Assembly: GCF_001887355.1 (NCBI RefSeq)
Contig: NZ_MPIN01000007.1
Coordinates: 22,888-86,887 of the forward strand
From: Cystobacter ferrugineus
GTDB lineage: Bacteria > Myxococcota > Myxococcia > Myxococcales > Myxococcaceae
Direction: 5' to 3'
Length of the DNA stretch: 64,000 nt
A model generated the notes under the pieces. It was not told where the DNA came from, made no database searches, and saw only the letters and a program-made list of their open reading frames with translations. A program made the position numbers and the translations under genes. Shown here piece by piece: positions 1-64,000 of the stretch (position 1 is the first letter of the stretch; each line of letters opens with the position of its first letter).

Positions 1-293
1 CCCAAGGCATAGGGCACCCATTGAGCGAAGAGCTCCCAGACATTGATGCCCTGATTGGACAAGAGCCGGTCCACCTGCTTCACGCCATGCTTGCTTTTCG
101 TGCCTCGGGCCCACGCCAGGGCCTTACCAATGAGATGCACTCCCAAACTGGCCGCTCGAATGACACCCAGGACGGCATAGGACAGGGACAGCACGCGTTT
201 GGCGTGTAGGTCTTCTTCGAAAAGCGACTCCAAGAAGGAGCGGACCTGCTGGTCATCTAGACAAGGCTTACGCATGACCGCAGAAGTAAGCAT
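1..293 (-). CDS. IS4-family transposase, N-terminal part (runs off the window)
   Basis: Reading the minus strand from an ATG at 293 gives about 97 uninterrupted codons to the window edge. The product begins MLTSAVMRKPCLDDQQVR and later reads GVHLIGKALAWARGTKSKHG and KQVDRLLSNQGINVWELF, the layout of the N-terminal region of IS4-type DDE transposases. The DDE residues would lie beyond the window, so intactness cannot be judged. A purine-rich AGTAGGA lies about 8 bases before the ATG at 293; an internal ATG at 275 is an alternative. It is divergent from the IS66 remnant next to it. Family assignment is by resemblance only. Confidence 0.6.
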   Translation of the reverse strand, partial: MLTSAVMRKPCLDDQQVRSFLESLFEEDLHAKRVLSLSYAVLGVIRAASLGVHLIGKALAWARGTKSKHGVKQVDRLLSNQGINVWELFAQWVPYAL

Positions 294-356
294 GCGGGTC
301 CTACTTCTCGCACTAATCAGCCAACACACCGCTCTCTTGCTCGCCTGCTAAAATGA

Positions 357-1223
357 GGGGATGGCTCAGCCCTGGCCCGGCTCCTCCAACCCAGCTACGA
401 GGCACTGCCCGCCGTCGTCTTCGCTTCCCCTCTCATCCACGCGGATGAGACGCACTGGTTGCTGCTGGACAAGGGCCCGGGGAAGAAATGGTACGCCTGG
501 ACGGTGGCCAGCCCCCAGGCGGTGTACCACCGGATTCTCCCCAGCCGCTCCGGGGCCACGGCCCGCCAGGTGCTGGGCGACTACCAGGGCGTCGCCATGG
601 TGGATGGCTACGCCGCTTACCAGACGGCGACGAAGTCCAGTGCCGACGCGCCCGCCTCCTGCTCCCTGGTGTTTTGCTGGGCCCACGTGCGCCGCAAATT
701 CGTGGAGGCCGAGAAGGTGGCGCCCGCGTGCGCCGAGGTGCTGAGTCTCATGGGCCAGCTGTATGCCATTGAAGCGGGCCTGCCCGACCCGCATGCGCTG
801 GAGGGCGAGCCCCAGGCCGCGGCACTCGCGCACCGTCTGGCGGTGCGACGGGAGAAGTCCGCCCCGCTGGTGGATGCAATCCGCGAGTGGGCGCAGGCTC
901 AGCGCGCACTGCCGGGCAGCGCCCTGCGCAAGGCGCTCGAGTACATGCTGGAGCTGTGGAGCGGACTGACCGTCTTCCTCTCCAATGCCTGGGTGCCCCT
1001 GGACAACAACCTGGTGGAGCGCCAGCTGCGGGACATGGTGCTGGGCCGCAAGAACCACTATGGCTCCAAGTCGCTGCGCGGCACCGAGGTGGCGGCCCTC
1101 TTCTACTCGCTCATGGAGACGGCGCGCCTGTGCGGTGAAGACCCGGGGCGCTACCTGCTGCGCGCCGCGCTCGCCGCCATCGCCAATCCCGGCACCGTCA
1201 CGCTCCCTTCCAGCATCGACTGA
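357..1223 (+). pseudogene. IS66-family transposase, C-terminal remnant
   Basis: The frame opens after a stop at 354-356 and runs 288 codons to 1223 without a convincing start codon; the earliest possible internal start is a TTG at 459. IS66 hallmarks are clear: HADETHW (the first catalytic Asp), GKKWYAW, DGYAAY, CWAHVRRKF and, near the end, PLDNNLVERQLRDMVLGRKN, followed by GS..LRGTEVAALFYSL. Full IS66 transposases are about 500 residues, so roughly the first 200 are missing, as are the accessory TnpA/TnpB genes. It is therefore an inactive remnant, lying back-to-back with the IS4 fragment and marking an insertion-prone left border of the T6SS island. Confidence 0.85.
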
Positions 1224-1481
1224 ACACGCCGTCTCGTCTTGCTCCAGGCCCGGGCGGGCTCATCCTCGCCCGTCCAGACGGGGCACGGCGAGCTGTTACG
1301 GAACTCGCACCCAATGCCCGTGAGGGAAAGGCAGACGCTTCACCCCCTGGAGGGTATGGTGTCCCGACTGACCCGGGGCCTCCGTCACCCCTTTGGCGAG
1401 CAGCGGATGCACGCGGGTCAAGCTTGGCTCTCTGTTATTGACTCCTGCTATCCTGGGCTCGTGAATCTCCCCAGGGGCGGA

Positions 1482-2531
1482 ATGACAGCGCCAGTCGCGG
1501 ACCTGATTCGTCGTGGCTTCGTCAATCTGACGCCATTCACGGCGGGGCATTTCTTGCTGCTGGATGCACAGGGCACGGAGGTGCTGACGCTCGCCGTCAA
1601 GGCATCCTTCGCCTTGACGCCCCAGTTGCGCCTGACGCCGCTGGAGCCTCAGCTTCCCATTCACATGGAGCCCGTCTTCCACGGGGAGGTGGGCGCTTCC
1701 AGCCTGAAGTATGAGTCGGATGCCTCGCTCCCCAAGCTGACCACGGATGTTGTGCTCCTCGGGCACGCCCATGCGCCAGCGCCCCGGACCACGCAGGTCG
1801 AGGTCTCGCTCCGCGTCGGTACGCTGAGCAAGCAGGTGCTCGTGCTGGGCGACCGAGTCTGGGTCCAGTTCTTGGGCACCGCGACCCCGAGCAGCCCGCT
1901 GCCATTCGAGAGAGTGCCCCTGACGTATGAACGCGCTTATGGTGGATGGGACCGCAGCGACCCGGAGCAACCCGTCGCGGAGCTGCGCAATCCGGTGGGC
2001 ACCGGATTCATCGCCCAACCGTCCCGGACACGCTGCGAGGGCATCCGGCTTCCCAACTTGGAGGACCCCCGTAACCGAATCCAGCACCCCAGAGACCGTC
2101 CTGGCCCCGCAGGGCTGGGCTTCATCGCGCCGCATTGGCAACCACGCCTCCAGCTCGCGGGGACCTACGACCAGGCCTGGAAGCAGCAACGCTTTCCCCT
2201 GGCGCCGCAGGACTTCGATTCACGCCACTACAATGCAGCACCCCCGGGTCTCCAGGCCCCGGCCTTCCTGGAGGGAGGCGAGCCCGTGGAGATTCTCCAT
2301 GCATCAGACCGAGGCCCGCTGCGCTTTCGGCTGCCCACGTACCGCTTCGAGGGCGTGGTCATGCTGCGCTCCCAGCGCCAATCGTTCCCCCTGAACCTCG
2401 ACACGGTCCTCCTCGATACAGACCAGCACCACCTGGTCATGACGTGGCGGGGAGCCATTCCCATCCACCGACGGGTGCATGAGCTAGCGTGGGCCAAGGT
2501 CCAGTTCCCGGTTGGAGGGATCCCGTCATGA
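1482..2531 (+). CDS. DUF2169 family protein (T6SS effector-loading accessory)
   Basis: 349 aa. The N-terminus (VNLTPFTAGHFLLLDAQG, then VKASFAL) and the YERAYGG and NPVGTGF motifs are typical of DUF2169 proteins. In many proteobacteria these are encoded beside PAAR-like DUF4150 tip proteins and are thought to help load effectors on the T6SS spike. I chose the ATG at 1482 because DUF2169 proteins begin almost at the NLTPF motif and CAGGGGCGGA immediately precedes it; the open frame extends upstream to 1239 without similarity. It starts a tightly overlapping operon: its TGA overlaps the next ATG (ATGA). No core T6SS genes are in the window, so the apparatus must be encoded elsewhere. Confidence 0.85.
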   Translation: MTAPVADLIRRGFVNLTPFTAGHFLLLDAQGTEVLTLAVKASFALTPQLRLTPLEPQLPIHMEPVFHGEVGASSLKYESDASLPKLTTDVVLLGHAHAPAPRTTQVEVSLRVGTLSKQVLVLGDRVWVQFLGTATPSSPLPFERVPLTYERAYGGWDRSDPEQPVAELRNPVGTGFIAQPSRTRCEGIRLPNLEDPRNRIQHPRDRPGPAGLGFIAPHWQPRLQLAGTYDQAWKQQRFPLAPQDFDSRHYNAAPPGLQAPAFLEGGEPVEILHASDRGPLRFRLPTYRFEGVVMLRSQRQSFPLNLDTVLLDTDQHHLVMTWRGAIPIHRRVHELAWAKVQFPVGGIPS

Positions 2532-3610
2532 GTCAGCCCCGCAGCGGCTCCATGGCCCTCACGAGCATCGGAATGGTGACCTCGGTGGGCCTGGGGGCGT
2601 ACGCCTCGTGTGCTGCCCTCCGGGCCGGAATCGTCCGTATCCGGGAACTGGATGTGCCACAGGGCACGGAAGGCCTCGCGACGAGCCGCCCCCTGGTGGG
2701 CAGCCCCATCAAGGGACTTACGGAGGGATACTTCGGCCTCGGCCGCTGGGTCCGGCTTGCGGTGGATGGCCTGCGGGACCTCATGGCCAATGCCGGACTG
2801 GACACCGGGCAGTTGGCCCAGGTCGGCCTCTTCATCGGACTGCCGCCGGACACCTCGCAGGAGCGCCAGCAGCAGCTCGCCACGCGCATCACCCAATGGC
2901 TCCAGACCCCTGGCCTGATCTCGCGTATCCGCTTCTACCCGCAGGGGCATGCCTCGGCTGTCCAGGCGCTGGGGGACGCGCTCGCGCAGCTACGGCAGGG
3001 GCGGCTGGCCATGGCGGTGGTGGGAGGACTCGACTCGCTGGTGGATCCAGAGCCCCTGACGCGGCTGAGGAACGAGGGGCGGCTGAAGACAGACGACCAT
3101 CCGGTGGGTTTCGTACCCGGTGAAGCCTCGGCATTCTTTCTGTTGGAGACTCCGCTGATGGCCCGGCGCAGGAAGGCCACGGTGATGGCCTGGCTGGAGT
3201 CCTCCCACGTGTCGCGTGAGCCCGTCACCGCGGCCTCGGGGAAGCCCTGCAATGGACAGGGCCTTGGACAAGCCATCACCAGCACGTTCGAGGCATTGGA
3301 GGACCGCGGCGCCAGCACGGGGCTGGTCATCAACGACCTGAACGGCGAGCTCTACCGCGCGGAGGAGTTCTCCAAGGCCGTGCCGCGAGTGCTACACCTC
3401 CTGCGTGCCCCGTGGCGGCTGTGGCACCCAGCGGACTGCATCGGTGACACCGGGGCCGCCTCGGGTGCGCTCTCCGTCTGTATGGGCGCGCGTGCCCTCG
3501 CCAGGGGGTACGCCGCCACGGAGCAGATTCTGACATGTGCTTCCTCGGAGGAAGGGCTCCGGGGCGCAGTCTGCCTGCGCGGTGCCAGCAAGGAGGATGA
3601 ACACGCATGA
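2528..3610 (+). CDS. Degenerate beta-ketoacyl-synthase/thiolase-fold protein of a T6SS cargo operon
   Basis: 360 aa, translationally coupled to the DUF2169 gene before it and to the PAAR-like gene after it (ATGA overlaps at both ends). The chain follows the ketosynthase pattern: an N-terminal TSIGMVTSVG, a central GHASAVQALGDAL and VVGGLDSL, then PGEASAFFLLE, and a C-terminal GDTGAASGAL. At the nucleophile position, where active enzymes have a Cys in TACASG, this protein reads PQGHASA; the GHTxGAAG His is replaced by Asp in GDTGAASG. It is therefore probably not a condensing enzyme. Proteins of this kind recur between DUF2169 and DUF4150 genes, so a structural or chaperone role in effector delivery is inferred from context. 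Confidence 0.75.
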   Translation: MSQPRSGSMALTSIGMVTSVGLGAYASCAALRAGIVRIRELDVPQGTEGLATSRPLVGSPIKGLTEGYFGLGRWVRLAVDGLRDLMANAGLDTGQLAQVGLFIGLPPDTSQERQQQLATRITQWLQTPGLISRIRFYPQGHASAVQALGDALAQLRQGRLAMAVVGGLDSLVDPEPLTRLRNEGRLKTDDHPVGFVPGEASAFFLLETPLMARRRKATVMAWLESSHVSREPVTAASGKPCNGQGLGQAITSTFEALEDRGASTGLVINDLNGELYRAEEFSKAVPRVLHLLRAPWRLWHPADCIGDTGAASGALSVCMGARALARGYAATEQILTCASSEEGLRGAVCLRGASKEDEHA

Positions 3611-4086
3611 GCACAAAGGTGGGAGTCAACAAGCTGACCGTCGTCCACAAGGACTCGTCGGGTGTCACCATCGCGTTCCCCGACGTGTGCCTGACGCCGG
3701 GCCCGCCCTCACCGATTCCAGTGCCCTATCCGAACGTCGCGAAGTCCGGTGACACGGACAAGGGAACCAGGAGCGTGACGTGTGATGGCAACCCGGTCGC
3801 GGTCAAGGACTCGGTCTTCAAGACCAGTACGGGTGACGAGGCGGGGACCAACAAGGGCGTCGCCTCGGGAAAAATCCAGGGCAAGGCCGAGTTCGTCAAC
3901 TACTCGTTCGACGTCAAGTTCGAGGGCAGGAACGTGGCGCGGGCGCTCGACATGATGCTGCACAACGACAAGAACACGCCACCCGCCCCGTTGCTCCAGC
4001 CTCCGCTCGTCGCACCGGGGCAGTCGCCGATGGACCCGGACCCTGAAATCCCCAAGATCACGGTGGAGTGGCAGCATGGCGATTAA
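3607..4086 (+). CDS. PAAR-like protein, DUF4150 (T6SS spike tip)
   Basis: 159 aa. The sequence has the PAAR-like DUF4150 layout: MSTKVGVNKLTVVHKDSSG, FPDVCLTPGPPSPIPVPYPN, SGDTDKGTRSVTCDGNPV and SVFKTSTGDEAG. DUF4150 proteins sharpen the VgrG spike and carry toxins, either fused or as partners. No toxin domain is fused here: the protein ends soon after the DUF4150 core with a Pro-rich tail. The toxin is instead the next gene, whose start overlaps this one by 11 bases. The overlap and conserved order make delivery of the downstream nuclease its likely job. Confidence 0.85.
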   Translation: MSTKVGVNKLTVVHKDSSGVTIAFPDVCLTPGPPSPIPVPYPNVAKSGDTDKGTRSVTCDGNPVAVKDSVFKTSTGDEAGTNKGVASGKIQGKAEFVNYSFDVKFEGRNVARALDMMLHNDKNTPPAPLLQPPLVAPGQSPMDPDPEIPKITVEWQHGD

Positions 4087-5002
4087 TCCCGAGACTCAGA
4101 ATCCGACGGAGGCCAACATCAGGTTCGAGGAGTGGAAAAGCACCGAGAACAAGCAGCACCTGGTCAGCCGCAAGCGTCTCACCAAGGAGTGGGAGAAACG
4201 AGCGAAGGACAACCGGCTGGATACCTACTGGACACGATTCCCACTCCGGGGGAAAAAGGGCGGGGAACCTCCCTTCCAGTTAGGAAAGGTGGCCGTCCCT
4301 AGCGGCAACGGCATGGTGTCAGTGCCGTGGACCGTGTGGGAGAAATCTGACCGACTTCACGACAAGGAGGTCGAGTTCTACTCGGTGATTCGTGCTGAGA
4401 AGCACTTCATCGATGCTGGCTACAAGAAGCTCAGTTCGAAATATTCCTTCGTGCGCTTCGGCCAAGTCATCGAGGACTGCGGCGTCGACGGCTTCTTCTT
4501 CCACCCCTCGAAGAAACACTACGTCTACTGCGAGTCCAAGTTCACACGGGACGAGACACTCTTCGCTAGCTGGAAGGCTGACAAGAAAAAGGTCTGGGCA
4601 CGGCTGTCCAACTACGGGGGGAAGAGGCAGATGGGATGGGACTGGATTCATGAACGTGCGCAGAGGGCCTTTAAGCGCCCCAGCGGAATCACCGAGGAAA
4701 TGTCGGACGCGGAGGTGGATAAGATCTTCGAAGAGGCGGCAGAAATGAAGGCGGCTGCTGCCAAAAAGCTGGGTACTCGCTGGGTCAATGTCTATGGCGC
4801 GGACCACGTTCCGGTCTGTCCGGGTGTGTATAGTTTTACCTCGGGTGAAGCAGGGGTCGGCTCCAGTAATGAACTGGTCGTCGACTGGCCATTCACGCCC
4901 GACAAGACAGAGTTCATCGAATTGAATGAGGAGTTCGATGCCTGGGCCGCCCAACGTACCGGCAACGGTACGGCGGCACCTGCGCAGGGGAGTGGCGGAT
5001 GA
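4076..5002 (+). CDS. Putative PD-(D/E)XK nuclease toxin, T6SS effector
   Basis: 308 aa with no signal peptide. Residues 98-108 hold several Glu; D138 sits in CGVDGFFF and E153-S-K155 in YCESKF. Together these make the E...D-x(14)-ExK pattern of the restriction-endonuclease fold. Downstream, KRQMGWDWIHERA resembles the QMS-x2-WI motif of polymorphic-toxin nucleases. The N-terminal 90 residues are basic and may dock on the PAAR-like partner. The gene has visibly lower GC and more AAG/AAA codons than its neighbours, a sign of horizontal acquisition. It overlaps the PAAR-like gene by 11 bases and the immunity gene by 4 (ATGA). I do not recognise the exact toxin family; the nuclease call rests on motifs plus the chaperone-tip-toxin-immunity gene order. 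Confidence 0.65.
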   Translation: MAINPETQNPTEANIRFEEWKSTENKQHLVSRKRLTKEWEKRAKDNRLDTYWTRFPLRGKKGGEPPFQLGKVAVPSGNGMVSVPWTVWEKSDRLHDKEVEFYSVIRAEKHFIDAGYKKLSSKYSFVRFGQVIEDCGVDGFFFHPSKKHYVYCESKFTRDETLFASWKADKKKVWARLSNYGGKRQMGWDWIHERAQRAFKRPSGITEEMSDAEVDKIFEEAAEMKAAAAKKLGTRWVNVYGADHVPVCPGVYSFTSGEAGVGSSNELVVDWPFTPDKTEFIELNEEFDAWAAQRTGNGTAAPAQGSGG

Positions 5003-5778
5003 ACAAGGCTCGGCAACTCAAGATATCTCTGCGCGGTCTCGAAGTGCTCATCAAGCGCTACATGAACCAGGAAGTCACCCGTCCCTATGAAGCCTGTCGT
5101 GGCTTCGGCAACCTCGTGGACGACCTCGTGGACGCGTTCCACAACCGTGCGCTGCTTCGCTTCCTGCTGAATGCGGATGTGGACGGTTTCTTCGAGGACC
5201 TGAACCGCTCCGCGCTGACGTACCTCACCCTGCTCAAGGGGTATCACCAGCATTGCGACGTGGAGAAGACGAGGGCCAACGCCTATACGGCATTGCCCCT
5301 GGCGTGTGTCCTGGCAGCAGACAACATTCCCCTGGCCCGGGAAATCGACTCACTCATGCCCCGGGAGCTGGAGGTTCCCGAGCGGAGGAACATGTTCGTA
5401 TACACCCGGGTGCTGCGCGCCCTGGCCACAGGTGACGAGCAGACTCTTGCGATGGTCTTCCAGGAAGCGCCTGCGGCCTGTACCGGGTGGTTTCGGCTCG
5501 AGGAGAAGGTCGCGGTGCTCGACGGATTGGTACGCCGGGACGAAGCTGCCTTCAACCAGTCGTTGCTCGCGTACCTCAACTCTTTCGAGGAGCTGGATGA
5601 GGACGAGCGGGAAGAGCTGTCGCCAGGGGCGGATGACCTGGACGTGGAGGCCCTGGCCTTCGTGCAGCTCGCCCGGAAGCGGGGGCTCGCATTGACGACG
5701 GGCCACCGGATGCTTCCCCCCGAACTCATCGAGCCCCGCTCACGCATACCCCGCGACGGTTATCCCGCCTGGCCCTGA
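4999..5778 (+). CDS. Helical immunity protein (Imm49-like) for the adjacent nuclease
   Basis: 259 aa, predicted almost entirely alpha-helical and acidic, with no signal peptide, which fits neutralising a cytoplasmic nuclease. Its ATG overlaps the toxin stop (ATGA), the usual toxin-immunity coupling. Length, the leading ARQLKISLRGLE helix, the central alanine-rich ALPLACVLAADN segment and the Pro-rich C-terminal tail resemble Imm49-type immunity proteins found beside DUF4150 proteins; this family label is tentative. The last 19 bases overlap the convergent TIGR02270 gene. Direct evidence of inhibition is not available from sequence. Confidence 0.6.
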   Translation: MNKARQLKISLRGLEVLIKRYMNQEVTRPYEACRGFGNLVDDLVDAFHNRALLRFLLNADVDGFFEDLNRSALTYLTLLKGYHQHCDVEKTRANAYTALPLACVLAADNIPLAREIDSLMPRELEVPERRNMFVYTRVLRALATGDEQTLAMVFQEAPAACTGWFRLEEKVAVLDGLVRRDEAAFNQSLLAYLNSFEELDEDEREELSPGADDLDVEALAFVQLARKRGLALTTGHRMLPPELIEPRSRIPRDGYPAWP

Positions 5779-7058
5779 AGCCACGGGGAAGTCCGCCAGC
5801 GGACCCGGCCCGCCCGCGCCTGCGCCAGGGCGGTGCGTTGCCGGTGCGTGAAGGCGCGTGTCTGGACGAGACATGCGCCCTGGCTGCGCCAGGCCAACTC
5901 CAGCGCCAGCACGTGCCTGCGCCGCATGGGTCCATGCTCCAACTCGTCCAGCAGGACGTCCGGGCTGAACTCGCGGCCCCTCAGGTAGCGCTGCCCTTTG
6001 GAGAAGCGCTGGCGGGCCTCCCTCCACCACGCCGACACCGGCGGCAGGGAGGGCAGGGGCAGGGCGTCCTCGGGCCCCGGTTCCAAGTCCCGGGCGAGGT
6101 CCTCTTCCAGCGGGGGGAGTGGCGCTTCCTCCTCCCGTGTCAGGACGTAGGGGGACGCCCATTCGAACCCGGTGATGGCACTGAAGGCCTCTGCGGCAAG
6201 CGGCGCCGCGCGACGCTCGCTCATGAACTCCAGGCAGGCTTCGGCGGCTTCGCGACGGCCGCTGAAGCCGAGCGCCCAGAGTGCATCCGCGCGCGCGTCC
6301 TTACGCCCGAGACATGCGAGGAGGAGCTCGAGGTCGCGGCGCTCGCCGCTGAGCGCGAGCATCACCATGGAGAGCCGGGCGGCGTCCGGTTGCCCGGCGA
6401 CTCGAGAGCGGCAGGTTTCCCATGCGACTCGCGTACCGGACACCAGTCCGGCTTCCAACGCGGCGTCGGAGACATCCAGGCGGGAGTCCGCCAGCAGGCG
6501 TGACAGCCTGAGCGCGTCCACCTCGGGTGGTAGAGGCCAGGAGCCCCGGAGCGCGGCTGCCACGACGCGGCCGTCCGGATGGGAGAGCCACTCCAGCGGT
6601 GGACGGGGCACTTCCCGCCGGAAGGCGAGCACGTCGAGGGCGAGTGCCACGAAGGTGGCCTCTTCCCTCGCCAGCCAGGGCTGGAGCACCGTGCCGGTAA
6701 GGGCTCTCCACCCGCTCAGCTCCAATGACCTCCGGACCGATGCGTGCAGTTCTCCAGGAAACGACTCCAGCAGCGCTTCGAGCGCGGCGGACTTCATTCC
6801 GTTCGGATCGGCAAGCAGGGCCCAGAGGGCCGCACTCAGGCGCGTGGGTTCCTCCGATTCCAGCGCGGGCTGTAGGAGGAACTCGGCCACGGGAACCCCG
6901 CCCACCACCAGGGCATCCAGGTGCTCGAGTAGACGTTCCTCCAGGATCTCCGTGTCCCTCAGGGTGGCGTTTGGTGCGATGAGGGCGCGCTCCCACTGCG
7001 CCCACAGGAAGGCCCCCTCGTCCAGGTGCTCTTCGTAGACATCCCTCATCATGTGCAT
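5760..7058 (-). CDS. TIGR02270-type HEAT-repeat protein, T6SS-associated
   Basis: 432 aa. Leu/Ala/Glu-rich helical pairs (for example RLSAALWALLADPN, ARADALWALGFSGRREAAEACLE) give a HEAT-like solenoid through about residue 300, followed by an acidic Pro-rich linker and a Trp-containing C-terminal helical piece (SAWWREARQRF). This matches the TIGR02270 group, which recurs with T6SS cargo genes in myxobacteria and other proteobacteria; its role is unknown. I chose ATG 7058 because it lies 2 bases after the upstream DUF6484 stop, implying coupled translation. The open frame extends upstream to 7181 but would run inside that gene. It converges with the immunity gene, overlapping its 3' end by 19 bases. 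Confidence 0.75.
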   Translation of the reverse strand: MHMMRDVYEEHLDEGAFLWAQWERALIAPNATLRDTEILEERLLEHLDALVVGGVPVAEFLLQPALESEEPTRLSAALWALLADPNGMKSAALEALLESFPGELHASVRRSLELSGWRALTGTVLQPWLAREEATFVALALDVLAFRREVPRPPLEWLSHPDGRVVAAALRGSWPLPPEVDALRLSRLLADSRLDVSDAALEAGLVSGTRVAWETCRSRVAGQPDAARLSMVMLALSGERRDLELLLACLGRKDARADALWALGFSGRREAAEACLEFMSERRAAPLAAEAFSAITGFEWASPYVLTREEEAPLPPLEEDLARDLEPGPEDALPLPSLPPVSAWWREARQRFSKGQRYLRGREFSPDVLLDELEHGPMRRRHVLALELAWRSQGACLVQTRAFTHRQRTALAQARAGRVRWRTSPWLQGQAG

Positions 7059-7060
7059 GG

Positions 7061-7588
7061 TCAGTTGACCTGAACCGAGCCACCCTTGATGCGATGGGTG
7101 CCCGAAGCGTGACTCTCGATGAGGGTGCCCCGGATGAGAACCCGGCCGTTGCGCCTCAGGGTGATGCTCGCCTGACCACATTGAAGGACAATCTCATCCT
7201 CCCCCTCGATGACGACTCGCTGGCCGTCGACATGCGCCTCGACGGGCTGCTCCGCCTGTCGTGCCGCTGCCTCCAGGACCTCATCGATGAGAGGCGTCGG
7301 GCTGGACGTCTGCTCCAGGCCCACCACCAGAGGAAGCCCCGGCTCTCCGTTCTCGAAGAGCAGCACCACGGGTTGTCGAGTCGCAATCGCCTCCCGCAGC
7401 GCGTCAGGCCCCAGGGAGATGGTCCTGCGGGCGATCCGCGGTCCCGCGCGGTTGCCCGGGAAGTCGACGAGGAGTTGTCCCTGTTTATTCGTCCCCACGA
7501 GCCACCCCAACCTGCTGCCCCAGATGGGGGTCTGTTCCTCAGGTGCTGGGGCTTCTTCAAGGGGGGCGGGAAGGGACGGAGATTTCAT
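7061..7588 (-). CDS. DUF6484 domain protein, T6SS-associated
   Basis: 175 aa. An N-terminal Pro-rich stretch is followed by SRLGWLVGTNKQGQLLVDFP, RTISLGPDALREAI, VVLLFENGEPGLPLVVGLEQ and a C-terminal beta-rich tail (LQCGQASITLRRNGRVLIRG, HASGTHRIKGGSVQVN) that looks like a spike-type repeat. This is the DUF6484 pattern, commonly encoded beside VgrG/PAAR genes. The start at 7588 is preceded by CCCGAGGTG; an upstream in-frame start at 7711 would add a residue run without similarity. It is the first gene of a two-gene unit with the HEAT protein. Confidence 0.75.
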   Translation of the reverse strand: MKSPSLPAPLEEAPAPEEQTPIWGSRLGWLVGTNKQGQLLVDFPGNRAGPRIARRTISLGPDALREAIATRQPVVLLFENGEPGLPLVVGLEQTSSPTPLIDEVLEAAARQAEQPVEAHVDGQRVVIEGEDEIVLQCGQASITLRRNGRVLIRGTLIESHASGTHRIKGGSVQVN

Positions 7589-7733
7589 GGGCGCACCTCG
7601 GGAGATTGCCTGACAGGCCATGTCCAGACAGCACGGCGGAGATCCTATCACGATTCGCGGGACTGTCTTCCTGCCCCTCCCAGCCTGGCAAGCATGTAGA
7701 GCATTCGCCAACCCGACGCCTTCGGTGCCTCGC

Positions 7734-7808
7734 TCATTCGTACCGCAGCGACTCGATGGGGGCGAGGCTCGCCGCGCGCCGGGCGGGCCAGATGCCGAAG
7801 AACACGCC
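7734..7808 (-). pseudogene. MacB-type ABC permease, last 24 codons only
   Basis: On the minus strand, GVFFGIWPARRAASLAPIES followed by LRYE and a TGA (7734-7736) is the standard C-terminus of MacB/FtsX-family permeases (FGxxPARRAAxLxPIEALRYE). Nothing upstream in this frame continues the protein, so only the tail survives. It is the first of several truncated genes between 7700 and 8600. Confidence 0.7.
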
Positions 7809-8102
7809 TCGTTAGGGCACTCGCTACCGTTTGCCTCCCACGGTCTTCCGTGGAGCCCCTGGTTGCTTGTGGGGTTCGGGGCCTACGAGAGCAGGAGGCG
7901 CAGGAGGGTCGCGGCTCGCACCGGGTTGCCTCCTTCCAGGGCCTCCAGGGCCGCCGCGACGTGCCTTGCTACATTGCTACAGCAGACCCGCGCTGGAGCG
8001 TCCTCAACACAGCCCGGCCTGGGGCTGGGCACGGCGTAAGCGGCTGGAACTCCTATGAAAACCGCTCTCGACCGTGCTGGAGCGCTCTGGCCGGACGCCT
8101 CC

Positions 8103-8131
8103 GGACGCGGCTTCGATTCCCGCCGCCTCCA
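8103..8131 (+). other. tmRNA (ssrA) 3'-end-like sequence, probable integration scar
   Basis: The 29 bases have the form of a tmRNA 3' end: a T-arm (GCGGC, loop TTCGATT, CCCGC) followed by an acceptor-strand CGCCTCC and A. The encoded CCA is absent (ACATC follows), and one T-stem pair is mismatched. I see no matching 5' half (GGGGGCGG start or ANDYALAA-type tag reading frame) nearby, so this is not a working ssrA gene. Many integrases use exactly this part of ssrA as attB. The surrounding gene wreckage fits an old att junction. Confidence 0.55.
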
Positions 8132-8159
8132 CATCAGAGGCATGCGAGCGGAGAGCTTG

Positions 8160-8378
8160 TCACGAGTCCTTTCGCCGAGGCGCGTGTGCCCCGCCGTCCA
8201 GCACCTCGGAGAGGGTCGTGGCCTGGAGGGCCCGGTCGAACCAGCGGTCGAGCGTGTCCACGTGCAGTTCCGGGTCCACCACGCTGCCGGGCTCCAGGCG
8301 CAGAGTCGACCAGTCCACCGCGGAGACGACGTGGGCGGGGAGGACGGCACGTAGCTCGGCCTCGGCCCGCTCGGGATG
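8160..8378 (-). pseudogene. Rpn-family (PD-(D/E)XK) recombination-promoting nuclease, internally deleted remnant
   Basis: Reading leftwards from 8378: HPERAEAELRAVLPAHVV, SAVDWSTLRLEPGSVVDPEL, then DTLDRWFDRALQATTLSEV and a stop at 8160-8162. The first two match the N-terminal region of Rpn/DUF4351 proteins (PEHAxxELRxxLP, VDWSTLxLxPGSFVD). The third resembles their C-terminal helix (W..R.L.A.TLE.V). The catalytic middle of about 200 residues is missing and no start remains. The gene is cut at 8378 where a kelch fragment begins on the other strand. Confidence 0.6.
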
Positions 8379-8596
8379 TCCAGCTGGTGACGGGCGGCTT
8401 GCGCGACGACTCCACCCCCGAGACCAGCACCGGGGTGTACGACCCGCAGTACAACCAGTGGTTCCTCCTCGATGACATGCCGGGGCCGCGGACCAGCCAC
8501 GCCGCGACGCGGCTGGGCACGGGGGTGGTGCTCGTCACCGGTGGCTACTCGGGCCAGAGCCTCTCGTCCGTCGTGCGCTTCACGCCGCCGCAGTGA
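8379..8596 (+). pseudogene. Kelch-repeat protein, C-terminal fragment
   Basis: In the plus strand the frame reads LVTGGLRDDSTPETSTGVYD, DPQYNQWFLLDDMPGPRTSH, AATRLGTGVVLVTGGYSG and ends VRFTPPQ at a TGA (8594-8596). These are about one and a half kelch blades (VTGG...YDP...W...M..PR..H.A..L.G.VLVTGG). The frame has no start and joins the truncated Rpn gene at about 8378. Myxobacterial kelch proteins are usually several hundred residues, so this is the tail of a lost gene. Confidence 0.7.
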
Positions 8597-8628
8597 GCGG
8601 TTGGGCCGCGCTCGCCTCCTCCACGGCC

Positions 8629-9414
8629 TCACGCCCACAGGCGCCTGGACACGACTTCGTCCAGGTTCCGCTTGTGGAAGACCTCCTCGAAGCCACCGCC
8701 GCGCACGTCCGCCGGCAGGCAGTCGCCGAGGGAGATCGCCCGCACGCGCTCCGGCTCGCCGCGTGCCTCGCGCACCGCGAACTCCAGCGTGCGCAGGTAG
8801 TGGCGCGCGGCGCCGAGCGTGCGCGAGGACACCACGCCGCCGTGCCCCTGGATGACGCGTGAGCGGCCCCGTGCCTCCGCGCGAGCCAGCGCCGCGTCGA
8901 TGGCCTCCGGCGCTCCATAGGCGAGGTACGCCATGTTCCCCACCGCCGTATCCGCGGAGAACAGCAGGTCCAGCGCGGGCACGTCGATGTTGAGCGTGCT
9001 CGGCGTGTGCCCGGTGTTGGGGAACACCTCCAGCGCGTGGCGTCCCCACTGGAGGTGCAGGGGCGCGGACACGCGCAGCTCCGGAGCGCGGAAGAAGCCG
9101 GCCTCCTCCTCCGACTGGTAGCGCTCCGCGCGGAAGGTGTCCTCCAGCCGCTCGTGCGCGAGCACCAGCGCCTCCGGGAATGCCTGGAGCGCGGCCAGGT
9201 GGTCGCTGAAGCCGTGCGTGGAGACCACCAGGCGCACCCGGGCGCGCAGCTCGTCCTGGACGAAGCGCCGTAGCACCTCCGCGTCCGCCCGGCTGCCGAG
9301 CGCGTCCACCATCAGCACGTCGGGCCCGTTCAGGAACAGGGTGGCATTGGAGGCATAGGTGTCCCCGATGACGACGAGGACGTCCGGGGCCAGGGATTGG
9401 GTCTTCAGGCTCAT
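8629..9414 (-). CDS. Metallo-beta-lactamase-fold hydrolase
   Basis: 261 aa. MBL-fold motifs are present in order: the N-terminal strands ending MVDALGS, the metal motif H67-G-F-S-D71-H72, GH135 in NTGHTPSTLNI, D154 in SADTAV and H190 in IQGHGGVV. The second His of the classic HxHxDH motif is replaced by Phe, so one zinc site is incomplete. The substrate is unknown. The ATG at 9414 is the start closest to the conserved region; an in-frame ATG at 9444 is possible. It is transcribed divergently from the LysR gene at 9490, with a 75-base shared promoter region, and is the likely LysR target. Confidence 0.75.
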   Translation of the reverse strand: MSLKTQSLAPDVLVVIGDTYASNATLFLNGPDVLMVDALGSRADAEVLRRFVQDELRARVRLVVSTHGFSDHLAALQAFPEALVLAHERLEDTFRAERYQSEEEAGFFRAPELRVSAPLHLQWGRHALEVFPNTGHTPSTLNIDVPALDLLFSADTAVGNMAYLAYGAPEAIDAALARAEARGRSRVIQGHGGVVSSRTLGAARHYLRTLEFAVREARGEPERVRAISLGDCLPADVRGGGFEEVFHKRNLDEVVSRRLWA

Positions 9415-9441
9415 GGGACGGACTTGTCCCCAACTTCTCCC

Positions 9442-9473
9442 CATGAATCCAGCGCATCGTCCGCATGAATCCA
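9442..9473. promoter_or_regulatory. Direct repeat CATGAATCCA x2 between divergent LysR and MBL genes
   Basis: CATGAATCCA occurs at 9442-9451 and 9464-9473, 22 bases apart, so on the same face of the helix. It sits in the short divergent promoter region, suggesting a regulator-binding site. No LysR T-N11-A match was established. Confidence 0.35.
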
Positions 9474-9489
9474 TGAGAGAATCGAATGG

Positions 9490-10389
9490 ATGATTCTGGA
9501 CGTGAGACACCTGAGGCTGGTGGCGGCGGTGGTGGACACGGGCTCGGTGACGGCGGCGGCGCGCGTGCTGCACCTGTCGCAGCCGGCGCTGAGCCACCAG
9601 CTCCGCGACGTGGAGGAGCGCCTGGGCGCCGAGCTGTTCCAGCGCCAGGGCCGGCGCATGGTCCTCACCGGGCCCGGCCGGCGGGTGCTGGAGGCCGCGC
9701 GCAAGGTGGTGGCCGAGGTGGACGCCGCCGAGGCGGAGGTCTCCCGCATGTCCCAGGCCTCGCGGGGCCTGCTGCGGCTGGCCACAGAGTGCTACACGGC
9801 CTACCACTGGCTGCCGGGCGTGCTGCGGCGCTTCTCCGCGAAGCACCCGGGCGTGGAGGTGCGCATCGCCGTGGACGCCACGCGCCGGCCGGTGGAGGCG
9901 CTGCTGTCCGGAGAGCTGGAGCTGGGCGTCGTCAGCGGGCCCGTGCGGCACCGGCGGCTCGAAGGGGCGCCCCTCTTCGAGGACGAATTGATGGCCGTCA
10001 TGGCGCCGGACCATCGGCTGGCGAAGAAGAGCGTGCTGCACGCGGCGGACTTCGCGCGGGAGCACGTGCTGCTCTACAGCATCCCCCTCACGGAGAGCAC
10101 CCTCTTCCAGGAGGTGCTGGTGCCCGCCGGGGTGACGCCCGCGCGCGTGTCCCGCGTGGAGCTGACGGAGGCCATGGTGGAGATGGCGAAGGCGGGGCTC
10201 GGCGTGGGCCTGCTGGCGCGCTGGGCGGTGGCGCCGGAGCTGGCGCGCGGGACGCTGGCCGCCGTGCGCGTGACGAAGCATGGGCTGCGCCGCCACTGGC
10301 ACGCGGCCTGGCCGCGCACGGTGCGCCCCGCGCCCTATCTCACCGCCTTCGTGGAATTGCTGGCGAAGGCCGGACCGCCGGGACGGTGA
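9490..10389 (+). CDS. LysR-family transcriptional regulator (MetR-like)
   Basis: 299 aa. The winged HTH occupies residues 1-60 (HLRLVAAVVDTGSVTAAARV, LSQPALSHQLRDVEERLGAE, LFQRQGRRMVLT). A linker helix and a two-lobe effector-binding domain follow, with LRLATECYTAYHWLPGVLRR resembling the MetR subgroup. It is divergent from the MBL-fold gene, which it probably controls in the usual LysR arrangement. The inducer cannot be named. The start is the first ATG that precedes the HTH. Confidence 0.85.
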   Translation: MILDVRHLRLVAAVVDTGSVTAAARVLHLSQPALSHQLRDVEERLGAELFQRQGRRMVLTGPGRRVLEAARKVVAEVDAAEAEVSRMSQASRGLLRLATECYTAYHWLPGVLRRFSAKHPGVEVRIAVDATRRPVEALLSGELELGVVSGPVRHRRLEGAPLFEDELMAVMAPDHRLAKKSVLHAADFAREHVLLYSIPLTESTLFQEVLVPAGVTPARVSRVELTEAMVEMAKAGLGVGLLARWAVAPELARGTLAAVRVTKHGLRRHWHAAWPRTVRPAPYLTAFVELLAKAGPPGR

Positions 10390-10414
10390 GCAGCGAACTC
10401 CGCCCCCCTGCGCA

Positions 10415-11290
10415 TCAGCCTCGCTCCCTCACCCAGTCCAGCGCGAGCCGCACGCGCCGGGGGAGCAGCCGGCGTGACGGGTACACGGCGAACAGCTCGC
10501 GCGGCTCCACGGTACGCCCCACCACCGTGAGCCGCACGAGCTTGTCGCCCTGCGGCTCGAAGGCCTCCAGTGGCGCGCAGACCACGCCCAGGCCCTCCAC
10601 GGCGGCGGCAATCGCCACCCGCGGGTCGTTCACCGTGTGCCGCTCGTGGGGGCGCAGCTCGTCGAGGGAGCCATCCTTGCGGCGCAGGGGCCAGGTGCCT
10701 CCGGCGCGGCTGAGCACCGCGGGCACGGAGGCGAGCGTGTCCCGGTCCAGTCGCGTGCGGCCCTGGAGCACCTCGAGCACGAAGCGCGGCGACGCCGCGA
10801 GCCCGAAGGGGACGGACCAGATGCGCCGTGCCACCAGCTCCGCGTCCTGGATGGGGCCTATCCGGAAGGCGAGGTCGTAGCCTTCCTCGACGAGGGACAC
10901 CCTCGCGTTGGTGAGGGTGAGCTCCACGCTGATGCGCGGGTGCTTCGCGGCGAAGGCGAACAGCGCGGGCGCGATGCGCTGGCTCCCCGTGAGCACGGGC
11001 GCCGTCACGCGGAGCCTTCCCGCCGGCTCCTCCTCGCGGTCCACCGTGCGGTCCAGCACCGACGCCAGCGCGTCCAGGAGCGGCTCGGCGCGCTCCAGCA
11101 ATCGCTCACCCTCCTCGGTCAGCCCCACCCGCCGCGAGGTGCGCTGGAGCAAGCGGGCACCCAGGGTGTCCTCCAGGCTCGCCACTCGGCGGCTCAGCGT
11201 GCTGGTGGGGACGCCGAGCCTGCGCGCCGCCTCCACGAAGCTCAGGTGCTTTGCCACCATCGCGAACAGGCGCAAATCGTCCAGGGGCAT
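10415..11290 (-). CDS. LysR-family transcriptional regulator (AaeR/DsdC-like subgroup)
   Basis: 291 aa from the ATG at 11290. The HTH (LRLFAMVAKHLSFVEAARRL, GVPTSTLSRRVASLEDTLGA, RLLQRTSRRVGLTEEG) and the effector domain (LRVTAPVLTGSQRIAPALFA, YDLAFRIGP) place it in the large LysR subgroup that guards divergent oxidoreductase genes. I prefer the 11290 start over 11302 because GGGATGGA precedes it and because a perfect palindrome would otherwise cover the start codon. It is divergent from the SDR gene at 11365, and ends 26 bases past the convergent LysR gene. Confidence 0.85.
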   Translation of the reverse strand: MPLDDLRLFAMVAKHLSFVEAARRLGVPTSTLSRRVASLEDTLGARLLQRTSRRVGLTEEGERLLERAEPLLDALASVLDRTVDREEEPAGRLRVTAPVLTGSQRIAPALFAFAAKHPRISVELTLTNARVSLVEEGYDLAFRIGPIQDAELVARRIWSVPFGLAASPRFVLEVLQGRTRLDRDTLASVPAVLSRAGGTWPLRRKDGSLDELRPHERHTVNDPRVAIAAAVEGLGVVCAPLEAFEPQGDKLVRLTVVGRTVEPRELFAVYPSRRLLPRRVRLALDWVRERG

Positions 11291-11298
11291 CGTTCCAT

Positions 11299-11331
11299 CC
11301 ATGGGATGGAGCCTGCCACGGCATCCCATGG
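11299..11331. promoter_or_regulatory. Perfect 10-bp inverted repeat, probable LysR operator
   Basis: CCATGGGATG (11299-11308) and CATCCCATGG (11322-11331) are exact inverted complements with a 13-base spacer, lying between the divergent LysR and SDR genes and just before the LysR start. Size and place fit autoregulation plus control of the SDR gene. Confidence 0.6.
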
Positions 11332-11364
11332 CCAGCGAGCCGCCCGTGCCGCTATTTCTGGGGC

Positions 11365-12081
11365 ATGAACCTTCAAGACCAGCAGATCGTCATCATCGGT
11401 GGGTCGTCGGGCATCGGACTCGGAGTGGCCAGCGCGTGCCTGGAGGCCGGGGCGTCGGTGACGCTCGTGGGCAGGTCGCCCGACAGGCTCGAGGTCGCGG
11501 CCACGCAACTGGGCGGTGGCGCGCGCGTGCGCACCTTCGCCGCCGACGTCACCGAGGAGTCCCAGGTGCGCGAGCTGTTCCAGTCCCGACCTCCCGCGCA
11601 CCACGTGGTCCTCACCTCGGTGCATGCGTACTACGCGCCCATCCGTCAGTTCGATGTGGCGCAGGCGCGCCGCACCCTCGACTCGAAGCTCGTGGGCGCG
11701 CTCAACGTCGCGAAGCATGCACGCTTCGCGGGCCAGGGCTCGCTCATCCTCACGGGCGGTGTCGCCTCGGACAGGCCCGGCCCGGGTGGGGCCGTCATCG
11801 CCGCGGTGAATGGGGGCCTGGTGGCGCTCGCGCGCTCGTTGGCGCTGGAGCTGGCGCCGGTGCGCGTCAATGTCATCTCTCCCGGATGGATTGACACGCC
11901 GATGTGGGAGGTCATCGCGGGAGCCTCGAAGCAGGAGCGCCTCGAGCAGCACGCGCGCCGGCTCCCCGTCGGGCGGGTGGGGCTGCCCGCCGACATCGGC
12001 CATGCCGCCCTCTTCCTCATGGGCAACGGCTTTACCACCGGCGAGACGCTGCACGTCGACGGCGGGCACAGGCTCGTGTGA
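11365..12081 (+). CDS. SDR-fold protein lacking the catalytic residues
   Basis: 238 aa. The NAD(P)-binding Rossmann motif is intact (IIGGSSGIGLGV), as are the C-terminal features (LELAPVRVNVISPGWIDTPM, GETLHVDGGH). Aligned to ordinary SDRs, the catalytic Ser is Gly (SLILTGGVAS, G131/G132), the Tyr of YxxxK is Ile145 and its Lys is Asn149 (AVIAAVN). A normal SDR oxidoreduction is therefore unlikely; it may bind a nucleotide as a sensor or act by another mechanism. It is divergent from, and probably controlled by, the LysR gene at 11290. Confidence 0.8.
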   Translation: MNLQDQQIVIIGGSSGIGLGVASACLEAGASVTLVGRSPDRLEVAATQLGGGARVRTFAADVTEESQVRELFQSRPPAHHVVLTSVHAYYAPIRQFDVAQARRTLDSKLVGALNVAKHARFAGQGSLILTGGVASDRPGPGGAVIAAVNGGLVALARSLALELAPVRVNVISPGWIDTPMWEVIAGASKQERLEQHARRLPVGRVGLPADIGHAALFLMGNGFTTGETLHVDGGHRLV

Positions 12082-12130
12082 CACGGCCGCTGGGCTTCAG
12101 CCGTGGGACGGAGTCGGCCGCGGCCCGCGG

Positions 12131-12763
12131 TCACGCGCGGGCGGGACGTGGGCCACACAGCGAGCGGAGCGCGTCACGCTCGACCGTGGAGAGCTCCGTG
12201 ACAGGGTACTTCGGATGGCCGCTCGCGCGGTCGAAGAACGGATGGGGCCACGCCTTGCCGCGGAGCTTCCAGCCAAGCACCATGCGAATCGTACGCGCGA
12301 GCAGGCGCACGTTCGGCTTCACCGACCCGGGCGGAGGATTGCCGATCGCGAACTTGCCGAGGATCCCACCACGCGGCGCGCCGAAGACCTCGTCACACGG
12401 GCGTGCGTTCGGCGCCTGCTGGAACAGTTCGGTGACGATCCCGACGAACGGAAGCCGCGGCGACACCGTGTTGCCAAGCGGCGTCTTGCAGCAGCTCGCG
12501 TACCAGCGATAGAGGCCCTTGGGCGTGAGGCGCACGGCGGTAACGAGTTCGAGGCCACGATCAAACGAGAGCGTCGATGGCGCGACCTGCACGATATCCG
12601 AGCCGCCGTGCTCGTCGAGCAGCTCGGCGCGACCGAGGTGGTGCAGGAACGCCTGACAGTCGTCGCAATAGCAGACGACGCGGTTCACCGTGTCTGGCGC
12701 TGCCTCGCGCAGCCATCCGTGTATCTTTCCGCAATGACACTGAAGTTCGATGTCTCGAGACAT
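12131..12763 (-). CDS. DUF6151 / GFA-like zinc-binding protein
   Basis: 210 aa. The N-terminus LQCHCGKIHG and CYCDDCQAFLHHLG give two Cys pairs of the type that bind structural zinc in glutathione-dependent formaldehyde-activating enzyme-like proteins; a further Cys pair occurs in WYASCCKTPLGN. The spacing and the GNPPPGSVKPNVRLL segment match DUF6151 proteins, whose function is not known. GGGATTGCC precedes the ATG at 12763. The gene converges with the SDR gene; CACGGC...GCCGTG at 12083-12106 could form a weak hairpin between them. Confidence 0.75.
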   Translation of the reverse strand: MSRDIELQCHCGKIHGWLREAAPDTVNRVVCYCDDCQAFLHHLGRAELLDEHGGSDIVQVAPSTLSFDRGLELVTAVRLTPKGLYRWYASCCKTPLGNTVSPRLPFVGIVTELFQQAPNARPCDEVFGAPRGGILGKFAIGNPPPGSVKPNVRLLARTIRMVLGWKLRGKAWPHPFFDRASGHPKYPVTELSTVERDALRSLCGPRPARA

Positions 12764-12799
12764 GGCAATCCCGCATATCACCTGTTGATGCGACTTGTA

Positions 12800-12973
12800 T
12801 TGACGCGACTCGTGGTGGCGCCCCGTCTCCAACTGCTCCGGCTGGAGACGGAAGGCCTCCTGGTAGTCACCCAGGGCCTGCTCGGACGCGCCCCGGGATT
12901 GATGGGCCATGGCCCGCCAGACGCGGTAGCCGGCGTTGTTGGGAGCGCTCTCGACGTCCAGGGCCTCAAGCCC
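12800..12973 (-). pseudogene. TPR-type gene fragment
   Basis: On the minus strand the frame reads ALDVESAPNNAGYRVWRAM followed by AHQSRGASEQALGDYQEAF and RLQPEQ, one recognisable tetratricopeptide-like helix pair. It has no start and continues open into the DUF6151 gene. Its right edge at about 12973 abuts a plus-strand PPC-domain fragment. Confidence 0.4.
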
Positions 12974-12975
12974 GC

Positions 12976-13117
12976 CTCGAGCACGAAGTACAACTGTGCT
13001 TCGACGAATACGGGCGTCTCGCATGGGTGCAGCTGGACCAACCCGACAGTGGGAACGTGGTTCCTCGCGACCGATTGGACCAGTGGCTCCTATGACGTGA
13101 AGGCCATCTTCGAGTAG
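12976..13117 (+). pseudogene. PPC-domain (secreted peptidase) C-terminal fragment
   Basis: The plus strand encodes STKYNCASTNTGVSHGCSW, TNPTVGTWFLATDW and SYDVKAIFE then a TAG (13115-13117). This matches the end of bacterial pre-peptidase C-terminal domains (YDC.S...G..E.C.F..P..GTWY......S.....A.Y), which cap secreted proteases. The rest of the gene is absent; the junction with the TPR fragment is near 12975. Confidence 0.45.
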
Positions 13118-13158
13118 CCAGGCGCATCGGCGGAAGGGAGCAAGTCCCCGCCGCGCGC

Positions 13159-13872
13159 CTACCCGCGTCGCTGGCGGGAACTCCGGGGCGGCGGGCGTCT
13201 CGCGGGCGGGCGCCTGTCCGCGGGCTCCTCGAACAGGGTCGGGCCGAGCAACTCGAGGCACTCGACGAGAACCTCGCTCGCGTCGCGCTTGCTCCCCGGG
13301 GTGAACGGCTGCTCGAGCGCGAGGCGTCCCGCGGTGGCCAGGACGGCGCCGGCCAGGCGCGCCCGTTGCGAGTCCGGGGATAGACCCAGCCGCTCGGCGA
13401 CGGCGCGCGCGAGCGCGACCTCCGCGTCGGTGAGGATCTGCAGCCACACCGCGCGGAAACTCTCCGTCTCGTTCAGCACGGCGAGGAGGTTCTCCCAGTT
13501 CATGGAGTTCTCCTCCGTGAGGGTCTGGCCGAGCGACTCCACCAGCGCCTCGCGCAGGGGCCTGGCGCGGGATGCGGCGCGCATGTCGGAGACGATGCGC
13601 GCGAGCGACGCGTCGACGGCGGGGCGGATGGCGTCCGCCTTCCGGGGGAAGTACCGGTAGAAGGTCCGCTCGGAGAGGCCCGCGTGGGCCGCGAGTTCCT
13701 TGACGGAGAAGTCGCTCGTGCGCTCCCTCGGGAACAGGCCGATGACGGCGCGCGAGGCCTCGATCATCGCCTGGTCGCGCCCCTCGCGCGGGGCGAGGGT
13801 GAGGGGCGGAGGCGCCCGGTTCGCACCCGCGGCCGGTCGTTCCTGGGGTTGGCGGCGCACTCGCTGGGACAT
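13159..13872 (-). CDS. TetR/AcrR-family transcriptional regulator
   Basis: 237 aa. After a basic, disordered N-terminus of about 35 residues, the HTH reads SDFSVKELAAHAGLSERTFY, RYFPRKADAIRPAVD, the standard TetR DNA-binding unit. The C-terminal ligand domain is helical and the tail is Arg/Pro-rich. It is divergent from the cytochrome P450 gene at 14124, the usual layout for a repressor of a substrate-induced monooxygenase. Repeated GGCnnGAACTGyCAC sites lie in the shared promoter. Confidence 0.85.
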   Translation of the reverse strand: MSQRVRRQPQERPAAGANRAPPPLTLAPREGRDQAMIEASRAVIGLFPRERTSDFSVKELAAHAGLSERTFYRYFPRKADAIRPAVDASLARIVSDMRAASRARPLREALVESLGQTLTEENSMNWENLLAVLNETESFRAVWLQILTDAEVALARAVAERLGLSPDSQRARLAGAVLATAGRLALEQPFTPGSKRDASEVLVECLELLGPTLFEEPADRRPPARRPPPRSSRQRRG

Positions 13873-13894
13873 GGCGCGGAACCTGACAAGCCGT

Positions 13895-13909
13895 GGCGGG
13901 AACTGTCAC
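13895..13909. promoter_or_regulatory. Candidate TetR operator, copy 1
   Basis: GGCGGGAACTGTCAC matches the second site GGCATGAACTGCCAC at 12 of 15 positions. It lies 23 bases before the TetR start codon, so it could mediate autorepression. Confidence 0.4.
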
Positions 13910-13969
13910 AACGGGGGGTGGAACCGCGGTTGCGCACCTCTCCCCATCCTGACGCACGTGGCGGTTTCT

Positions 13970-13995
13970 GCCAGTTCTGTGGCATGAACTGCCAC
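13970..13995. promoter_or_regulatory. Candidate TetR operator, copy 2 (inverted repeat)
   Basis: GCCAGTTC (13970-13977) and GAACTGCC (13986-13993) are inverted repeats with one mismatch and an 8-base spacer. The right half, extended to GGCATGAACTGCCAC, repeats the first site. It sits about 130 bases before the P450 start. Confidence 0.45.
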
Positions 13996-14123
13996 GAGCT
14001 CCAGGTGCCTTCGCATGGGGCACCTGCCCGTCATCCACGGAGAACCGAGATGAACTTCAGCTCACCCACCGCACTGACCCCTGCCTGAGCGTGAGAAGCG
14101 CTGAACGACTTCCCAAGGACTCC

Positions 14124-15509
14124 ATGACCATGAATCCAGCACTCGCCATCGACACGCCTCGTCCCCTCAAGGAGTACACCCCCCCCACCCTCGAACTGCT
14201 CAAGGCGATCCGTCGAGAGGGGTTTCTCGGCTGGATGACGAACACCTGGCGCCAGCACGGGGATCTCCTCCGCATCCGGATGGGCGCGCAGTCGCTCGTG
14301 CTGGTGACCCACCCGGACCACGTGCGCCACGTCAACGTCACGCGCCGTGAGAGTTACGACAAGGGCGAGAGCTACGACGTCCTCCGCGAGCTGCTGCTCG
14401 GCAATGGCATCGTCACCGCCACCGGGGAGGACTGGCGCTGGCAGCGCAGGCTCATGGCGCCGTTCTTCACCCCTCGCGGCGTGGAGAAGTTCTACCCCAT
14501 CTTCCTCTCCGACACGCAGCAGCTCATCGAGCGCTGGCGCTCCCAGCTCCAGGGCTCCGGCCGCCCTGTCGAGATGCTCGACGAGATGATGCGGGTCACC
14601 GCCTCCGTCATCCTCCACTCGGTCTTCAGCACCGAGTCGGACGAGGCCCTGCTGCGCATCAAGAACTCGATCGAGACGATGGTTTCCCACATCTCGGACA
14701 CGGGGATGCGCCCCGTCCAGGTGCCGCAGTGGGTGCCCACCCCCGGGAACCTGCGGTTCCGCCGGGCCCACAAGCTCGTGACGGCCTACATCCGCGAGCT
14801 CATCGCGCGGCGCCGGGCCCTCCCCACCGAGCAGTGGCCGGACGACCTGCTGACGAAGATGATGACGATCCGGGACGAGGAGACGGGGACACTCATGGCG
14901 GAGCAGCTCCTCATCGACAACGGCCTGACCATGTTCGCCGCCGGGCATGAGACCACGGCACGGACGCTCTCGTTCTTGTGGTACGCGCTGTCCCAGAACC
15001 CGGAGGTGGAGCGGCGGCTGCACGCCGAGCTGGACTCGGTGCTGGGAGACGCGCCTCCGACGATCAACGAGTTGAAGCGGCTCCCCTACACCCTCCAGGT
15101 CGTGAAGGAGGTCCTCCGGCTCTATCCGGCCGCGCCGATGTACGCCCGTGACGCCGTTGCCGATGACGAGCTCGATGGGGTCCGCATCCCGGCCGGCACG
15201 AGGATGCTCGTCTTCACCTACGGCACCCACCGGCACCCGGCGTTCTGGGACGAGCCGGAGCGCTTCGATCCCGACCGCTGGTTGCCCGAGCGCGAGGCGG
15301 CACGCCATGATTACGCCTACCACCCCTTCGCCATCGGACCGCGCATCTGCCTGGGCAATAACTTCTCCCTGCTCGAGACCCACGTGATGGCGGCCATGCT
15401 CGCACGCCGCTTCAAGCTGCGCCTGAAGCCCGGCCACGTGCCGCGGATCGACATGTTCGGCACCCTCGGCTCGAGCAACGGCTTGCCGATGCTGATCGAG
15501 GCGCGGTGA
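14124..15509 (+). CDS. Cytochrome P450
   Basis: 461 aa. All P450 landmarks are present: the I-helix oxygen-activation motif AAGHETT, the K-helix ExxR in KEVLR, the FDPDRW meander motif, and the heme-ligand loop FAIGPRICLG with Cys409 as the thiolate ligand. It resembles the soluble bacterial P450s nearest to the eukaryotic/CYP102-like clan (long N-terminus, LLLGNGIVTATGEDWRWQRR). Substrate and redox partner are unknown; no ferredoxin is adjacent. AAGGA lies 6 bases before the ATG at 14124. Its last codons (LIEAR, stop) lie in a 50-bp sequence repeated at 22890, so its 3' end marks an insertion boundary. Confidence 0.9.
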   Translation: MTMNPALAIDTPRPLKEYTPPTLELLKAIRREGFLGWMTNTWRQHGDLLRIRMGAQSLVLVTHPDHVRHVNVTRRESYDKGESYDVLRELLLGNGIVTATGEDWRWQRRLMAPFFTPRGVEKFYPIFLSDTQQLIERWRSQLQGSGRPVEMLDEMMRVTASVILHSVFSTESDEALLRIKNSIETMVSHISDTGMRPVQVPQWVPTPGNLRFRRAHKLVTAYIRELIARRRALPTEQWPDDLLTKMMTIRDEETGTLMAEQLLIDNGLTMFAAGHETTARTLSFLWYALSQNPEVERRLHAELDSVLGDAPPTINELKRLPYTLQVVKEVLRLYPAAPMYARDAVADDELDGVRIPAGTRMLVFTYGTHRHPAFWDEPERFDPDRWLPEREAARHDYAYHPFAIGPRICLGNNFSLLETHVMAAMLARRFKLRLKPGHVPRIDMFGTLGSSNGLPMLIEAR

Positions 15510-15535
15510 GCCCCTGCCTCACCGTCCGCCGGTGA
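15486..15535 (+). repeat. 50-bp direct repeat, left copy (P450 3' end)
   Basis: Covers the last P450 codons, the TGA and 26 bases beyond. It matches 22890-22939 at 48 of 50 positions (differences at 15490 and 15516), same orientation. The two copies bracket the whole peptide-export operon. Confidence 0.85.
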
Positions 15536-15543
15536 CCTCTCCC

Positions 15544-15573
15544 GCGCCGGGCTCTCGAGCGGCAGCCCGGCGC
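15544..15573. terminator. Bidirectional hairpin between P450 and ABC exporter genes
   Basis: GCGCCGGGCT (15544-15553) and AGCCCGGCGC (15564-15573) are perfect 10-bp inverted repeats around a 10-base loop, between two convergent genes. No strong T-run follows on either side, so the shape and place carry the call. Confidence 0.6.
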
Positions 15574-15578
15574 GCCCT

Positions 15579-17807
15579 TCACTCCACCCGTTCGCTCTTC
15601 ATCATCTGGGCCCGCACCAACTCCGCGTAGACGCCACCCCGCAGGAGCAGTTCCTGATGCTTGCCGGCTTCCACGAGCCGGCCCTCGTCCATGACGAGGA
15701 TGAGATCCGCGTCCACCACGGTGCTCAGCCGGTGGGCGATGATGACGCGCGTGCACTGGAGGGAGGCGAGCGACTTCTGCACCCGGCGCTCGGTGATGGC
15801 GTCGAGGGCGCTGGTGGCCTCGTCCAACAGCAGCACCGCCGGCTTCTGCATCAGCGCCCGGGCAAGTGCCAGCCGCTGCCGCTGGCCGCCCGAGAGCGAC
15901 GCACCCCGATCCACCAGGGGGGTGTCGTAGCCCATCGACATGGCCATGACATCCTCATGGAGCTGGGCCAGCCGGGCCGCCTCGATGGCGTGCTCCAGCG
16001 GGGCGGCCGGGTTGGTGATGGCGATGTTGCCGCGCAACGTGGAGCTGAAGAAGGAGGGTTCCTGGGGCACCACGCCCATCTGGCCGCGCACCGAGTGGAG
16101 ATCCAACTCCATCAGGTCCTCCCCATCGAAGAGCACACGTCCGGAGGAAGGCAGGTACAGACCGAGCAGGAGATGGGCCAGGGTCGTCTTCCCGGCGCCC
16201 GAGCGGCCGACGATCGCCACGGATTGGCCGGGTTCGATGCGCAACGACACCTCCTGCACCACCAGCGGCGACGTGGCCGCATAGCGGAAGGACACCCGCT
16301 CCAGCTCGATACCTCCCTTCAGCTCCACCGAGCGGCCGGGGTGGGTGGGGTCCCTCTCGGACGGGGTGTCCAGCACGTCGTCCATGCGCTCGATGTAGCT
16401 GTGCAGCAGTTGGAGCTGGGTGGCCGTGCCCACCAGGTTGGCCAGTGGTACGAGCAGCGCCCCGGCGAGCGCGTTGAGCCCCATCATGGTCCCCAGCGTC
16501 ATGCTCCCCGCCAGCACCTGGAGGGTGCCGAAGGTGAGCAGCACCAGTGGGGCCATCATCTGCAGGGCGCCGGTGAGCGAGTCCACCCACGCCAACAGCC
16601 GGCCCCGCTTCAGCGAGACGTTGAGCACGTTGACGAAGCTCTCCGAAAAGCGCTGCACCGACTGCTGCTCCACGCCGAAGGCCTTCAGCGTCTGGATGCC
16701 GGTGAGGATTTCGATCTGTTCGGTCTGGTTCTTCGCCTCCACTTCCAGGTTCTCCGCCATCAACGCGTGCTGGCGCCGCGTGGAGAGCGCGATGATGAGG
16801 AGTTGCAGTCCTCCCAGACCCAGGACGAGGAGCGCCACGGACGGGTCCACCACGAACAGCAGCGCGAGGTAGATGACGACCAGGGCGCCGTCGAGCACAG
16901 CGGAGAGCGTGCCCGAGGAGAGGATTTCCCGCACGGCGGCGTTGCTGTTGAGCCGCTGCATCAAATCGCCTGCCGCGCGCACCTGGAAGAAGGAGTAGGG
17001 CAAGCCCACCAGGTGCTCCAGGAAGCCGAGCGTCATGTGCGAGTCCATGCGCGTGCGCAGCTCGAGCAGCAGGTGGCTGCGGATGAGCGAGGTGAGGAGC
17101 TGGAAGCCGGCCAGCGAGATGAAGCCCAGGCCCACCACTCTCAGCAGGTGGGTGTCCCCGAGGGGAACCACCCGGTCGATGATGAGCCCCGTCAGCGCGG
17201 GGACCGCCAGCGCGAAGAGCTGGAGGATGACCGAGACGACGATGATGCGCTGGAGGACGTGTGAGTGTCGCAGCACTTGCATCGCATACCGGGCGATGGA
17301 GCGGGGACGGGGCTTCTTGCCCGTCTCGAAGTTCTCGCTCGGCTCCAACAGCAGGGCCACGCCCGTGAAGGACCGGCGGAAGCGCTCCAGGGACACCTTG
17401 CGCCGGCCGAGGCCTGGGTCGAGCAGGTGGACGCCGTCCCTTCCCAGCTTCTCGAAGACGACGAAGTGCGAGAACTGCCAGTGGAGGATGGTGCCGGTGG
17501 GCAGATAGTGGAGCGCATCGTCGTCGACGGAGACGCCGCGCCCGCGCAGCCCGAAGGTGCGGGCCGCACGCAGGATGTCCAGCGCCGATACCCCATCCCG
17601 CATCGCGCCCATCTGCTGACGGACCTCTTCCATCCGCATTGGCTTGCCGTGGTACCCGAGCACCATGGCGAGACAGGCGACACCACACTCGAACTCCGAG
17701 AGCTGACGCACGAGCGGGATGCGGCGCTCTCGGCCCTTCATCCGGAGATTGCGGAACGCGGGAAACCGCTCGGTCAGTCCTGGATGCCGGACGGGGTCAG
17801 TCCTCAT
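15579..17807 (-). CDS. Peptidase-containing ABC exporter (C39, bacteriocin/RiPP type)
   Basis: 742 aa. Residues about 30-165 are a C39 peptidase: the catalytic Cys41 in LSEFECGVACLAM with the oxyanion Gln35, His in FSHFVVFEK and Asp in HLLDPGLG. A six-helix membrane domain follows, then an ATPase with Walker A VGRSGAGKTT, signature LSGGQRQRLALARAL, Walker B VLLLDEATSAL and switch His IIAHRLST. Such exporters cut leader peptides after a double glycine and export the core. The GG-leader peptide at the far end of the same operon is the obvious substrate. It is the last gene of the operon; its start overlaps the HlyD stop by 11 bases, and a hairpin at 15544-15573 follows. Confidence 0.9.
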   Translation of the reverse strand: MRTDPVRHPGLTERFPAFRNLRMKGRERRIPLVRQLSEFECGVACLAMVLGYHGKPMRMEEVRQQMGAMRDGVSALDILRAARTFGLRGRGVSVDDDALHYLPTGTILHWQFSHFVVFEKLGRDGVHLLDPGLGRRKVSLERFRRSFTGVALLLEPSENFETGKKPRPRSIARYAMQVLRHSHVLQRIIVVSVILQLFALAVPALTGLIIDRVVPLGDTHLLRVVGLGFISLAGFQLLTSLIRSHLLLELRTRMDSHMTLGFLEHLVGLPYSFFQVRAAGDLMQRLNSNAAVREILSSGTLSAVLDGALVVIYLALLFVVDPSVALLVLGLGGLQLLIIALSTRRQHALMAENLEVEAKNQTEQIEILTGIQTLKAFGVEQQSVQRFSESFVNVLNVSLKRGRLLAWVDSLTGALQMMAPLVLLTFGTLQVLAGSMTLGTMMGLNALAGALLVPLANLVGTATQLQLLHSYIERMDDVLDTPSERDPTHPGRSVELKGGIELERVSFRYAATSPLVVQEVSLRIEPGQSVAIVGRSGAGKTTLAHLLLGLYLPSSGRVLFDGEDLMELDLHSVRGQMGVVPQEPSFFSSTLRGNIAITNPAAPLEHAIEAARLAQLHEDVMAMSMGYDTPLVDRGASLSGGQRQRLALARALMQKPAVLLLDEATSALDAITERRVQKSLASLQCTRVIIAHRLSTVVDADLILVMDEGRLVEAGKHQELLLRGGVYAELVRAQMMKSERVE

Positions 17808-18744
17808 GTCCCAATGCTCCTTTCAGACCCGGAATGAGCGTGACGAGGATTCGCTCCTCGCGCACGCGCACCTCGGCCCTGGCCTGCATCCCGTCGAAGT
17901 AGTTGAAAGACCTTCCCTTGAGGGTGAAGGTGGGCGAGCCGATGCGTGCTCGCACCAGCACCATGGGGCCGGAGAGGGAAAGGGCATCGCTGCTGTCCGC
18001 GCCGAGGTAGCGGCGGACCTCGTTGGGACCGATGACCTGATCTCCCACGGATTCGATGGTGAGCGTCTGGTATTCGTGGCTGAAGCCGTTCAGCTCCACG
18101 CGCAGCGGCTTGCCGGGGGCGAGCCTCGGCCGATAGCCCCCGGGCAGCAGGGCCATCAGGGTCACGTTCACTTCGTCGCCGACCACGGAGACCACGTTCT
18201 CACCCGGATTGACGTATTGGCCCTGTCGGACGCGCAGGGCGCTCACGACTCCGGCGTGCGGCGCCCGCAGGGTGCGTGCCTGCCTCCGGGCCTGGGCCAG
18301 CTCGCGCTCGGCGCGCAGCGACGTGAGGGCCTGGCGCGCGGCCTCGTCCGTGGGATCCTGCAGCACCCGGAGGAGTTGCAATTCGAACTCGCGCTGGGTG
18401 CGCTCCAGTGCGGCCGTCTCCTCCTGGGAGAGGAAGCTCACCAGCGGTTGTCCGGCCTCCACCCGTTGTCCGGGTTTTACGTTCACGGACGCGACGATGC
18501 CCGGTGTCTCGGGGGTGAGATCACTCCGCCCCTCGACCTTCACCACCGCGGGGCCGGAGGCGTGCTCGGGGATGGTGCCGAGCAGCGAGAAGAGGCCCGC
18601 GAAGACGACCAGGGCGAGCAGCACCCAGTAGGTCCACCGGGTCCACCGGGGAGAGATGCGGAGGAGGTCTCCGTCTTCCTGCGTGCCCTCGTGGTGGCGC
18701 AGCGCCTCCTCGCGGAAGATGGACGGACGTCGGGTGGCTTCCAT
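17797..18744 (-). CDS. HlyD-family membrane-fusion protein of the peptide exporter
   Basis: 315 aa. One N-terminal membrane segment (about residues 38-58, WVLLALVVFAGLFSLLGTI) is followed by a lipoyl/barrel-sandwich half (TPGIVASVNVKPGQRVEAGQ), a short helical hairpin of about 50 residues, the second lipoyl half (RAPHAGVVSALRVRQGQYVN) and a beta-barrel. This is the bacteriocin-exporter adaptor layout, linking the ABC exporter to an outer-membrane channel. The channel (TolC-type) gene is not in the operon. It starts 2 bases after the upstream adaptor gene's stop and overlaps the ABC gene by 11 bases. Confidence 0.85.
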   Translation of the reverse strand: MEATRRPSIFREEALRHHEGTQEDGDLLRISPRWTRWTYWVLLALVVFAGLFSLLGTIPEHASGPAVVKVEGRSDLTPETPGIVASVNVKPGQRVEAGQPLVSFLSQEETAALERTQREFELQLLRVLQDPTDEAARQALTSLRAERELAQARRQARTLRAPHAGVVSALRVRQGQYVNPGENVVSVVGDEVNVTLMALLPGGYRPRLAPGKPLRVELNGFSHEYQTLTIESVGDQVIGPNEVRRYLGADSSDALSLSGPMVLVRARIGSPTFTLKGRSFNYFDGMQARAEVRVREERILVTLIPGLKGALGHED

Positions 18745-18746
18745 GG

Positions 18747-19685
18747 CTACGGTGTCGTCCCCCCGTCACGTTGCGACGGTGGCACCGGACGGACGTGGAC
18801 GACCGCGCCAGAGGAGACCTCGGGCGGCGGTGGTTGAAGAAAGGTGGCGGTGGCGAAGACCAGGCGGGCCGCGGAATCCACCTCGGGTGCGATGCTCTCC
18901 ACCGTGCCCGTGAGCGGGAGGTCGTTCTGGAGGACGTTCACCTCCACGGGGTCGCCCGGCTGGAGGTCGCGCGCCGCGGCCTCGGTGATGGCGAAGCGCA
19001 CCTTCCATCCGCCGATCCCCAGCAGCTTGAGCACCGGCTGCCCTGCGGCCAGGCGGGCGCCGGGGCTGGCGAGCGTCGCGGCCACCACGCCATCAAAGGG
19101 CGCCACGAGCGTGGCATCGTCGAGGTTCTGTCTCAGTCCGGTGACCTCGGCCTGCCGTTGGAGCGTCTGGGCCCGGGCTGCCTGCAGGCGGGCGGTGGCC
19201 GTGCTCTCCTCGTAGCGGACCCTCGCCAGCTCCTCCTGGGAATAGACGCCCAGCTCCAGCGAGCGTGGGGTGATGTAGCGGCCCTTCTTCTCACGCGCCT
19301 CGGAGAGGGCGAAGGTGGCGGCTTGCTCCTCGGCGTGTGAACCCTGGAGCATCGCCTGGGCCGCGGCCAGGCTCTGACGCAGCGAGCGCGTGTCGAGCCG
19401 CGCGAGCACCTGGCCCTCGTGGACGGCCTCTCCCATCTCGACTTCGAGCCGCTCCAGTCGTGAATCGAAGCGGAAGCTCACGGCCACGGAGTCATGAGGG
19501 ATGATGACGCCAAGAAAGGATTCCTCGGCTCCCGAGTGAGCAACGGCCTCACCGTCCACCCCCTGGGCGGGCGGCGGGACGTTGCCACTCGAGTCGGGAT
19601 TCGCGAGAGCGGGCGCCTCGGCTCCCACGATTCCCAGAAGAACCAGTCCCCATCCCAAGGCTGTCCTCCGCACCTTTCGACGCAT
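18747..19685 (-). CDS. Second periplasmic adaptor (RND/HlyD type) of the peptide-export operon
   Basis: 312 aa with a Sec-type signal peptide (MRRKVRRTALGWGLVLLGIV ending near ALA). The mature part reads as an adaptor: RFDSRLERLEVEMGEAVHEG (lipoyl half), a coiled-coil hairpin of about 100 residues (RSLRQSLAAAQAMLQ to TLQRQAEVTGLRQNL), then VAPFDGVVAATLASPGARLA and a barrel domain. GGGAGA lies 9 bases before the ATG at 19685. Two distinct adaptors in one exporter operon are unusual; this one lacks a membrane helix after the signal peptide and could be periplasmic. Confidence 0.8.
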   Translation of the reverse strand: MRRKVRRTALGWGLVLLGIVGAEAPALANPDSSGNVPPPAQGVDGEAVAHSGAEESFLGVIIPHDSVAVSFRFDSRLERLEVEMGEAVHEGQVLARLDTRSLRQSLAAAQAMLQGSHAEEQAATFALSEAREKKGRYITPRSLELGVYSQEELARVRYEESTATARLQAARAQTLQRQAEVTGLRQNLDDATLVAPFDGVVAATLASPGARLAAGQPVLKLLGIGGWKVRFAITEAAARDLQPGDPVEVNVLQNDLPLTGTVESIAPEVDSAARLVFATATFLQPPPPEVSSGAVVHVRPVPPSQRDGGTTP

Positions 19686-19725
19686 TCCATGTCTCCCTGG
19701 GGCAAGACCCACAGAGGAAGAGGGA

Positions 19726-21252
19726 TCATGTAAAAGTTGTGACGCGCTCCCCCATGGCCGGGCTCGTCTCGGCCCCGCGTTGTTCGCGGGCGGAACCTCG
19801 AATGGCCGCCTCCGCGTCGCGGACCCTCTGCAAGGCGGTGGCGACATCATCGGCGGCATCGACTCGACCGAGAGCGGCGTTGAATACCAGGCTCGTCCGT
19901 GTCTGTCCCACGAAGCCCTCGAGGAAGCGGGGGACGCCGGCCACCGCCGAGAACATCGGCTCCGGGTTGGCGAGCTGGGTCTGCACCGGCACGAGCCTGA
20001 CAACTCCCTTGCGCTTGGGCTTCATGTTCAGCGCCACGTGGCACTGGACATCCACCAGCGCGCCCAATTCCTCCGTGGCTCCGGGGGGCAGCGCAAGCAC
20101 CGAGGCAAGGGCCGCGGTCAGCTTTTCCCCAAGCGCCCCCGGATCATGGAGCCAATGTGATTGCGGAAACCGCGCGCGCAAGGCCTCGGCCGTGTCCAGG
20201 AGGAAGCGATTTTCCAACTCGCCCCCGCCTGCATCGTTCCGGCCGAGCCACTCCAGACGGTCGAGCAGGAAGGCGAGGAAGGTGCGGAACTGCTGGAGGC
20301 ATAGCAACACCTCGCACCCGACGAGGACATGGAAATCCGCCATGTCCACCGACTCGGGCAGCGTGCCGGACGTGGTCACCATCCCGATGAAGGGCCCTCC
20401 AAAAACGATGGGCGTCTCCAGATCGAGGAAGCGGCCGTCCGCGGTGAAGTTGTTGTGGAATGAGCCCCAGTAGACGCCTGTCCGGAAGAATCGCGCGAAA
20501 TGCTGCACCAGACGCTCGAGGGCGCACTCCATGCGTTCCGCGATGGCCATGGGGGTGACGTCGCGCAGGCGCACCTCTGGTTGGGAGGGGTCTCCGAGGT
20601 ACTGGGCCATCTTCAAGAGCAGTTCGACGAGGAACGGGGCCTTGGAACGCCACTGCGAGAACGCCCAGACGAAGTTGGACAGGCGCGCGAATCCCGCTCG
20701 CTTGACGGTGATCGCCTGGAGCCGCCGGTTCGCCGGGGCGAGCTGGCGCAGGTCGCGGCCGGCGAAGATGGACTCGACATAATGCTCGGCATCCGGTGGC
20801 AACGGCGCGAGGAGCAGGCCCTCGCACGCGACGAGGGTGTCTCCCGCCCCCATCTCCTCCAGATAACAGCTCACGAGGTACTCCCTCGCGGCGGCGGAGG
20901 GGAGCATGTGCCCGCTGTTGTGATAGCGGTCCGTCGGGTTGTTCCAGTTCGCCGCGAGCAGGGTGCGGCCCACGCCCTTCAGGTACTTGCCGTTGTAGAC
21001 GCCGGCCCGGCCCGCCCCCAATCTGAGGGAGATGTTTTGATCCGCGTTGGTCTGGAGGTCCGAGTACAAGAGCTCCGTTTCGTGCTCCGGCCGCGCCGAG
21101 AACCCAAAACAACCGATACGTCCCAGGTCGACCTGAACGGCACACGGGGCGTGCCGCACGTGCAACGCGGTGAACCCGGCGGGTACAACCGGAATGGGGA
21201 CCGCCCAGGGATCCGTGGGATTGCCTGGTGAACTGCTGTGGGTCAAGGACAA
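19726..21252 (-). CDS. SelO-like (YdiU) pseudokinase-fold protein, candidate peptide-modifying enzyme
   Basis: 508 aa. It has the order of motifs of SelO, the kinase-fold protein that transfers AMP from ATP to proteins: YLKGVGRTLL (SelO LKGAGxTPYS; K92 as the ATP lysine), SAAAREYLVSCYLEEMG (SelO RSSIREYL; E124), ITVKRAGFARLSNF (SelO MRVAPSHLRFG), and GSFHNNFTADGRFLDLE (SelO GVMNTDNMSxxGLTLDYG). N268 and D277 keep the 9-residue spacing of the SelO metal ligands, but the catalytic-base Asp becomes N267. The start is a TTG at 21252, 6 bases after a strong GAAGGAG; the same 16-base leader precedes the peptide gene. It follows the 396-aa gene by 32 bases. It could modify the peptide by AMPylation or another nucleotidyl or phosphoryl transfer, or act without catalysis. 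Confidence 0.6.
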   Translation of the reverse strand: MSLTHSSSPGNPTDPWAVPIPVVPAGFTALHVRHAPCAVQVDLGRIGCFGFSARPEHETELLYSDLQTNADQNISLRLGAGRAGVYNGKYLKGVGRTLLAANWNNPTDRYHNSGHMLPSAAAREYLVSCYLEEMGAGDTLVACEGLLLAPLPPDAEHYVESIFAGRDLRQLAPANRRLQAITVKRAGFARLSNFVWAFSQWRSKAPFLVELLLKMAQYLGDPSQPEVRLRDVTPMAIAERMECALERLVQHFARFFRTGVYWGSFHNNFTADGRFLDLETPIVFGGPFIGMVTTSGTLPESVDMADFHVLVGCEVLLCLQQFRTFLAFLLDRLEWLGRNDAGGGELENRFLLDTAEALRARFPQSHWLHDPGALGEKLTAALASVLALPPGATEELGALVDVQCHVALNMKPKRKGVVRLVPVQTQLANPEPMFSAVAGVPRFLEGFVGQTRTSLVFNAALGRVDAADDVATALQRVRDAEAAIRGSAREQRGAETSPAMGERVTTFT

Positions 21253-21284
21253 GATCGACTCCTTCGTGTGCGCTGGGCTTCTCT

Positions 21285-22475
21285 TCAGTTCAGGACGAAC
21301 AGATCCCGTGGCTCGGAGCTCACTGGAGCAACGCGCTTCACCTGCTCGATGAGCCGCAGCACGAGCTCGTACTCCTCGCGCCGGAGTGCACGCGCGATGT
21401 CCTTCCGGGTGTCTTGGGTCAAGTCGTCGAACACCGTCGCCGTGACGCGCTGGAGGACGTAGTAGCGCAGGCTGCCAGGGGGGGCGTCGGCTTCCGGCGT
21501 GAGCGAGACGACGTTCGAGTTGACGAAGCGGAAGTCGGGCCGGCGGCTCCTCGGGCTTTCGGGAGGCTCGTTCCGGGTCCGAAGTTCAAGCCCACTATCG
21601 GAGTCCTCCTTGATCTTGGCGAACAGCACGAGTCCCAACTCGTGAATCAGGCGTTGCTTCCACTCTTCCTCGAAGGAGACCGGGCCTGTCAGTCCTCGAG
21701 GGTCGTATGAGACTTCCTCGGCGGCCAGGAAGGACAACCACAACCGACTGTACTCGCGCTGCGTGGCGCCGTAGCTCAGTTCATGCGAGAGCCAGTTGAG
21801 CAGTCGAGGACTTCTGCGCACGTCCCGCACATCGAAGCCCTTGAAGATACCCGAGCAGTAGAACCGGGCGAGATCGCCAAAGAAACCGGGGCGCTGCGCG
21901 TCCCAGCCCTGGTAGAACCGGCGGTACTCGGAGACGTATCGCTCGTGATAGCTGACCGTGAGGTTCACCTGCGTCGTGCCGATGGGGATCCGCTCGGGCA
22001 GCTCGAAGGTCGAGAGATACCAGTAGTCGAGCCCGACCGTCGCGGCGGCTTCTGTCAGGAGGTGGCAGAAGACGAAATCCTCGATATTGTCACGGAGGAT
22101 GGGGCCGGTATCGAACCGGACCCAGGGGGCCAGCACGGCGATGGCCGCTGCCGACCAGCAGTGCAGGTAGTCGTGCACGGCGAACAGCACTTCCCTCACC
22201 AGATAGTCACCCTCGTTGTAGTCCCGGGCAGAGCCGTACGGATTGGCGAGCCAGTGTGAAAGAGCCGAGTTGCTCGCGTAGAAAATGGTCCGGTGGAAGG
22301 GATTGAAGCCCGCCAGGGTCACTGGAACGATGTGTTCGTAGAACCATCGTTGGTCGATAGCGCGGGGGGCGAGGCGCACCAGGGGATCCGAGAGCATCTG
22401 GCGCACCAGGGGAATCCGCGCGAGCGACTCGCCATGAGGCTTGGAAGGGACGGGGAATGAGGATGCACTGCTCAT
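21285..22475 (-). CDS. Unrecognised 396-aa helical protein, candidate metal-dependent peptide-tailoring enzyme
   Basis: I do not recognise a family. The protein is predicted largely helical and has two similar motifs 37 residues apart: E95-x5-H101-x3-H105 (EVLFAVHDYLH) and E132-x5-H138-x3-E142 (EDFVFCHLLTE), followed by D150 in GLDYWYL. A Glu/His pattern on paired helices is what carboxylate-bridged di-metal enzymes show. Further conserved-looking spots are SYHERYVSEYRRFY, LSHELSYGATQREY and LIHELGLVLF. There is no signal peptide. The gene lies 99 bases after the precursor-peptide gene and 32 before the SelO-like gene, so a role in maturation or in self-protection is inferred. Resemblance to heme-oxygenase-like diiron oxidases is a hypothesis only. 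Confidence 0.5.
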   Translation of the reverse strand: MSSASSFPVPSKPHGESLARIPLVRQMLSDPLVRLAPRAIDQRWFYEHIVPVTLAGFNPFHRTIFYASNSALSHWLANPYGSARDYNEGDYLVREVLFAVHDYLHCWSAAAIAVLAPWVRFDTGPILRDNIEDFVFCHLLTEAAATVGLDYWYLSTFELPERIPIGTTQVNLTVSYHERYVSEYRRFYQGWDAQRPGFFGDLARFYCSGIFKGFDVRDVRRSPRLLNWLSHELSYGATQREYSRLWLSFLAAEEVSYDPRGLTGPVSFEEEWKQRLIHELGLVLFAKIKEDSDSGLELRTRNEPPESPRSRRPDFRFVNSNVVSLTPEADAPPGSLRYYVLQRVTATVFDDLTQDTRKDIARALRREEYELVLRLIEQVKRVAPVSSEPRDLFVLN

Positions 22476-22574
22476 GATGGGGATCTGCTGCTGAGGGGAC
22501 AGCGGTGCCGTGACGCATCGCTGTCCGCTGTGTCAGTTGTGGTTGCGGTTGCGGTTCAGTCCCAGGCTGAGTGC

Positions 22575-22748
22575 TCAGGTGATCTCGACCTTGTTCTTCT
22601 TGCTGTCTTCACCCTTGATGTCGTTGACCCTCGCGCCGGCACCGCCCGCGACCGAGGCCAGCTCTTCGAGGGTCAACTGCTTCTCCTCCAACTGCTGCTC
22701 GTTCGACTTCTGGGGGTTCAACGACTTCTGCTCCTTGGTGGGCTTCAT
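22575..22748 (-). CDS. Double-glycine-leader precursor peptide
   Basis: 57 aa. The leader (residues 1-36) is polar and ends QLTLEELASVAGG, a standard GG processing motif for C39 exporters (hydrophobic positions at -4, -7, -12 relative to the cut). Cleavage after G36 leaves a 21-residue core beginning AGARVNDIKGED and ending KNKVEIT. The core has no Cys, one Ser (S49) and one Thr (the C-terminal T57), and is rich in Lys, Asp and Glu. It is therefore not a lanthipeptide or a disulfide bacteriocin. A strong GAAGGAG precedes the ATG at 22748 by 7 bases. It is the first gene of the operon, with the exporter last. Confidence 0.75.
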   Translation of the reverse strand: MKPTKEQKSLNPQKSNEQQLEEKQLTLEELASVAGGAGARVNDIKGEDSKKNKVEIT

Positions 22749-22889
22749 TGATCGACTCCTTCGTGATGAGCTGCGGCGCCAGTGCCACAACTCACATGAA
22801 TTGAGTCGACAGTGGATGTTTGTGAGGACACTTCAGGAATCGTTGGAGAGTAGAGCTTGGGGCAGGGGAGTTGGCGCCGACAGCGCGGA

Positions 22890-22939
22890 CCGAGGCTGAT
22901 CGAGGCGCGGTGAGCCCCTCCCTCACCGTCCGCCGGTGA
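22890..22939 (+). repeat. 50-bp direct repeat, right copy (duplicate of P450 3' end)
   Basis: Matches 15486-15535 at 48 of 50 positions. Here it is not attached to any P450 reading frame: the preceding bases are unrelated and no P450 sequence continues leftwards. It follows the precursor-peptide promoter region and is directly followed by the hdeD pseudogene. Confidence 0.85.
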
Positions 22940-22954
22940 TGGAGGGGAGGTGCG

Positions 22955-23175
22955 TCACGAGTGAGCGAGCCGGTGCATCGCCCCGCGCAACGAGAGCGCC
23001 CCCGCCATGATGGAGACGCCGCGGACGAGGAGTTCCACGCGGCGAGGTCCCAGCCCCACCCCGCGTAGCGGTCGACGAGAGAGGTGATGCCTCGGAAGAG
23101 CCCGCTGGCGAAGAAGTACCCGGCCAGCGGCAGCGTCATCGCCATCAGCCTGGCCGCGCCAGGACCCTGGCGCCC
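22955..23175 (-). pseudogene. hdeD-like pseudogene (deleted, frameshifted copy of 24040-24624)
   Basis: The C-terminal codons (SIMAGALSLRGAMHRLAHS) and an inner segment (AGYFFASGLFRGITSLVDRY, AGWGWD) match the intact HdeD gene at 24040 closely, but about 90 bp between them (equivalent to 24124-24209) are missing and the two parts are in different frames. Sequence at 23183-23272 also matches the upstream region of the intact gene (24690-24775), so a whole locus was duplicated and one copy decayed. The remainder to 23439 holds no gene that I can support. Confidence 0.75.
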
Positions 23176-23439
23176 ACGACGCGAGGGAGGAGGTCACGGG
23201 TGGGCCGTGGCTCCTCGGAGGGGAGGAGGGCCGCGTTGCGCGCGATGGCTCCACCTCTCGCCAGCCAGCGCACCCCGTTCGGGGCCTGTCTCCCCTGCTG
23301 ATGGTACATGAGCGCGCCAGACGCCATGGGCCAGACCTCTTCCCTGCTCTCCTGGCGCGCGAGGAGCGAGGTGTGACAGCGCATCATCGGCAAGCGTGAG
23401 CGGTCACACCCCTCTGGCTCCCGTCAGACGTGGTGAGCG

Positions 23440-23891
23440 TCAGGCCTGCGGCTGCTGGACGCTGTTCCTCAGCTCCCGGCGGACCGCCTCGCCGACGCGC
23501 TCACGGACCGTCTCCGTCACGCGCGCGCGGATCTCCTCGCCGACCCTCTCGCGGATGGCGCTCACGATGCGATCGGTGTCGATCTGACCGAAGCCGGGCT
23601 GGGCGCCCATCCAGGGCTCACCCATGCCGGGCTGCTGAGTCCCGCCCAGCAGCGCTTGTGGATGGCGTCCGAGATGTTCTCGGGGTCGAACAGCGCGGGC
23701 TGTCCCTGGATCAGCGGCGAGCGCTCGGCCTGCGCGCTGCGCAGCGCATCGCCGACGCGTTCGCGAATCTCGTCACCGAGACCATCCTCGAGAGCTGTCA
23801 CGACACGCTCGCGGACCGCATCCGTGATGCGCTCCTTGAGAGACTCGCCAAGCCCCTGCTGCTCCTGGGTGGAAAACTTTTCATTGCTCAT
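23440..23891 (-). pseudogene. Helical-repeat gene with a single frameshift
   Basis: The first half (start 23891, AGGGG 6 bases before it) reads MSNEKFSTQEQQGLGESLKE, then RITDAVRERVVTALEDGLGD, EIRERVGDALR, and continues to ENISDAIHKRC. The second half, in another frame, gives LLGGTQQPGMGEPWMGAQP, DTDRIVSAIRERVGEEIRAR, VTETVRERVGEAVRREL and ends NSVQQPQA. One missing base near 23650 (ATCCACAAGCGC then TGCTGGGCGGG) would join them into a protein of about 150 aa. It is built of amphipathic (I/V)xxxxRERVxxEIR units. Function unknown; it could be a true pseudogene or a sequencing error. Confidence 0.55.
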
Positions 23892-24039
23892 GAGGATCCC
23901 CCTGATGTGGTGGAAGTGGCAAGCCAGTTGGTTGCTCTTGCCGCACGCATGGATAGGGGAATTCCTTGGAGCCAGATGACCCCCTGGGGATCGTTCACTG
24001 TCGTTCGAATGACAGCCCGGAGGCGCGTTCATCTCGATG

Positions 24040-24624
24040 TCAGGAGTGAGCGACCTGGCGCATCGCCCCGCGCAACGTGAGTGCCCCCGCCATGATGGAG
24101 ATGCCGCGGACGAGGATTTCCACGCCCACCACGATGCCCAGGGCCCACAGGGAGGAAGTGGGCATCTGGGCGGAGATGATGATGCCCAGCACCACGGACA
24201 CGAGGCCGTAGGCGAAGTCCCAGCCCCACCCCGCGTAGCGGTCGACGAGGGAGGTGATGCCCCGGAAGAGCCCGCTGGCGAAGAAGTACCCGGCCAGCAG
24301 CAGCGTCATCGCCATCAGCCCGGCGCCCGGCCGCGCCAGGACCATGGCGCCCACGACGATGGAGAGGATGCCCCCCAGCAGGAACATCAGGAAGGGGCCC
24401 GTCTTGCGGACGCGGAAGGCGTGGATGATTTCGAAGATGCCCGCCACCACGAGCATGGAGCCGAAGAAGATGACGGAGGCGACGCTGGTGGCGACCACCG
24501 CCCCCAGTGCCACGACACCGAGCAGGGAGAGCAGCAGACCCATGACGAAGGGACCACCCCACAGCCCCGACGTGTTCCGTTGAGGAGTGGTTCTTGAATC
24601 GATGCTGGAGCCTGTGATTGCCAT
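24040..24624 (-). CDS. HdeD-family membrane protein
   Basis: 194 aa with about six membrane segments (VMGLLLSLLGVVALGAVVAT, VIFFGSMLVVAGIFEIIHAF, FLMFLLGGILSIVVGAMVLA, and so on) in the HdeD (DUF308) arrangement, including the paired RPGAGLMAMTLLLAGYF and GWGWDFAYGLVSVVLGIII repeats. HdeD was named for acid resistance in Escherichia coli; the role in myxobacteria is not known. A decayed copy lies at 22955-23175. The bases 24625-24812 upstream contain no gene, only the region that is duplicated at 23183-23272. Confidence 0.85.
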   Translation of the reverse strand: MAITGSSIDSRTTPQRNTSGLWGGPFVMGLLLSLLGVVALGAVVATSVASVIFFGSMLVVAGIFEIIHAFRVRKTGPFLMFLLGGILSIVVGAMVLARPGAGLMAMTLLLAGYFFASGLFRGITSLVDRYAGWGWDFAYGLVSVVLGIIISAQMPTSSLWALGIVVGVEILVRGISIMAGALTLRGAMRQVAHS

Positions 24625-24812
24625 GTTGGACCTCGCGGAGAGCAGGGTTTCACCTCCACGAATCTGGAAGTGTGCCTTGGGTCCGACAAGCGAGGGAGGA
24701 GGTCACGGGAGGACTGCGGCTCCTCGGGAAGGGGGGAGGGTAGCGTTGCGCGCGATGGCTCCACCTCTCGCCAGCGTCTGTGTGTTTCGCATGATGTCTG
24801 CCTGACCCTTCC

Positions 24813-25934
24813 TCAGCTCCAATGAAGCGCGAGCGAGCCGTCTCCTTCCAGGGTGACGCGGGTCCCGAACCGCCGGCCCTCCCGGTCCAGGACACCGTGC
24901 ATCCATCCGCTATCCTCGGAGGAGGCCCGGCACGCCTGGAAGCGACGCATCTGCATGGGCGTCATGCGGAAGGAGAGCAACCGGCCGCTCGTGGGCTCCA
25001 GCGTCACGAAGTACATCAGGGTCAGGTCCCCGCGATAGCTTTCGTCGCTCTGGATGCCTTCATAGTCGTTCAGGAAGTCCCCGCAGCCATAGAGGATGGG
25101 GTGCTCCCGGTAGACTTCGATGCCACGGGGATGGTGGGAGGAATGGCCGTGGACGACATCCACCGCTGCTTCGTCGATGAGGGTTCGAGCGAACTCCCGC
25201 TGAGAGGAGGGCACCTGGTAGCCCCAGTTGCTCCCCCAGTGGATGGAGGCGATGGCGAGATCGCCCGTGCGCTTGATGGCTCGCACCCTCGCTCCGATGT
25301 GCCGTGCCGTGGCGAGGGTCAGGTCCGGCAGTAGCTCCACCCCTGGCCTGTCCTTGCCCGCCGCCCATTCTGGTGGGATGCCGCTGCTCCTCGTCCCGAA
25401 CGAGAACACCACCACCCGGCCCCCGCCCGGGACGTCCAGCACGGCGGGAGTTCGCGCTTGTTCCAGGTGGGTTCCCGCTCCCGCGGTGGCGATGCCCGCG
25501 CTCCGCAGGGTGGCCAATGTCTCCCGGAGTCCCTCGTACCCCCAATCCAACACATGGTTGTTCGCCAGCGCGCAGCACCCGATGCGGGCGGCCGTGAGGC
25601 AGGCGACGTGCGCCGGGCTCATCCGATAGTGGATGCCCTTGTCCGGCCACCACTCCTCGCGGGTGGTGATGCTGGTCTCCAGGTTGATCAGCCGCACGTC
25701 CGGAGCACGCCGCTCCAGCTCCGCGAGCGCATCCCCCCAGATGTAGTCGAGGCCCACCGGCTTGGGAATGGGACCGTTCACCTCCTCGGCCAGTGCGACG
25801 TAGTCCCGGGCGTCGCGGACATAGGGCTCGTACAGGTGGGGCGGGCACGGGTGGGGAAACACCTGGTCGATGCCTCGCCCGGTCATCACGTCGCCACAGA
25901 GGAAGACGGTAAGGGCTTCCCTATGTGCCGGCAT
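24813..25934 (-). CDS. CapA-family metallophosphoesterase-like protein
   Basis: 373 aa. CapA/PgsA-type motifs occur in order: FLCGDVMTGRGID near the start, LINLETSITT, RMSPAHVACLTAARIGCCAL, ANNHVLDWGYEGLRETL, SIHWGSNWGYQVPSS, VVHGHSSHHPRGIEVY and ILYGCGDFLNDYEG. These are the metal-binding residues of the calcineurin-like fold found in poly-gamma-glutamate synthesis proteins, but no capBC partners are nearby and there is no signal peptide. It may be a soluble phosphoesterase. AGGAGC lies 8 bases before the ATG at 25934. The 254 bases upstream to the GH35 gene hold no supported gene. Confidence 0.8.
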   Translation of the reverse strand: MPAHREALTVFLCGDVMTGRGIDQVFPHPCPPHLYEPYVRDARDYVALAEEVNGPIPKPVGLDYIWGDALAELERRAPDVRLINLETSITTREEWWPDKGIHYRMSPAHVACLTAARIGCCALANNHVLDWGYEGLRETLATLRSAGIATAGAGTHLEQARTPAVLDVPGGGRVVVFSFGTRSSGIPPEWAAGKDRPGVELLPDLTLATARHIGARVRAIKRTGDLAIASIHWGSNWGYQVPSSQREFARTLIDEAAVDVVHGHSSHHPRGIEVYREHPILYGCGDFLNDYEGIQSDESYRGDLTLMYFVTLEPTSGRLLSFRMTPMQMRRFQACRASSEDSGWMHGVLDREGRRFGTRVTLEGDGSLALHWS

Positions 25935-26188
25935 GATCAATGCTCCTGCCCCGGACGGGCGCGGATCGAACACGGCACTGGCTCGCCGCCGAGGGCGCGG
26001 GCGACCGCCCGGCCCAGGTCCGGTTGGGAGGATCCGCGCACCCACGTCATGTCCATGGCCCATTTCCTCGGAGCGAGACGGTGCGACCCGTCTCTCCCTG
26101 GAGAGTGGACATGACGTTCATTGGAAGCAAGCAGGCGAGCGGAGCCCTGCATGGGCACGGATTGGGTGGGCGGGGGGCCCGTACCACC

Positions 26189-29100
26189 TCATGGGCTGGT
26201 GCAGCCGGTCACCTTCGCCGAGGCCCAATCCGCATGGTCCTTGCCGTTGCTTCCGAGGTCGTCGACGACCAGGCGCAGCTGGGTCACGCCTGTCACGTCG
26301 ACGCTCACGGGAAGTGGTGCGCTGCTCCCAGTCAACGTCGGGGACTTCCACAATGACTTCCCGTCTCCGATGACCTCGAACGTGACATCTCCCCGGTCTC
26401 CGACCTCATCGTCCACCCCGACGACGGCGGTGAAGGACTCGCAGCCCTTCAGGGTCACCGTGACGGACGAATCCGCGTGCGTGCCGAGGCCCTTGCCGTG
26501 CTCGGTGCCACCCACCGTGAGCGGACGCCCGTCGCCGGCCGCCTGCTCCCCGTTGGACATGTCTCGCTCCACGGGGCCCCAGCCGTTGGTGCTGGCGTCG
26601 AAAGTCATGTCACTGATCCACTGCTGGCCCGCCACCGGTGGAGGAATCGGACGGCCGACGAAGCGAACGTCGCTGGACGAGCGGGTGGCGCTTGCTTGTG
26701 TATAGGTGGCCGTCGCCCGCAGCAGCGCGGGCGGGGAATCCGGCGTGCGGCCGGTGGAGGGGACCGTGACCGTCCAGGACGCGGAGCCATCGGGGGTGGT
26801 GCCTGTCGGCTCGGACACCCAGCCGCTCGGGACCTCCAGGGTGAACCGCACCCCCGTGACCGCGGGCTCTCCCGAGGGAACCTCCAATCGTGCGGTGGCC
26901 GTGAAGGACGCACCATCCGCGGCCTCCGCGGGCAGGTCGAGCCGCACCGTGGTCGCCCGTTGCCCGGTGTAGCGTGCCGGCGCGTACGAGGGACGCTCCA
27001 CGTCGCGAACCACGAGCCCCGTCACGGCGTTCGCCTTCGTCACGAACTCCACCGGGCCCGGTCCCGCACCGTCGTCGCTCCACACCGCGAGCGCGAGGGT
27101 GTTCTTCCCGCGATGGCGCAGGATGCCCTGGGGCAGCGAGAAGTCGCGCTGGGGACCGACGTCATTGACGTACTGGCCCAGGTTGTAGCCGTTGACGAAG
27201 ATCAACGCGCGGTACTTCGGGGCCGTCTCCCCGCCGAAGCGCAGCGCGATGGGGATGTCCTGCCCCTCGGGGAGATCGAGCTGGACCTCCGTGCGGTACC
27301 AATGGAGACCCGGGGCCACCGTCGCCTGCGGCAGGGTGACGGACTCCCACGTCTCGTCGGAGAAGCCTGGCAGGGTGTAGCCGGACCGCTCGCCGTGCAG
27401 TCCTCCATTGTTCAGGGGTCCGGTCAGCGGTTCGACGAGGCTCTCGCCGCCGCGTGCGCCCTGGATGCGCCAGGAGATGACCGACCCGGAACCCATCATC
27501 TTCGCCGCGAGCAGACCCCGGGGGTTCTTGTGTCCGTCGTTGCTGCCACCGTTTTCGTTGTGCCCCATGTTGCGCACCAGCACGGAGAGCTGGTTCTCCT
27601 GTCCCGGCTCGAGCAGCCCGCTGGGGAAGGGGATGTCCTTGCTCGAGTTCTGCGCCTGGGGGCTCGTGCGCACCGTGCCGAGGTAGGTGCCGTTGAGCCA
27701 GACGGCCCAGGCTCCCGCCTTGCCGGTGCCGGCGGTCAGCGAGATGCCCGTCTCGTTGCCGACGGCCTGGAAGCGCCCGCGATACCAGACGTCACCGTAG
27801 TGGAACCCGTAATCGTCGGCATAGAGGACGGGCAGGGTGGAGGGCTTCGTCGGGTTGTTCGTCGTCGTGTGAGCGGCGACGAGCCACGCCGAGTCGTCGA
27901 AGGCGGGAGCCGCTTCGGGCTGATCCACGGTGTGCTTCCATGAGGTCAGCGGGGGCAGTGTCACCGGCTGGGGGCCGGGCACGGAGATGACCTTCGTGCC
28001 GTACTCCGTCTCCGACCAGGTCTGCTCGCCCTGGTTCCAGGTGAGCTGGCAGAACCGTGCGCCCGCCCAGATTTCGATGTCCGTCGCCGCGCTGACATCG
28101 CCCACGAGCCGGAGGGCGGTGTCATCCTGCTGCACCTCGCGAATCAACCGCGCGCCGCGGGCGAGCACCGGGCCGCGTGCGGTGTGGGCCGACCAGAAGG
28201 TCGAAGCGGTGTCGCTGTCGGTGAGCAGCAGTTCCAGCGGTGCGCGGCCTTCCTCGGTGACGCGGACCCGGGCGAGCCCGTCCGCGGACCAGTTGAGGCG
28301 CAGGTCGTTCCTCGCGCTGTCCCACGTGGAGGTGACGCCGCCGGAGAGCACCTGGACGGAGGGCTCTGACGCGTAGCGCAGCACCAGCTCCGCGGCTTCG
28401 CCCTCGCGGGTGTGAAGCACGGCGACGTCCCCTTCGCCGATGCGCTGGTGCGTATAGATTTCAGCGGTGGAATAGACGAGCCGCTGTGCGCCCAGGTTGT
28501 AGCCGGCGACGAGGATCTTGTAGTCCTGGCCGTTGATCGTCAGCGCCGTGCCCGCTTGCTGCGGCACCGTGTAGTCGCCGTCGGAGACCTGCACCCGCAG
28601 CGTGGTGTCCTGGCGCGAGACCGACTTGATGTTCTCCTGCCGCACGAAGAAGAACTTCGCCCCGGTGACGGGATTGACGTCTCCGTCGACGTGGAGCTCG
28701 GGGTTGCTGTGTTCCACCTGCTCCGGAAGGTTGTCGAGCTGGCGCAGGTCCGCGACCGCATCGACGAGGTAGCCCTGCTGCTTCAGCGGGGGAATCTTGT
28801 TCGTCTGCTGGCGGTACTCGTCGAAGGCCGCGTGGTAGTCATACGACGTGTAGACGACATTGGGGTCCGCCTGCCAGCCCCAGTTCGTCCCGCCGTAGAG
28901 CATGTAGAGGTTCTGGAGCGTGAAGTGGTTGTTGATGTTGTTGCCGTAGGTGATGCGCTCGAACGTCGGCCCGTACGCGTCGCGGTTGTCCTCGTACAGC
29001 TTGCCGCCCCAGGGCTGGAACCACCCGCCCTGGAACTCCGCCCAGAAGAACGGCCGGTCCTCGACGCCACACCGGGGGGGCGTGAACTTCTCTCCATGGC

Positions 29101-30007
29101 GGAGGAACTCGTAATCCGTGACGGAGGTGCCCGGGTAGGTGTCGGTGGCGTAGAGGTCGGGTGCCCCCTTGCCGCACGCCCAGCGCAGCTCACGGCCCTT
29201 GTCGTTGTGGAAGAGGGGCACCGTGATGCCATCCGCGCGGACGGCGGCCTTGAGCTCCTCCATGTAGTTCTGCGCGGTGCTGTCCGTGCGGTCGTACTCG
29301 TTCTCGAGCTGGTAGAGAATCACCGAGCCGCCGCCGTCGGTGAGCTGGTGGCGGGCGAGGATGGGGTTGATGGCATCGAAGTACTGCTCCCACGCGGCCT
29401 GGTAGTCGTCGGCATCGCTGCGGGCGCGCCCGGCCTGCGTCTGGAGCCAGCCGGGGAAGCCACCGGAGTCGACCTCGGCGTTGATGTACGGACCGGGCCG
29501 GGCAATGACATAGAGGCCGACCTCCTCGGCGATGTCGAGCAACTGCTCGACGTCCCGCACGGAGCTGAAGTCATACACGCCAGGTGCTGGCGAGTGATAC
29601 GCCCAGCTGAAGTAGAAGGAGACCGCGTTCATTCCGATCGCCTTGTACTTCTGGAGCATGTCCCGCCAGAGGTCGGGGTTGGGCAGCCGGAACGGGTGGA
29701 ACTCGCCGGACCAGATGTACTCGCGCTTGCCATCGATCATCAGCGAGTACTTGTCGTAGGTGATTTGATGCGGCTTGCCATCACCGAAGGCCTCGACCGC
29801 CGCCCCATACACGGGCACGCCCGGGCCAGGAGGGCTCGCCGGGGCCTCGCCTCCGCAGGTGGGCGGCTGGGGTTCGGGCGGTGGCTTCGTCGGGGGCTTG
29901 TCACAAGACAGCGAGGCCACTGACAGCGCCGCCACCCACGAGGCCAGCATCGTCCTGCCCAGCCAGTGTGTCCTTCGGGGGGTCCGTTCGCCTGTCTGAT
30001 GATTCAT
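26189..30007 (-). CDS. Large GH35 beta-galactosidase lipoprotein with C-terminal NPCBM domain
   Basis: 1272 aa. A lipobox (SLSC, Cys35) after a membrane-like segment predicts a surface-anchored lipoprotein with a Pro-rich spacer. The GH35 barrel follows: SGEFHPFRLPNPDLWRDML, PGPYINAEVDSGGFPGWL, acid/base E237 in QLENEY and nucleophile E324 in FFWAEFQGGWF. Beta-sandwich jelly-roll modules come next (WYRGRF, NGTYLGTVR; WYRTEVQLDLPEG, VNGYNLGQYVNDVGPQR), then an Ig-like/NEW3-type segment, and at about residues 1120-1272 an NPCBM/NEW2 domain (GTEHGKGLGTHADSSVTVTL). It should release terminal beta-galactose from plant or algal polysaccharides at the cell surface. GCGTCAT repeats lie 45-70 bases upstream. 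Confidence 0.9.
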   Translation of the reverse strand: MNHQTGERTPRRTHWLGRTMLASWVAALSVASLSCDKPPTKPPPEPQPPTCGGEAPASPPGPGVPVYGAAVEAFGDGKPHQITYDKYSLMIDGKREYIWSGEFHPFRLPNPDLWRDMLQKYKAIGMNAVSFYFSWAYHSPAPGVYDFSSVRDVEQLLDIAEEVGLYVIARPGPYINAEVDSGGFPGWLQTQAGRARSDADDYQAAWEQYFDAINPILARHQLTDGGGSVILYQLENEYDRTDSTAQNYMEELKAAVRADGITVPLFHNDKGRELRWACGKGAPDLYATDTYPGTSVTDYEFLRHGEKFTPPRCGVEDRPFFWAEFQGGWFQPWGGKLYEDNRDAYGPTFERITYGNNINNHFTLQNLYMLYGGTNWGWQADPNVVYTSYDYHAAFDEYRQQTNKIPPLKQQGYLVDAVADLRQLDNLPEQVEHSNPELHVDGDVNPVTGAKFFFVRQENIKSVSRQDTTLRVQVSDGDYTVPQQAGTALTINGQDYKILVAGYNLGAQRLVYSTAEIYTHQRIGEGDVAVLHTREGEAAELVLRYASEPSVQVLSGGVTSTWDSARNDLRLNWSADGLARVRVTEEGRAPLELLLTDSDTASTFWSAHTARGPVLARGARLIREVQQDDTALRLVGDVSAATDIEIWAGARFCQLTWNQGEQTWSETEYGTKVISVPGPQPVTLPPLTSWKHTVDQPEAAPAFDDSAWLVAAHTTTNNPTKPSTLPVLYADDYGFHYGDVWYRGRFQAVGNETGISLTAGTGKAGAWAVWLNGTYLGTVRTSPQAQNSSKDIPFPSGLLEPGQENQLSVLVRNMGHNENGGSNDGHKNPRGLLAAKMMGSGSVISWRIQGARGGESLVEPLTGPLNNGGLHGERSGYTLPGFSDETWESVTLPQATVAPGLHWYRTEVQLDLPEGQDIPIALRFGGETAPKYRALIFVNGYNLGQYVNDVGPQRDFSLPQGILRHRGKNTLALAVWSDDGAGPGPVEFVTKANAVTGLVVRDVERPSYAPARYTGQRATTVRLDLPAEAADGASFTATARLEVPSGEPAVTGVRFTLEVPSGWVSEPTGTTPDGSASWTVTVPSTGRTPDSPPALLRATATYTQASATRSSSDVRFVGRPIPPPVAGQQWISDMTFDASTNGWGPVERDMSNGEQAAGDGRPLTVGGTEHGKGLGTHADSSVTVTLKGCESFTAVVGVDDEVGDRGDVTFEVIGDGKSLWKSPTLTGSSAPLPVSVDVTGVTQLRLVVDDLGSNGKDHADWASAKVTGCTSP

Positions 30008-30051
30008 GTGTGATCCTTCTCACGCCCATGTCTGGAGTGAATTGACATAGG

Positions 30052-30076
30052 GCGTCATGGTGACATGTGGCGTCAT
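30052..30076. promoter_or_regulatory. Two GCGTCAT motifs upstream of the GH35 gene
   Basis: GCGTCAT at 30052-30058 and 30070-30076, 18 bases apart, lie 45-70 bases before the GH35 start. The same heptamer recurs at 34549-34555 and 34579-34585 upstream of the GH3 gene, so a shared regulator is plausible. The rest of the gap to 30402 shows no gene. Confidence 0.45.
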
Positions 30077-30402
30077 CCAGAGCCCCTCATGCCGCGGAGC
30101 CAGGGCTCCCGCACGAGAGATGGGACGGGATGCCGCCCCGTGTCTTTGATTCCAATCCACCATACACCACGCCTCGGCGGACGATTGACTCCCGCCAATC
30201 GTCGACATCCAAGCATCGGACCTTGGACGCTCAACGCGGGCCTCGACGCATACGGCGATGCCGTTGTCGAGTTCACTCCGGTGCCGAGCCGCTCTTGGAG
30301 TACGGCCAGGTCTTCACGGTGTGTTCCCTGGTTGGAGGGGAGTTCTCGCCGTCGAGGTGCGCTCCAGGGAGGGGGCTCCCTCCCTGGCTGGGCCCGAGTG
30401 AG

Positions 30403-31155
30403 CTACTGGGCCGTATACCCGCCGTCGATGGCGAGCGCCGTGCCGGTGATGTACGTCGCCCAGTCGGACAGCAGGAACAGCACGGGCCGGGCCACCTCCT
30501 CGGAACGGGCCGAGCGCTGCATCGGCACGCCCGAGATGAAGGCGTTGAAGACCGGATCGCCGTGCTCCAGGTGGCTCCAGAGCTCCGTCTCGATCGGGCC
30601 GGGCAGCACCGCGTTCACGCGGATGCCCTCCGTGGCGTAGTCGAGCGCCGCGGCCTTGGTCATGCCCAGCAGCCCATGCTTGGCCGACGCGTAAGCACCA
30701 AAGGTGGGCCCGGCGACGTGCGAGAGGATGGAGGCGCAGTTGACGATGGCGCCGCCGCCGCTCTTCTTCATGGCGGCGATTTCATGGCGCATGCAGAGCA
30801 GGGCGGAGTCCAGGTTGACCGACATGAGCTGGCGGTACTCGGCTGGCGGGATGTCGGCGAGCTTGCCCAGGGGGCCGGGAATGCCGGCGTTGTTGAAGGC
30901 GCCATCCAGCCTGCCGTACTCGGCGACGGTGCGCGCGACGAGCGACTCGACCTCCGCTTCCCGCGTGACGTCCGTGCGGACGAAGAGCGCCTGGCCTCCC
31001 TGGGCTCGGATATGGCCCACCACCTCCTCGCCCTTGTCGGCGCGGCGTCCCGCGACCACCACCCGGGCTCCCTGCCGGGCCGCCTCCACGGCGGTGGCGG
31101 CTCCAATTCCGGACGTGGCTCCGGTGACGATGATGACCTTGTTCTCGAGCAGCAT
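30403..31155 (-). CDS. Short-chain dehydrogenase/reductase
   Basis: 250 aa, a classical SDR: IIVTGATSGIGAATA (cofactor loop), NNAGIP, catalytic Ser in NCASILSHVAG, YASAK (Tyr and Lys intact) and LAIDGGYTAQ at the C-terminus. VVVAGRRADKGEEVV suggests NADP(H) preference, by the Arg pair after the second strand. The start at 31155 follows GGAGGGGGAAGCC; an upstream in-frame ATG at 31239 is less likely. It stands between carbohydrate-degrading genes, but its substrate is unknown. Confidence 0.9.
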   Translation of the reverse strand: MLLENKVIIVTGATSGIGAATAVEAARQGARVVVAGRRADKGEEVVGHIRAQGGQALFVRTDVTREAEVESLVARTVAEYGRLDGAFNNAGIPGPLGKLADIPPAEYRQLMSVNLDSALLCMRHEIAAMKKSGGGAIVNCASILSHVAGPTFGAYASAKHGLLGMTKAAALDYATEGIRVNAVLPGPIETELWSHLEHGDPVFNAFISGVPMQRSARSEEVARPVLFLLSDWATYITGTALAIDGGYTAQ

Positions 31156-31846
31156 GGCTTCCCCCTCCCATGGCGCGGAGCCACGGAAATGGGCCTCCTG
31201 GTACCTGGGGGGAGGGATGCTGGGCGGCGGGGTCTTCATGTGTCAAGTCGCGAACACTGGGGCCGGGAGTCAGTACCGGTGGTCGTGGAGAATCCGACGT
31301 TGCCGTGGACGAAGTCCGTCACCCTCTTTCCCGGTGCGGACGTGGGAATCGGGATGGAGGGCTCGGTGACCAACGGGCGCTTCGAGGTGAAGTACAACGG
31401 GACGTTGAGCTCCACGTCGGGAGGGAGCAGCGATGCCCAGGTGTCAGGCGCCCGGGTGTGTTCGCGGCAGGTCAGCTTGAGCACGAGCGAGAACTGACGG
31501 GCCGCGCTTCTCCCCGGAACGGGGAGAAACGGAAGGAGCAGATCATCCCCGCGGGTTGGCGAGCCGCCTACCTGTTGCCAGAAGCGGAGGAGCGGGGCGC
31601 TCACCCCATACGCTACTGCCTCCTCCAGCCCGAGGGATTGGCGGGCAGACCCCTCGAGCAGGAAATGACCCCACCCAGGTGGCTCTCGGGGGAGATGCCT
31701 CTCTGGACGCGGGAGGCCATGGAGATGCGCCACGAGGGAGTCTTCATGGCGTCCGAGCCGCTGCCCATCAAGCTCGTCCTGCCGGCCGCCAGGACGGCGG
31801 GGCCCTGACGAAATCCCTCGGGGCCCCCCTCCTCAGCCTGTTGTCA
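31156..31846 (+). other. Gap with two weak coding-like remnants
   Basis: In the plus strand, about 31265-31497 reads ENPTLPWTKSVTLFPGADVG, then GSVTNGRFEVKYNGTLSSTS and CSRQVSLSTSEN before a stop. It looks like the tail of a beta-rich secreted protein. About 31504-31808 reads EQIIPAGWRAAYLLPEAEER and ends LPIKLVLPAARTAGP. Neither has a persuasive start or a family I recognise, and both may be fragments. No other gene is visible here. Confidence 0.3.
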
Positions 31847-32728
31847 TCACCAGCTCTGCACGTTGCTCTGGCTCAGGCGGCAGGTCGGGGTGTTCCACTG
31901 GCTCTTGCCACCGTTGACCTTCGTCGACTCGCCATTGTGATCCGTGACGCCGATGAACTCCGTGCAGATCTTCGGCTTGTCCTTCGAGGCGTTGTAGCCG
32001 CCCTTGACGAAGAGGTTGGTGATCGTGACGGTGTCGCCGTAGTTCTGGTTCGCTCCCGCGAGGGCCGACTTGATGCTCTCGACCTTGACGTTGTCGAGGA
32101 TGAGGTTGCGCGGACCGCCGTTGGCCGTGCAGTCACCGCAGGAGCGCCAGAGCTTGCCGAAATCGCTGATGTAGGAGTTCTTGATGATGGTCTTGGAGTT
32201 GCCCTTGGCGTTGTGCTGGAAGACCTTGTCGCTGGCGTGCAGGGCGATGACGTGGTTGAGCGTCATCGTCGCCCCGTCCTTGCTGTTCGTCGCCGCGTCC
32301 TCGCAGACATCCTCCCAGTAGACGTAGTCGAGCGTGCAGTTGCCCAGACAGACGATTCCATTGCCACCGGCGGTCCCGCCCGCGATGATGAGGTTCTTGA
32401 CCGTCACCCCGTCCTCGACCTCGAACACCGTCGGCTGGCCTTCGCCGTCACACGACTTGGAGCTTTTCACGCCAATCTTCTTGTTGGCGAAATCGTAGAC
32501 ATTCGAGCCACCGTTGGCGGCGTTCTTCAACCGGGTCGTGCTGCTGCGGATCTCGCCAGAGGAGCCGTTGCTGGGGGTCGGGATGGTGGTTGCAATGGTC
32601 TCCAGCGCGCCGGTCTGCTCGCTCAGGAGCTCCTCTTCCGCCGTCATTCCTCCGTCCAGGCACCCGGTTCCGAAAACTCCCATGGCGAGCAGCAGGGCAG
32701 GGGTACGCAGTGTCTTGGGGGTGAACAT
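31847..32728 (-). CDS. Pectate lyase, PL3-type lipoprotein
   Basis: 293 aa. A signal peptide ends in the lipobox GTGC (Cys23), then a linker and the PL3 parallel beta-helix: ENVKVGxx-like turns VFEVEDGVTVKNLIIAGG, NGIVCLGNCTLDYVYWEDVC, EDAATNSKDGATMTL, KVFQHNAKGNSKTIIKNSYI and GKLWRSCGDCTANGGPRN. The EDA and Lys/Arg-rich turns correspond to the calcium site and the catalytic Arg/Lys region of PL3 enzymes. It should cleave polygalacturonate by beta-elimination outside the cell. AAGGAGAACC lies just before the ATG at 32728. An inverted repeat 111 bases upstream is a candidate operator. Confidence 0.85.
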   Translation of the reverse strand: MFTPKTLRTPALLLAMGVFGTGCLDGGMTAEEELLSEQTGALETIATTIPTPSNGSSGEIRSSTTRLKNAANGGSNVYDFANKKIGVKSSKSCDGEGQPTVFEVEDGVTVKNLIIAGGTAGGNGIVCLGNCTLDYVYWEDVCEDAATNSKDGATMTLNHVIALHASDKVFQHNAKGNSKTIIKNSYISDFGKLWRSCGDCTANGGPRNLILDNVKVESIKSALAGANQNYGDTVTITNLFVKGGYNASKDKPKICTEFIGVTDHNGESTKVNGGKSQWNTPTCRLSQSNVQSW

Positions 32729-32838
32729 GCTTTGGTTCTCCTTTGTGGTCCGGCGAGTTGCACTCGTGACGCATCCGGTCAACTCACACGCGCGGTGAAG
32801 TGCGCGGTGCCCTTGGCCGAGGGGCGCTCTCTTCGTGG

Positions 32839-32863
32839 GAGGTTTAGTATAACGTTTAACCTC
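32839..32863. promoter_or_regulatory. Inverted repeat upstream of the pectate lyase gene
   Basis: GAGGTT (32839-32844) and AACCTC (32858-32863) flank an AT-rich centre containing AACGTT, a locally AT-rich patch in GC-rich DNA. Position and symmetry suggest an operator for the lyase gene. Confidence 0.4.
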
Positions 32864-33127
32864 GGAATTCAAGGACAAGGCGCCTTAATCGGTTTGTTGG
32901 TGAACTCCATTGGTGGAGATTTACTTTTTCAGGAGTGCTGTCGAGCCGATTGCGCAAAGCGTCACAGCCCGCTGGTAACGGCAGCCATGACGTCGCCGGA
33001 AATGTATTCGCTTGTCCGGACTTGTAATCCCAGGGCCATCCAGGTGGGGGCCGCCCTACCTGCTCGGAGGGTTTGCACGGAGAGTGTCTCTCTTCTCAAT
33101 GTGCAGTGGGTTCAGTGACGCACCTCG

Positions 33128-33178
33128 TCAGGTCGGGTACATGCCACCGTTCACCTGCATGGTCTGCCCGGTACTGAG
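33128..33178 (-). pseudogene. SDR C-terminal scrap within a gene-poor gap
   Basis: On the minus strand LSTGQTMQVNGGMYPT followed by TGA (33128-33130) is the signature C-terminus of an SDR (TGQTLxVNGG). Nothing upstream continues it. The rest of 32864-33449 holds no gene I can support. Confidence 0.55.
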
Positions 33179-33449
33179 GGGCTGGTGGCCGACCCTGCCT
33201 TCCAACGCGAGCGCCTCGCCACGCTCGACTCATGGTCTTTCGAACGGGTGTCTGGTGCACGCACGGGAGATCTGATCAGCTTGTTGCACGATTGGGATCA
33301 TGAACTCGGCCCACGATAGGTGCCGGGTTGGTCAGCCCCTTCTCAGAGCAACGTGCGCATCAATGCGCGAACGGGTGCCTGGTCGCCGGAACATCCGGGG
33401 GGCTGTGTTCCCCCGGATGTTGGCCTTGTCCGGCGTGGCGTTTTCCCGA

Positions 33450-34445
33450 TTAGCGGGGAGTGCACCCGGCGCCAGGCGAGGAGGCGACGACCGTGTTCAG
33501 GTGCTGGAGATAGTCGTTGCGGATGGGCATGGTGCCCTCGCTGCCCGCGTGCTCGCCAATGATATAGGTCTCGGATTTGGGCAGACCCACGGCCGCGTAG
33601 GCGCCGATGTCCGTGGTCGCGTTGCCGTACACGCGGACGATGTCGAGCCCCACATCCTCGAGCAGGTAGGTGAGATAGTCGGTCTTGTACTGCTCGGTGT
33701 CCGGCGGGATGGGTCCGTCTCCATAGGGATTGGTGTGCACGTGCCCATCCAGGAGACCCTGGTAGTCAATCCACTCGCGCGTGTCCTTGGCCACCCAGTA
33801 GGGCCGGGCCGTCAGGTAGATGATCTGGTAGCCGAGGGCCGCGTAGCTGTTCACCACCTCGACCGCATGCGCGTAGGCCTGGGCCGTGCTGACGCCCAGG
33901 TAGTCGCCCACCGCTTCGAAGTCATTGAGCGTCAAGGTTCCATCGATGTCGAACAGGACGGTCTTGCGGCCCGGTTCCACCACGGAGACGAAGCCGGTGG
34001 CCGAGCTGAGATCGCCCTCGACGATCATCTTCACCCGGTACTCGCCCACTGGACGGGTGATGGGCACGTAGACCTTGCCATCCGAGTCCGTGCGGTACTT
34101 GCCGACATACTCCCAACCCGGCGTGAGGGTTCCCATGATGTAGACGTGGACGTCCTCGTCCTCGAGGTCCTTGTGGAAGACGCCGCCGTAGTCGAACTTG
34201 CCCACGACCGTGGCCGGGGTTCCCACGGGGACGATCTGGTCATGCACCATGTGATAGGGCGGATTCGTCCAGGACAGGATCTGACTGCCCGAGTGCCGGA
34301 AGCTCTTCCGCGCCGGGCCCTGGAGCGCCGGGGGATTGCTGACCGAGGCATAGTCCGGGCAGGTGAGCTGCGCGGACGCGGAAGAGGGAATGGCACTCAG
34401 AATCCAGAGCATCAACGCCAACGGCTGGGTCACGGTTCGTGTCAC
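33450..34445 (-). CDS. Secreted lipin-like (LNS2/HAD) phosphatase
   Basis: 331 aa with a signal peptide (PLALMLWILSAIPSSASA). A beta-sandwich N-terminal half (VPVGTPATVVGKFDYGG, DVHVYIMGTLTPGWEYVGKY) precedes a HAD domain with the DxDxT motif (VLFDIDGTLTLND), motif II YLTARPY and a later Lys/Asp region. This is the LNS2 arrangement found in eukaryotic lipin/Smp2 phosphatidate phosphatases and in some bacterial secreted proteins. Lipid phosphate is therefore a possible substrate, by analogy. It is divergent from the GH3 gene; the GCGTCAT motifs lie between them. Confidence 0.75.
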   Translation of the reverse strand: MTRTVTQPLALMLWILSAIPSSASAQLTCPDYASVSNPPALQGPARKSFRHSGSQILSWTNPPYHMVHDQIVPVGTPATVVGKFDYGGVFHKDLEDEDVHVYIMGTLTPGWEYVGKYRTDSDGKVYVPITRPVGEYRVKMIVEGDLSSATGFVSVVEPGRKTVLFDIDGTLTLNDFEAVGDYLGVSTAQAYAHAVEVVNSYAALGYQIIYLTARPYWVAKDTREWIDYQGLLDGHVHTNPYGDGPIPPDTEQYKTDYLTYLLEDVGLDIVRVYGNATTDIGAYAAVGLPKSETYIIGEHAGSEGTMPIRNDYLQHLNTVVASSPGAGCTPR

Positions 34446-34548
34446 GAGGAACTCCTGGGTTTGGGGGTCTGGCTCGAGCGGAGTGGGGGCCGCCCGAAGC
34501 CGGTCCGCCTCTTACCCCTCGACGTGGACGGACGTCCCCCGACATCTC

Positions 34549-34585
34549 GCGTCATGGCACTTTCAAACATGACGTCATGCGTCAT
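34549..34585. promoter_or_regulatory. GCGTCAT motifs and ATGACGTCAT palindrome in the LNS2/GH3 divergent promoter
   Basis: GCGTCAT at 34549-34555 and 34579-34585, plus the perfect 10-bp palindrome ATGACGTCAT at 34569-34578. They lie 42-78 bases before the GH3 start and match the motif upstream of the GH35 gene at 30052. Confidence 0.5.
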
Positions 34586-34626
34586 CGTGCCGGATGGCGT
34601 GTTCCTGTTGCGAATAGGTTGCAAAA

Positions 34627-36588
34627 ATGTCGGTACACCAAATATTACCTGCCCCCTGGCTCTGGACGTGGGTGATATTGGGTATGGGATTGTTGACGTC
34701 TCAGGTGGAACTCGGGGGCAGGGGAGTTGGCTTCATCGTCAAGGAGGGTCTTCGGTTCAAGGACCTGAACAAGAATGGCCAGGTCGAGGTCTACGAGGAC
34801 TGGCGGCGGACTCCTGAAGAACGGGCGAGAGATCTCCTCGGCCGGATGACGCTGCGGGAAAAAGCGGGCGTCATGATGCATGGAACGGCTCCCACCCGGA
34901 CGACGGAAGGCGTCAGCCGTTATGACCGGGCACTCGCCACCCGGATGATTTCGGAGCAAGGGGTCAACAGCTTCATCACGAGGCTGGAGGGCAATGGCCG
35001 GTTCCTCGCCGAGGAGAACAATGCGTTGCAGGAGATCGCCGAGGCGACGCGCCTGGGCATTCCGGCCACTATCAGCACGGATCCCCGCAACCACTTTCAA
35101 TTCACGCTGGGCGCCAGTGTCGCCGCGGGGGGCTTCTCCCAGTGGCCAGAGGTGCTCGGGTTCGCGGCCATCGGGGATGAGGCCCTGGTGCGGCGCTTCG
35201 GGGACATCGCCCGGCGGGAGTACCGCGCAGTGGGGATCCAGGAGGCGCTCTCTCCGCAGGCCGATCTCGCCACCGAGCCGCGCTGGGCACGCGTCCATGG
35301 AACCTTCGGTGAGGATGCCGACCTCGCCCGGACGCTCGTGCGCGCCTACATCGAGGGCTTCCAGGACGGCGGCAACGGCATTGGCAAGGACAGCGTGGTG
35401 GCCGTCGTGAAGCATTGGGCCGGCTACGGCGCCGCGAAGGATGGCTTCGACAGTCACAATGCCTACGGCCAATACGCGGTGTTCCCGGGCAACAACTTCG
35501 AGTACCACCTCAAGCCCTTCGAGGGCGCGTTCGCCGCGAAGACCGGCGGGGTGATGCCGACCTACTCCATCCTCCAAGGTGTCACCTTGAATGGCCAGCC
35601 CCTGGAGCAGGTGGGAGCTGGCTTCAACAAGCAGCTCCTGACGGAGTTGCTGCGCGGCCGGTACGGTTTCGACGGCGTCATCCTCTCGGACTGGGCCATC
35701 ACCAACGATTGTGATGAGGCGTGCCGCCATGGCGCGCCCCCCGGGCAGACTCCCTCCTTCGTGGGGTTTGGCACCCCTTGGGGCGTGGAGCACCTGTCCA
35801 AGGTGGAGCGCTTCGCCAAGAGCGTGAACGCGGGGATGGATCAGTTCGGTGGCGTCGATGACTCCGACGCGCTCGTGGAAGCGGTCAACGCCGGCCTGGT
35901 GACCGAGGCGCGTCTGGATGAGTCGGTGTACCGGATCCTGCTGCAGAAGTTCCAGCAGGGTCTGTTCGAGAACCCCTACGTCGATGTGGAGCGGGCGGGC
36001 GAGGTGGTGGGCAACTCCGCCTTCCAGGCCGAGGCGACGGAGGCCCAGCGGCGTTCACTCGTCCTGCTGGAGAACAAGGACAAGCTGCTCCCGCTGGGGG
36101 CCCACGTCCGCAAGGTCTACCTCCATGGCATCGAAGGTGCCGTCGCCGCCGGATATGGTCTGACGGTCGTCGACACCCCCGAGGAGGCGGATGTCGCGAT
36201 CATGCGGACGGTGACTCCGTTCGAGACGCTCCATCCCCAGTACGTGTTCGGACTCCGGCAACACGAAGGCAACCTCTCCTTCGAGGAGGGCAACGCCGAC
36301 TATGAAGCCATCAAGCGCGTGAGCGCCCAGGTGCCGACCATCGTCACGGTCTACCTGGACCGCCCGGCGATCCTGACGAACGTGAAGGACAAGGTCCGTG
36401 CCCTCCTCGGCAACTTCGGCGTGAGCGATTCCGCGCTGTTCGATGTCTTGACGGGCAAGGTCTCGCCCCAAGGCAAGCTGCCCTTCGAGCTGCCCTCGTC
36501 GATGGCGGAAGTGGAGGCGCAGCGCTCGGACATGCCGCACGACACGGCCCACCCGCTCTACCCCATCTTCTTCGGGCTGGGTTACTGA
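34627..36588 (+). CDS. GH3-family beta-glucosidase-like enzyme
   Basis: 653 aa. GH3 domain order is clear: a N-terminal barrel (RMTLREKAGVMMHG, GIPATISTDPRNHF, VVKHWAGYGAAKDGFD) with nucleophile Asp355 in GVILSDWAIT, then an alpha/beta sandwich (RSLVLLENKDKLLPL, QGKLPFELPSS). The general acid/base would lie in the second domain. A hydrophobic N-terminal stretch (LWTWVILGMGLLTS) suggests export. An EF-hand-like DLNKNGQVEVYEDW at about residue 50 may bind calcium. It acts with the GH35 and pectate lyase genes on plant polysaccharides and shares their promoter motif. It overlaps the convergent UvsE gene by 7 bases. The ATG at 34627 has a weak ribosome site; 34684 is an alternative. Confidence 0.85.
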   Translation: MSVHQILPAPWLWTWVILGMGLLTSQVELGGRGVGFIVKEGLRFKDLNKNGQVEVYEDWRRTPEERARDLLGRMTLREKAGVMMHGTAPTRTTEGVSRYDRALATRMISEQGVNSFITRLEGNGRFLAEENNALQEIAEATRLGIPATISTDPRNHFQFTLGASVAAGGFSQWPEVLGFAAIGDEALVRRFGDIARREYRAVGIQEALSPQADLATEPRWARVHGTFGEDADLARTLVRAYIEGFQDGGNGIGKDSVVAVVKHWAGYGAAKDGFDSHNAYGQYAVFPGNNFEYHLKPFEGAFAAKTGGVMPTYSILQGVTLNGQPLEQVGAGFNKQLLTELLRGRYGFDGVILSDWAITNDCDEACRHGAPPGQTPSFVGFGTPWGVEHLSKVERFAKSVNAGMDQFGGVDDSDALVEAVNAGLVTEARLDESVYRILLQKFQQGLFENPYVDVERAGEVVGNSAFQAEATEAQRRSLVLLENKDKLLPLGAHVRKVYLHGIEGAVAAGYGLTVVDTPEEADVAIMRTVTPFETLHPQYVFGLRQHEGNLSFEEGNADYEAIKRVSAQVPTIVTVYLDRPAILTNVKDKVRALLGNFGVSDSALFDVLTGKVSPQGKLPFELPSSMAEVEAQRSDMPHDTAHPLYPIFFGLGY

Positions 36589-37562
36589 GCACCCGCGGGG
36601 TGGGGGCCCACTGGGGGGCGTGGCGCCACCGGGCGAACAGCTCCCGCATCCTGTCCGCGAAGAAGAGCGGCTTCCCGGCGCAGGGCGAAGAGCGCCAGAT
36701 CCTTCTCCTTGGCCTCCAGCATCAGGTCCGCCGGTCCATCCAGCGCCGCCACCACCGCCCGGAAGTCTCCCGGGTCGACACGGTCCGCGTGTGCTCCCGG
36801 TCTGCCCTCCGGCTTCTGGCTCGCCAGGTGGAACTTGGGCCGCAAGTCCAATGCCCGCCACGAGGCCGCCGACTCGCGCAGCAGTTGCTCCAGCGGCCAC
36901 TCCGGCTCCGAGGGGCGGATGGCGTTGTGCAGGTTGTCCGCGAGCCAGGGCAGTCCCTGCTCCCGGGTCAGCGGGGCGACCTCGCGCGCGCTCCAGATCT
37001 TGTCGTCATGCTCGAGGACGATCCGGTGGCGCAGCTCCTCGGGCATGGCGTCCAGCATGCGGCGCGCGTTGTCCAGCGCCTCGGGCCGGCTCGGCGCGGC
37101 CCCTCCGAGATGGAGGACCACGCGCGCCTCGGGCCCCTGGCCGAGCAGATCCAACACACGGGCGCCGTAGCGCAGCTCGGCGAGCGCGGCGTCACGCACC
37201 CGCTGGTGCACGGACGTCAGCGAGGCCGCCGCGGGCGAGGGGTGCAGGGACAGGCGCTGGCGCGAGCGCCGGGCGATCCGCCCCAGGCGCTCGAAGTCGC
37301 TTGCCCGGGTCCGCCACCACCGCAGCGTGTTGACGGGATGCGAGCCGAACGGGATGAGTGACGAGCCGATTCGGAACAGCTCGATGCCATGGGCCTCGTT
37401 GAAGAGGAGGATCTGCTCGAGCTCGGAGAGGTTCAGCTCGATGAGTTCCTCCAGTCGATGGGGCGTGGCACTGGCGAGCCGGCATGTGTGGCTCGCCCCC
37501 AGACCGAGCGAGAGGCAGTTGGCCACATAGCCGAGACGGTAGGTCGAGAGTCCTTCTTGCAC
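36582..37562 (-). CDS. uvsE: UV damage endonuclease UvsE
   Basis: 326 aa from a GTG at 37562. The UvsE barrel is recognisable: YRLGYVANCLSLGL, NLSELEQILLFNEAHGIELF, RIGSSLIPFGSHPVN, RLSLHPSPAA, VVLHLGGA, IVLEHDDKIWS, LPWLADNLHNAI, KFHLASQKPEGRPGAHAD, and LMLEAKEKDLAL at the end. These carry the three-metal ligands (His, Glu, Asp) of this repair enzyme, which nicks DNA 5' of UV photoproducts independently of UvrABC. The family normally starts just before RLGYV. No ATG is available there, so the GTG was chosen. It converges with the GH3 gene. Confidence 0.85.
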   Translation of the reverse strand: MQEGLSTYRLGYVANCLSLGLGASHTCRLASATPHRLEELIELNLSELEQILLFNEAHGIELFRIGSSLIPFGSHPVNTLRWWRTRASDFERLGRIARRSRQRLSLHPSPAAASLTSVHQRVRDAALAELRYGARVLDLLGQGPEARVVLHLGGAAPSRPEALDNARRMLDAMPEELRHRIVLEHDDKIWSAREVAPLTREQGLPWLADNLHNAIRPSEPEWPLEQLLRESAASWRALDLRPKFHLASQKPEGRPGAHADRVDPGDFRAVVAALDGPADLMLEAKEKDLALFALRREAALLRGQDAGAVRPVAPRPPVGPHPAGAQ

Positions 37563-37703
37563 CCCTCTAGGATTCGTCCGGAGGGGCGGCTCGCCCAGGC
37601 TCGCTGAACCCGGCGGCAGGGCAACCGGACCTGCCAGGACTCGCCTCCTCCGCTGCTCCAGGCACGCACGACCGCTCACGACGCGTGGGAGCGTGGTGGG
37701 CCC

Positions 37704-39287
37704 TCAGCGCTGGGCGTTCATCTTCCGCAGCAGGGTGGCCGCGCGGGCGCGGACGTTGGCGTAGGTGTCCGAGCGTGCTGCCTCCTCGAGGAAGGGCTTC
37801 GCGGGCGCCCCCACCTCGCGGACGAGGAAGTCCGCGCATCTCGCGTGGTAGCCATCGCTCACCAGACAGCGGATGACGTTGCGGATGAGCTTCGCGTCCG
37901 TGCGGTAGGCCTCGTTGTTGCGCATGGCCGCGCCATACGAGGCGAGACCATCCGCCCATCGCAGGTTGTCGAAGTTCACGTGCCCCTCCAGATAGGGGGC
38001 GTAGGCGCTCCGGGGATACTGCGCGCGCAGGCTGGCGAGCGCGCGGAGCGACTGATCCTTCCGCCGCTCTCCCTCCTTCACCCAGCGTTCGATCTGTTCG
38101 ATGTTGGGCAGGTCCTCGGGCGGAACGCTCTGCTCCTGGGCGGAGGATGTGGATCTGTCGCCGGATGTGGGCGGAGCGCCCTTCGCGGCGGCGGGCGCGG
38201 TCGTGCCGGGCCCCTGCTTCGTCGGCCAGAGGAGCGCCGCGCCGAGGCCGACCAGGAGCACACCCGCGGCCCCCGCGGCCAGCATGGGCCGCTTGTCGCG
38301 GGAGGGCAGTGGTGCGTGCGAGTCGGGCGCCGTCTTCGGCTGGGGCCGGCTGGGCACGGTGGCCTCGTGGCCCGAGGACGGAGAGGGCGTGTGCGCCTTC
38401 CTCCGGGGTGCTTCGGACGAGGCGCCCATGTCCGGGAGCGCGTCCAGCGCGGCGGCGAAGTCCTCGGCGGACTGGAAGCGGTCTCCGGGCCGTTTCGCCA
38501 TCGCCTTGCGGACCACCGCCTCCAACTCCTGGGAGAACCCCGCCCCGGGCTGGATGCTGCCCAGGGCTGGCGGCGCGTCCTCCTGGTGCTGGCGCATCAC
38601 CTCCGTCATCCGCTCGCTGTCGAAGGGCTTGGCGCCGGTGAGCAGTTCGAAGAGGAGCACGCCGACGGCGTACAGGTCCGTCCGGGCATCGATCTCCCCG
38701 GCGCGGATCTGCTCCGGGGCCATGTAGCTGGGCGTGCCCACGGCCAGGCCCGTGGTCAGTCCCGAGACCGTGTCGCGCAGCTTCGCCAGCCCGAAGTCGA
38801 GGATGCGCACCTGATCGCCCAGCCCCGTGGCCTCGGCCAGGATGAGGTTGTCCGGCTTGATGTCCCGGTGGACGATGTTCTGGGCATGAGCGTGGGCCAG
38901 CCCCGCGAGCACCTGCCGCACGATGCCCAGCGCCCGCTTCACCGGCAGGGGTCCGTTCTCGCGCAGCACCGTGCGCAGGGGCTGTCCCGTGACGAAGTCC
39001 ATCACCATGAAGGGGGCGCCGTCCTGCACGCCGAAGTCGATGACCGAGACGCAGCACGGGTGGGACAGCCGGCTCATGGCCTGCGCTTCGATCTGAAAGC
39101 GCCGCTGGAAGCTCTGCTCCGTCGCCATCCAGGAGTGGAGGAACTTGATGGCCACGGCCCGGCCGAGCTCGATGCGCTCGCCGCGGTACACCACCCCCAT
39201 GCCTCCCGCGGAGAGCCGCTGGAGGATCCGGTAGCGATCCTGCAAGACAGTGCCAATACGGGGGTCGACGACAGCGGTTGATTCCAT
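37704..39287 (-). CDS. Membrane Ser/Thr protein kinase
   Basis: 527 aa. The Hanks-type kinase domain (about 20-285) has LSAGGMGVVYRGER (P-loop), AIKFL (ATP Lys), HRDIKPDNLI (catalytic loop), DFGLAK and GTPSYMAPEQ, so it should be active. A Pro/Ser-rich linker of about 40 residues, one membrane helix (MLAAGAAGVLLVGLGAALLW) and a periplasmic helical domain of about 150 residues with TPR-like spacing follow. Such kinases are abundant in myxobacteria. It is divergent from the hybrid histidine kinase gene at 39595. Confidence 0.9.
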   Translation of the reverse strand: MESTAVVDPRIGTVLQDRYRILQRLSAGGMGVVYRGERIELGRAVAIKFLHSWMATEQSFQRRFQIEAQAMSRLSHPCCVSVIDFGVQDGAPFMVMDFVTGQPLRTVLRENGPLPVKRALGIVRQVLAGLAHAHAQNIVHRDIKPDNLILAEATGLGDQVRILDFGLAKLRDTVSGLTTGLAVGTPSYMAPEQIRAGEIDARTDLYAVGVLLFELLTGAKPFDSERMTEVMRQHQEDAPPALGSIQPGAGFSQELEAVVRKAMAKRPGDRFQSAEDFAAALDALPDMGASSEAPRRKAHTPSPSSGHEATVPSRPQPKTAPDSHAPLPSRDKRPMLAAGAAGVLLVGLGAALLWPTKQGPGTTAPAAAKGAPPTSGDRSTSSAQEQSVPPEDLPNIEQIERWVKEGERRKDQSLRALASLRAQYPRSAYAPYLEGHVNFDNLRWADGLASYGAAMRNNEAYRTDAKLIRNVIRCLVSDGYHARCADFLVREVGAPAKPFLEEAARSDTYANVRARAATLLRKMNAQR

Positions 39288-39594
39288 GGTGGGAGGGCAG
39301 GGAGGTTATCAGTCCCCGCCCTCGGATTACGACCCTCGGGGTCGCCCCTCGAGCTTCCGTGGGGCCTCGCCTGTTCCCGCTCCGCGGGGGGGCGTGAGGG
39401 GACCCTTGTCCAGCGGGCAGGCGGGTGATTTTCAGACTGTCGACACTTGGGGTCCATGCCAGCTCACGGGAGATTTCTACAAGTGGGATTCTTCCCCGGT
39501 GTGTCGTTTGTCGTGAGACGAATATCCTGGATGCACAAGCACACGGTCGCGCCCCCGGGCCAGGTAGCACTGGGGCGCCATCACCTGGTTCCGC
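39288..39594. other. Divergent promoter region between two kinase genes
   Basis: 307 bases between the Ser/Thr kinase and the hybrid histidine kinase. I see no gene, RNA or clear operator; a short A/T-rich patch near 39500-39530 may hold promoters. Confidence 0.4.
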
Positions 39595-42249
39595 ATGTCC
39601 GACATGATCGATTCCCAGAAGCTGTTCGACTCCGCCCCGGCTCCGCTCATGGTCCTGGACCGGGAACTGAAGTATGTCGCGGCCAACCAGGCCTATCTGC
39701 AGGCCACGTCGCTGCGGCGTGACGAGATCATCGGGCGCAACCTCTTCGAGGTGCTCCCCCGGGACTCGGACCCCTCGGACCCCGACGGCGCGGTGAAGCT
39801 CCGGGAGTCCCTCGAGCGGGTGCTCGCCAGCCGCATGCCGGACCTGCTCGCGATGGCGGTCCAGCCCGTCTCCCGTCCTGGCGAGGGGGGCCCCGTGCTC
39901 GAGAAGCGCGTGTGGACCTACTCCCACAAGCCCCTGCTGGATGCCACGGGCAACGTGGCCTTCATCCTCCAGCACGCCGTGGACGTCACCGATCTGCGCA
40001 CCACGAATGGCGCGACCGGAGCCAAGGGGCCGCGGCTGGAAGGGGTCTCCGGGGAGCAGCTCGCGTCCCTCATCGGTCAGGCGTGGACCGTCCAGGAGAA
40101 CAACAAGGAGCTGGACTACGAGCGCCGCTATCTGCGCCAGCTCATCGATCTGCTTCCCGGGTGCGTGGGCGTCCTGCGCGGTCCCGACTACGTCTTCGAC
40201 ATGATCAACGCCAACTACCTGCCGTACGTTGGCTTCCGGGACGTCGTCGGCCTGCCGCTGCTCAAGGCGCGTCCCGAGTTCGAGGGCAACAAGTCCCTCT
40301 TCGACATGCTCGGGCGGGTGTACTACCAGGGCGAGACGATCTCGATGAAGGGCTACAAGCTCGCCATCCGCCTGCAGAAGGATGGGCCGATCGAGAACCT
40401 CGTCGTGGACTTCGAGTACCGGCCCGTGCGCGTGTCGGGCGGTCCCGTCATGGCCATCCTCATCTATGGCCAGGACGTCACCGAGAAGGCGCACGCCGAG
40501 GCCCAGGTGCGCCACTACCAGGAGCACCTGGAGCAGTTGGTGCGCGAGCGCACCCGCGCGCTCGAGGAGAGCGAGGCCGAGCGGCGCAAGACCGAGGAGC
40601 AGCTGCGCCAGTCCCAGAAGATGGAAGCGGTGGGCAAGCTCACCGGCGGCGTGGCGCACGACTTCAACAACCTGCTCCAGGTCATCGCCGGCAACCTCCA
40701 GCTCCTGCAGCGCGACGTGGTGGGCAACGAGCGCGCCCTGCATCGCGTGCAGACGGCCACCCGCGCCGTGGAGCGCGGCGCCAAGCTCGCCTCCCAGTTG
40801 CTCTCCTTCGCGCGCCGCCAGCCGCTCCAGCCGCTCGTCGTCAACTTGAGCCGGCTGGTGCGCGGCATGGACGAGCTGCTGCGCCGCACGCTGGGCGAGG
40901 ACGTGGAGCTGGAGACCGTCACCGCCGGCGGGCTGTGGAACACGGCCATCGATCCCAACCAGCTCGAGAACGTCATCCTCAACCTGGCCATCAACGCACG
41001 GGACGCGATGAGCAACAACGGCAAGCTGACGATCGAGGTCAGCAATGCCGTGCTCGATGATCGCTACTGCCGGATGCACCCCGAGGTGCTTCCCGGCCAG
41101 TACGTGTTGCTGGCCGTGTCGGACACCGGCAGCGGCATGACGCCGGAGGTGATGGAGCGGGCCTTCGAGCCGTTCTTCACCACCAAGCCCGAGGGCCGCG
41201 GCACGGGCCTGGGCCTGAGCATGGTGTACGGCTTCGTCAAGCAGAGCGGCGGCCACATCAAGCTCTACAGCGAGCTGGGGCATGGCACGACCATCAAGCT
41301 CTACATGCCTCGCGCGGTGGAGGCCGAGTCGATGGACGCCCAGGTCATCACCGGCCCCATCGAGGGAGGCACGGAGACCATCCTGGTGGTGGAGGACGAC
41401 CCCGAGGTGCGCACCACGGTGGTGGAGATGGTGAGCGAGCTGGGCTACCGCGTGCTCAAGGCCGTGGACGCGCAGAGCGCGCTGGTGATTCTCCAGAGCG
41501 GTGTGCCCATCGAGCTGTTGTTCACCGACGTGGTGATGCCCGGTCCGGTGCGCAGCCCCGAACTGGCCAAGCAGGCCAAGGCGCTCCACCCGGACATCGA
41601 GGTGCTCTTCACCTCGGGCTACACGGAGAACGCCATCGTCCATGGCGGACGGTTGGATCCGGGAGTGCAGTTGCTGAGCAAGCCCTACAGCCGGGAAGAC
41701 CTGGCCCGCAAGCTGAGGCAGTTGCTCAACGGCCGCCAGCAGCGGCTGGCGGTCCGGGGTGCCGCCCGCGTGGTGCCCAGGCCCCTCACGTCCCCAGCCC
41801 CCGCGCCCTCCGCGTCTCCTTCTCCCACGCCTCCCCCGGCCCCCGCGCCTTCCGCGTCTTCCTCTCCCACGCCCCCCGCGTCGCGCCGGCTGCGCGTGCT
41901 GCTGGTGGAGGACGACGAGGACGTGCGCTCCTCGGCGTGCGAGCTGATGGACCTGCTGGGCCACGAGGTGCTGGCGGTCACCAGCGCCGAGGAAGCCAAG
42001 GGCGCGATGGCCGCCAGCGGCTTCGACGTGTTGTTCACGGACGTGACGCTGCCCGGAGCCTCGGGTGTGGACCTGGCGCGCGAGGTGGCGAGCCGGAAGA
42101 CGGGCATCAAGATCATCCTCGCCTCGGGCCATGGACATGTGGCGCTGCCCCGGGGAGAGGCGCCGCTGGAGGGCGTGGTGGTGCTGCCCAAGCCCTACGC
42201 GCTGCCGCAGATCCAGGCGGCGTTGGAGCAGGCGGTGGCCCTGCCTTGA
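39595..42249 (+). CDS. Hybrid histidine kinase: PAS-PAS-HisKA-HATPase-REC-REC
   Basis: 884 aa, without membrane segments. Two PAS domains (about 10-130, APAPLMVLDRELKYVAANQA; and 175-300, VLRGPDYVFDMINANYLPYV) lead through a coiled coil into HisKA with the phospho-acceptor H355 (GGVAHDFNNLLQVIAGN). HATPase motifs follow (NLAINARDAM, DTGSGM, GRGTGLGLSMVYGF). Two receiver domains follow (ETILVVEDDPEVRTT at about 595; RVLLVEDDEDVRSS at about 768), separated by a Pro/Ala/Ser linker. Signal input and output are unknown; this class in myxobacteria often feeds developmental control. It ends before a strong hairpin. Confidence 0.9.
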   Translation: MSDMIDSQKLFDSAPAPLMVLDRELKYVAANQAYLQATSLRRDEIIGRNLFEVLPRDSDPSDPDGAVKLRESLERVLASRMPDLLAMAVQPVSRPGEGGPVLEKRVWTYSHKPLLDATGNVAFILQHAVDVTDLRTTNGATGAKGPRLEGVSGEQLASLIGQAWTVQENNKELDYERRYLRQLIDLLPGCVGVLRGPDYVFDMINANYLPYVGFRDVVGLPLLKARPEFEGNKSLFDMLGRVYYQGETISMKGYKLAIRLQKDGPIENLVVDFEYRPVRVSGGPVMAILIYGQDVTEKAHAEAQVRHYQEHLEQLVRERTRALEESEAERRKTEEQLRQSQKMEAVGKLTGGVAHDFNNLLQVIAGNLQLLQRDVVGNERALHRVQTATRAVERGAKLASQLLSFARRQPLQPLVVNLSRLVRGMDELLRRTLGEDVELETVTAGGLWNTAIDPNQLENVILNLAINARDAMSNNGKLTIEVSNAVLDDRYCRMHPEVLPGQYVLLAVSDTGSGMTPEVMERAFEPFFTTKPEGRGTGLGLSMVYGFVKQSGGHIKLYSELGHGTTIKLYMPRAVEAESMDAQVITGPIEGGTETILVVEDDPEVRTTVVEMVSELGYRVLKAVDAQSALVILQSGVPIELLFTDVVMPGPVRSPELAKQAKALHPDIEVLFTSGYTENAIVHGGRLDPGVQLLSKPYSREDLARKLRQLLNGRQQRLAVRGAARVVPRPLTSPAPAPSASPSPTPPPAPAPSASSSPTPPASRRLRVLLVEDDEDVRSSACELMDLLGHEVLAVTSAEEAKGAMAASGFDVLFTDVTLPGASGVDLAREVASRKTGIKIILASGHGHVALPRGEAPLEGVVVLPKPYALPQIQAALEQAVALP

Positions 42250-42265
42250 GTCATCCCCTCCAGGT

Positions 42266-42290
42266 CTGGCGGCCCGGGTGTGGCCGCCAG
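42266..42290. terminator. Bidirectional hairpin terminator
   Basis: CTGGCGGCC (42266-42274) and GGCCGCCAG (42282-42290) are perfect inverted repeats around a 7-base loop, between the convergent histidine kinase and sigma-factor genes. Confidence 0.7.
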
Positions 42291-42303
42291 GCCCGGGGGC
42301 CTG

Positions 42304-43197
42304 TCAGTCCATCAACCCACCGAGGTTGAGATCCAACCGGCTGCGCACGAGGCCGAGGAGGCTCTCCAGCTCGTGGCCCTCGAGCTTCAACCGGGCCGCC
42401 AGCTCGTGGCGGGTGAGCCGCAGCAGCCGCTCGCGGGCCTGGGCCACGTGGCGCGCGACGCTGGAGCGCGACTCGCCATACATCGTCGCGAGCCGGTCCA
42501 TGGTGAGGCCATGCAGGTGGTGCATGCGCAGCAGGGCGCGCTCGCGCTCGGGCAGGGCCACCAGCGCGGCACGCAGCGCGGAGGAGAGCGCCTCGGAGGA
42601 ATCGGCGCGCAGCACCTCGCGCTCCGGATCGTCCGGGGCCAGCAACTGCTCGAGCGCCTCGGGGGGCTCGGAGAAGAGCTCCTGGCGTCCATTCTGGTTG
42701 GACATCGCGCTCACCATGCGCGCGGCGACGATGCGCACCCAGGCGCGCAGGGGGCCCCGGCCCGCGTAGTCGGCGATGCGCGGAGGCGCTCCCCCCACCC
42801 CCAGCAGCAGCCGCTGGCGCAACATCTGGAGCAGCTCGTCCAGGGTGGCGGACGGCAGCGGGCCGAGGCGCGCGGGCACCTTGCGCAGCACGTGCTGCTC
42901 GAAGGCGAGCAGGGCCTGGGGTTCACCCTCGGCACAAGCACACGCCAGATAGAGGTCGGCCGCGTGGAGTTGTCGCAGCGCGTCCTCGGGAGCCCCCGGG
43001 TCGGGCAGGTGCCGGGCGAGGTGGCGCAGGAAGGACTCCGGTGCGAGCTTCACCGTGGGCCAGGCTCCTTCTCCCGCGGCGAGATGTCCCGCGAGCAGCG
43101 CCTCCAGCCCGGGCCACTCCCGGAGCCAGTCACGGCGATCCTCGGGGGCTCGCGCCAGCAGCATCCGCGTGAAGGGAGCGTCCTCTCCGCTCGTCAT
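42304..43197 (-). CDS. RNA polymerase sigma factor, Myxococcales sigma-70 family 1 (TIGR03001-like)
   Basis: 297 aa. A divergent N-terminal half (about 1-115) is followed by sigma region 2 (DLYLACACAEGEPQALLAFE, then YAGRGPLRAWVRIVAARMV) and region 4 with the HTH (ALLRMHHLHGLTMDRLATMY, GESRSSVARHVAQARERLLR). This matches the group-specific ECF-like family described only in Myxococcales. Its ATG overlaps the upstream kinase stop (ATGA), so the two are co-translated. The kinase carries an anti-sigma-type zinc motif, pointing to direct control of this sigma factor. Confidence 0.8.
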   Translation of the reverse strand: MTSGEDAPFTRMLLARAPEDRRDWLREWPGLEALLAGHLAAGEGAWPTVKLAPESFLRHLARHLPDPGAPEDALRQLHAADLYLACACAEGEPQALLAFEQHVLRKVPARLGPLPSATLDELLQMLRQRLLLGVGGAPPRIADYAGRGPLRAWVRIVAARMVSAMSNQNGRQELFSEPPEALEQLLAPDDPEREVLRADSSEALSSALRAALVALPERERALLRMHHLHGLTMDRLATMYGESRSSVARHVAQARERLLRLTRHELAARLKLEGHELESLLGLVRSRLDLNLGGLMD

Positions 43198-46100
43198 GGG
43201 GAGCCCCCTCTCTCGGCCAGCAGGGGGCGCCGGGTCCTCCATTCCATCAGCGCGCGGTGCTCCACGCGGGCGCGCGTCCCCAGTGCCGCCATCTGGCTCC
43301 GAGCCTCCTCCACCAGGGCGGCCACGCGTGTCCTCTGTCCGGGTGTGCCGTGCTCGAGCGCTCGGGCCAGGAGGAAGCAAGCCCAGGCCGCGTCCAGCTT
43401 GTCTCCGGGGGCTCGCTCGTGGATGCGCCGGGCGCGCTCGAGCAGCGGCACCGCCCGCTCGGGGGCCCCGAGCTCCAGGTGGGCCTCGCCGAGACAGGCC
43501 AGGTCCAACGCCACGTCCGGGCTCTCCGCCCCCTGCGCCTGCTCGTCGAGCTCGAGGGCGCGCTGGCAGCGCGTGAGGCCCTCCCGGGGGACTCCCGAGC
43601 GCAGGTTCACTAGGCCCAGCTCGCGCATCACGCCCGTGAGCACCGCGCTGTCCGGGCCGTTCTCCTTCTCCAGCAGCCGCAGGGCGCGCGAGAGGTGCTC
43701 GCGGGCCTGGGCGGGGCGGCCCGCGCGCAGGTGGACGAGGGCGAGGGTGCGCAGCGGCAGCTCGGCGCGGGGGGTGTCCGGTCCCAGGCTTCGTTGAATG
43801 CGCTCGAGCGCTTGCCGGGCGTAGCCGAGCGCCTCGTCGGGCTTCTGCTCGTCGTAGGCCACCATTCCCAGCCCGCCGAGCGCGGTGATGGTGTTGGGAT
43901 GGCCGGGGCCCTTGCTGCGCTCGAAGATGGCGAGCGCGCGCGTGAAGTACCGCCGGGACTCCTCCAGCCGGCCCTCGTACCGCAGCAGGACGGCCAGGTT
44001 GTTGATCGGCGCGGCGAGGCTCGGATGATCCGGGGAGCGCGCCGCCTCCAGCAGGGACAGGGCGCGGCGGAAGGTGGCGAGCGCCTCCTCGGGCCGGCCC
44101 TGCTGCTGCAACTGGGTGGCGATGTTGTTGAGGTTGAGCGCGAGCGTGGGGTGATCCGGTCCCCACATCCGCTCGCGCAGCTCCTGGGCCTGGCGGAAGA
44201 GCGCCAGGGCTTCCGCGCCGCGCATCTGCCGCGAGCGCACCCGCCCCAGTCCGGCCAGCAGGTACGAGGTGCGCAGGCTCTCCGGGCCCAGGGTCCGGCG
44301 CGACAGCTCCAGCCCCTGGGAGAACTCCGCGTCCGCCTCGTCCAGCTTGCCCTGCACCAGCAGGAGCCCGCCCATGCGCAGGTTCAGGTCCGTGGCGAGT
44401 GCCGGGACGCGCTCGCGCCCCAGCCGCTCCACGGCGGCCCGGGCGTGGTGGACGATGCGGTTGGCCTCGTCCATGCGCGCCATCTGATCCCCCACCACCC
44501 ACAGCAGGAGGATCCACGCGCGCGCCACCATCTCGTCGTCGCGCCCGGCCTCGGCGGCCCACACGGCACGGTAGAGGAGCTCCTCGGCCTCCTTGGTCTT
44601 GCCGAGCAGGCCTTGCAGTTGCCCGTGCTGGATGAGCACCTCGGCCTCCAGCGGGCGGAAGTCGAGCCCCTCGATCTGCTTCAAGAGCGCGGTGGTGACC
44701 TCGAGGCCGGAGGCGTGGTTGCCGATGTCCAGGCGGGCGCGGGCCTCGGCGAGCCGGCGGCGCGCGGCGTCCACCTGGGGGCGCAGGGCGTCGGGAGGTT
44801 GGGGCCGGGTGGCCACCTGGGGGACTTCCATGCACCCGGCGAGTCCCTCGAGCGAGGCCACCATCTGGGGCGCGTTCTGCACCGTCTGGGCGTCCGCCTT
44901 CTCCAGCACGCCGGTGACGGCGGCGAAGTGCCACAGCCGGGTGTCGAGGCAGGCCGTCTTCAGCCACGCGGTGTGTTCATCTTCCTGGCTCGTCGCCAGA
45001 CAGGACTCGGCGCGCAGCGTGTGCCAGGTGGTGGCGTGGGCATCCAGCACGCGGGAGACGGTCTCCCAGGCGGCGGCGGCGTAGGGCTTGCCGGTGGCGA
45101 GGAAGGCCTGGTGCACGCGCTCGCGCCGCTCGGGGCTCCAGGCGGCGGCGAGCTTCTCCGTCTCCTGCTCGCAGCGCACCTCGCGCCGGTGGGCCGCCAC
45201 GTAGCCCAGGGACACGCCCAGCAGGCTGGCGGCGACGGCGGAGGCGGCCACCCAGGTGCGCACCCGCGAGGTGGCGGGGGTGAGCTGGGCCAGCAGCGCT
45301 TCCATGGAGGGGTGGCGCTGGCCGGGCGAGGCCCGCAGGCCCTGTCGCACCGCGCGCCGCACCCGGGCGGGCACCTTCGACTCGCCGCCGGGCGGACGGA
45401 GCCGCTCCTCGTGCATGGCCTGGTGCAGCTCCTCGAGTGTCTTGCCCTCGAAGGGCCGCGCGCCGTGGAGCGCCTCGTGGAGCGCCACGCAGAAGCTGAA
45501 CTGGTCCGACAGCGCGTCCGCGCTCTGTCCGGCGAACTGCTCGGGAGCCATGTAGGCCGGCGTGCCCAGCAGCGCGCCCGTCCGGGTGAGCGGAGAGCGG
45601 ACGTCGCCGGGCCCCCGGGAGGAGGACAGGGGGCCGGAGTCCTCCTCGGGCGTGTGTTCCCGATCCGAGCTGCGCGCCAGCCCGAAGTCCGTCACCCGCA
45701 CGCGGCCGTCCCGGCCCACGAGGACGTTGGCGGGTTTGAAGTCGCGATGGACCAGGCCCGCCGCGTGTGCCGCCGCCAGCCCCCGCCCCGCGTCGACGAA
45801 GACGCGCAGCACCTCGGCCCAGGGGCGCGGCTGCTTCAGCCAGTCCGCCAGCGTGCAGCCCTCCACCAGCTCCATGGCCAGGAAGACCACCTGGTCACAC
45901 ACGCCCACGTCGTGCACGGCGACGACGTGCGGGTGGGACAGCCGGGCCAGCGCCTGGGCCTCGCGCAGCAGCCGCTGCCGCAGCTCCTCCACGTGCCGGC
46001 CCTCCGAGCGCAGCAGCTTGAGCGCCACCTGCCGCTCCAGCTCGGGATCGTGCGCCGCGTACACCTCGCCCATGGAGCCCCGGCCGATGCGCCTGAGCAC

Positions 46101-46316
46101 CACGTAGCGCGCGAGCCGGGCTCCCGGGGCCAGGGGGGTGTCCGTTTCCTCCTCCGGCGCACCCGGAGAAGAGCTGGCCCCCAACGCCACCTGACGCTGG
46201 CACTCCTCGCATCCGTCCACGTGCGCGCGCACCCGTGTCCGGTCTTCCTCCGCGAGCATCCCCGCGAGGAAGTCACTCAGCGTCGTCTCGTCCGGACACG
46301 TCGGAGGGGTAGTCAC
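43194..46316 (-). CDS. Zinc-finger/Ser-Thr kinase/TPR protein linked to a sigma factor
   Basis: 1040 aa. Residues 1-50 contain HVDGCEEC, an HxxxCxxC motif as in zinc-binding anti-sigma factors. The kinase domain follows (GRGSMGEVYAAHD, ALKLLR, HRDFKPANVLV, DFGLAR, GTPAYMAPEQF), then a membrane helix near residue 355 (VAASAVAASLLGVSLGYVA) and about 600 residues of TPR (for example RPEEALATFRRALSLLEAAR). It starts with GTG at 46316 behind AGGAGG. Its stop overlaps the sigma-factor ATG. A cytoplasmic ZAS-like finger plus kinase plus sensory TPR domain fits a regulator that binds and phosphorylates the partner sigma factor. Confidence 0.85.
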   Translation of the reverse strand: MTTPPTCPDETTLSDFLAGMLAEEDRTRVRAHVDGCEECQRQVALGASSSPGAPEEETDTPLAPGARLARYVVLRRIGRGSMGEVYAAHDPELERQVALKLLRSEGRHVEELRQRLLREAQALARLSHPHVVAVHDVGVCDQVVFLAMELVEGCTLADWLKQPRPWAEVLRVFVDAGRGLAAAHAAGLVHRDFKPANVLVGRDGRVRVTDFGLARSSDREHTPEEDSGPLSSSRGPGDVRSPLTRTGALLGTPAYMAPEQFAGQSADALSDQFSFCVALHEALHGARPFEGKTLEELHQAMHEERLRPPGGESKVPARVRRAVRQGLRASPGQRHPSMEALLAQLTPATSRVRTWVAASAVAASLLGVSLGYVAAHRREVRCEQETEKLAAAWSPERRERVHQAFLATGKPYAAAAWETVSRVLDAHATTWHTLRAESCLATSQEDEHTAWLKTACLDTRLWHFAAVTGVLEKADAQTVQNAPQMVASLEGLAGCMEVPQVATRPQPPDALRPQVDAARRRLAEARARLDIGNHASGLEVTTALLKQIEGLDFRPLEAEVLIQHGQLQGLLGKTKEAEELLYRAVWAAEAGRDDEMVARAWILLLWVVGDQMARMDEANRIVHHARAAVERLGRERVPALATDLNLRMGGLLLVQGKLDEADAEFSQGLELSRRTLGPESLRTSYLLAGLGRVRSRQMRGAEALALFRQAQELRERMWGPDHPTLALNLNNIATQLQQQGRPEEALATFRRALSLLEAARSPDHPSLAAPINNLAVLLRYEGRLEESRRYFTRALAIFERSKGPGHPNTITALGGLGMVAYDEQKPDEALGYARQALERIQRSLGPDTPRAELPLRTLALVHLRAGRPAQAREHLSRALRLLEKENGPDSAVLTGVMRELGLVNLRSGVPREGLTRCQRALELDEQAQGAESPDVALDLACLGEAHLELGAPERAVPLLERARRIHERAPGDKLDAAWACFLLARALEHGTPGQRTRVAALVEEARSQMAALGTRARVEHRALMEWRTRRPLLAERGGSP

Positions 46317-46336
46317 GTCCTCCTAGGAGTACAACT

Positions 46337-46355
46337 TTTCCCGGTTCCTGGGAAA
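46337..46355 (-). terminator. Hairpin after the M23-like gene
   Basis: TTTCCC (46337-46342) and GGGAAA (46350-46355) with a 7-base loop lie 17 bases after the M23-like stop codon and before the kinase start region. Confidence 0.45.
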
Positions 46356-46371
46356 TCTCCCCGCGGGGTTG

Positions 46372-46896
46372 CTAGCCGACGGTGCCGACGACCTCGTCGC
46401 GGTCCAGGTACTCGCCCTTGACCGTGCCCGAGTACCAGGAGGTGCTGTTGGTGCCACTCTTGTCGTACTGCATGTGGGTGTGGGGACCGGTGACGTTGCC
46501 CGTGCCGCCCTCGTCGCCAATCTGGCAGCGGTCGCACGTCTTGTCCTTGGAGGTGGTGGACACGTAGAGGAAGTGCCACTGGCGGAACGTGTAGCCGTTG
46601 GCGAAGGTGTGCTTCACCTCGTTCTGGTTGCCGCTGCCGTTGCCGTAGCAGACCTTGGCGGTGGTGCGGATGGTGACGTTCCAGTAGAGCGAGGCCTTCA
46701 CCGCCGTCTCCACGCCCCAGTAGCCGCAGGCGTTGGGGCTGGAGAGGTCCACCGCGCCGTGGAAGGAGCCGCTCGAGTAATAGGTGGTGGCCGTCACGGT
46801 GCCCGGGAAGGGCGCGCCCACGGTGTACGCGGTCGCGGCCGTGGGCAGCAGGGCCAGGGTCATCAGGGAGGCCAGGGTCGTCTTCAGGTTGCGCAT
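46372..46896 (-). CDS. Small secreted M23-like metallopeptidase fold protein
   Basis: 174 aa with a clear signal peptide (MRNLKTTLASLMTLALLPTA, ATA). The mature part has HGAVDLSSPNACGYWG, where M23 peptidases have H...D metal ligands, and GPHTHMQYD, matching the HxH motif. Two Cys pairs (NACGYWG and KVCYG; KTCDRC) suggest disulfides. The domain is small, but similar short M23-like proteins are common in Archangium-type genomes. It may cut cell-wall cross-bridges, of prey or self. It is transcribed separately, with its own terminator. Confidence 0.65.
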   Translation of the reverse strand: MRNLKTTLASLMTLALLPTAATAYTVGAPFPGTVTATTYYSSGSFHGAVDLSSPNACGYWGVETAVKASLYWNVTIRTTAKVCYGNGSGNQNEVKHTFANGYTFRQWHFLYVSTTSKDKTCDRCQIGDEGGTGNVTGPHTHMQYDKSGTNSTSWYSGTVKGEYLDRDEVVGTVG

Positions 46897-46945
46897 CGGG
46901 GTTCCTCTCGGGCCGGGTCGTCGGCCCCGGGGGGGAAGGTGCTGC

Positions 46946-47983
46946 TCATCGAGCCTGGGATTGCTGCTGCTTCGCCCGCAGGATCAGGCTCCACTCCTGG
47001 AGGTTCTGGTTGAGCACGCGCGTCCACGCGTCGATCTCCGGCGCCAGGCTCGGATCCACGTCGCGCAGGCGTTGCAGCTCGGGCACCGCGCTGGAGAAGC
47101 CGAGCCGGGCGATGCCCGCGAGCATGGCCTTGCGCGCCCGAGGGTCCGTTTCGGCGCGGTACTGGGCGCTGAGTGCCTGGCGCGCGCTGGCCATCTCCGC
47201 CGCGGGCACGCCGCCGAGCGCGGTGCTCGCCGCCGCGCGCACCTCCGCGGAGTCGCTGCCCAGCAGTCGCTCGAGCGTGCGCGCCGAGCCGGCGCTCACC
47301 TCGCCCGTCATGAGGTCGCCGAGGATGCGCGCCGTCACCTTGGGGTCCGACGAGGCCGCCGCCGCCGCCACCGCGGTGTCCGCCGCCCCGGCATGGCGCC
47401 CGCCGTACACCTCCCGGTTGTCCGTGATGAGGTTGGTGGCGGCCTCCTGACGCACCTCGGGGGAGGGGTCGCGCACCAGGCGCTCGTACATGTCGCCCGT
47501 GCGCTCCAGCGCGCCCGTCTGCCGCATGGCCCGGACGGTGGCGGCGCGGATGGCCGGGTCCCGGTCTCCCAGGGCCCGCTGTGCCACCTGCTCCAGCGAC
47601 GAGTCCTCCAGGCCGCGCTCGGTGCGCGCGACGAGCGCGGCCGCCAGGTGCTCGACCATGGCCGGGTCGTACTCGCGCTCGAAGGCCGCGCGCAGCTCCT
47701 CCAAGGGCAGCGTGGCGGCGGACTCGCGCAGGAGCGTGCGCAGGTAGCGCTTGTAGGCCTCGGACTTCGAGCCGAGCCCGCGGCGGATTTGATCCATCAG
47801 GCCTTCCACCGAGCACGTCTCGCCCCGGAGCGTGGGGGGCTCGGCCGGGAGGGGGGTCGTCGACGCCGACGTCCGTGCGGACGCGGGCGCCGGGGCGAGC
47901 AGGCCCAGGGTGAGCACCAGGGCGGACAGGAGGGCGTTGCGAGGGGCGGGGAGCATGGGGTGTTTCCGGGCCTCAGCCGTCAT
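46946..47983 (-). CDS. Exported HEAT-repeat protein
   Basis: 345 aa. A signal peptide or membrane anchor near the start (NALLSALVLTLGLLAPAPAS) precedes HEAT-like helical pairs (DRDPAIRAATVRAMRQTGA, DPSPEVRQEAATNL, DSAEVRAAASTALGGVPAAE, DPRARKAMLAGIARLG). The start at 47983 overlaps the upstream gene's stop by 11 bases; ATG 47956 is an alternative. It is paired with the next HEAT-type gene and probably forms a protein-binding scaffold in the envelope. Function unknown. Confidence 0.7.
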   Translation of the reverse strand: MTAEARKHPMLPAPRNALLSALVLTLGLLAPAPASARTSASTTPLPAEPPTLRGETCSVEGLMDQIRRGLGSKSEAYKRYLRTLLRESAATLPLEELRAAFEREYDPAMVEHLAAALVARTERGLEDSSLEQVAQRALGDRDPAIRAATVRAMRQTGALERTGDMYERLVRDPSPEVRQEAATNLITDNREVYGGRHAGAADTAVAAAAASSDPKVTARILGDLMTGEVSAGSARTLERLLGSDSAEVRAAASTALGGVPAAEMASARQALSAQYRAETDPRARKAMLAGIARLGFSSAVPELQRLRDVDPSLAPEIDAWTRVLNQNLQEWSLILRAKQQQSQAR

Positions 47984-49187
47984 GGTGGTCCAGACAGCCA
48001 TGGGGGTCCTGCGAGGGCAGGCTGAACCAGATGCGCTCGTAGTCGACGATGCCGCTGGCGTAGAGCCGCTCGAAGTCCTGGTAGTCGCCCTGGAAGCGGG
48101 GATCCGCGAGGGCCATGTTCGCCATGACGGGCAGCGCGTCCCTGCCGGCGGCCCTGGCGGAGAAGCGGAAGAGGGCCCAGCGCACGCACAGGTCGCGCTC
48201 GGAGGCGAAGGCCCGGGCGTAGATGTCCAGCACCTGGGCCTTGTCCTGGGCCAGGGACAGGTCGTGTGCCGCCACCTGCCGCACCTCGCCGCTGCCCTCG
48301 GTGGCGAGCACCTGGGCCAGCCGCGAGACGGCGCGCGCGTCGAGCGGGGCGTCGGCGTGCATCTCCATCTCGAGCGCGAGGTAGCGCACCGGCTCGTCCT
48401 GGGACGCGGTGCCGATGGTGAAGAGCTTGTCGAGGTAGGGTTTGACGTTGCCCGTGCGCTCGTAGTCCTCCTTCATCACCCGGCCGATGGCACGCGTGGT
48501 GATCCATCCGGCCTCGCCCGAGGCGACGTCCTGGGCGAAGTGGGTGAGCCGCTCGAGCTGGGCGGGCTCGAGCCGGGGCAGCTTCTGCAGCCCGTCCAGG
48601 AAGCCCGCGCGCCGCCCCAGGTCGAGCTTCTCATCGAGCCCCAGGGACATCAGTTGCTCGACGACGCGGGGCCGGAGCAGGGCCGGCGCGCCGCGGACGC
48701 CCGCCAGGAACAACTTGAACTCGGCGGGAGGGGCCTCGCGCGCCCAGTCGAGCACCTCGAGGGCCCGGTCCTCGTCCTCGCCGATGAGCTCGGCGAGGCG
48801 CTCCTTGAGGTAGGCGAGTACGTGAGGGTCCTTGGCGGCGAGCAGGGGCCCGGACCACTCCCGGAACGTCGCGAGCGTCACCGACTCGTTGAAGTGCTCC
48901 AGATCCCGCCAGCAGGTGGTCTTGGAGAAGCGGGGAGCCTTCTCCTGGGGCTGCTCGGGTCCGCCCTGTCCGGTGGAGTCCGGGGTCGCACGCGCCGTGT
49001 TCTCCGAGGGCATGTCGCGAGTGGGGGTGGGGGCCGTCCCGGACGTGTCGCCCTGCTGCTCGGCGCCTCGGGTGAGCAGCGCCACGGCCGACAGCAGGGC
49101 CACGGCGCCGAGCGCGGCCGCGATAACGCGCCGGGAGGGCGGACTCTCGGGGGAGGACCCGGAGCGAGGGGGAGCGTCAGGAGTCAT
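47973..49187 (-). CDS. Membrane-anchored HEAT-like protein
   Basis: 404 aa. A single N-terminal membrane helix (VIAAALGAVALLSAVALLT) and a Ser/Thr/Pro-rich linker lead into helical repeats (DPHVLAYLKERLAELIGEDE, EGSGEVRQVAAHDLSLAQDK, ASERDLCVRWALFRFSARAA). The repeat pattern resembles that of the following gene, with which it overlaps, so the two form a small operon. No family function known to me. Start chosen at ATG 49187 over a GTG at 49211. Confidence 0.65.
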   Translation of the reverse strand: MTPDAPPRSGSSPESPPSRRVIAAALGAVALLSAVALLTRGAEQQGDTSGTAPTPTRDMPSENTARATPDSTGQGGPEQPQEKAPRFSKTTCWRDLEHFNESVTLATFREWSGPLLAAKDPHVLAYLKERLAELIGEDEDRALEVLDWAREAPPAEFKLFLAGVRGAPALLRPRVVEQLMSLGLDEKLDLGRRAGFLDGLQKLPRLEPAQLERLTHFAQDVASGEAGWITTRAIGRVMKEDYERTGNVKPYLDKLFTIGTASQDEPVRYLALEMEMHADAPLDARAVSRLAQVLATEGSGEVRQVAAHDLSLAQDKAQVLDIYARAFASERDLCVRWALFRFSARAAGRDALPVMANMALADPRFQGDYQDFERLYASGIVDYERIWFSLPSQDPHGCLDHHDG

Positions 49188-49263
49188 GGCGTGCCAGGTG
49201 CGGGGTTGCACTGACTACGAGCGACCGGCCGGAGCGCCATCCCAGCAAACGATTAAAAAATGA

Positions 49264-51120
49264 TTATCCCGTGATTTCCCGTGAACGCAGGGGCAGCTCG
49301 ATGATGAAGGTGGCGCCCTGGCCTGGCCCGGCGCTGTCGCAGCTCAGCCGTCCCTCCATCTCCTGGGCCGCCAGGGCGCTGGCGTGCAGCCCGAAGCCGT
49401 GGCCGTCCTTCTTCGTGGTGAAGCCATGCTCGAACATGCGCTGCATGTGCTCCGGGGCGATGCCCACCCCGTTGTCGCTCACCTCGATGCGCAGCCGCTC
49501 GTCATCGCCCTTGCGCACGCGGAGTGAGAGCCGCTTCGCCTCCCGTCCGCTCTCCAGGAGGGCGTGCCGGGCGTTGGTCAGCAGGTTCACCAGGATCTGC
49601 AGCAGCTTGTGCCGGTCCAACAGCACCTGGGGCAGCTCGTCGTATTCACGCTGGATGTGGATGCCCAGCCGCTCGAAGGACGTCGCGTGCAGGCGCAGCG
49701 CGTCGTCGATGAGCTCCACCACGGAGATGGGCTCCACCTGGCCGCGGGAGCGGGCGTGCTCCTGCTGCAGGGTCACCACGGCCTTGATGTGCTCCATGTT
49801 GCGGATGAGCCGCTGCATCTCCTCATGCATCGTCGCGTGTTCCTGGCTCAGGTGCTGGGTGATGGAGTCGAGGTACTCGGGAAGCTGACGTCCCCTGGCG
49901 TCGCCCGAGAGGAAGGCGGGCAGGTCGTTCACGTGCTCCTTCATCAGGTCCACGGCGCGCGACAGCATGCGCAGCCGTGAGCCGCGCAACTGCTCGCTGA
50001 CGAGCGAGGCCGAGACGTTGACGCTGTTGAGCGCGTTGCCCACGTTGTGCAGCACGCCCGTGGCCATCTCCGCCATGCCGGCCCGGCGCGAGGCCTCCAT
50101 CAGGCCGCGGTGCAGCTCGTCCAGCCGGGCCTCGGCCCGCTTGCGCTCCCGGATGTCGCGTCCGAAGAGCGTCACGCCCACCCCCTGCCCGTGCTCGTCC
50201 AGGATGGGGTTGAGCGACATGTCCATATGCAGGGTTTCGTTGTTGGCCAGGGGATAGGCGACCTCGCGGCGGAAGGGCTGGCCCTGGCGCACCTGGGCCA
50301 GGGTCTTGTGCCAGTTCTCCCGTATCTCGGGCGAGGCGCGCTCGGCCAACGAGTCACCCGGGCGCGGTTCCCGTCCGTAGACGTCGCGGAAGCGCCGCCT
50401 CGCGGCGGAGTTGATGGTGACGATGCGGCCCCGCGCGTCCAGCGAGCACACGATGTCATCGGTGCTCTCCAGGAGGCTGGCCAGCTTGCGCTCGCTGTCG
50501 CGGACCGCGGCGTTCGCCGCATCACGCGCGGAGCTGAACAACGCGCTCAGCGTCCAGGTGAGCAGCAGGACGGTGATGTCGATCAGTCCGTTCACCCAGG
50601 GGTGAAGCTCGGAGAAGAGCGGGTGGTGGGTGCCGAAGCCCGACAGGTAGAGCGGGTGGAGCAGCCCCACGTTGACGCAGAAGATCACGGTGAACAGCAG
50701 TCCCGTGCGCACTCCCACCAGATAGACGGCGAGCGCGGGCAGGAGCGCGATCGCGGCGGGCGCGCTCTCGTGGGGCGAGGTCTCGCCCGGCGTGGTCACG
50801 AGGAAGGTGAGCACCGAGAACGAGGCGGTGAACAGGCTGCACGCCAGCAGCGACGGGAGCCGGGGCGAGAGCCGTCCGCGCATCAACACCAGCAGCGACA
50901 CCCAGCCCGCCGACATCACCAGCCCGAACGGCACGAGCCACTTCGCGGAGGAGAACAGCGGCCCCGCCACCACGTTCACCATGGAGACGAGCAGCAGGAT
51001 GAGCGTGGTGCCCACCAGCACCCGGAAGCGTCCGAGCTCCTCGGGGGGCAGGTGGCGCTGCTCCCGTGTGAGGAACACGTCCAGTCTTCCAAGTATCCAC
51101 GCGTGCCGCCCTTGACTCAT
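49264..51120 (-). CDS. Membrane sensor histidine kinase with PAS domain (HNxGN type)
   Basis: 618 aa. About six membrane helices (residues 30-200) form the sensor, then a PAS domain (LASLLESTDDIVCSLDARGR) and a coiled coil. The phospho-acceptor box is MATGVLHNVGNALNSV, the HNxGN variant common in myxobacteria. The ATPase follows (NLLTNARHALLES, DNGVGI, KKDGHGFGLHASALA). No cognate response regulator is adjacent, so the pathway is orphan by position. It ends 76 bases after the HEAT-protein start. Confidence 0.85.
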   Translation of the reverse strand: MSQGRHAWILGRLDVFLTREQRHLPPEELGRFRVLVGTTLILLLVSMVNVVAGPLFSSAKWLVPFGLVMSAGWVSLLVLMRGRLSPRLPSLLACSLFTASFSVLTFLVTTPGETSPHESAPAAIALLPALAVYLVGVRTGLLFTVIFCVNVGLLHPLYLSGFGTHHPLFSELHPWVNGLIDITVLLLTWTLSALFSSARDAANAAVRDSERKLASLLESTDDIVCSLDARGRIVTINSAARRRFRDVYGREPRPGDSLAERASPEIRENWHKTLAQVRQGQPFRREVAYPLANNETLHMDMSLNPILDEHGQGVGVTLFGRDIRERKRAEARLDELHRGLMEASRRAGMAEMATGVLHNVGNALNSVNVSASLVSEQLRGSRLRMLSRAVDLMKEHVNDLPAFLSGDARGRQLPEYLDSITQHLSQEHATMHEEMQRLIRNMEHIKAVVTLQQEHARSRGQVEPISVVELIDDALRLHATSFERLGIHIQREYDELPQVLLDRHKLLQILVNLLTNARHALLESGREAKRLSLRVRKGDDERLRIEVSDNGVGIAPEHMQRMFEHGFTTKKDGHGFGLHASALAAQEMEGRLSCDSAGPGQGATFIIELPLRSREITG

Positions 51121-51157
51121 GGCCGCGAAGTCTAACGTGGAGTTTGGCTGGAGCGGA

Positions 51158-52813
51158 TTACTCCCGCGTTACCGCACGCAGTACCACTTCCTTGCGTTGC
51201 TCGAGCAGCCGCAGGCCGAGCGGGAGCAGCGCGAGGTAGAGCGCCGCGTTGAGCGCGGCGCACAGGGCGAGCAGGGCCAGGGTCCGCCCCTCGGGGCCGT
51301 TGGTTCCGGCGGAGCGCAGGGCCCAGACGAAGGGGGCGCAGCCCACGCTCGCCGCGCCGATGCCCAGCAGGGAGGCGGTGAGCGGCAGCTTGTCCCGGCG
51401 CTTGAGGCTCGCGTGGAACTTCACCGGGAAGAACAGGGACAGGAAGTTGCCCGCGGTGAGGATGACCGGAAGCATGGCCAGGACGGCCGCCATGGCGCAC
51501 AGGAAGTCCAGCGCCGAGCCCCGGCCGAAGTACACCCGGTAGAAGATGCCCACCCCCAGCGCCATGCCGCCCGCGGCCAGGCCCTGCACCCGGTTCTTCG
51601 CCCGGAGCACGTCGCCCAGCTCCACCGGCGCCGCGAGCAGCAGGGCGAGCCCGTGTCCGTCATAGGCGAACGTGTTCTGCGAGAACGTGGAGGCCATGAC
51701 CACCGCGCCATAGATGCACAGACCGCCCATCAGCCACGCATCCGCGCTCGCGCCGAGCGCGTACTCGGTCAGGGCGCGCGCGGACGTGAGCTTCATGAGG
51801 ATGGCCAGCACGAAGGGCACGGCGGCGAGCAGCCGGGCGCGGGGGTTGCGCCACAGGTCCAGCGCCTCGCGCGCGAGCAGCGTGGTGAAACGGGTGCGCG
51901 TGTGGGCGAACGGATCGCCGTCGTCGGCCTCCTTGACCGCCGGGCCCGCGCGGCCCACGCCCCGGTGGAAGCGCAGGAGCAGCGCGTAGGCGAGCGCCAT
52001 GCCCAGGAAGGTGAAGACGAGCATGCCCAGCCCATCGGCCAGGGCGTTGCGCGACGAGCCGTAGGTGAGCTCCAGGAGCGCGTCCCCGAAGAGCCCCGAG
52101 GGGACGCGGCCGAGCGCGAGCGTGGCGTCGATGATGAGGGCCATGTCCAGCTTGTCCACGCCGCCCTCGCCCACGGCGGTGAGCCACGAGGTGTCGATGG
52201 GGGGGATGAACGAGGCGGCCGTGAGGAAGAGCACGAAGCCGCCGCCGAGGAGCTGGGCGCTGTTCTTCGCGCGCAGCACGTTGAGCACCAGGTGTAGCCC
52301 CACCCGGCTCCAGGCGGCGTTGAGCAGGGCGAAGAGCACGTAGAGCGCCAGGGCGAACGGCCCGTGGCGCACCGGGTGCACCGAGGCGTAGCCGAGCGCC
52401 GCTCCCGTCAGGGGCGCGTAGAAGACGAGCGCGCGGGGCTCCAGGAGGCTCGCGCCGGTGGAGGCGAGCAGCAGGCGCAAGGGGGAGATGGGGAAGGGGG
52501 CGTAGCGGCCCAGCTCCGAGTGGTCATCCACGCCCGCGCTCATGAGCGGCCACGCCACCCAGACCGCCGAGGTGACGAAGCACAGCAGATTGAGGATGAA
52601 GAAGGGCCAGACGCCGTCCTGGGCCACGGCGGGCAGGCGCATGAGCCCGTAGAACGTCATGCCCAGGCCCCAGGCGGGGGCGCTGGACAGGAGGAAGGCG
52701 CCCACGGCGAGCAGCCGGCTGCCGCCCCGGCCCTGGTTGAGTCCGAGGTTGATGCGCAGGCCCCAGAGCAACCACAGGTGGCGCAAGAGCCCTGGCGCGG
52801 CGGGGCGGTTCAC
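51158..52813 (-). CDS. ABC-2-type exporter membrane protein
   Basis: 551 aa with about a dozen hydrophobic segments (for example MGMTFYGLM region, VWPFFILNLLCFVTSAVWVA, PFVLAILMKL, AMAAVLAMLPVILTAGNFLS) and no ATPase motifs. Its start overlaps the stop of the ATPase gene by 4 bases (ATGA), so the two form an exporter. Such large permeases of the ABC-2 superfamily lack a clear substrate signature. Confidence 0.8.
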   Translation of the reverse strand: MNRPAAPGLLRHLWLLWGLRINLGLNQGRGGSRLLAVGAFLLSSAPAWGLGMTFYGLMRLPAVAQDGVWPFFILNLLCFVTSAVWVAWPLMSAGVDDHSELGRYAPFPISPLRLLLASTGASLLEPRALVFYAPLTGAALGYASVHPVRHGPFALALYVLFALLNAAWSRVGLHLVLNVLRAKNSAQLLGGGFVLFLTAASFIPPIDTSWLTAVGEGGVDKLDMALIIDATLALGRVPSGLFGDALLELTYGSSRNALADGLGMLVFTFLGMALAYALLLRFHRGVGRAGPAVKEADDGDPFAHTRTRFTTLLAREALDLWRNPRARLLAAVPFVLAILMKLTSARALTEYALGASADAWLMGGLCIYGAVVMASTFSQNTFAYDGHGLALLLAAPVELGDVLRAKNRVQGLAAGGMALGVGIFYRVYFGRGSALDFLCAMAAVLAMLPVILTAGNFLSLFFPVKFHASLKRRDKLPLTASLLGIGAASVGCAPFVWALRSAGTNGPEGRTLALLALCAALNAALYLALLPLGLRLLEQRKEVVLRAVTRE

Positions 52814-53643
52814 GCGGAACCCCGGCGCAGCGCCACTCCGGGCGCCTCGGGCGCCTCCCCATAGAAGGACAGCCTCGCGTTGCGCGCGGCCGGCACGAAG
52901 ATGAGCTTCTCGAACACGGCCTCCAGCGAGGGCGCGCCGTGGCGCTCCTTCAACTGCTCCACCGTGCCCTCGTCCACCATCTTCCCGCCGCGGATGACGC
53001 CCGCGTGCGTGGCCAGCCGCTCGGCGATCTCCAGCACGTGCGTGGTGAGCAGCAGCGTCACCCCGCGCCGGCTCAGCTCGCGCAACAGCTCGCGGATGAC
53101 GCCCGCGGCCAGCACGTCGATGCCCTCGAAGGGCTCGTCCAGCAGCACCAGCTCGGGCGCGTGGATGAGCGCCGCGGCGATCGCCAGCCTCCGCCGCATG
53201 CCCTTGGAGTACTCGGCCACCAGCGCGCCCGCCTTGTACGTGAGCTCGGTGAGCTCGAGCAGCTCCGCCGCCCGTGCCGCCGCCTCGTCGCCCGCCAGCC
53301 CGTACATGCGCCCGCAGAAGGTGAGGTACTGCCGCCCGCTCAGCCGCTCGAAGAGGCTCAGCTCCTCGGGCACCACGCCGATGTGGCGCTTGATCTCCAG
53401 GGGCCGCGCCACCGCGTCCACGCCCAGGAGCTGGATGTGTCCGGCGTCGGGTGCGTACACGCCGGTGAGCAGCGCGATGGTGGTGGACTTGCCTGCCCCA
53501 TTGGGGCCGAGGAACGCATAGAAGGCGCCTCGCGGGATGTTCAGGTCCATGCCTTGCAGCGCGGTGAAGCCGCCAAAGCGCTTCACGAGCCCACGGGCGT
53601 CTACGGCCAGCTCAGGAGGAGGGGGTGCCATGCGCGAGCCCAT
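52810..53643 (-). CDS. ABC-2-type exporter ATPase
   Basis: 277 aa. Walker A LGPNGAGKST, Q-loop region GVVPEELSLFERLSGRQYLT, signature YSKGMRRRLAIAAALI, Walker B LVLLDEPFEGID and the switch His TTHVLE are all in place. The C-terminal 40 residues (ERHGAPSLEAVFEKLIF) match exporters of the ABC-2 group. It is translationally coupled to the permease. Start at 53643 preceded by GGATGAG; ATG 53631 is possible. Confidence 0.85.
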   Translation of the reverse strand: MGSRMAPPPPELAVDARGLVKRFGGFTALQGMDLNIPRGAFYAFLGPNGAGKSTTIALLTGVYAPDAGHIQLLGVDAVARPLEIKRHIGVVPEELSLFERLSGRQYLTFCGRMYGLAGDEAAARAAELLELTELTYKAGALVAEYSKGMRRRLAIAAALIHAPELVLLDEPFEGIDVLAAGVIRELLRELSRRGVTLLLTTHVLEIAERLATHAGVIRGGKMVDEGTVEQLKERHGAPSLEAVFEKLIFVPAARNARLSFYGEAPEAPGVALRRGSA

Positions 53644-53780
53644 GATCTCATCCGACGCCCGCTCCCGTTGACAATCCCCCACCTGGCCCGCCTGCCCACC
53701 TTGGCCCACCCGGCCGAGGGAGCACCCCGCCCCGGGCGTCCGGGCGAGTACCCGGGGGTGACTTGACCGGGAAGTTTTTG

Positions 53781-53799
53781 AAACCTATTCTCATTATCA
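53781..53799. promoter_or_regulatory. Fur-box-like site upstream of bfd-bfr
   Basis: On the minus strand the 19 bases read TGATAATGAGAATAGGTTT, close to the Fur consensus GATAATGATAATCATTATC in its first two hexamers. It lies about 50 bases before the ferredoxin gene, so iron-dependent control is likely. Confidence 0.6.
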
Positions 53800-53845
53800 C
53801 TTGGACCGCCGCGATCCGCGGCCTTCACCGTTTCGAGCTGCTCCT

Positions 53846-54082
53846 ATGATCGTCTGCCTGTGCCGTGCTGTTTCGGATCGGACCATTCGTGCCCGCATCT
53901 CCGAGGGAGCCCAGACGGTCGAGGAGTTGGGAGCGGCATGTGGGGCGGGGACGGGGTGCGGCGGGTGTCATGATCAACTCACTCAGCTCATCGGCGAGGC
54001 CCGTCAGTCCAACACCGTGCGGCCCGCGTGCCGTGAGAGTTGTGCCGCGTCGACCCTACGGGTAGCTTCCGTGGCCATATGA
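53846..54082 (+). CDS. bfd: Bacterioferritin-associated ferredoxin (BFD-like [2Fe-2S])
   Basis: 78 aa. [20 protein letters not shown] with C4 and C6, then [14 protein letters not shown], giving the CxC-x(about 30)-CxxC cluster motif of BFD-like ferredoxins that help release iron from bacterioferritin. The C-terminal 25 residues have extra Cys and no similarity that I recognise. Its stop overlaps the bfr start (ATGA), and a Fur-like site lies upstream. Confidence 0.85.
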
Positions 54083-54555
54083 AAGGCCATCCCCAGGTCA
54101 TCGACCTGCTCAACGAAGTCCTGACGACCGAGCTGACGGCGATCAACGAGTACTTCCTGCACGCGCGTATCGCGGAGAACTGGGGGTACGAGCGGATCGG
54201 ACGGAAGATCTACGAAGAGTCGATCGGCGAGATGAAGCACGCGGACAAGCTCGTCAAGCGCATCCTCTTCCTGGAGGGACTGCCGAACCTGCAGCGCCTG
54301 GCCAAGGTGAACGTGGGTGAGAGCCTTCCGGAGATGCTCCGCCTGGACCTGGCCCTGGAGCAGGGCTCCCAGAAGCGCCTCAACGAGGGCATCGAGCTGT
54401 GCCGCTCGCTGGCGGACAACGGCAGCCGGGAAGTGCTGGAGCGCATCCTCGAGGACACCGAGGAGCACATCGACTGGCTCGAGGCCCAGCTCGAGCTGAT
54501 CAAGCAGGTGGGTGAGACGAACTACCTGGCCCAGCAGATCAAGAAGGAAAGCTGA
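54079..54555 (+). CDS. bfr: Bacterioferritin
   Basis: 158 aa, normal length. Ferroxidase-centre residues E18, Y25, E51 and H54 are present in [12 protein letters not shown] and [11 protein letters not shown]52 is the heme ligand between subunits. The later Glu and His residues are in [18 protein letters not shown]. It stores iron as a 24-mer ferroxidase cage in the cytoplasm and is co-translated with the BFD-like gene. Confidence 0.95.
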
Positions 54556-54629
54556 GCGCGCCGCCTCCCGCTCTTCCCGGGGGGGAGGGGAGTGTGGGGG
54601 GTCCGCGTCCGGTCCGAGAACCCCTTGCG

Positions 54630-55517
54630 ATGAGTGCCCCCATGGCTTCCCTCGTCCGTCCGAGCGCGGAGCGCGCCCGGCTCTTGATCTCCTGCGCGGA
54701 TCGTCCCGGCGTGGTCGCGACCGTGACGCGGTTGCTGTTCGAGCACGGCGCCAACGTGGTCGACTCGGATCAGCACACCGAGCCGGATGATCTGCGCTTC
54801 TTCATGCGGCTGGAGTTCGATCTGCCCGGGCTGCCGGAGCGGCTGGGGGCGCTGGAGGCGGCCTTCGCGCCCGTGGCCGAGCAGTTCGGCATGCAGTGGC
54901 GGCTCATCCCCGCCGCGCGCGTCAAGCGCATGGCGCTGTTCGTCTCCAAGCAGGACCACTGCCTGCAGGAGCTGCTGTGGCTGTGGAAGAAGGGGGAGCT
55001 CATCGCCGACATCCCGCTGGTGGTGAGCAATCACCCGGACGCGCGCGAGGTGGTGGCCCCCTTCGGCATCCCCCTGCACCACGTGCCCGTGACGGCGGAC
55101 TCCAAGGCGCAGGCGGAGGCGGCCGTGCTGGAGCTGCTGCGCGCGCACCAGGTGGACCTGATCGTGCTCGCCCGCTACATGCAGATCCTCAGCGGGGACT
55201 TCATCGCGAGCTTCGGGGGCCCCATCATCAACATCCACCACAGCTTCCTGCCGGCCTTCGTGGGCGCCAACCCCTATGCCCAGGCGCACTCTCGGGGCGT
55301 GAAGCTCATTGGCGCCACGGCCCACTACGTGACGGCGGAACTCGACGCCGGGCCCATCATCGAGCAGGACGTGCACCGGGTGGGGCATCGCGACGCGGTG
55401 GCGGACCTGGTGCGCATTGGCCGCCGGGTGGAACGCACCGTGCTCGCGCGCGCTGTCTCGTGGCACCTGGAGGACCGGGTGTTGCCGCACGGCAACAAGA
55501 CCGTCGTCTTCTCCTGA
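54630..55517 (+). CDS. purU: Formyltetrahydrofolate deformylase
   Basis: 295 aa. An N-terminal ACT-like domain ([20 protein letters not shown]) precedes a formyl-transferase-type catalytic domain: [57 protein letters not shown] and [19 protein letters not shown]. The His in NIHHSFLP and the Asp in LDAGPII are the catalytic residues of PurU, which releases formate from 10-formyl-THF for purine synthesis. Starts at 54630 or 54642. Confidence 0.9.
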
Positions 55518-55518
55518 G

Positions 55519-55534
55519 CCCGCCGGGAGGCGGG
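55519..55534. terminator. Short hairpin between purU and the receiver gene
   Basis: CCCGCC (55519-55524) and GGCGGG (55529-55534) around a 4-base loop, between convergent genes and immediately after the purU stop. Confidence 0.5.
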
Positions 55535-55539
55535 GCCCT

Positions 55540-55917
55540 TCAGTGCATCATCGCCACTTCGGGCGGTCCGATGATGCGCTGCACGGTCATCCTCACCTTG
55601 TCGAGGTCCACCGGCTTGGAGATGTAGCCCGCGGCGCCCACGAGCTCCGCCTCCCACTCGAAGCCGTAGCCGGAGATGATGATGATGGGCAGTCCGCGCG
55701 CCCGCGGCATCTTCTTGAGGGCGTCCAGGAGCCCCCAGCCGCTCATCACGGGCATGCGCAGATCCAACAGCACCGCCTGGGGCAGATCCCCCTCGAAAAC
55801 ATCCAGGGCCTCCCGCCCGTTGGCGGCCTGCTCCGTGCGGTAGCCCATTTCCTCAAGGGCATCGCAGATGAGCGTGCGGTGGCTCGCGTCGTCATCGACG
55901 ACCAAGATGTAGGACAT
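55540..55917 (-). CDS. Single-domain response regulator
   Basis: 125 aa, a stand-alone receiver: acidic D8-D10 (ILVVDDDASH), phospho-acceptor D52 (LLDLRMP), the Ser of IIISGYG and the Lys of ISKPVD. No output domain. Single-domain receivers in myxobacteria act as phosphorelay or motility intermediates; the partner cannot be seen here. Confidence 0.9.
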   Translation of the reverse strand: MSYILVVDDDASHRTLICDALEEMGYRTEQAANGREALDVFEGDLPQAVLLDLRMPVMSGWGLLDALKKMPRARGLPIIIISGYGFEWEAELVGAAGYISKPVDLDKVRMTVQRIIGPPEVAMMH

Positions 55918-56010
55918 GGAAGCCTCGAAGCGTATCCGGTGACAAAGCCGGATTCTATGGGGAGCAAGATGCGAACGGCCCGTCAGTTGCGGAAGGGGTC
56001 TGCTCGCTTT

Positions 56011-56967
56011 TCAACACCCTTCGAAGAGGTGCAAGGCGTTCTGGCCGAGGATGCCCGCTTCTACCTCGTCACCGAGCCTGAGCTCCAGCAACCGCCGGAG
56101 CTCGCGATCCCACGCATAGGGCAGGTTGGGGAAGTCCGTCCCGTAGAGGATGCGCTCGGGACGGACCTCCAGCAGGCGGCGCGGCGGGGTGGTGGGGAAG
56201 TAGCCCGCGAGCGCCATGGTGGTGTCCAGCCAGAGGTTGTCGTGGCGCTCGAGCAGCCGCGCGTAGGCGTCGAACTCGTCCGCGCCCAGATGGGGGATGC
56301 ACAGGCGCAGGTCCGGATGGTCCTGGAGCACCCGCTCCACGCGCTCGGCCGAGCACAGGGCGTGGACATCGCACGCGTAATGGGGACTGGAGGGCTCGCG
56401 GCCCGCGTGGAGCACCAGGGGCTTCTTGGCCCGGGCGCACGCCGCGTACACCTCGTGCAGGGCGGGCGCGTCCGGGGCGAAGCACTGCACGTGACAGTGC
56501 AGCTTCACCCCCTTGAGCCCGGCGGCGAAGGCCTCGGCGAGGATGTCCTCCGCGCCCGCCTCCCCGGGGAGCACGGTGGCCAGCCCCAGCACGCGCGGCT
56601 CGGCGCGGACCACCTCGGCCATGTAGGTGTTGAGGAAGCGCGCCATGCCCGGCTTGTGGGCGTAGTGCAGCGCCACCACCCGGTGCACGCCCCGCGACAA
56701 CAGGAAGGAGAGCACCTGGGGGGTATGCAGCTTGTAGCGGATGGGCCAGCCGTATCGGTCGAACCAGCGCCAGATGGCCTCGAACACCCGATCCGGAAAG
56801 AGGTGGACGTGGGCATCCACCACGGGCGGTAGTCCCTCGGGCAGCCGGGGCCCTTCCTCATCCTCCAGGGCGGGCAGCGGCGGCCCCCTGGCTTCGCCGG
56901 GCGCCAGCCAGCCCGTGGCGCCCAGGCAGGCGGGAATCTGTTCGGAGGGGCCTTCGGAAGGGTCCAT
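56011..56967 (-). CDS. Metal-dependent amidohydrolase-like protein
   Basis: 318 aa. TIM-barrel hydrolase features of the amidohydrolase-2 type: VVDAHVHLFPDRVFEA (metal HxH), GLKGVKLHCHVQCFAP, KPLVLHAGREPSS, LRLCIPHLGADEFDAY, NLWLDTTMALAGYFP and ERILYGTDFPNLPYAWD (metal Asp). The substrate is unknown; relatives include decarboxylases and lactonases. It lies 14 bases after the small gene at 56982-57212 on the same strand. Confidence 0.8.
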   Translation of the reverse strand: MDPSEGPSEQIPACLGATGWLAPGEARGPPLPALEDEEGPRLPEGLPPVVDAHVHLFPDRVFEAIWRWFDRYGWPIRYKLHTPQVLSFLLSRGVHRVVALHYAHKPGMARFLNTYMAEVVRAEPRVLGLATVLPGEAGAEDILAEAFAAGLKGVKLHCHVQCFAPDAPALHEVYAACARAKKPLVLHAGREPSSPHYACDVHALCSAERVERVLQDHPDLRLCIPHLGADEFDAYARLLERHDNLWLDTTMALAGYFPTTPPRRLLEVRPERILYGTDFPNLPYAWDRELRRLLELRLGDEVEAGILGQNALHLFEGC

Positions 56968-56981
56968 GCGGTGGGGCGCGG

Positions 56982-57212
56982 CTACTGCTTCTTTTGCGCC
57001 TGCTCGTCCTCGGGCGTGTCCAGGCGCCGCAGCAGGGTGTTCTGCGCGTAGCCCGCCCGCTCCAGGCGCTGGGTCTCGATGACATCGGCGACCTTGGTGC
57101 ATACCTGACCGAGCACACGCAGCGACTCGGCCAGGACCTTCTCCACCTGGTCCTGTGCGTCCGCCCGCTTGATGACGGTCCGCTCTCGGCGGAACAACGA
57201 GGGCAACTTCAT
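56982..57212 (-). CDS. Small conserved helical protein, function unknown
   Basis: 76 aa, charged and helical: MKLPSLFRRERTVIKRAD, then QVEKVLAESLRVLGQVCTKV and ADVIETQRLERAGYAQNTLL, with a polar Gln/Lys-rich end. No motif recognised. It precedes the amidohydrolase gene closely, and its promoter shares the 290-base gap (57213-57502) with the divergent gene at 57503; that gap shows no other gene. Confidence 0.55.
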   Translation of the reverse strand: MKLPSLFRRERTVIKRADAQDQVEKVLAESLRVLGQVCTKVADVIETQRLERAGYAQNTLLRRLDTPEDEQAQKKQ

Positions 57213-57502
57213 CCCAGACAATCTAAGGGATGACCCGGTCGAGGGCCACTGCCGCTCTCATCCTCCCGTCCGCGGGGCGGCCGGGCGGGTCGATCAACAG
57301 ATTGACACCACAGCAAATTTACAAAGTGTGCGCCGCCTGGCGGCAGCCGGGGCGGCTTCGAGGGAAAGAGTTTTCTATAGGACCCTGGAGACGCCCTTTC
57401 ACGAATTTTCAAAGGGGGGGATGGCGCGCGGAAAATTTGTGACTACAGTGATTCCACTCACGTGCCGGCATCGTGTCGGACGGTCGAAAGGGGGACTGCG
57501 CA

Positions 57503-57775
57503 ATGGCTTATGACGGCGAATTGGTGAAGATGGCGAACGGCCGCTGGGCGCGGTTCCAGCGCTGCCAGGTGTACCGCCCGGGCGTCGATGACGCGGGCGA
57601 GACGATGATGTTGATCGCAGTGGAGTTGGACGAGCGCTACCAGCGCTTGTTGGATGAGGCAGCGGACTCACTGGCGGATTACCGGCAGAGAGGCATCGTG
57701 GTGCAGGCGACGCTGGAAGAAGGAGCCCAGCGCCTGACCTTGCAGACGGAGTTGCAGTCGAGTGCGGTGAATTAG
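57503..57775 (+). CDS. Small conserved myxobacterial protein, function unknown
   Basis: 90 aa: MAYDGELVKMANGRWARFQR, CQVYRPGVDDAGETMMLIAV, ELDERYQRLLDEAADSLADY, and an acidic, Gln-rich end. AAGGGGGA precedes the ATG. No signal peptide or recognisable motif. Its stop directly abuts the stop of the convergent hydrolase gene. Confidence 0.6.
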   Translation: MAYDGELVKMANGRWARFQRCQVYRPGVDDAGETMMLIAVELDERYQRLLDEAADSLADYRQRGIVVQATLEEGAQRLTLQTELQSSAVN

Positions 57776-58555
57776 TCAGCGGGGCTGGTAGAAGCGCGCG
57801 GCGTTTTCATGGGCCACGCGCTTCACCACCCTCTCGGACAGCTTCGCCTTGGTCAGCAGGTTGGCCAGGCGTGCCAGTCCAAGGATGTCCCCGGCGCCAT
57901 CGCCGGCATCGGAGTTGAGCACCAGCCGCTCGCTGCCCAACCGGCGCACCAGCGCCACGGCACGCTCGGCCCGGAGCGCCTCCGGATGTAGGGTCAGTCC
58001 CGCCCAATGCCCACAACCCAGGATGTTGCGCACGGTGCGGCCGTTGGCGTGATCCACGAGCACGCGCGAGGGCAGCACGCCGGAGTCGCGCAGGAGGGTG
58101 AGGATGCGCCGGGTGTGGCGCTCCTTGTCGAGCACGGGCGTGTGCACCACCACCTTGAGCTTGAGCTGGCGCGCGAGCGCGAGCTGCTCGAGGAAGGCCT
58201 CCTCCTCCTCGATGCCGCCCGCGTGCAGGCCCGTCTCGCCCAGGGCGACGACGCGGCCGCCCCGGAAGTAGTCGGGCAGGTGGGAGAGCACCTCGGACAG
58301 GCCGCGGCGGGGGATGCAGCGCGGGTGCACGCCCAGCACCGCCCAGGCACGGATGCCCAGCCGCTCCAGGCGCGGCAGTTGCCTCTGCACCAGGTCGTCG
58401 AAGTGCTTGCGCAGCGCCTTGGGCGTGGGCTCGGGCAGGTGGTGGGCCACGACGATCGCCCGCTCCACCCCGAAATAGCGCATGGACTCGAGGTCCTGAT
58501 CGCTCAGGGACTCGGGGTGGAGGTGCGCGTCGAAGAGTTCGGGCAGTTCGGGCAC
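57776..58555 (-). CDS. TatD-like metal-dependent hydrolase
   Basis: 259 aa from a GTG at 58555. Metal ligands in TatD order: FDAHLHPESL, GVHPRCIP, ALGETGLHAGG, VVVHTPVLDKERH, VLVDHANGRTV and LVLNSDAGDG. The family includes DNases and other hydrolases; the second half differs enough from E. coli TatD that the substrate is uncertain. The start lies 21 bases inside the preceding GGT gene's downstream edge, after AGAGGA. Confidence 0.75.
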   Translation of the reverse strand: MPELPELFDAHLHPESLSDQDLESMRYFGVERAIVVAHHLPEPTPKALRKHFDDLVQRQLPRLERLGIRAWAVLGVHPRCIPRRGLSEVLSHLPDYFRGGRVVALGETGLHAGGIEEEEAFLEQLALARQLKLKVVVHTPVLDKERHTRRILTLLRDSGVLPSRVLVDHANGRTVRNILGCGHWAGLTLHPEALRAERAVALVRRLGSERLVLNSDAGDGAGDILGLARLANLLTKAKLSERVVKRVAHENAARFYQPR

Positions 58556-58575
58556 GGGGGGGCGCGTCCTCTCGG

Positions 58576-60342
58576 TCAGTCCTGGCCCAGGGCGGTGCCT
58601 TCGTTGCGCGGGTCGCTCGCCGCGCTGCGCAGGTTCGTCCGGGGATCGCTGTAGACGGCCTCCGCGTCGCCCCAGGCCGGCAGCCGGCGCAGCTTGTGGC
58701 CCTTGGCCTCCAGCGCCTTGAGCGTGGCCGCCTCCAGGCCCCACTGGTCCACCCACAGCTCATCCGGGAGGTACTGGTGGTGCACACGGCCCTCGCCCAC
58801 CGCGCGCGTCACGTCCATGCCCTGGTCCACCACGTTGGAGATGACCTGGATGACGGTGGTGGGGATGGTGGAGCCGCCGGGGCTGCCCACCGCGAGCATC
58901 ACCTTCTTCGGGTCCTCCTTGGAGAAGACGAGCGTGGGGGACATGGAGGACAAGGGCACCTTGCCCGGGGCGATGGAGTTGGCCTCGTAGCCCACGAGCC
59001 CATAGGCGTTGGGCACCCCGGGCCGCGCGGAGAAGTCGTCCATCTGATCATTGAGCAGGATGCCCGTGCCCTTGGCCACCACGCACGAGCCGAAGCCGTA
59101 GTTCACCGTGGTGGTGAGCGCCACGGCGTTGCCGTCCTTGTCGATGACGGACACGTGCGTGGTGTTCTTCTTCTCCGAGGAGGTGGACGGATCATACCAG
59201 CCGGCATCCGGCTTCTTGAGCGTGGAGCCGCCCGCGTCCTCGCCGGGAGGCAGCAGCGAGACGCTGGGCGTGGCCTTCTTCGGATCGATGCTGCCGGCCA
59301 GGTCCGCGAGGTAGCCGGACGAGGTGAGGCGCTCCAGGGGGATCTGCACCATGGCGGGATCTCCCAGGTACTTCGTGCGGTCCACGTACGCGCGCCGCAG
59401 CGTCTCGGCGTACAGGTGGATCTCCTCCGGGTCGCGGAAGGCGAGCCCCTGGGGCCGCAGCTTCTCCAGCACGCCGAGCGTCTGCACCACCGCGACGCCG
59501 CCCGCGCTCGGCGGCGGCATGGTGAGCAGCCGGTGGCCGCGGTAGCTGCCCTCCATGGGCGCGTGGGTGCGCGTCTTGTAGGCCTTCAGGTCCTCGCGGG
59601 TGATCAGGCCGCCTCCGGCCTTCACCGTGTCCACCATCGCCTGGGCGAGCGCGCCCGTGTAGAAGGGCGCCGGGCCGCTCTTGGCGAGCGTGGTGAGCGT
59701 GCGGGCCAGGTCCGGCTGGCGTAGCTGGTGCCCGATGGGCGGCGCCTCCAGCGCGCCCTCGGCGTTCTTCACGAGGAAGATGCGCGCGGCCTCTGGGTCC
59801 TGGCCGAGGCAGTCGCGCCGCGCCTTCGCGATGGCCTGGTACTTGGGCGACACCCAGAAGCCCGCGCGTGCCGCCTCGATGGCCGGCTGCAACACCACCG
59901 CGCGCGACAGCTTGCCGTGCTTCTCGAGCAGCTCGAGATAGCCCGCCACCGCCCCGGGCACGGCCACGCTCAGCGCGCCATCCGTGGACAGCCCCGGCAC
60001 CACCTTGCCGTCCTTGACGTACATGTCCCGGGTGGCGGCCTGGGGCGCCACCTCGCGGAAGTCCAGCGCCCGCGTCTCGCCTGTCTTCGCGTCATGCACC
60101 AGCGCGAACCCACCCCCGCCCAGCCCCGAGTGGTAGGGGCCCACCACCGCCAGGGTGAAGGCCGCCGCCACCGCCGCGTCCACCGCGTTGCCGCCCTTGT
60201 TCAACATCTTCAGCGCGGCCTCGCTCGCCATCGGGTGGGCCGTCGCCACCGCGCCGCCCCGGTACTGCCGCGTCGCCCCCGCGGAACCCGCCGCGAGGAA
60301 CACTCCCAGTGCCAACGCCCAGCTCTTCCGGTGAGTCCTCAT
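58576..60342 (-). CDS. ggt: Gamma-glutamyltransferase
   Basis: 588 aa from ATG 60342, with a signal peptide (WALALGVFLAAGSAGA). The GGT proenzyme pattern is clear: AVATAHPMASEAALKML, GGNAVDAAVAAAF, GLGGGGFALVHD, then the processing site with nucleophile Thr in KNTTHVSVIDKDGNAVALT, and LLNDQMDDFSARPG and VGSPGGSTIPTTV. The protein is periplasmic and hydrolyses or transfers gamma-glutamyl groups, for example from glutathione. In-frame ATGs at 60351 and 60372 are alternatives. Confidence 0.9.
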   Translation of the reverse strand: MRTHRKSWALALGVFLAAGSAGATRQYRGGAVATAHPMASEAALKMLNKGGNAVDAAVAAAFTLAVVGPYHSGLGGGGFALVHDAKTGETRALDFREVAPQAATRDMYVKDGKVVPGLSTDGALSVAVPGAVAGYLELLEKHGKLSRAVVLQPAIEAARAGFWVSPKYQAIAKARRDCLGQDPEAARIFLVKNAEGALEAPPIGHQLRQPDLARTLTTLAKSGPAPFYTGALAQAMVDTVKAGGGLITREDLKAYKTRTHAPMEGSYRGHRLLTMPPPSAGGVAVVQTLGVLEKLRPQGLAFRDPEEIHLYAETLRRAYVDRTKYLGDPAMVQIPLERLTSSGYLADLAGSIDPKKATPSVSLLPPGEDAGGSTLKKPDAGWYDPSTSSEKKNTTHVSVIDKDGNAVALTTTVNYGFGSCVVAKGTGILLNDQMDDFSARPGVPNAYGLVGYEANSIAPGKVPLSSMSPTLVFSKEDPKKVMLAVGSPGGSTIPTTVIQVISNVVDQGMDVTRAVGEGRVHHQYLPDELWVDQWGLEAATLKALEAKGHKLRRLPAWGDAEAVYSDPRTNLRSAASDPRNEGTALGQD

Positions 60343-60555
60343 CTTTCCCATCCGCACGTGCCACGTCTCCATTCAAGGCCTGCAACTCGTTCTTCCCGCG
60401 CCCGGGGTTCTGGAGTATCCCGGCCGCCGGCAGGGCCGACCACAACGCATTTCATTTCGAAGTGTCCGGCGGACGCCACCCACGATGGACCACGGATGGA
60501 CGGGACCTGGCGGGCCCGGCATCTTGCGCGGGACGTCGCATGGCGCCGGGGAACC

Positions 60556-60732
60556 ATGAACGCCGATACGAACCCAGTCAATCCAACGATGCCACCGCCG
60601 CCGGAGGTGTCCGTGACGACGGTCTTCATCAAGCCCGTCTACGGCATCACCGTGAGCCGTAACACGCTGTCCGTGTCCGTCAGGGCGCATCTGGAGGACG
60701 CTCGCGGGCCCCGTTCCGCGGCTCGTGGTTGA
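60556..60732 (+). CDS. Small hypothetical protein
   Basis: 58 aa: MNADTNPVNPTMPPPPEVSV, then TTVFIKPVYGITVSRNTLSV and a charged end. GGGGAA lies 3 bases before the ATG. It is in the gap before glmU; no motif or family recognised, and it may be a spurious frame. Confidence 0.35.
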   Translation: MNADTNPVNPTMPPPPEVSVTTVFIKPVYGITVSRNTLSVSVRAHLEDARGPRSAARG

Positions 60733-60765
60733 CGCGCCCTGAAGCCGTCCCTAGTTATCGCCAAC

Positions 60766-62202
60766 ATGACAACTCCTTTGGCGGCGGTGGTGCTGTGCGC
60801 GGGCAAGGGCACGCGGATGCGCTCGGAGAAGGCCAAGGTCCTTCACCCCATTCTCGGCAAGCCCCTGTGTTTCTATCCCCTGATGCGTGCGCTGGAGCTG
60901 GGCGCCTCGCCCGTGGTGCCGGTGGTGGGCCATCAGGCGAGCGAGGTGGAACGCTCCGTACGCGACCTCTTCGCCGCCGCGCCCCTGCGCTTCGCGCTCC
61001 AGAAGGAGCAGCGGGGCACGGCCGACGCCGTGCGCTCGGCCGAGGAGGCGCTCAAGGACTTCAAGGGCCGCATGCTCATCCTCTACGGAGACGTGCCGCT
61101 CGTGCGCCGCGAGACGCTCGCCGCGCTCATCTCCGCTCATGAAAAGGGCGGGGGGGTGCTCTCGCTCGTGTCCACCCGGCTGGAGGATCCCACCGGCTAC
61201 GGGCGTGTCATCCGCGAGGGCGGCCTCGTCAAGCGCATCGTCGAGCACAAGGACTGCTCCCCCGAGGAGCGCCTGGTGCGCGAGTGCAACGCCGGCATCT
61301 ACCTCGTCGACTCGTCCTTCCTCTGGGCCGCGCTGGGCAACATCCGCAGCGCCAACGCCCAGGGCGAGTTCTACCTCACGGACCTGGTGGAGATGGCCGC
61401 CTCGCAGGGGCCGGTGCCCGCCATCGAGGCGGACTTCAACGAGACGGCCGGGGTGAACGACCGCGTGGAGCTGGCGGCGCGCGCCAAGGATCTGCAGCTG
61501 CGCATCAACGCCCAGCACATGCGCAACGGCGTCTCCCTGGCCGACCCCGCCACCACCTACATCGAGGAGGGCGTGACGATCGGCCCGGACACCGAGATCG
61601 CTCCGGGAGTCAGCCTGTCGGGCGCCACCGTGGTGGGCCGCCAGGTCACCATCGGTCAGGGCTGCGTGCTGCACGCCTCCTCGGTCGCCGACGGAACGAC
61701 CTTGAAGCCCTACACGGTGCTGGAGGAGGCCCGGGTCGGCGAGCGGTGTATCCTGGGGCCCTTCTCGCGGCTGCGGCCCGGGACGGACCTCGCCGAGGAA
61801 GTACATCTGGGGAATTTCGTGGAGACGAAGAAGGCCCGCCTCGGCCGGGGCACCAAGGCCAACCATCTGGCCTACCTGGGCGACGCGAAGATCGGCTCCG
61901 GGGTGAACGTCGGCGCCGGCACCATCACCTGCAACTATGACGGAGTGAACAAACACGTCACCGAACTCGGGGACGGAGTGTTCATTGGCTCCGACTCCCA
62001 GCTCGTCGCCCCGGTCAAGGTCGGTGACGGTGCCTATGTCGGTGCGGGCACCACGGTGACGAAAGATGTGCCCCCCGGGAGTCTCGCTGTGTCCCGGGCG
62101 CCGCAGGTGATCAAGGAAGGGTGGGTCGAGCGCCACAAGGCTCGGCTCAAGAAGTCCGCGGAATCAGGCCCGTCCAAGCCGGACAAGGTGTCGGCGGGGT
62201 AG
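60766..62202 (+). CDS. glmU: Bifunctional GlmU (uridyltransferase/acetyltransferase)
   Basis: 478 aa. The N-terminal nucleotidyltransferase has [28 protein letters not shown] and GVNDRVELA. The C-terminal left-handed beta-helix has hexapeptide turns ([39 protein letters not shown]) and ends with the acetyl-CoA-binding segment and a Lys/Arg-rich tail. It makes UDP-GlcNAc from GlcN-1-P for peptidoglycan and outer-membrane synthesis. It is 109 bases before glmS, the first committed step of the same pathway, in the common glmUS order. Confidence 0.95.
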
Positions 62203-62311
62203 TGGCGTGGGTCTTGCTTGTCGTCTGGGTGACCAAGGTCGCCCGATGTAGGTGGGTTTGCTCCCCGAGGGGAAGCTCGGGGACCATGGGCGTGAGAGAG
62301 GACAGAACAAT

Positions 62312-64000
<1,689 letters not shown>

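Follow-up and report, generated by a model that had tools for sequence, protein, structure and literature searches.

The closest described systems are those of microcins H47, M and E492, in which MchC/MceJ and MchD/MceI join a siderophore to the C-terminal carboxylate of the microcin. The division of work between MceI/MchD and MceJ/MchC is stated to be unknown in PMC7472721. A 2012 paper describes MchC as a branch of SelO, a family that transfers AMP from ATP, and names gammaproteobacteria for this SelO-type peptide chemistry (PMC3281104). The MchC loci that we compared follow a common plan, comprising a GG-leader peptide, MchC, its partner, an HlyD protein and a C39 exporter. With MchC already described as a relative of SelO, the pairing of a SelO-type protein with a GG peptide is not new in itself; what is novel in the locus described here is the partner, the type of precursor and the host.

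A six-gene operon in Cystobacter ferrugineus

The DNA that we analyzed is a stretch of 64,000 nucleotides from Cystobacter ferrugineus, hereafter called the window. The analysis confirmed an operon of six genes at 15579-22748, all on the minus strand (Table 1), in agreement with the initial annotation, which had described a unit for peptide maturation and export. In the 5' to 3' direction the operon encodes a GG peptide, a 396-aa protein, a SelO-like protein, two adaptors and a C39 exporter, with gaps of 99, 32, 40, 2 and −11 nt between successive genes. The SelO-like gene starts with a TTG, found at the point where a relative (in G010) has ATG, and the sequence AAGGAG is located near the peptide gene (22756-22761). 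A GG leader and a C39 exporter thus occur together in this operon, as expected for C39-exported GG-leader peptides; the window peptide itself scores below every curated cut-off in Pfam and NCBIfam. As in the MchC/MceJ systems, a SelO-type enzyme is encoded together with a GG peptide, an HlyD adaptor and a C39 exporter, but the host is myxobacterial, and the 396-aa protein stands in place of the HlyC-like partner.

Table 1. Genes of the operon, in their order from 5' to 3'
Feature	Coordinates	Strand	Evidence
Precursor peptide gene, 57 aa, GG leader	22575..22748	-	Four other genomes have homologues upstream of their 396-aa gene
396-aa protein (P0002), invariant HDYLHCW	21285..22475	-	Unmatched in Pfam and NCBIfam up to E 1
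SelO-like protein (P0001), 508 aa, sister clade of MchC/MceJ	19726..21252	-	Profile comparison
HlyD/RND-type periplasmic adaptor 1, 312 aa	18747..19685	-	Pfam HlyD_3 and HlyD_D23 over cut-off
HlyD-type adaptor 2 (P0004), 315 aa	17797..18744	-	Pfam HlyD_3 over cut-off
C39-peptidase ABC exporter (P0005), 742 aa	15579..17807	-	Pfam Peptidase_C39, ABC_membrane and ABC_tran over cut-off

Both sides of the operon carry a 50-nt direct repeat (96%), one copy of which forms the 3' end of a P450 gene. Insertion of the operon at this 3' end was considered and rejected, as no clean empty site was found, and mobility is therefore not claimed. At 8/8 related P450 loci, none of the window sequence to the right of 22939 followed the P450 within 1.5 kb past the gene.

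Conservation of the peptide and the two middle genes

Co-occurrence with GG peptides in other genomes, on which the initial annotation had made its proposal depend, was seen in all five genomes that have both middle genes: the peptide, the 396-aa gene and the SelO-like gene appear there in the same order (5/5), at loci that are otherwise unrelated. The exporter module, in contrast, lies apart from this trio in four of the five genomes, and exporter orthologues were found in 8/9 other genomes searched. In the window, two modules that are conserved independently of each other have thus come together; of the single operon first described, the trio recurs elsewhere as a unit, whereas the exporter is not its neighbour there.

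The separate conservation of trio and exporter module would suit an explanation by chance, in which neither middle protein modifies the peptide and the trio and exporter are adjacent by accident. We regard this as very improbable, since the peptide accompanies the pair in 5/5 genomes at unrelated loci and the genes are co-directional with short gaps. Moreover, pairwise dN/dS over 10 genome pairs was 0.27-0.48 for the SelO-like gene and 0.19-0.52 for the 396-aa gene, which together with the constant order of the trio argues that the operon is more than a chance arrangement.

A phylum search retrieved the SelO-like family, with any match at E up to 0.01, in 9/195 genomes, near full length in 6; among 384 genomes 10 matched, comprising six near-full-length proteins, one C-terminal fragment and three weak partial matches that we consider noise. 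The 396-aa family was matched in 6/147 genomes of the class (one match being weak and partial), in 5/195 and in 5/384, with an additional match in genome contigs of Paraliomyxa; a second weak match in G057 (E 2.8e-4), to an ORF resembling a siderophore synthetase by eye, was dropped. Plasmids searched with three queries and viral contigs searched with the family alignment gave no match. Distant relatives of each of the two enzymes were also found near GG-leader peptides; one distant relative of the 396-aa protein, for example, has both a YcaO gene and a double-glycine peptide in its neighbourhood.

Kinship of the SelO-like enzyme with MchC/MceJ

The initial annotation had suggested a SelO-related protein with MchC/MceJ as the nearest comparison, and profile comparison bears this out. 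The SelO-like family matched the MchC profile at 96.9% (E 1.5e-10), a score that none of 200 shuffles reached, against 45% for SelO (score 40.6, where the highest of 200 shuffles reached 26.2). The SelO match falls to 11% when the G171 row is omitted and is weak taken alone; the MchC profile matched SelO at 93%. The SelO alignment used here comprised 9 of 15 matches, and the MchC alignment 6 of 21 plasmid records plus E. coli Nissle. The Nissle gene is annotated as hypothetical; its position, 271 nt after mchB, and its plasmid homologues (70-73% identical, some annotated MchC) led us to treat it as MchC. A loop of the form N-x3-D-x4-D was present in 6/6 members of the SelO-like family and 7/7 MchC proteins but 0/9 SelO proteins. 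By these sequence comparisons, the family is nearer to MchC/MceJ than to SelO.

The relationship is nevertheless that of a distant sister clade, not of membership. The MchC HMM scored four of the six SelO-like proteins at 21-24 bits and missed the window copy, as compared to 166-452 bits for MchC proteins left out of the model (7/7 found); the family was placed outside MchC on account of these lower scores. BLAST between the SelO-like family and MchC was not significant, and Pfam SelO (PF02696) gave the SelO-like protein no match up to E 1.

In the alignment, K92, E124, N268 and D277 of the SelO-like protein correspond to conserved SelO/MchC residues; the ATP/metal site thus keeps its Lys, Glu, Asn and Asp. 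Motifs and site residues are collinear with those of the protein adenylyltransferase SelO (YdiU), whereas the metal-loop sequence differs. An AlphaFold model of the SelO-like protein built from six sequences had a pLDDT of 38, and nothing in its Foldseek list had an E value of 0.001 or lower. An ordinary SelO is encoded elsewhere in the same genome.

A 396-aa protein in place of the HlyC-like partner

A search of 590 window segments for an HlyC-like partner (MchD) gave no match with an E value of 1 or less. In a leave-one-out control this profile recovered 6/7 proteins; the one missed, L130, is a neighbouring hypothetical protein not annotated as HlyC-like.

The 396-aa family carries an invariant HDYLHCW in its alignment. 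The initial annotation had matched neither middle gene to the enzymes of lanthipeptides, lasso peptides, sactipeptides, proteusins or YcaO-type peptides. In our searches neither protein matched Pfam, NCBIfam, PADLOC or PDB sequences; for the 396-aa protein the top PDB match had an E value of 0.91, which we take as noise. Its AlphaFold model (six sequences) reached a pLDDT of 43 and again had no Foldseek match with an E value of 0.001 or lower, and its earlier description as a helical metalloprotein has this low-confidence model and the invariant motif as its sole basis. Because it shares HDxxH with Coq4, whose motif is HDxxH-x11-E, the two were compared using 13 of 51 Coq4 matches, picked among 20 listed loci. 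The match was 0.4%, at least 8 of 200 shuffles scored higher, and the family has no conserved Glu at that spacing; we consider the match noise. HlyC-like, LpxL-like, DUF4135-like and 2OG identities were likewise rejected (profile matches of 0.0-0.4%).

Precursor peptides and their cores

The window peptide has a 36-aa leader ending LTLEELASVAGG, followed by a 21-aa core (22578-22640). The six cores compared, which include two precursor copies in one genome (G002), comprise 15-26 residues, are highly charged and end in T, E, E, F, G and G, with no fixed final residue. A conserved segment is fixed relative to the C-terminus, with an Asp tenth from the end in five cores and ninth in one.

An Asp and a Glu seven apart are invariant in 6/6 cores, with a Lys (four cores) or Arg (two) between them. 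Such a pattern may point to an intramolecular cross-link, in which one of these two acidic residues, activated by the MchC-like enzyme, closes a lactam, ester or imide ring with a core residue and the 396-aa protein tailors the ring. We consider this unlikely: there is no invariant nucleophile, Ser, Thr and Tyr are all absent from one core, and the known relatives form a conjugate and not a ring.

That same core counts against simple AMPylation as the common reaction. Stable peptide AMPylation, in which AMP would stay attached to the core in the finished product, had been the initial proposal, and AMP transfer by SelO and the conserved site residues would be compatible with it. Nevertheless, the protein is closer to MchC than to SelO, and the closest characterized relatives join a siderophore to the C-terminal carboxylate; we regard this reading as improbable.

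A true siderophore-peptide antibiotic of the microcin kind, with a catechol cargo, would be the most specific form of the conjugate explanation developed below. In its favour, myxobacteria produce catecholate siderophores such as myxochelin, and an MchC-like enzyme is encoded alongside adaptors and a C39 exporter. This reading appears more improbable still, as siderophore microcins have a Ser/Gly-rich end that is absent from all six of these short, charged cores, and no HlyC-like partner was found in the window.

Discussion

We suggest, at roughly even chance, that the peptide is made, conjugated at a core carboxylate by the MchC-like enzyme and the 396-aa protein, and then exported. The short ribosomal peptide would be modified and exported by products of the operon itself. 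The MchC-like enzyme, with a presumed SelO-type kinase-like fold, would form an adenylate from ATP and one of the core's carboxylates, most likely that at the C-terminus, and thereby activate it; in the role of MchD/MceI, the 396-aa protein would act, either transferring an acceptor small molecule to this carboxylate or preparing the acceptor; and the C39 exporter would cleave after GG and secrete the product with the two adaptors.

Support for conjugation comes from the kinship with MchC, the chemistry of MchC/MceJ and the common locus plan, from the 5/5 trio, the retained site residues and the core segment fixed from the C-terminus, and from the relatives of each enzyme near GG-leader peptides. 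Counting against it are the remote MchC-HMM scores, the lack of an HlyC-like ORF, cores without a Ser/Gly-rich or fixed end, the lack of a modelled fold, and the unlinked exporter in four of five genomes.

Somewhat more tentatively, the operon may represent a new RiPP class in myxobacteria, in which an MchC-like SelO-fold enzyme and a previously unrecognized, probably metal-binding enzyme family build a C-terminal carboxylate conjugate, the two enzymes being exchangeable parts. Each is also encoded without the other in different peptide clusters, either next to DUF4135 and 2OG-oxygenase genes or in the vicinity of YcaO and JmjC-like genes.

With the SelO-type enzyme kept, the partner different and cores as short as 15 residues, these systems would offer a simple separation of the roles of MceI/MchD and MceJ/MchC. 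They would also bring an orphan protein family, that of the 396-aa protein, into peptide tailoring, and may carry peptide chemistry of the SelO type outside the gammaproteobacteria to which PMC3281104 refers.

Organization and conservation of the operon

The operon, which lies in a 12 Mb genome assembled in 42 contigs, consists of six genes separated, in gene order, by gaps of 99, 32, 40, 2 and -11 nt (see table). Searches of Pfam, NCBIfam and PADLOC at E up to 1 gave no match to either the 396-aa protein or the 508-aa SelO-like protein, and nothing credible was found for them among PDB sequences. A 50-nt direct repeat is present on both sides of the operon, and a broken partial copy of a DUF308 gene lies upstream of it.

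Features of the window and of the related loci
Feature	Coordinates	Strand	Remarks
Operon, six genes	window 22748 down to 15579	minus	
Precursor peptide, first gene		minus	57 aa; leader of 36 aa, ending in LTLEELASVAGG
396-aa protein, second gene		minus	
SelO-like protein, third gene		minus	508 aa
Two HlyD-type adaptors, fourth and fifth genes		minus	ordinary by Pfam
C39-peptidase ABC exporter, sixth gene		minus	ordinary by Pfam
50-nt repeat, left copy	window 15486-15535		last codons and tail of the P450 gene
50-nt repeat, right copy	window 22890-22939		96% identical to left copy
P450 gene	window 14091-15509		
DUF308 gene, broken partial copy	window 22954-23191		91-96% identical to intact copy in longest blocks
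DUF308 gene, intact copy	window 24039-24368		
Paraliomyxa miuraensis region	L015 8654-21195		
G171 peptide cluster	L031 3558-9554		
Salinivibrio MchC relative	L130 4980-6934		
G121 SelO-like fragment	G121 contig C14:161-376 (L032)		C-terminal; at contig start

A near full-length SelO-like gene was found in 5 of the 98 genomes searched, including that of the window, with 69-74% identity to the window copy in the other four. The 396-aa gene is present in the same five genomes (73-80% identical in the other four), and the order peptide, 396-aa gene, SelO-like gene is kept in all five, with two peptide genes in G002; the same locus occurs in Archangium lansinium MIWBW. Pairwise dN/dS over 10 genome pairs was 0.27-0.48 for the SelO-like gene and 0.19-0.52 for the 396-aa gene. 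The SelO-like fragment in G121, a genome in which the 396-aa gene was not found, is either a remnant or a cut gene.

The exporter has an orthologue (82-87% identical) in 8 of the 9 other genomes searched, the exception being G001 (best match 58%), and four of these eight (G030, G038, G045 and G051) are without the trio of peptide, 396-aa and SelO-like genes. Both adaptors were found in all seven exporter loci read; none of these loci had a hit (E up to 1e-5) to the 396-aa gene, to the SelO-like gene or to the peptide. The trio and the exporter module are megabases apart in G002, G010 and G057, and on separate contigs in G003. Because exporter loci lack the trio genes and the modules are distant elsewhere, the two are conserved separately, and of the five genomes the window's alone has them side by side; this separation would fit export in trans in the other genomes.

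Precursor peptides

Alignment of six precursors from the five genomes revealed an Asp and a Glu, seven apart, that are invariant in all six, the Asp being tenth from the C-terminal end in five precursors and ninth in one. Core length ranges from 15 to 26, with the variation on the N-terminal side. Five of the six cores contain no Cys, and one lacks Ser, Thr and Tyr altogether; therefore, no thioether, azole or hydroxyl-AMP chemistry can be common to all six. Judging from these sequences, a core block at a fixed distance from the C-terminus would suit an enzyme acting at that end.

The SelO-like protein is related to MchC and SelO

MchC, the microcin H47 maturation protein, is reported in PMC3281104 to be a distant SelO subfamily. 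In profile-profile comparisons, the alignment of the window family (six members) matched that of E. coli Nissle MchC and six plasmid relatives at 96.9% (E 1.5e-10; score 86.5, against a best of 36.0 in 200 column shuffles), and that of nine myxobacterial SelO sequences at 45% (score 40.6; best of 200 shuffles, 26.2), while unrelated pairs reached 0.1-0.4%. With the five close members alone, the match was 94.4% for MchC and 11.4% for SelO; with the G171 member alone, it was 95.7% and 0.2%. The MchC alignment itself matched SelO at 93%. The family (6/6) and MchC (7/7) share a loop N-x3-D-x4-D, whereas all nine SelO sequences have N-M-S-I/V-L-G-L-T-I/L-D in its place. In a midpoint-rooted tree, to be read with a long-branch warning, family, MchC and SelO form one clade each, with the family beside MchC.

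BLAST between the family and MchC was not significant, and an MchC HMM gave 21-24 bits in four of the six members, missing the window copy, as compared to 166-452 bits for left-out MchC proteins (7/7). The SelO-like protein is therefore not an MchC: within the SelO superfamily, its family forms a sister clade only remotely related to MchC.

The 396-aa protein in place of an HlyC-like partner

An HlyC-like acyltransferase is annotated beside MchC in six of seven loci, and a C39-type exporter at all seven. An HlyC-like HMM found nothing up to E 1 in 1472 six-frame segments from the window and six related loci; as a control, it recovered the left-out protein in 6/7 loci, missing the Salinivibrio neighbour. 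In the window operon, the 396-aa protein takes the place of the HlyC-like partner. As a candidate HlyC-like relative it was rejected (profile match 0.4%). Its invariant residues, including HDYLHCW, ED, E142, DYWY and HEL, would suit a metal site. Coq4-family matches number eight in the window genome (contigs C1, C2 and C3) and 51 in 16 of the 59 related genomes searched.

In Paraliomyxa miuraensis, a relative of the 396-aa protein (40-42% identical) adjoins genes for JmjC_2, M3 peptidase and YcaO proteins, as well as a small ORF whose leader is LTVEELDLEQLEGVTGG, and a 2OG-oxygenase gene lies further along. The genes occupy both strands and therefore do not form one operon; the locus yielded neither a SelO-like nor an MchC-like gene. 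The region contains two JmjC_2-like genes, one below cut-off, and its GG-leader ORF has APDAPDAPDA in the core. The G171 SelO-like relative, from a genome without the 396-aa gene, lies in a cluster with two 130-aa GG-leader precursors carrying SCHGE repeats, genes of the DUF4135 and TIGR02466 (2OG-oxygenase) families, and a protein that resembles LpxL-type acyltransferases weakly, below the cut-off. The SelO-like and 396-aa enzymes are separable parts, both recurring near GG peptides, with one case each. On Vibrio and Photobacterium plasmids (L129, L131), MchC-like genes occur with radical SAM and glycosyltransferase genes and an HlyC-like partner; the neighbour of the Salinivibrio MchC relative is not recognised as HlyC-like, making this locus another possible partner swap.

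Proposed chemistry and novelty

AMP transfer from ATP by SelO is described in PMC12599244. MceI/MchD and MceJ/MchC couple a siderophore to the C-terminal end of a microcin, and PMC7472721 calls their precise roles unknown. On this basis, we propose that the MchC-like enzyme would form an acyl adenylate and that the 396-aa protein would help to supply the acceptor or to transfer it. Among the matches listed in searches of the open-licence literature, judged by titles and abstract openings, no paper was found that places a protein related to SelO or MchC in a peptide operon of myxobacteria. That SelO-type proteins mature exported peptides is already known from MchC; new here are the partner, the type of precursor and the host.
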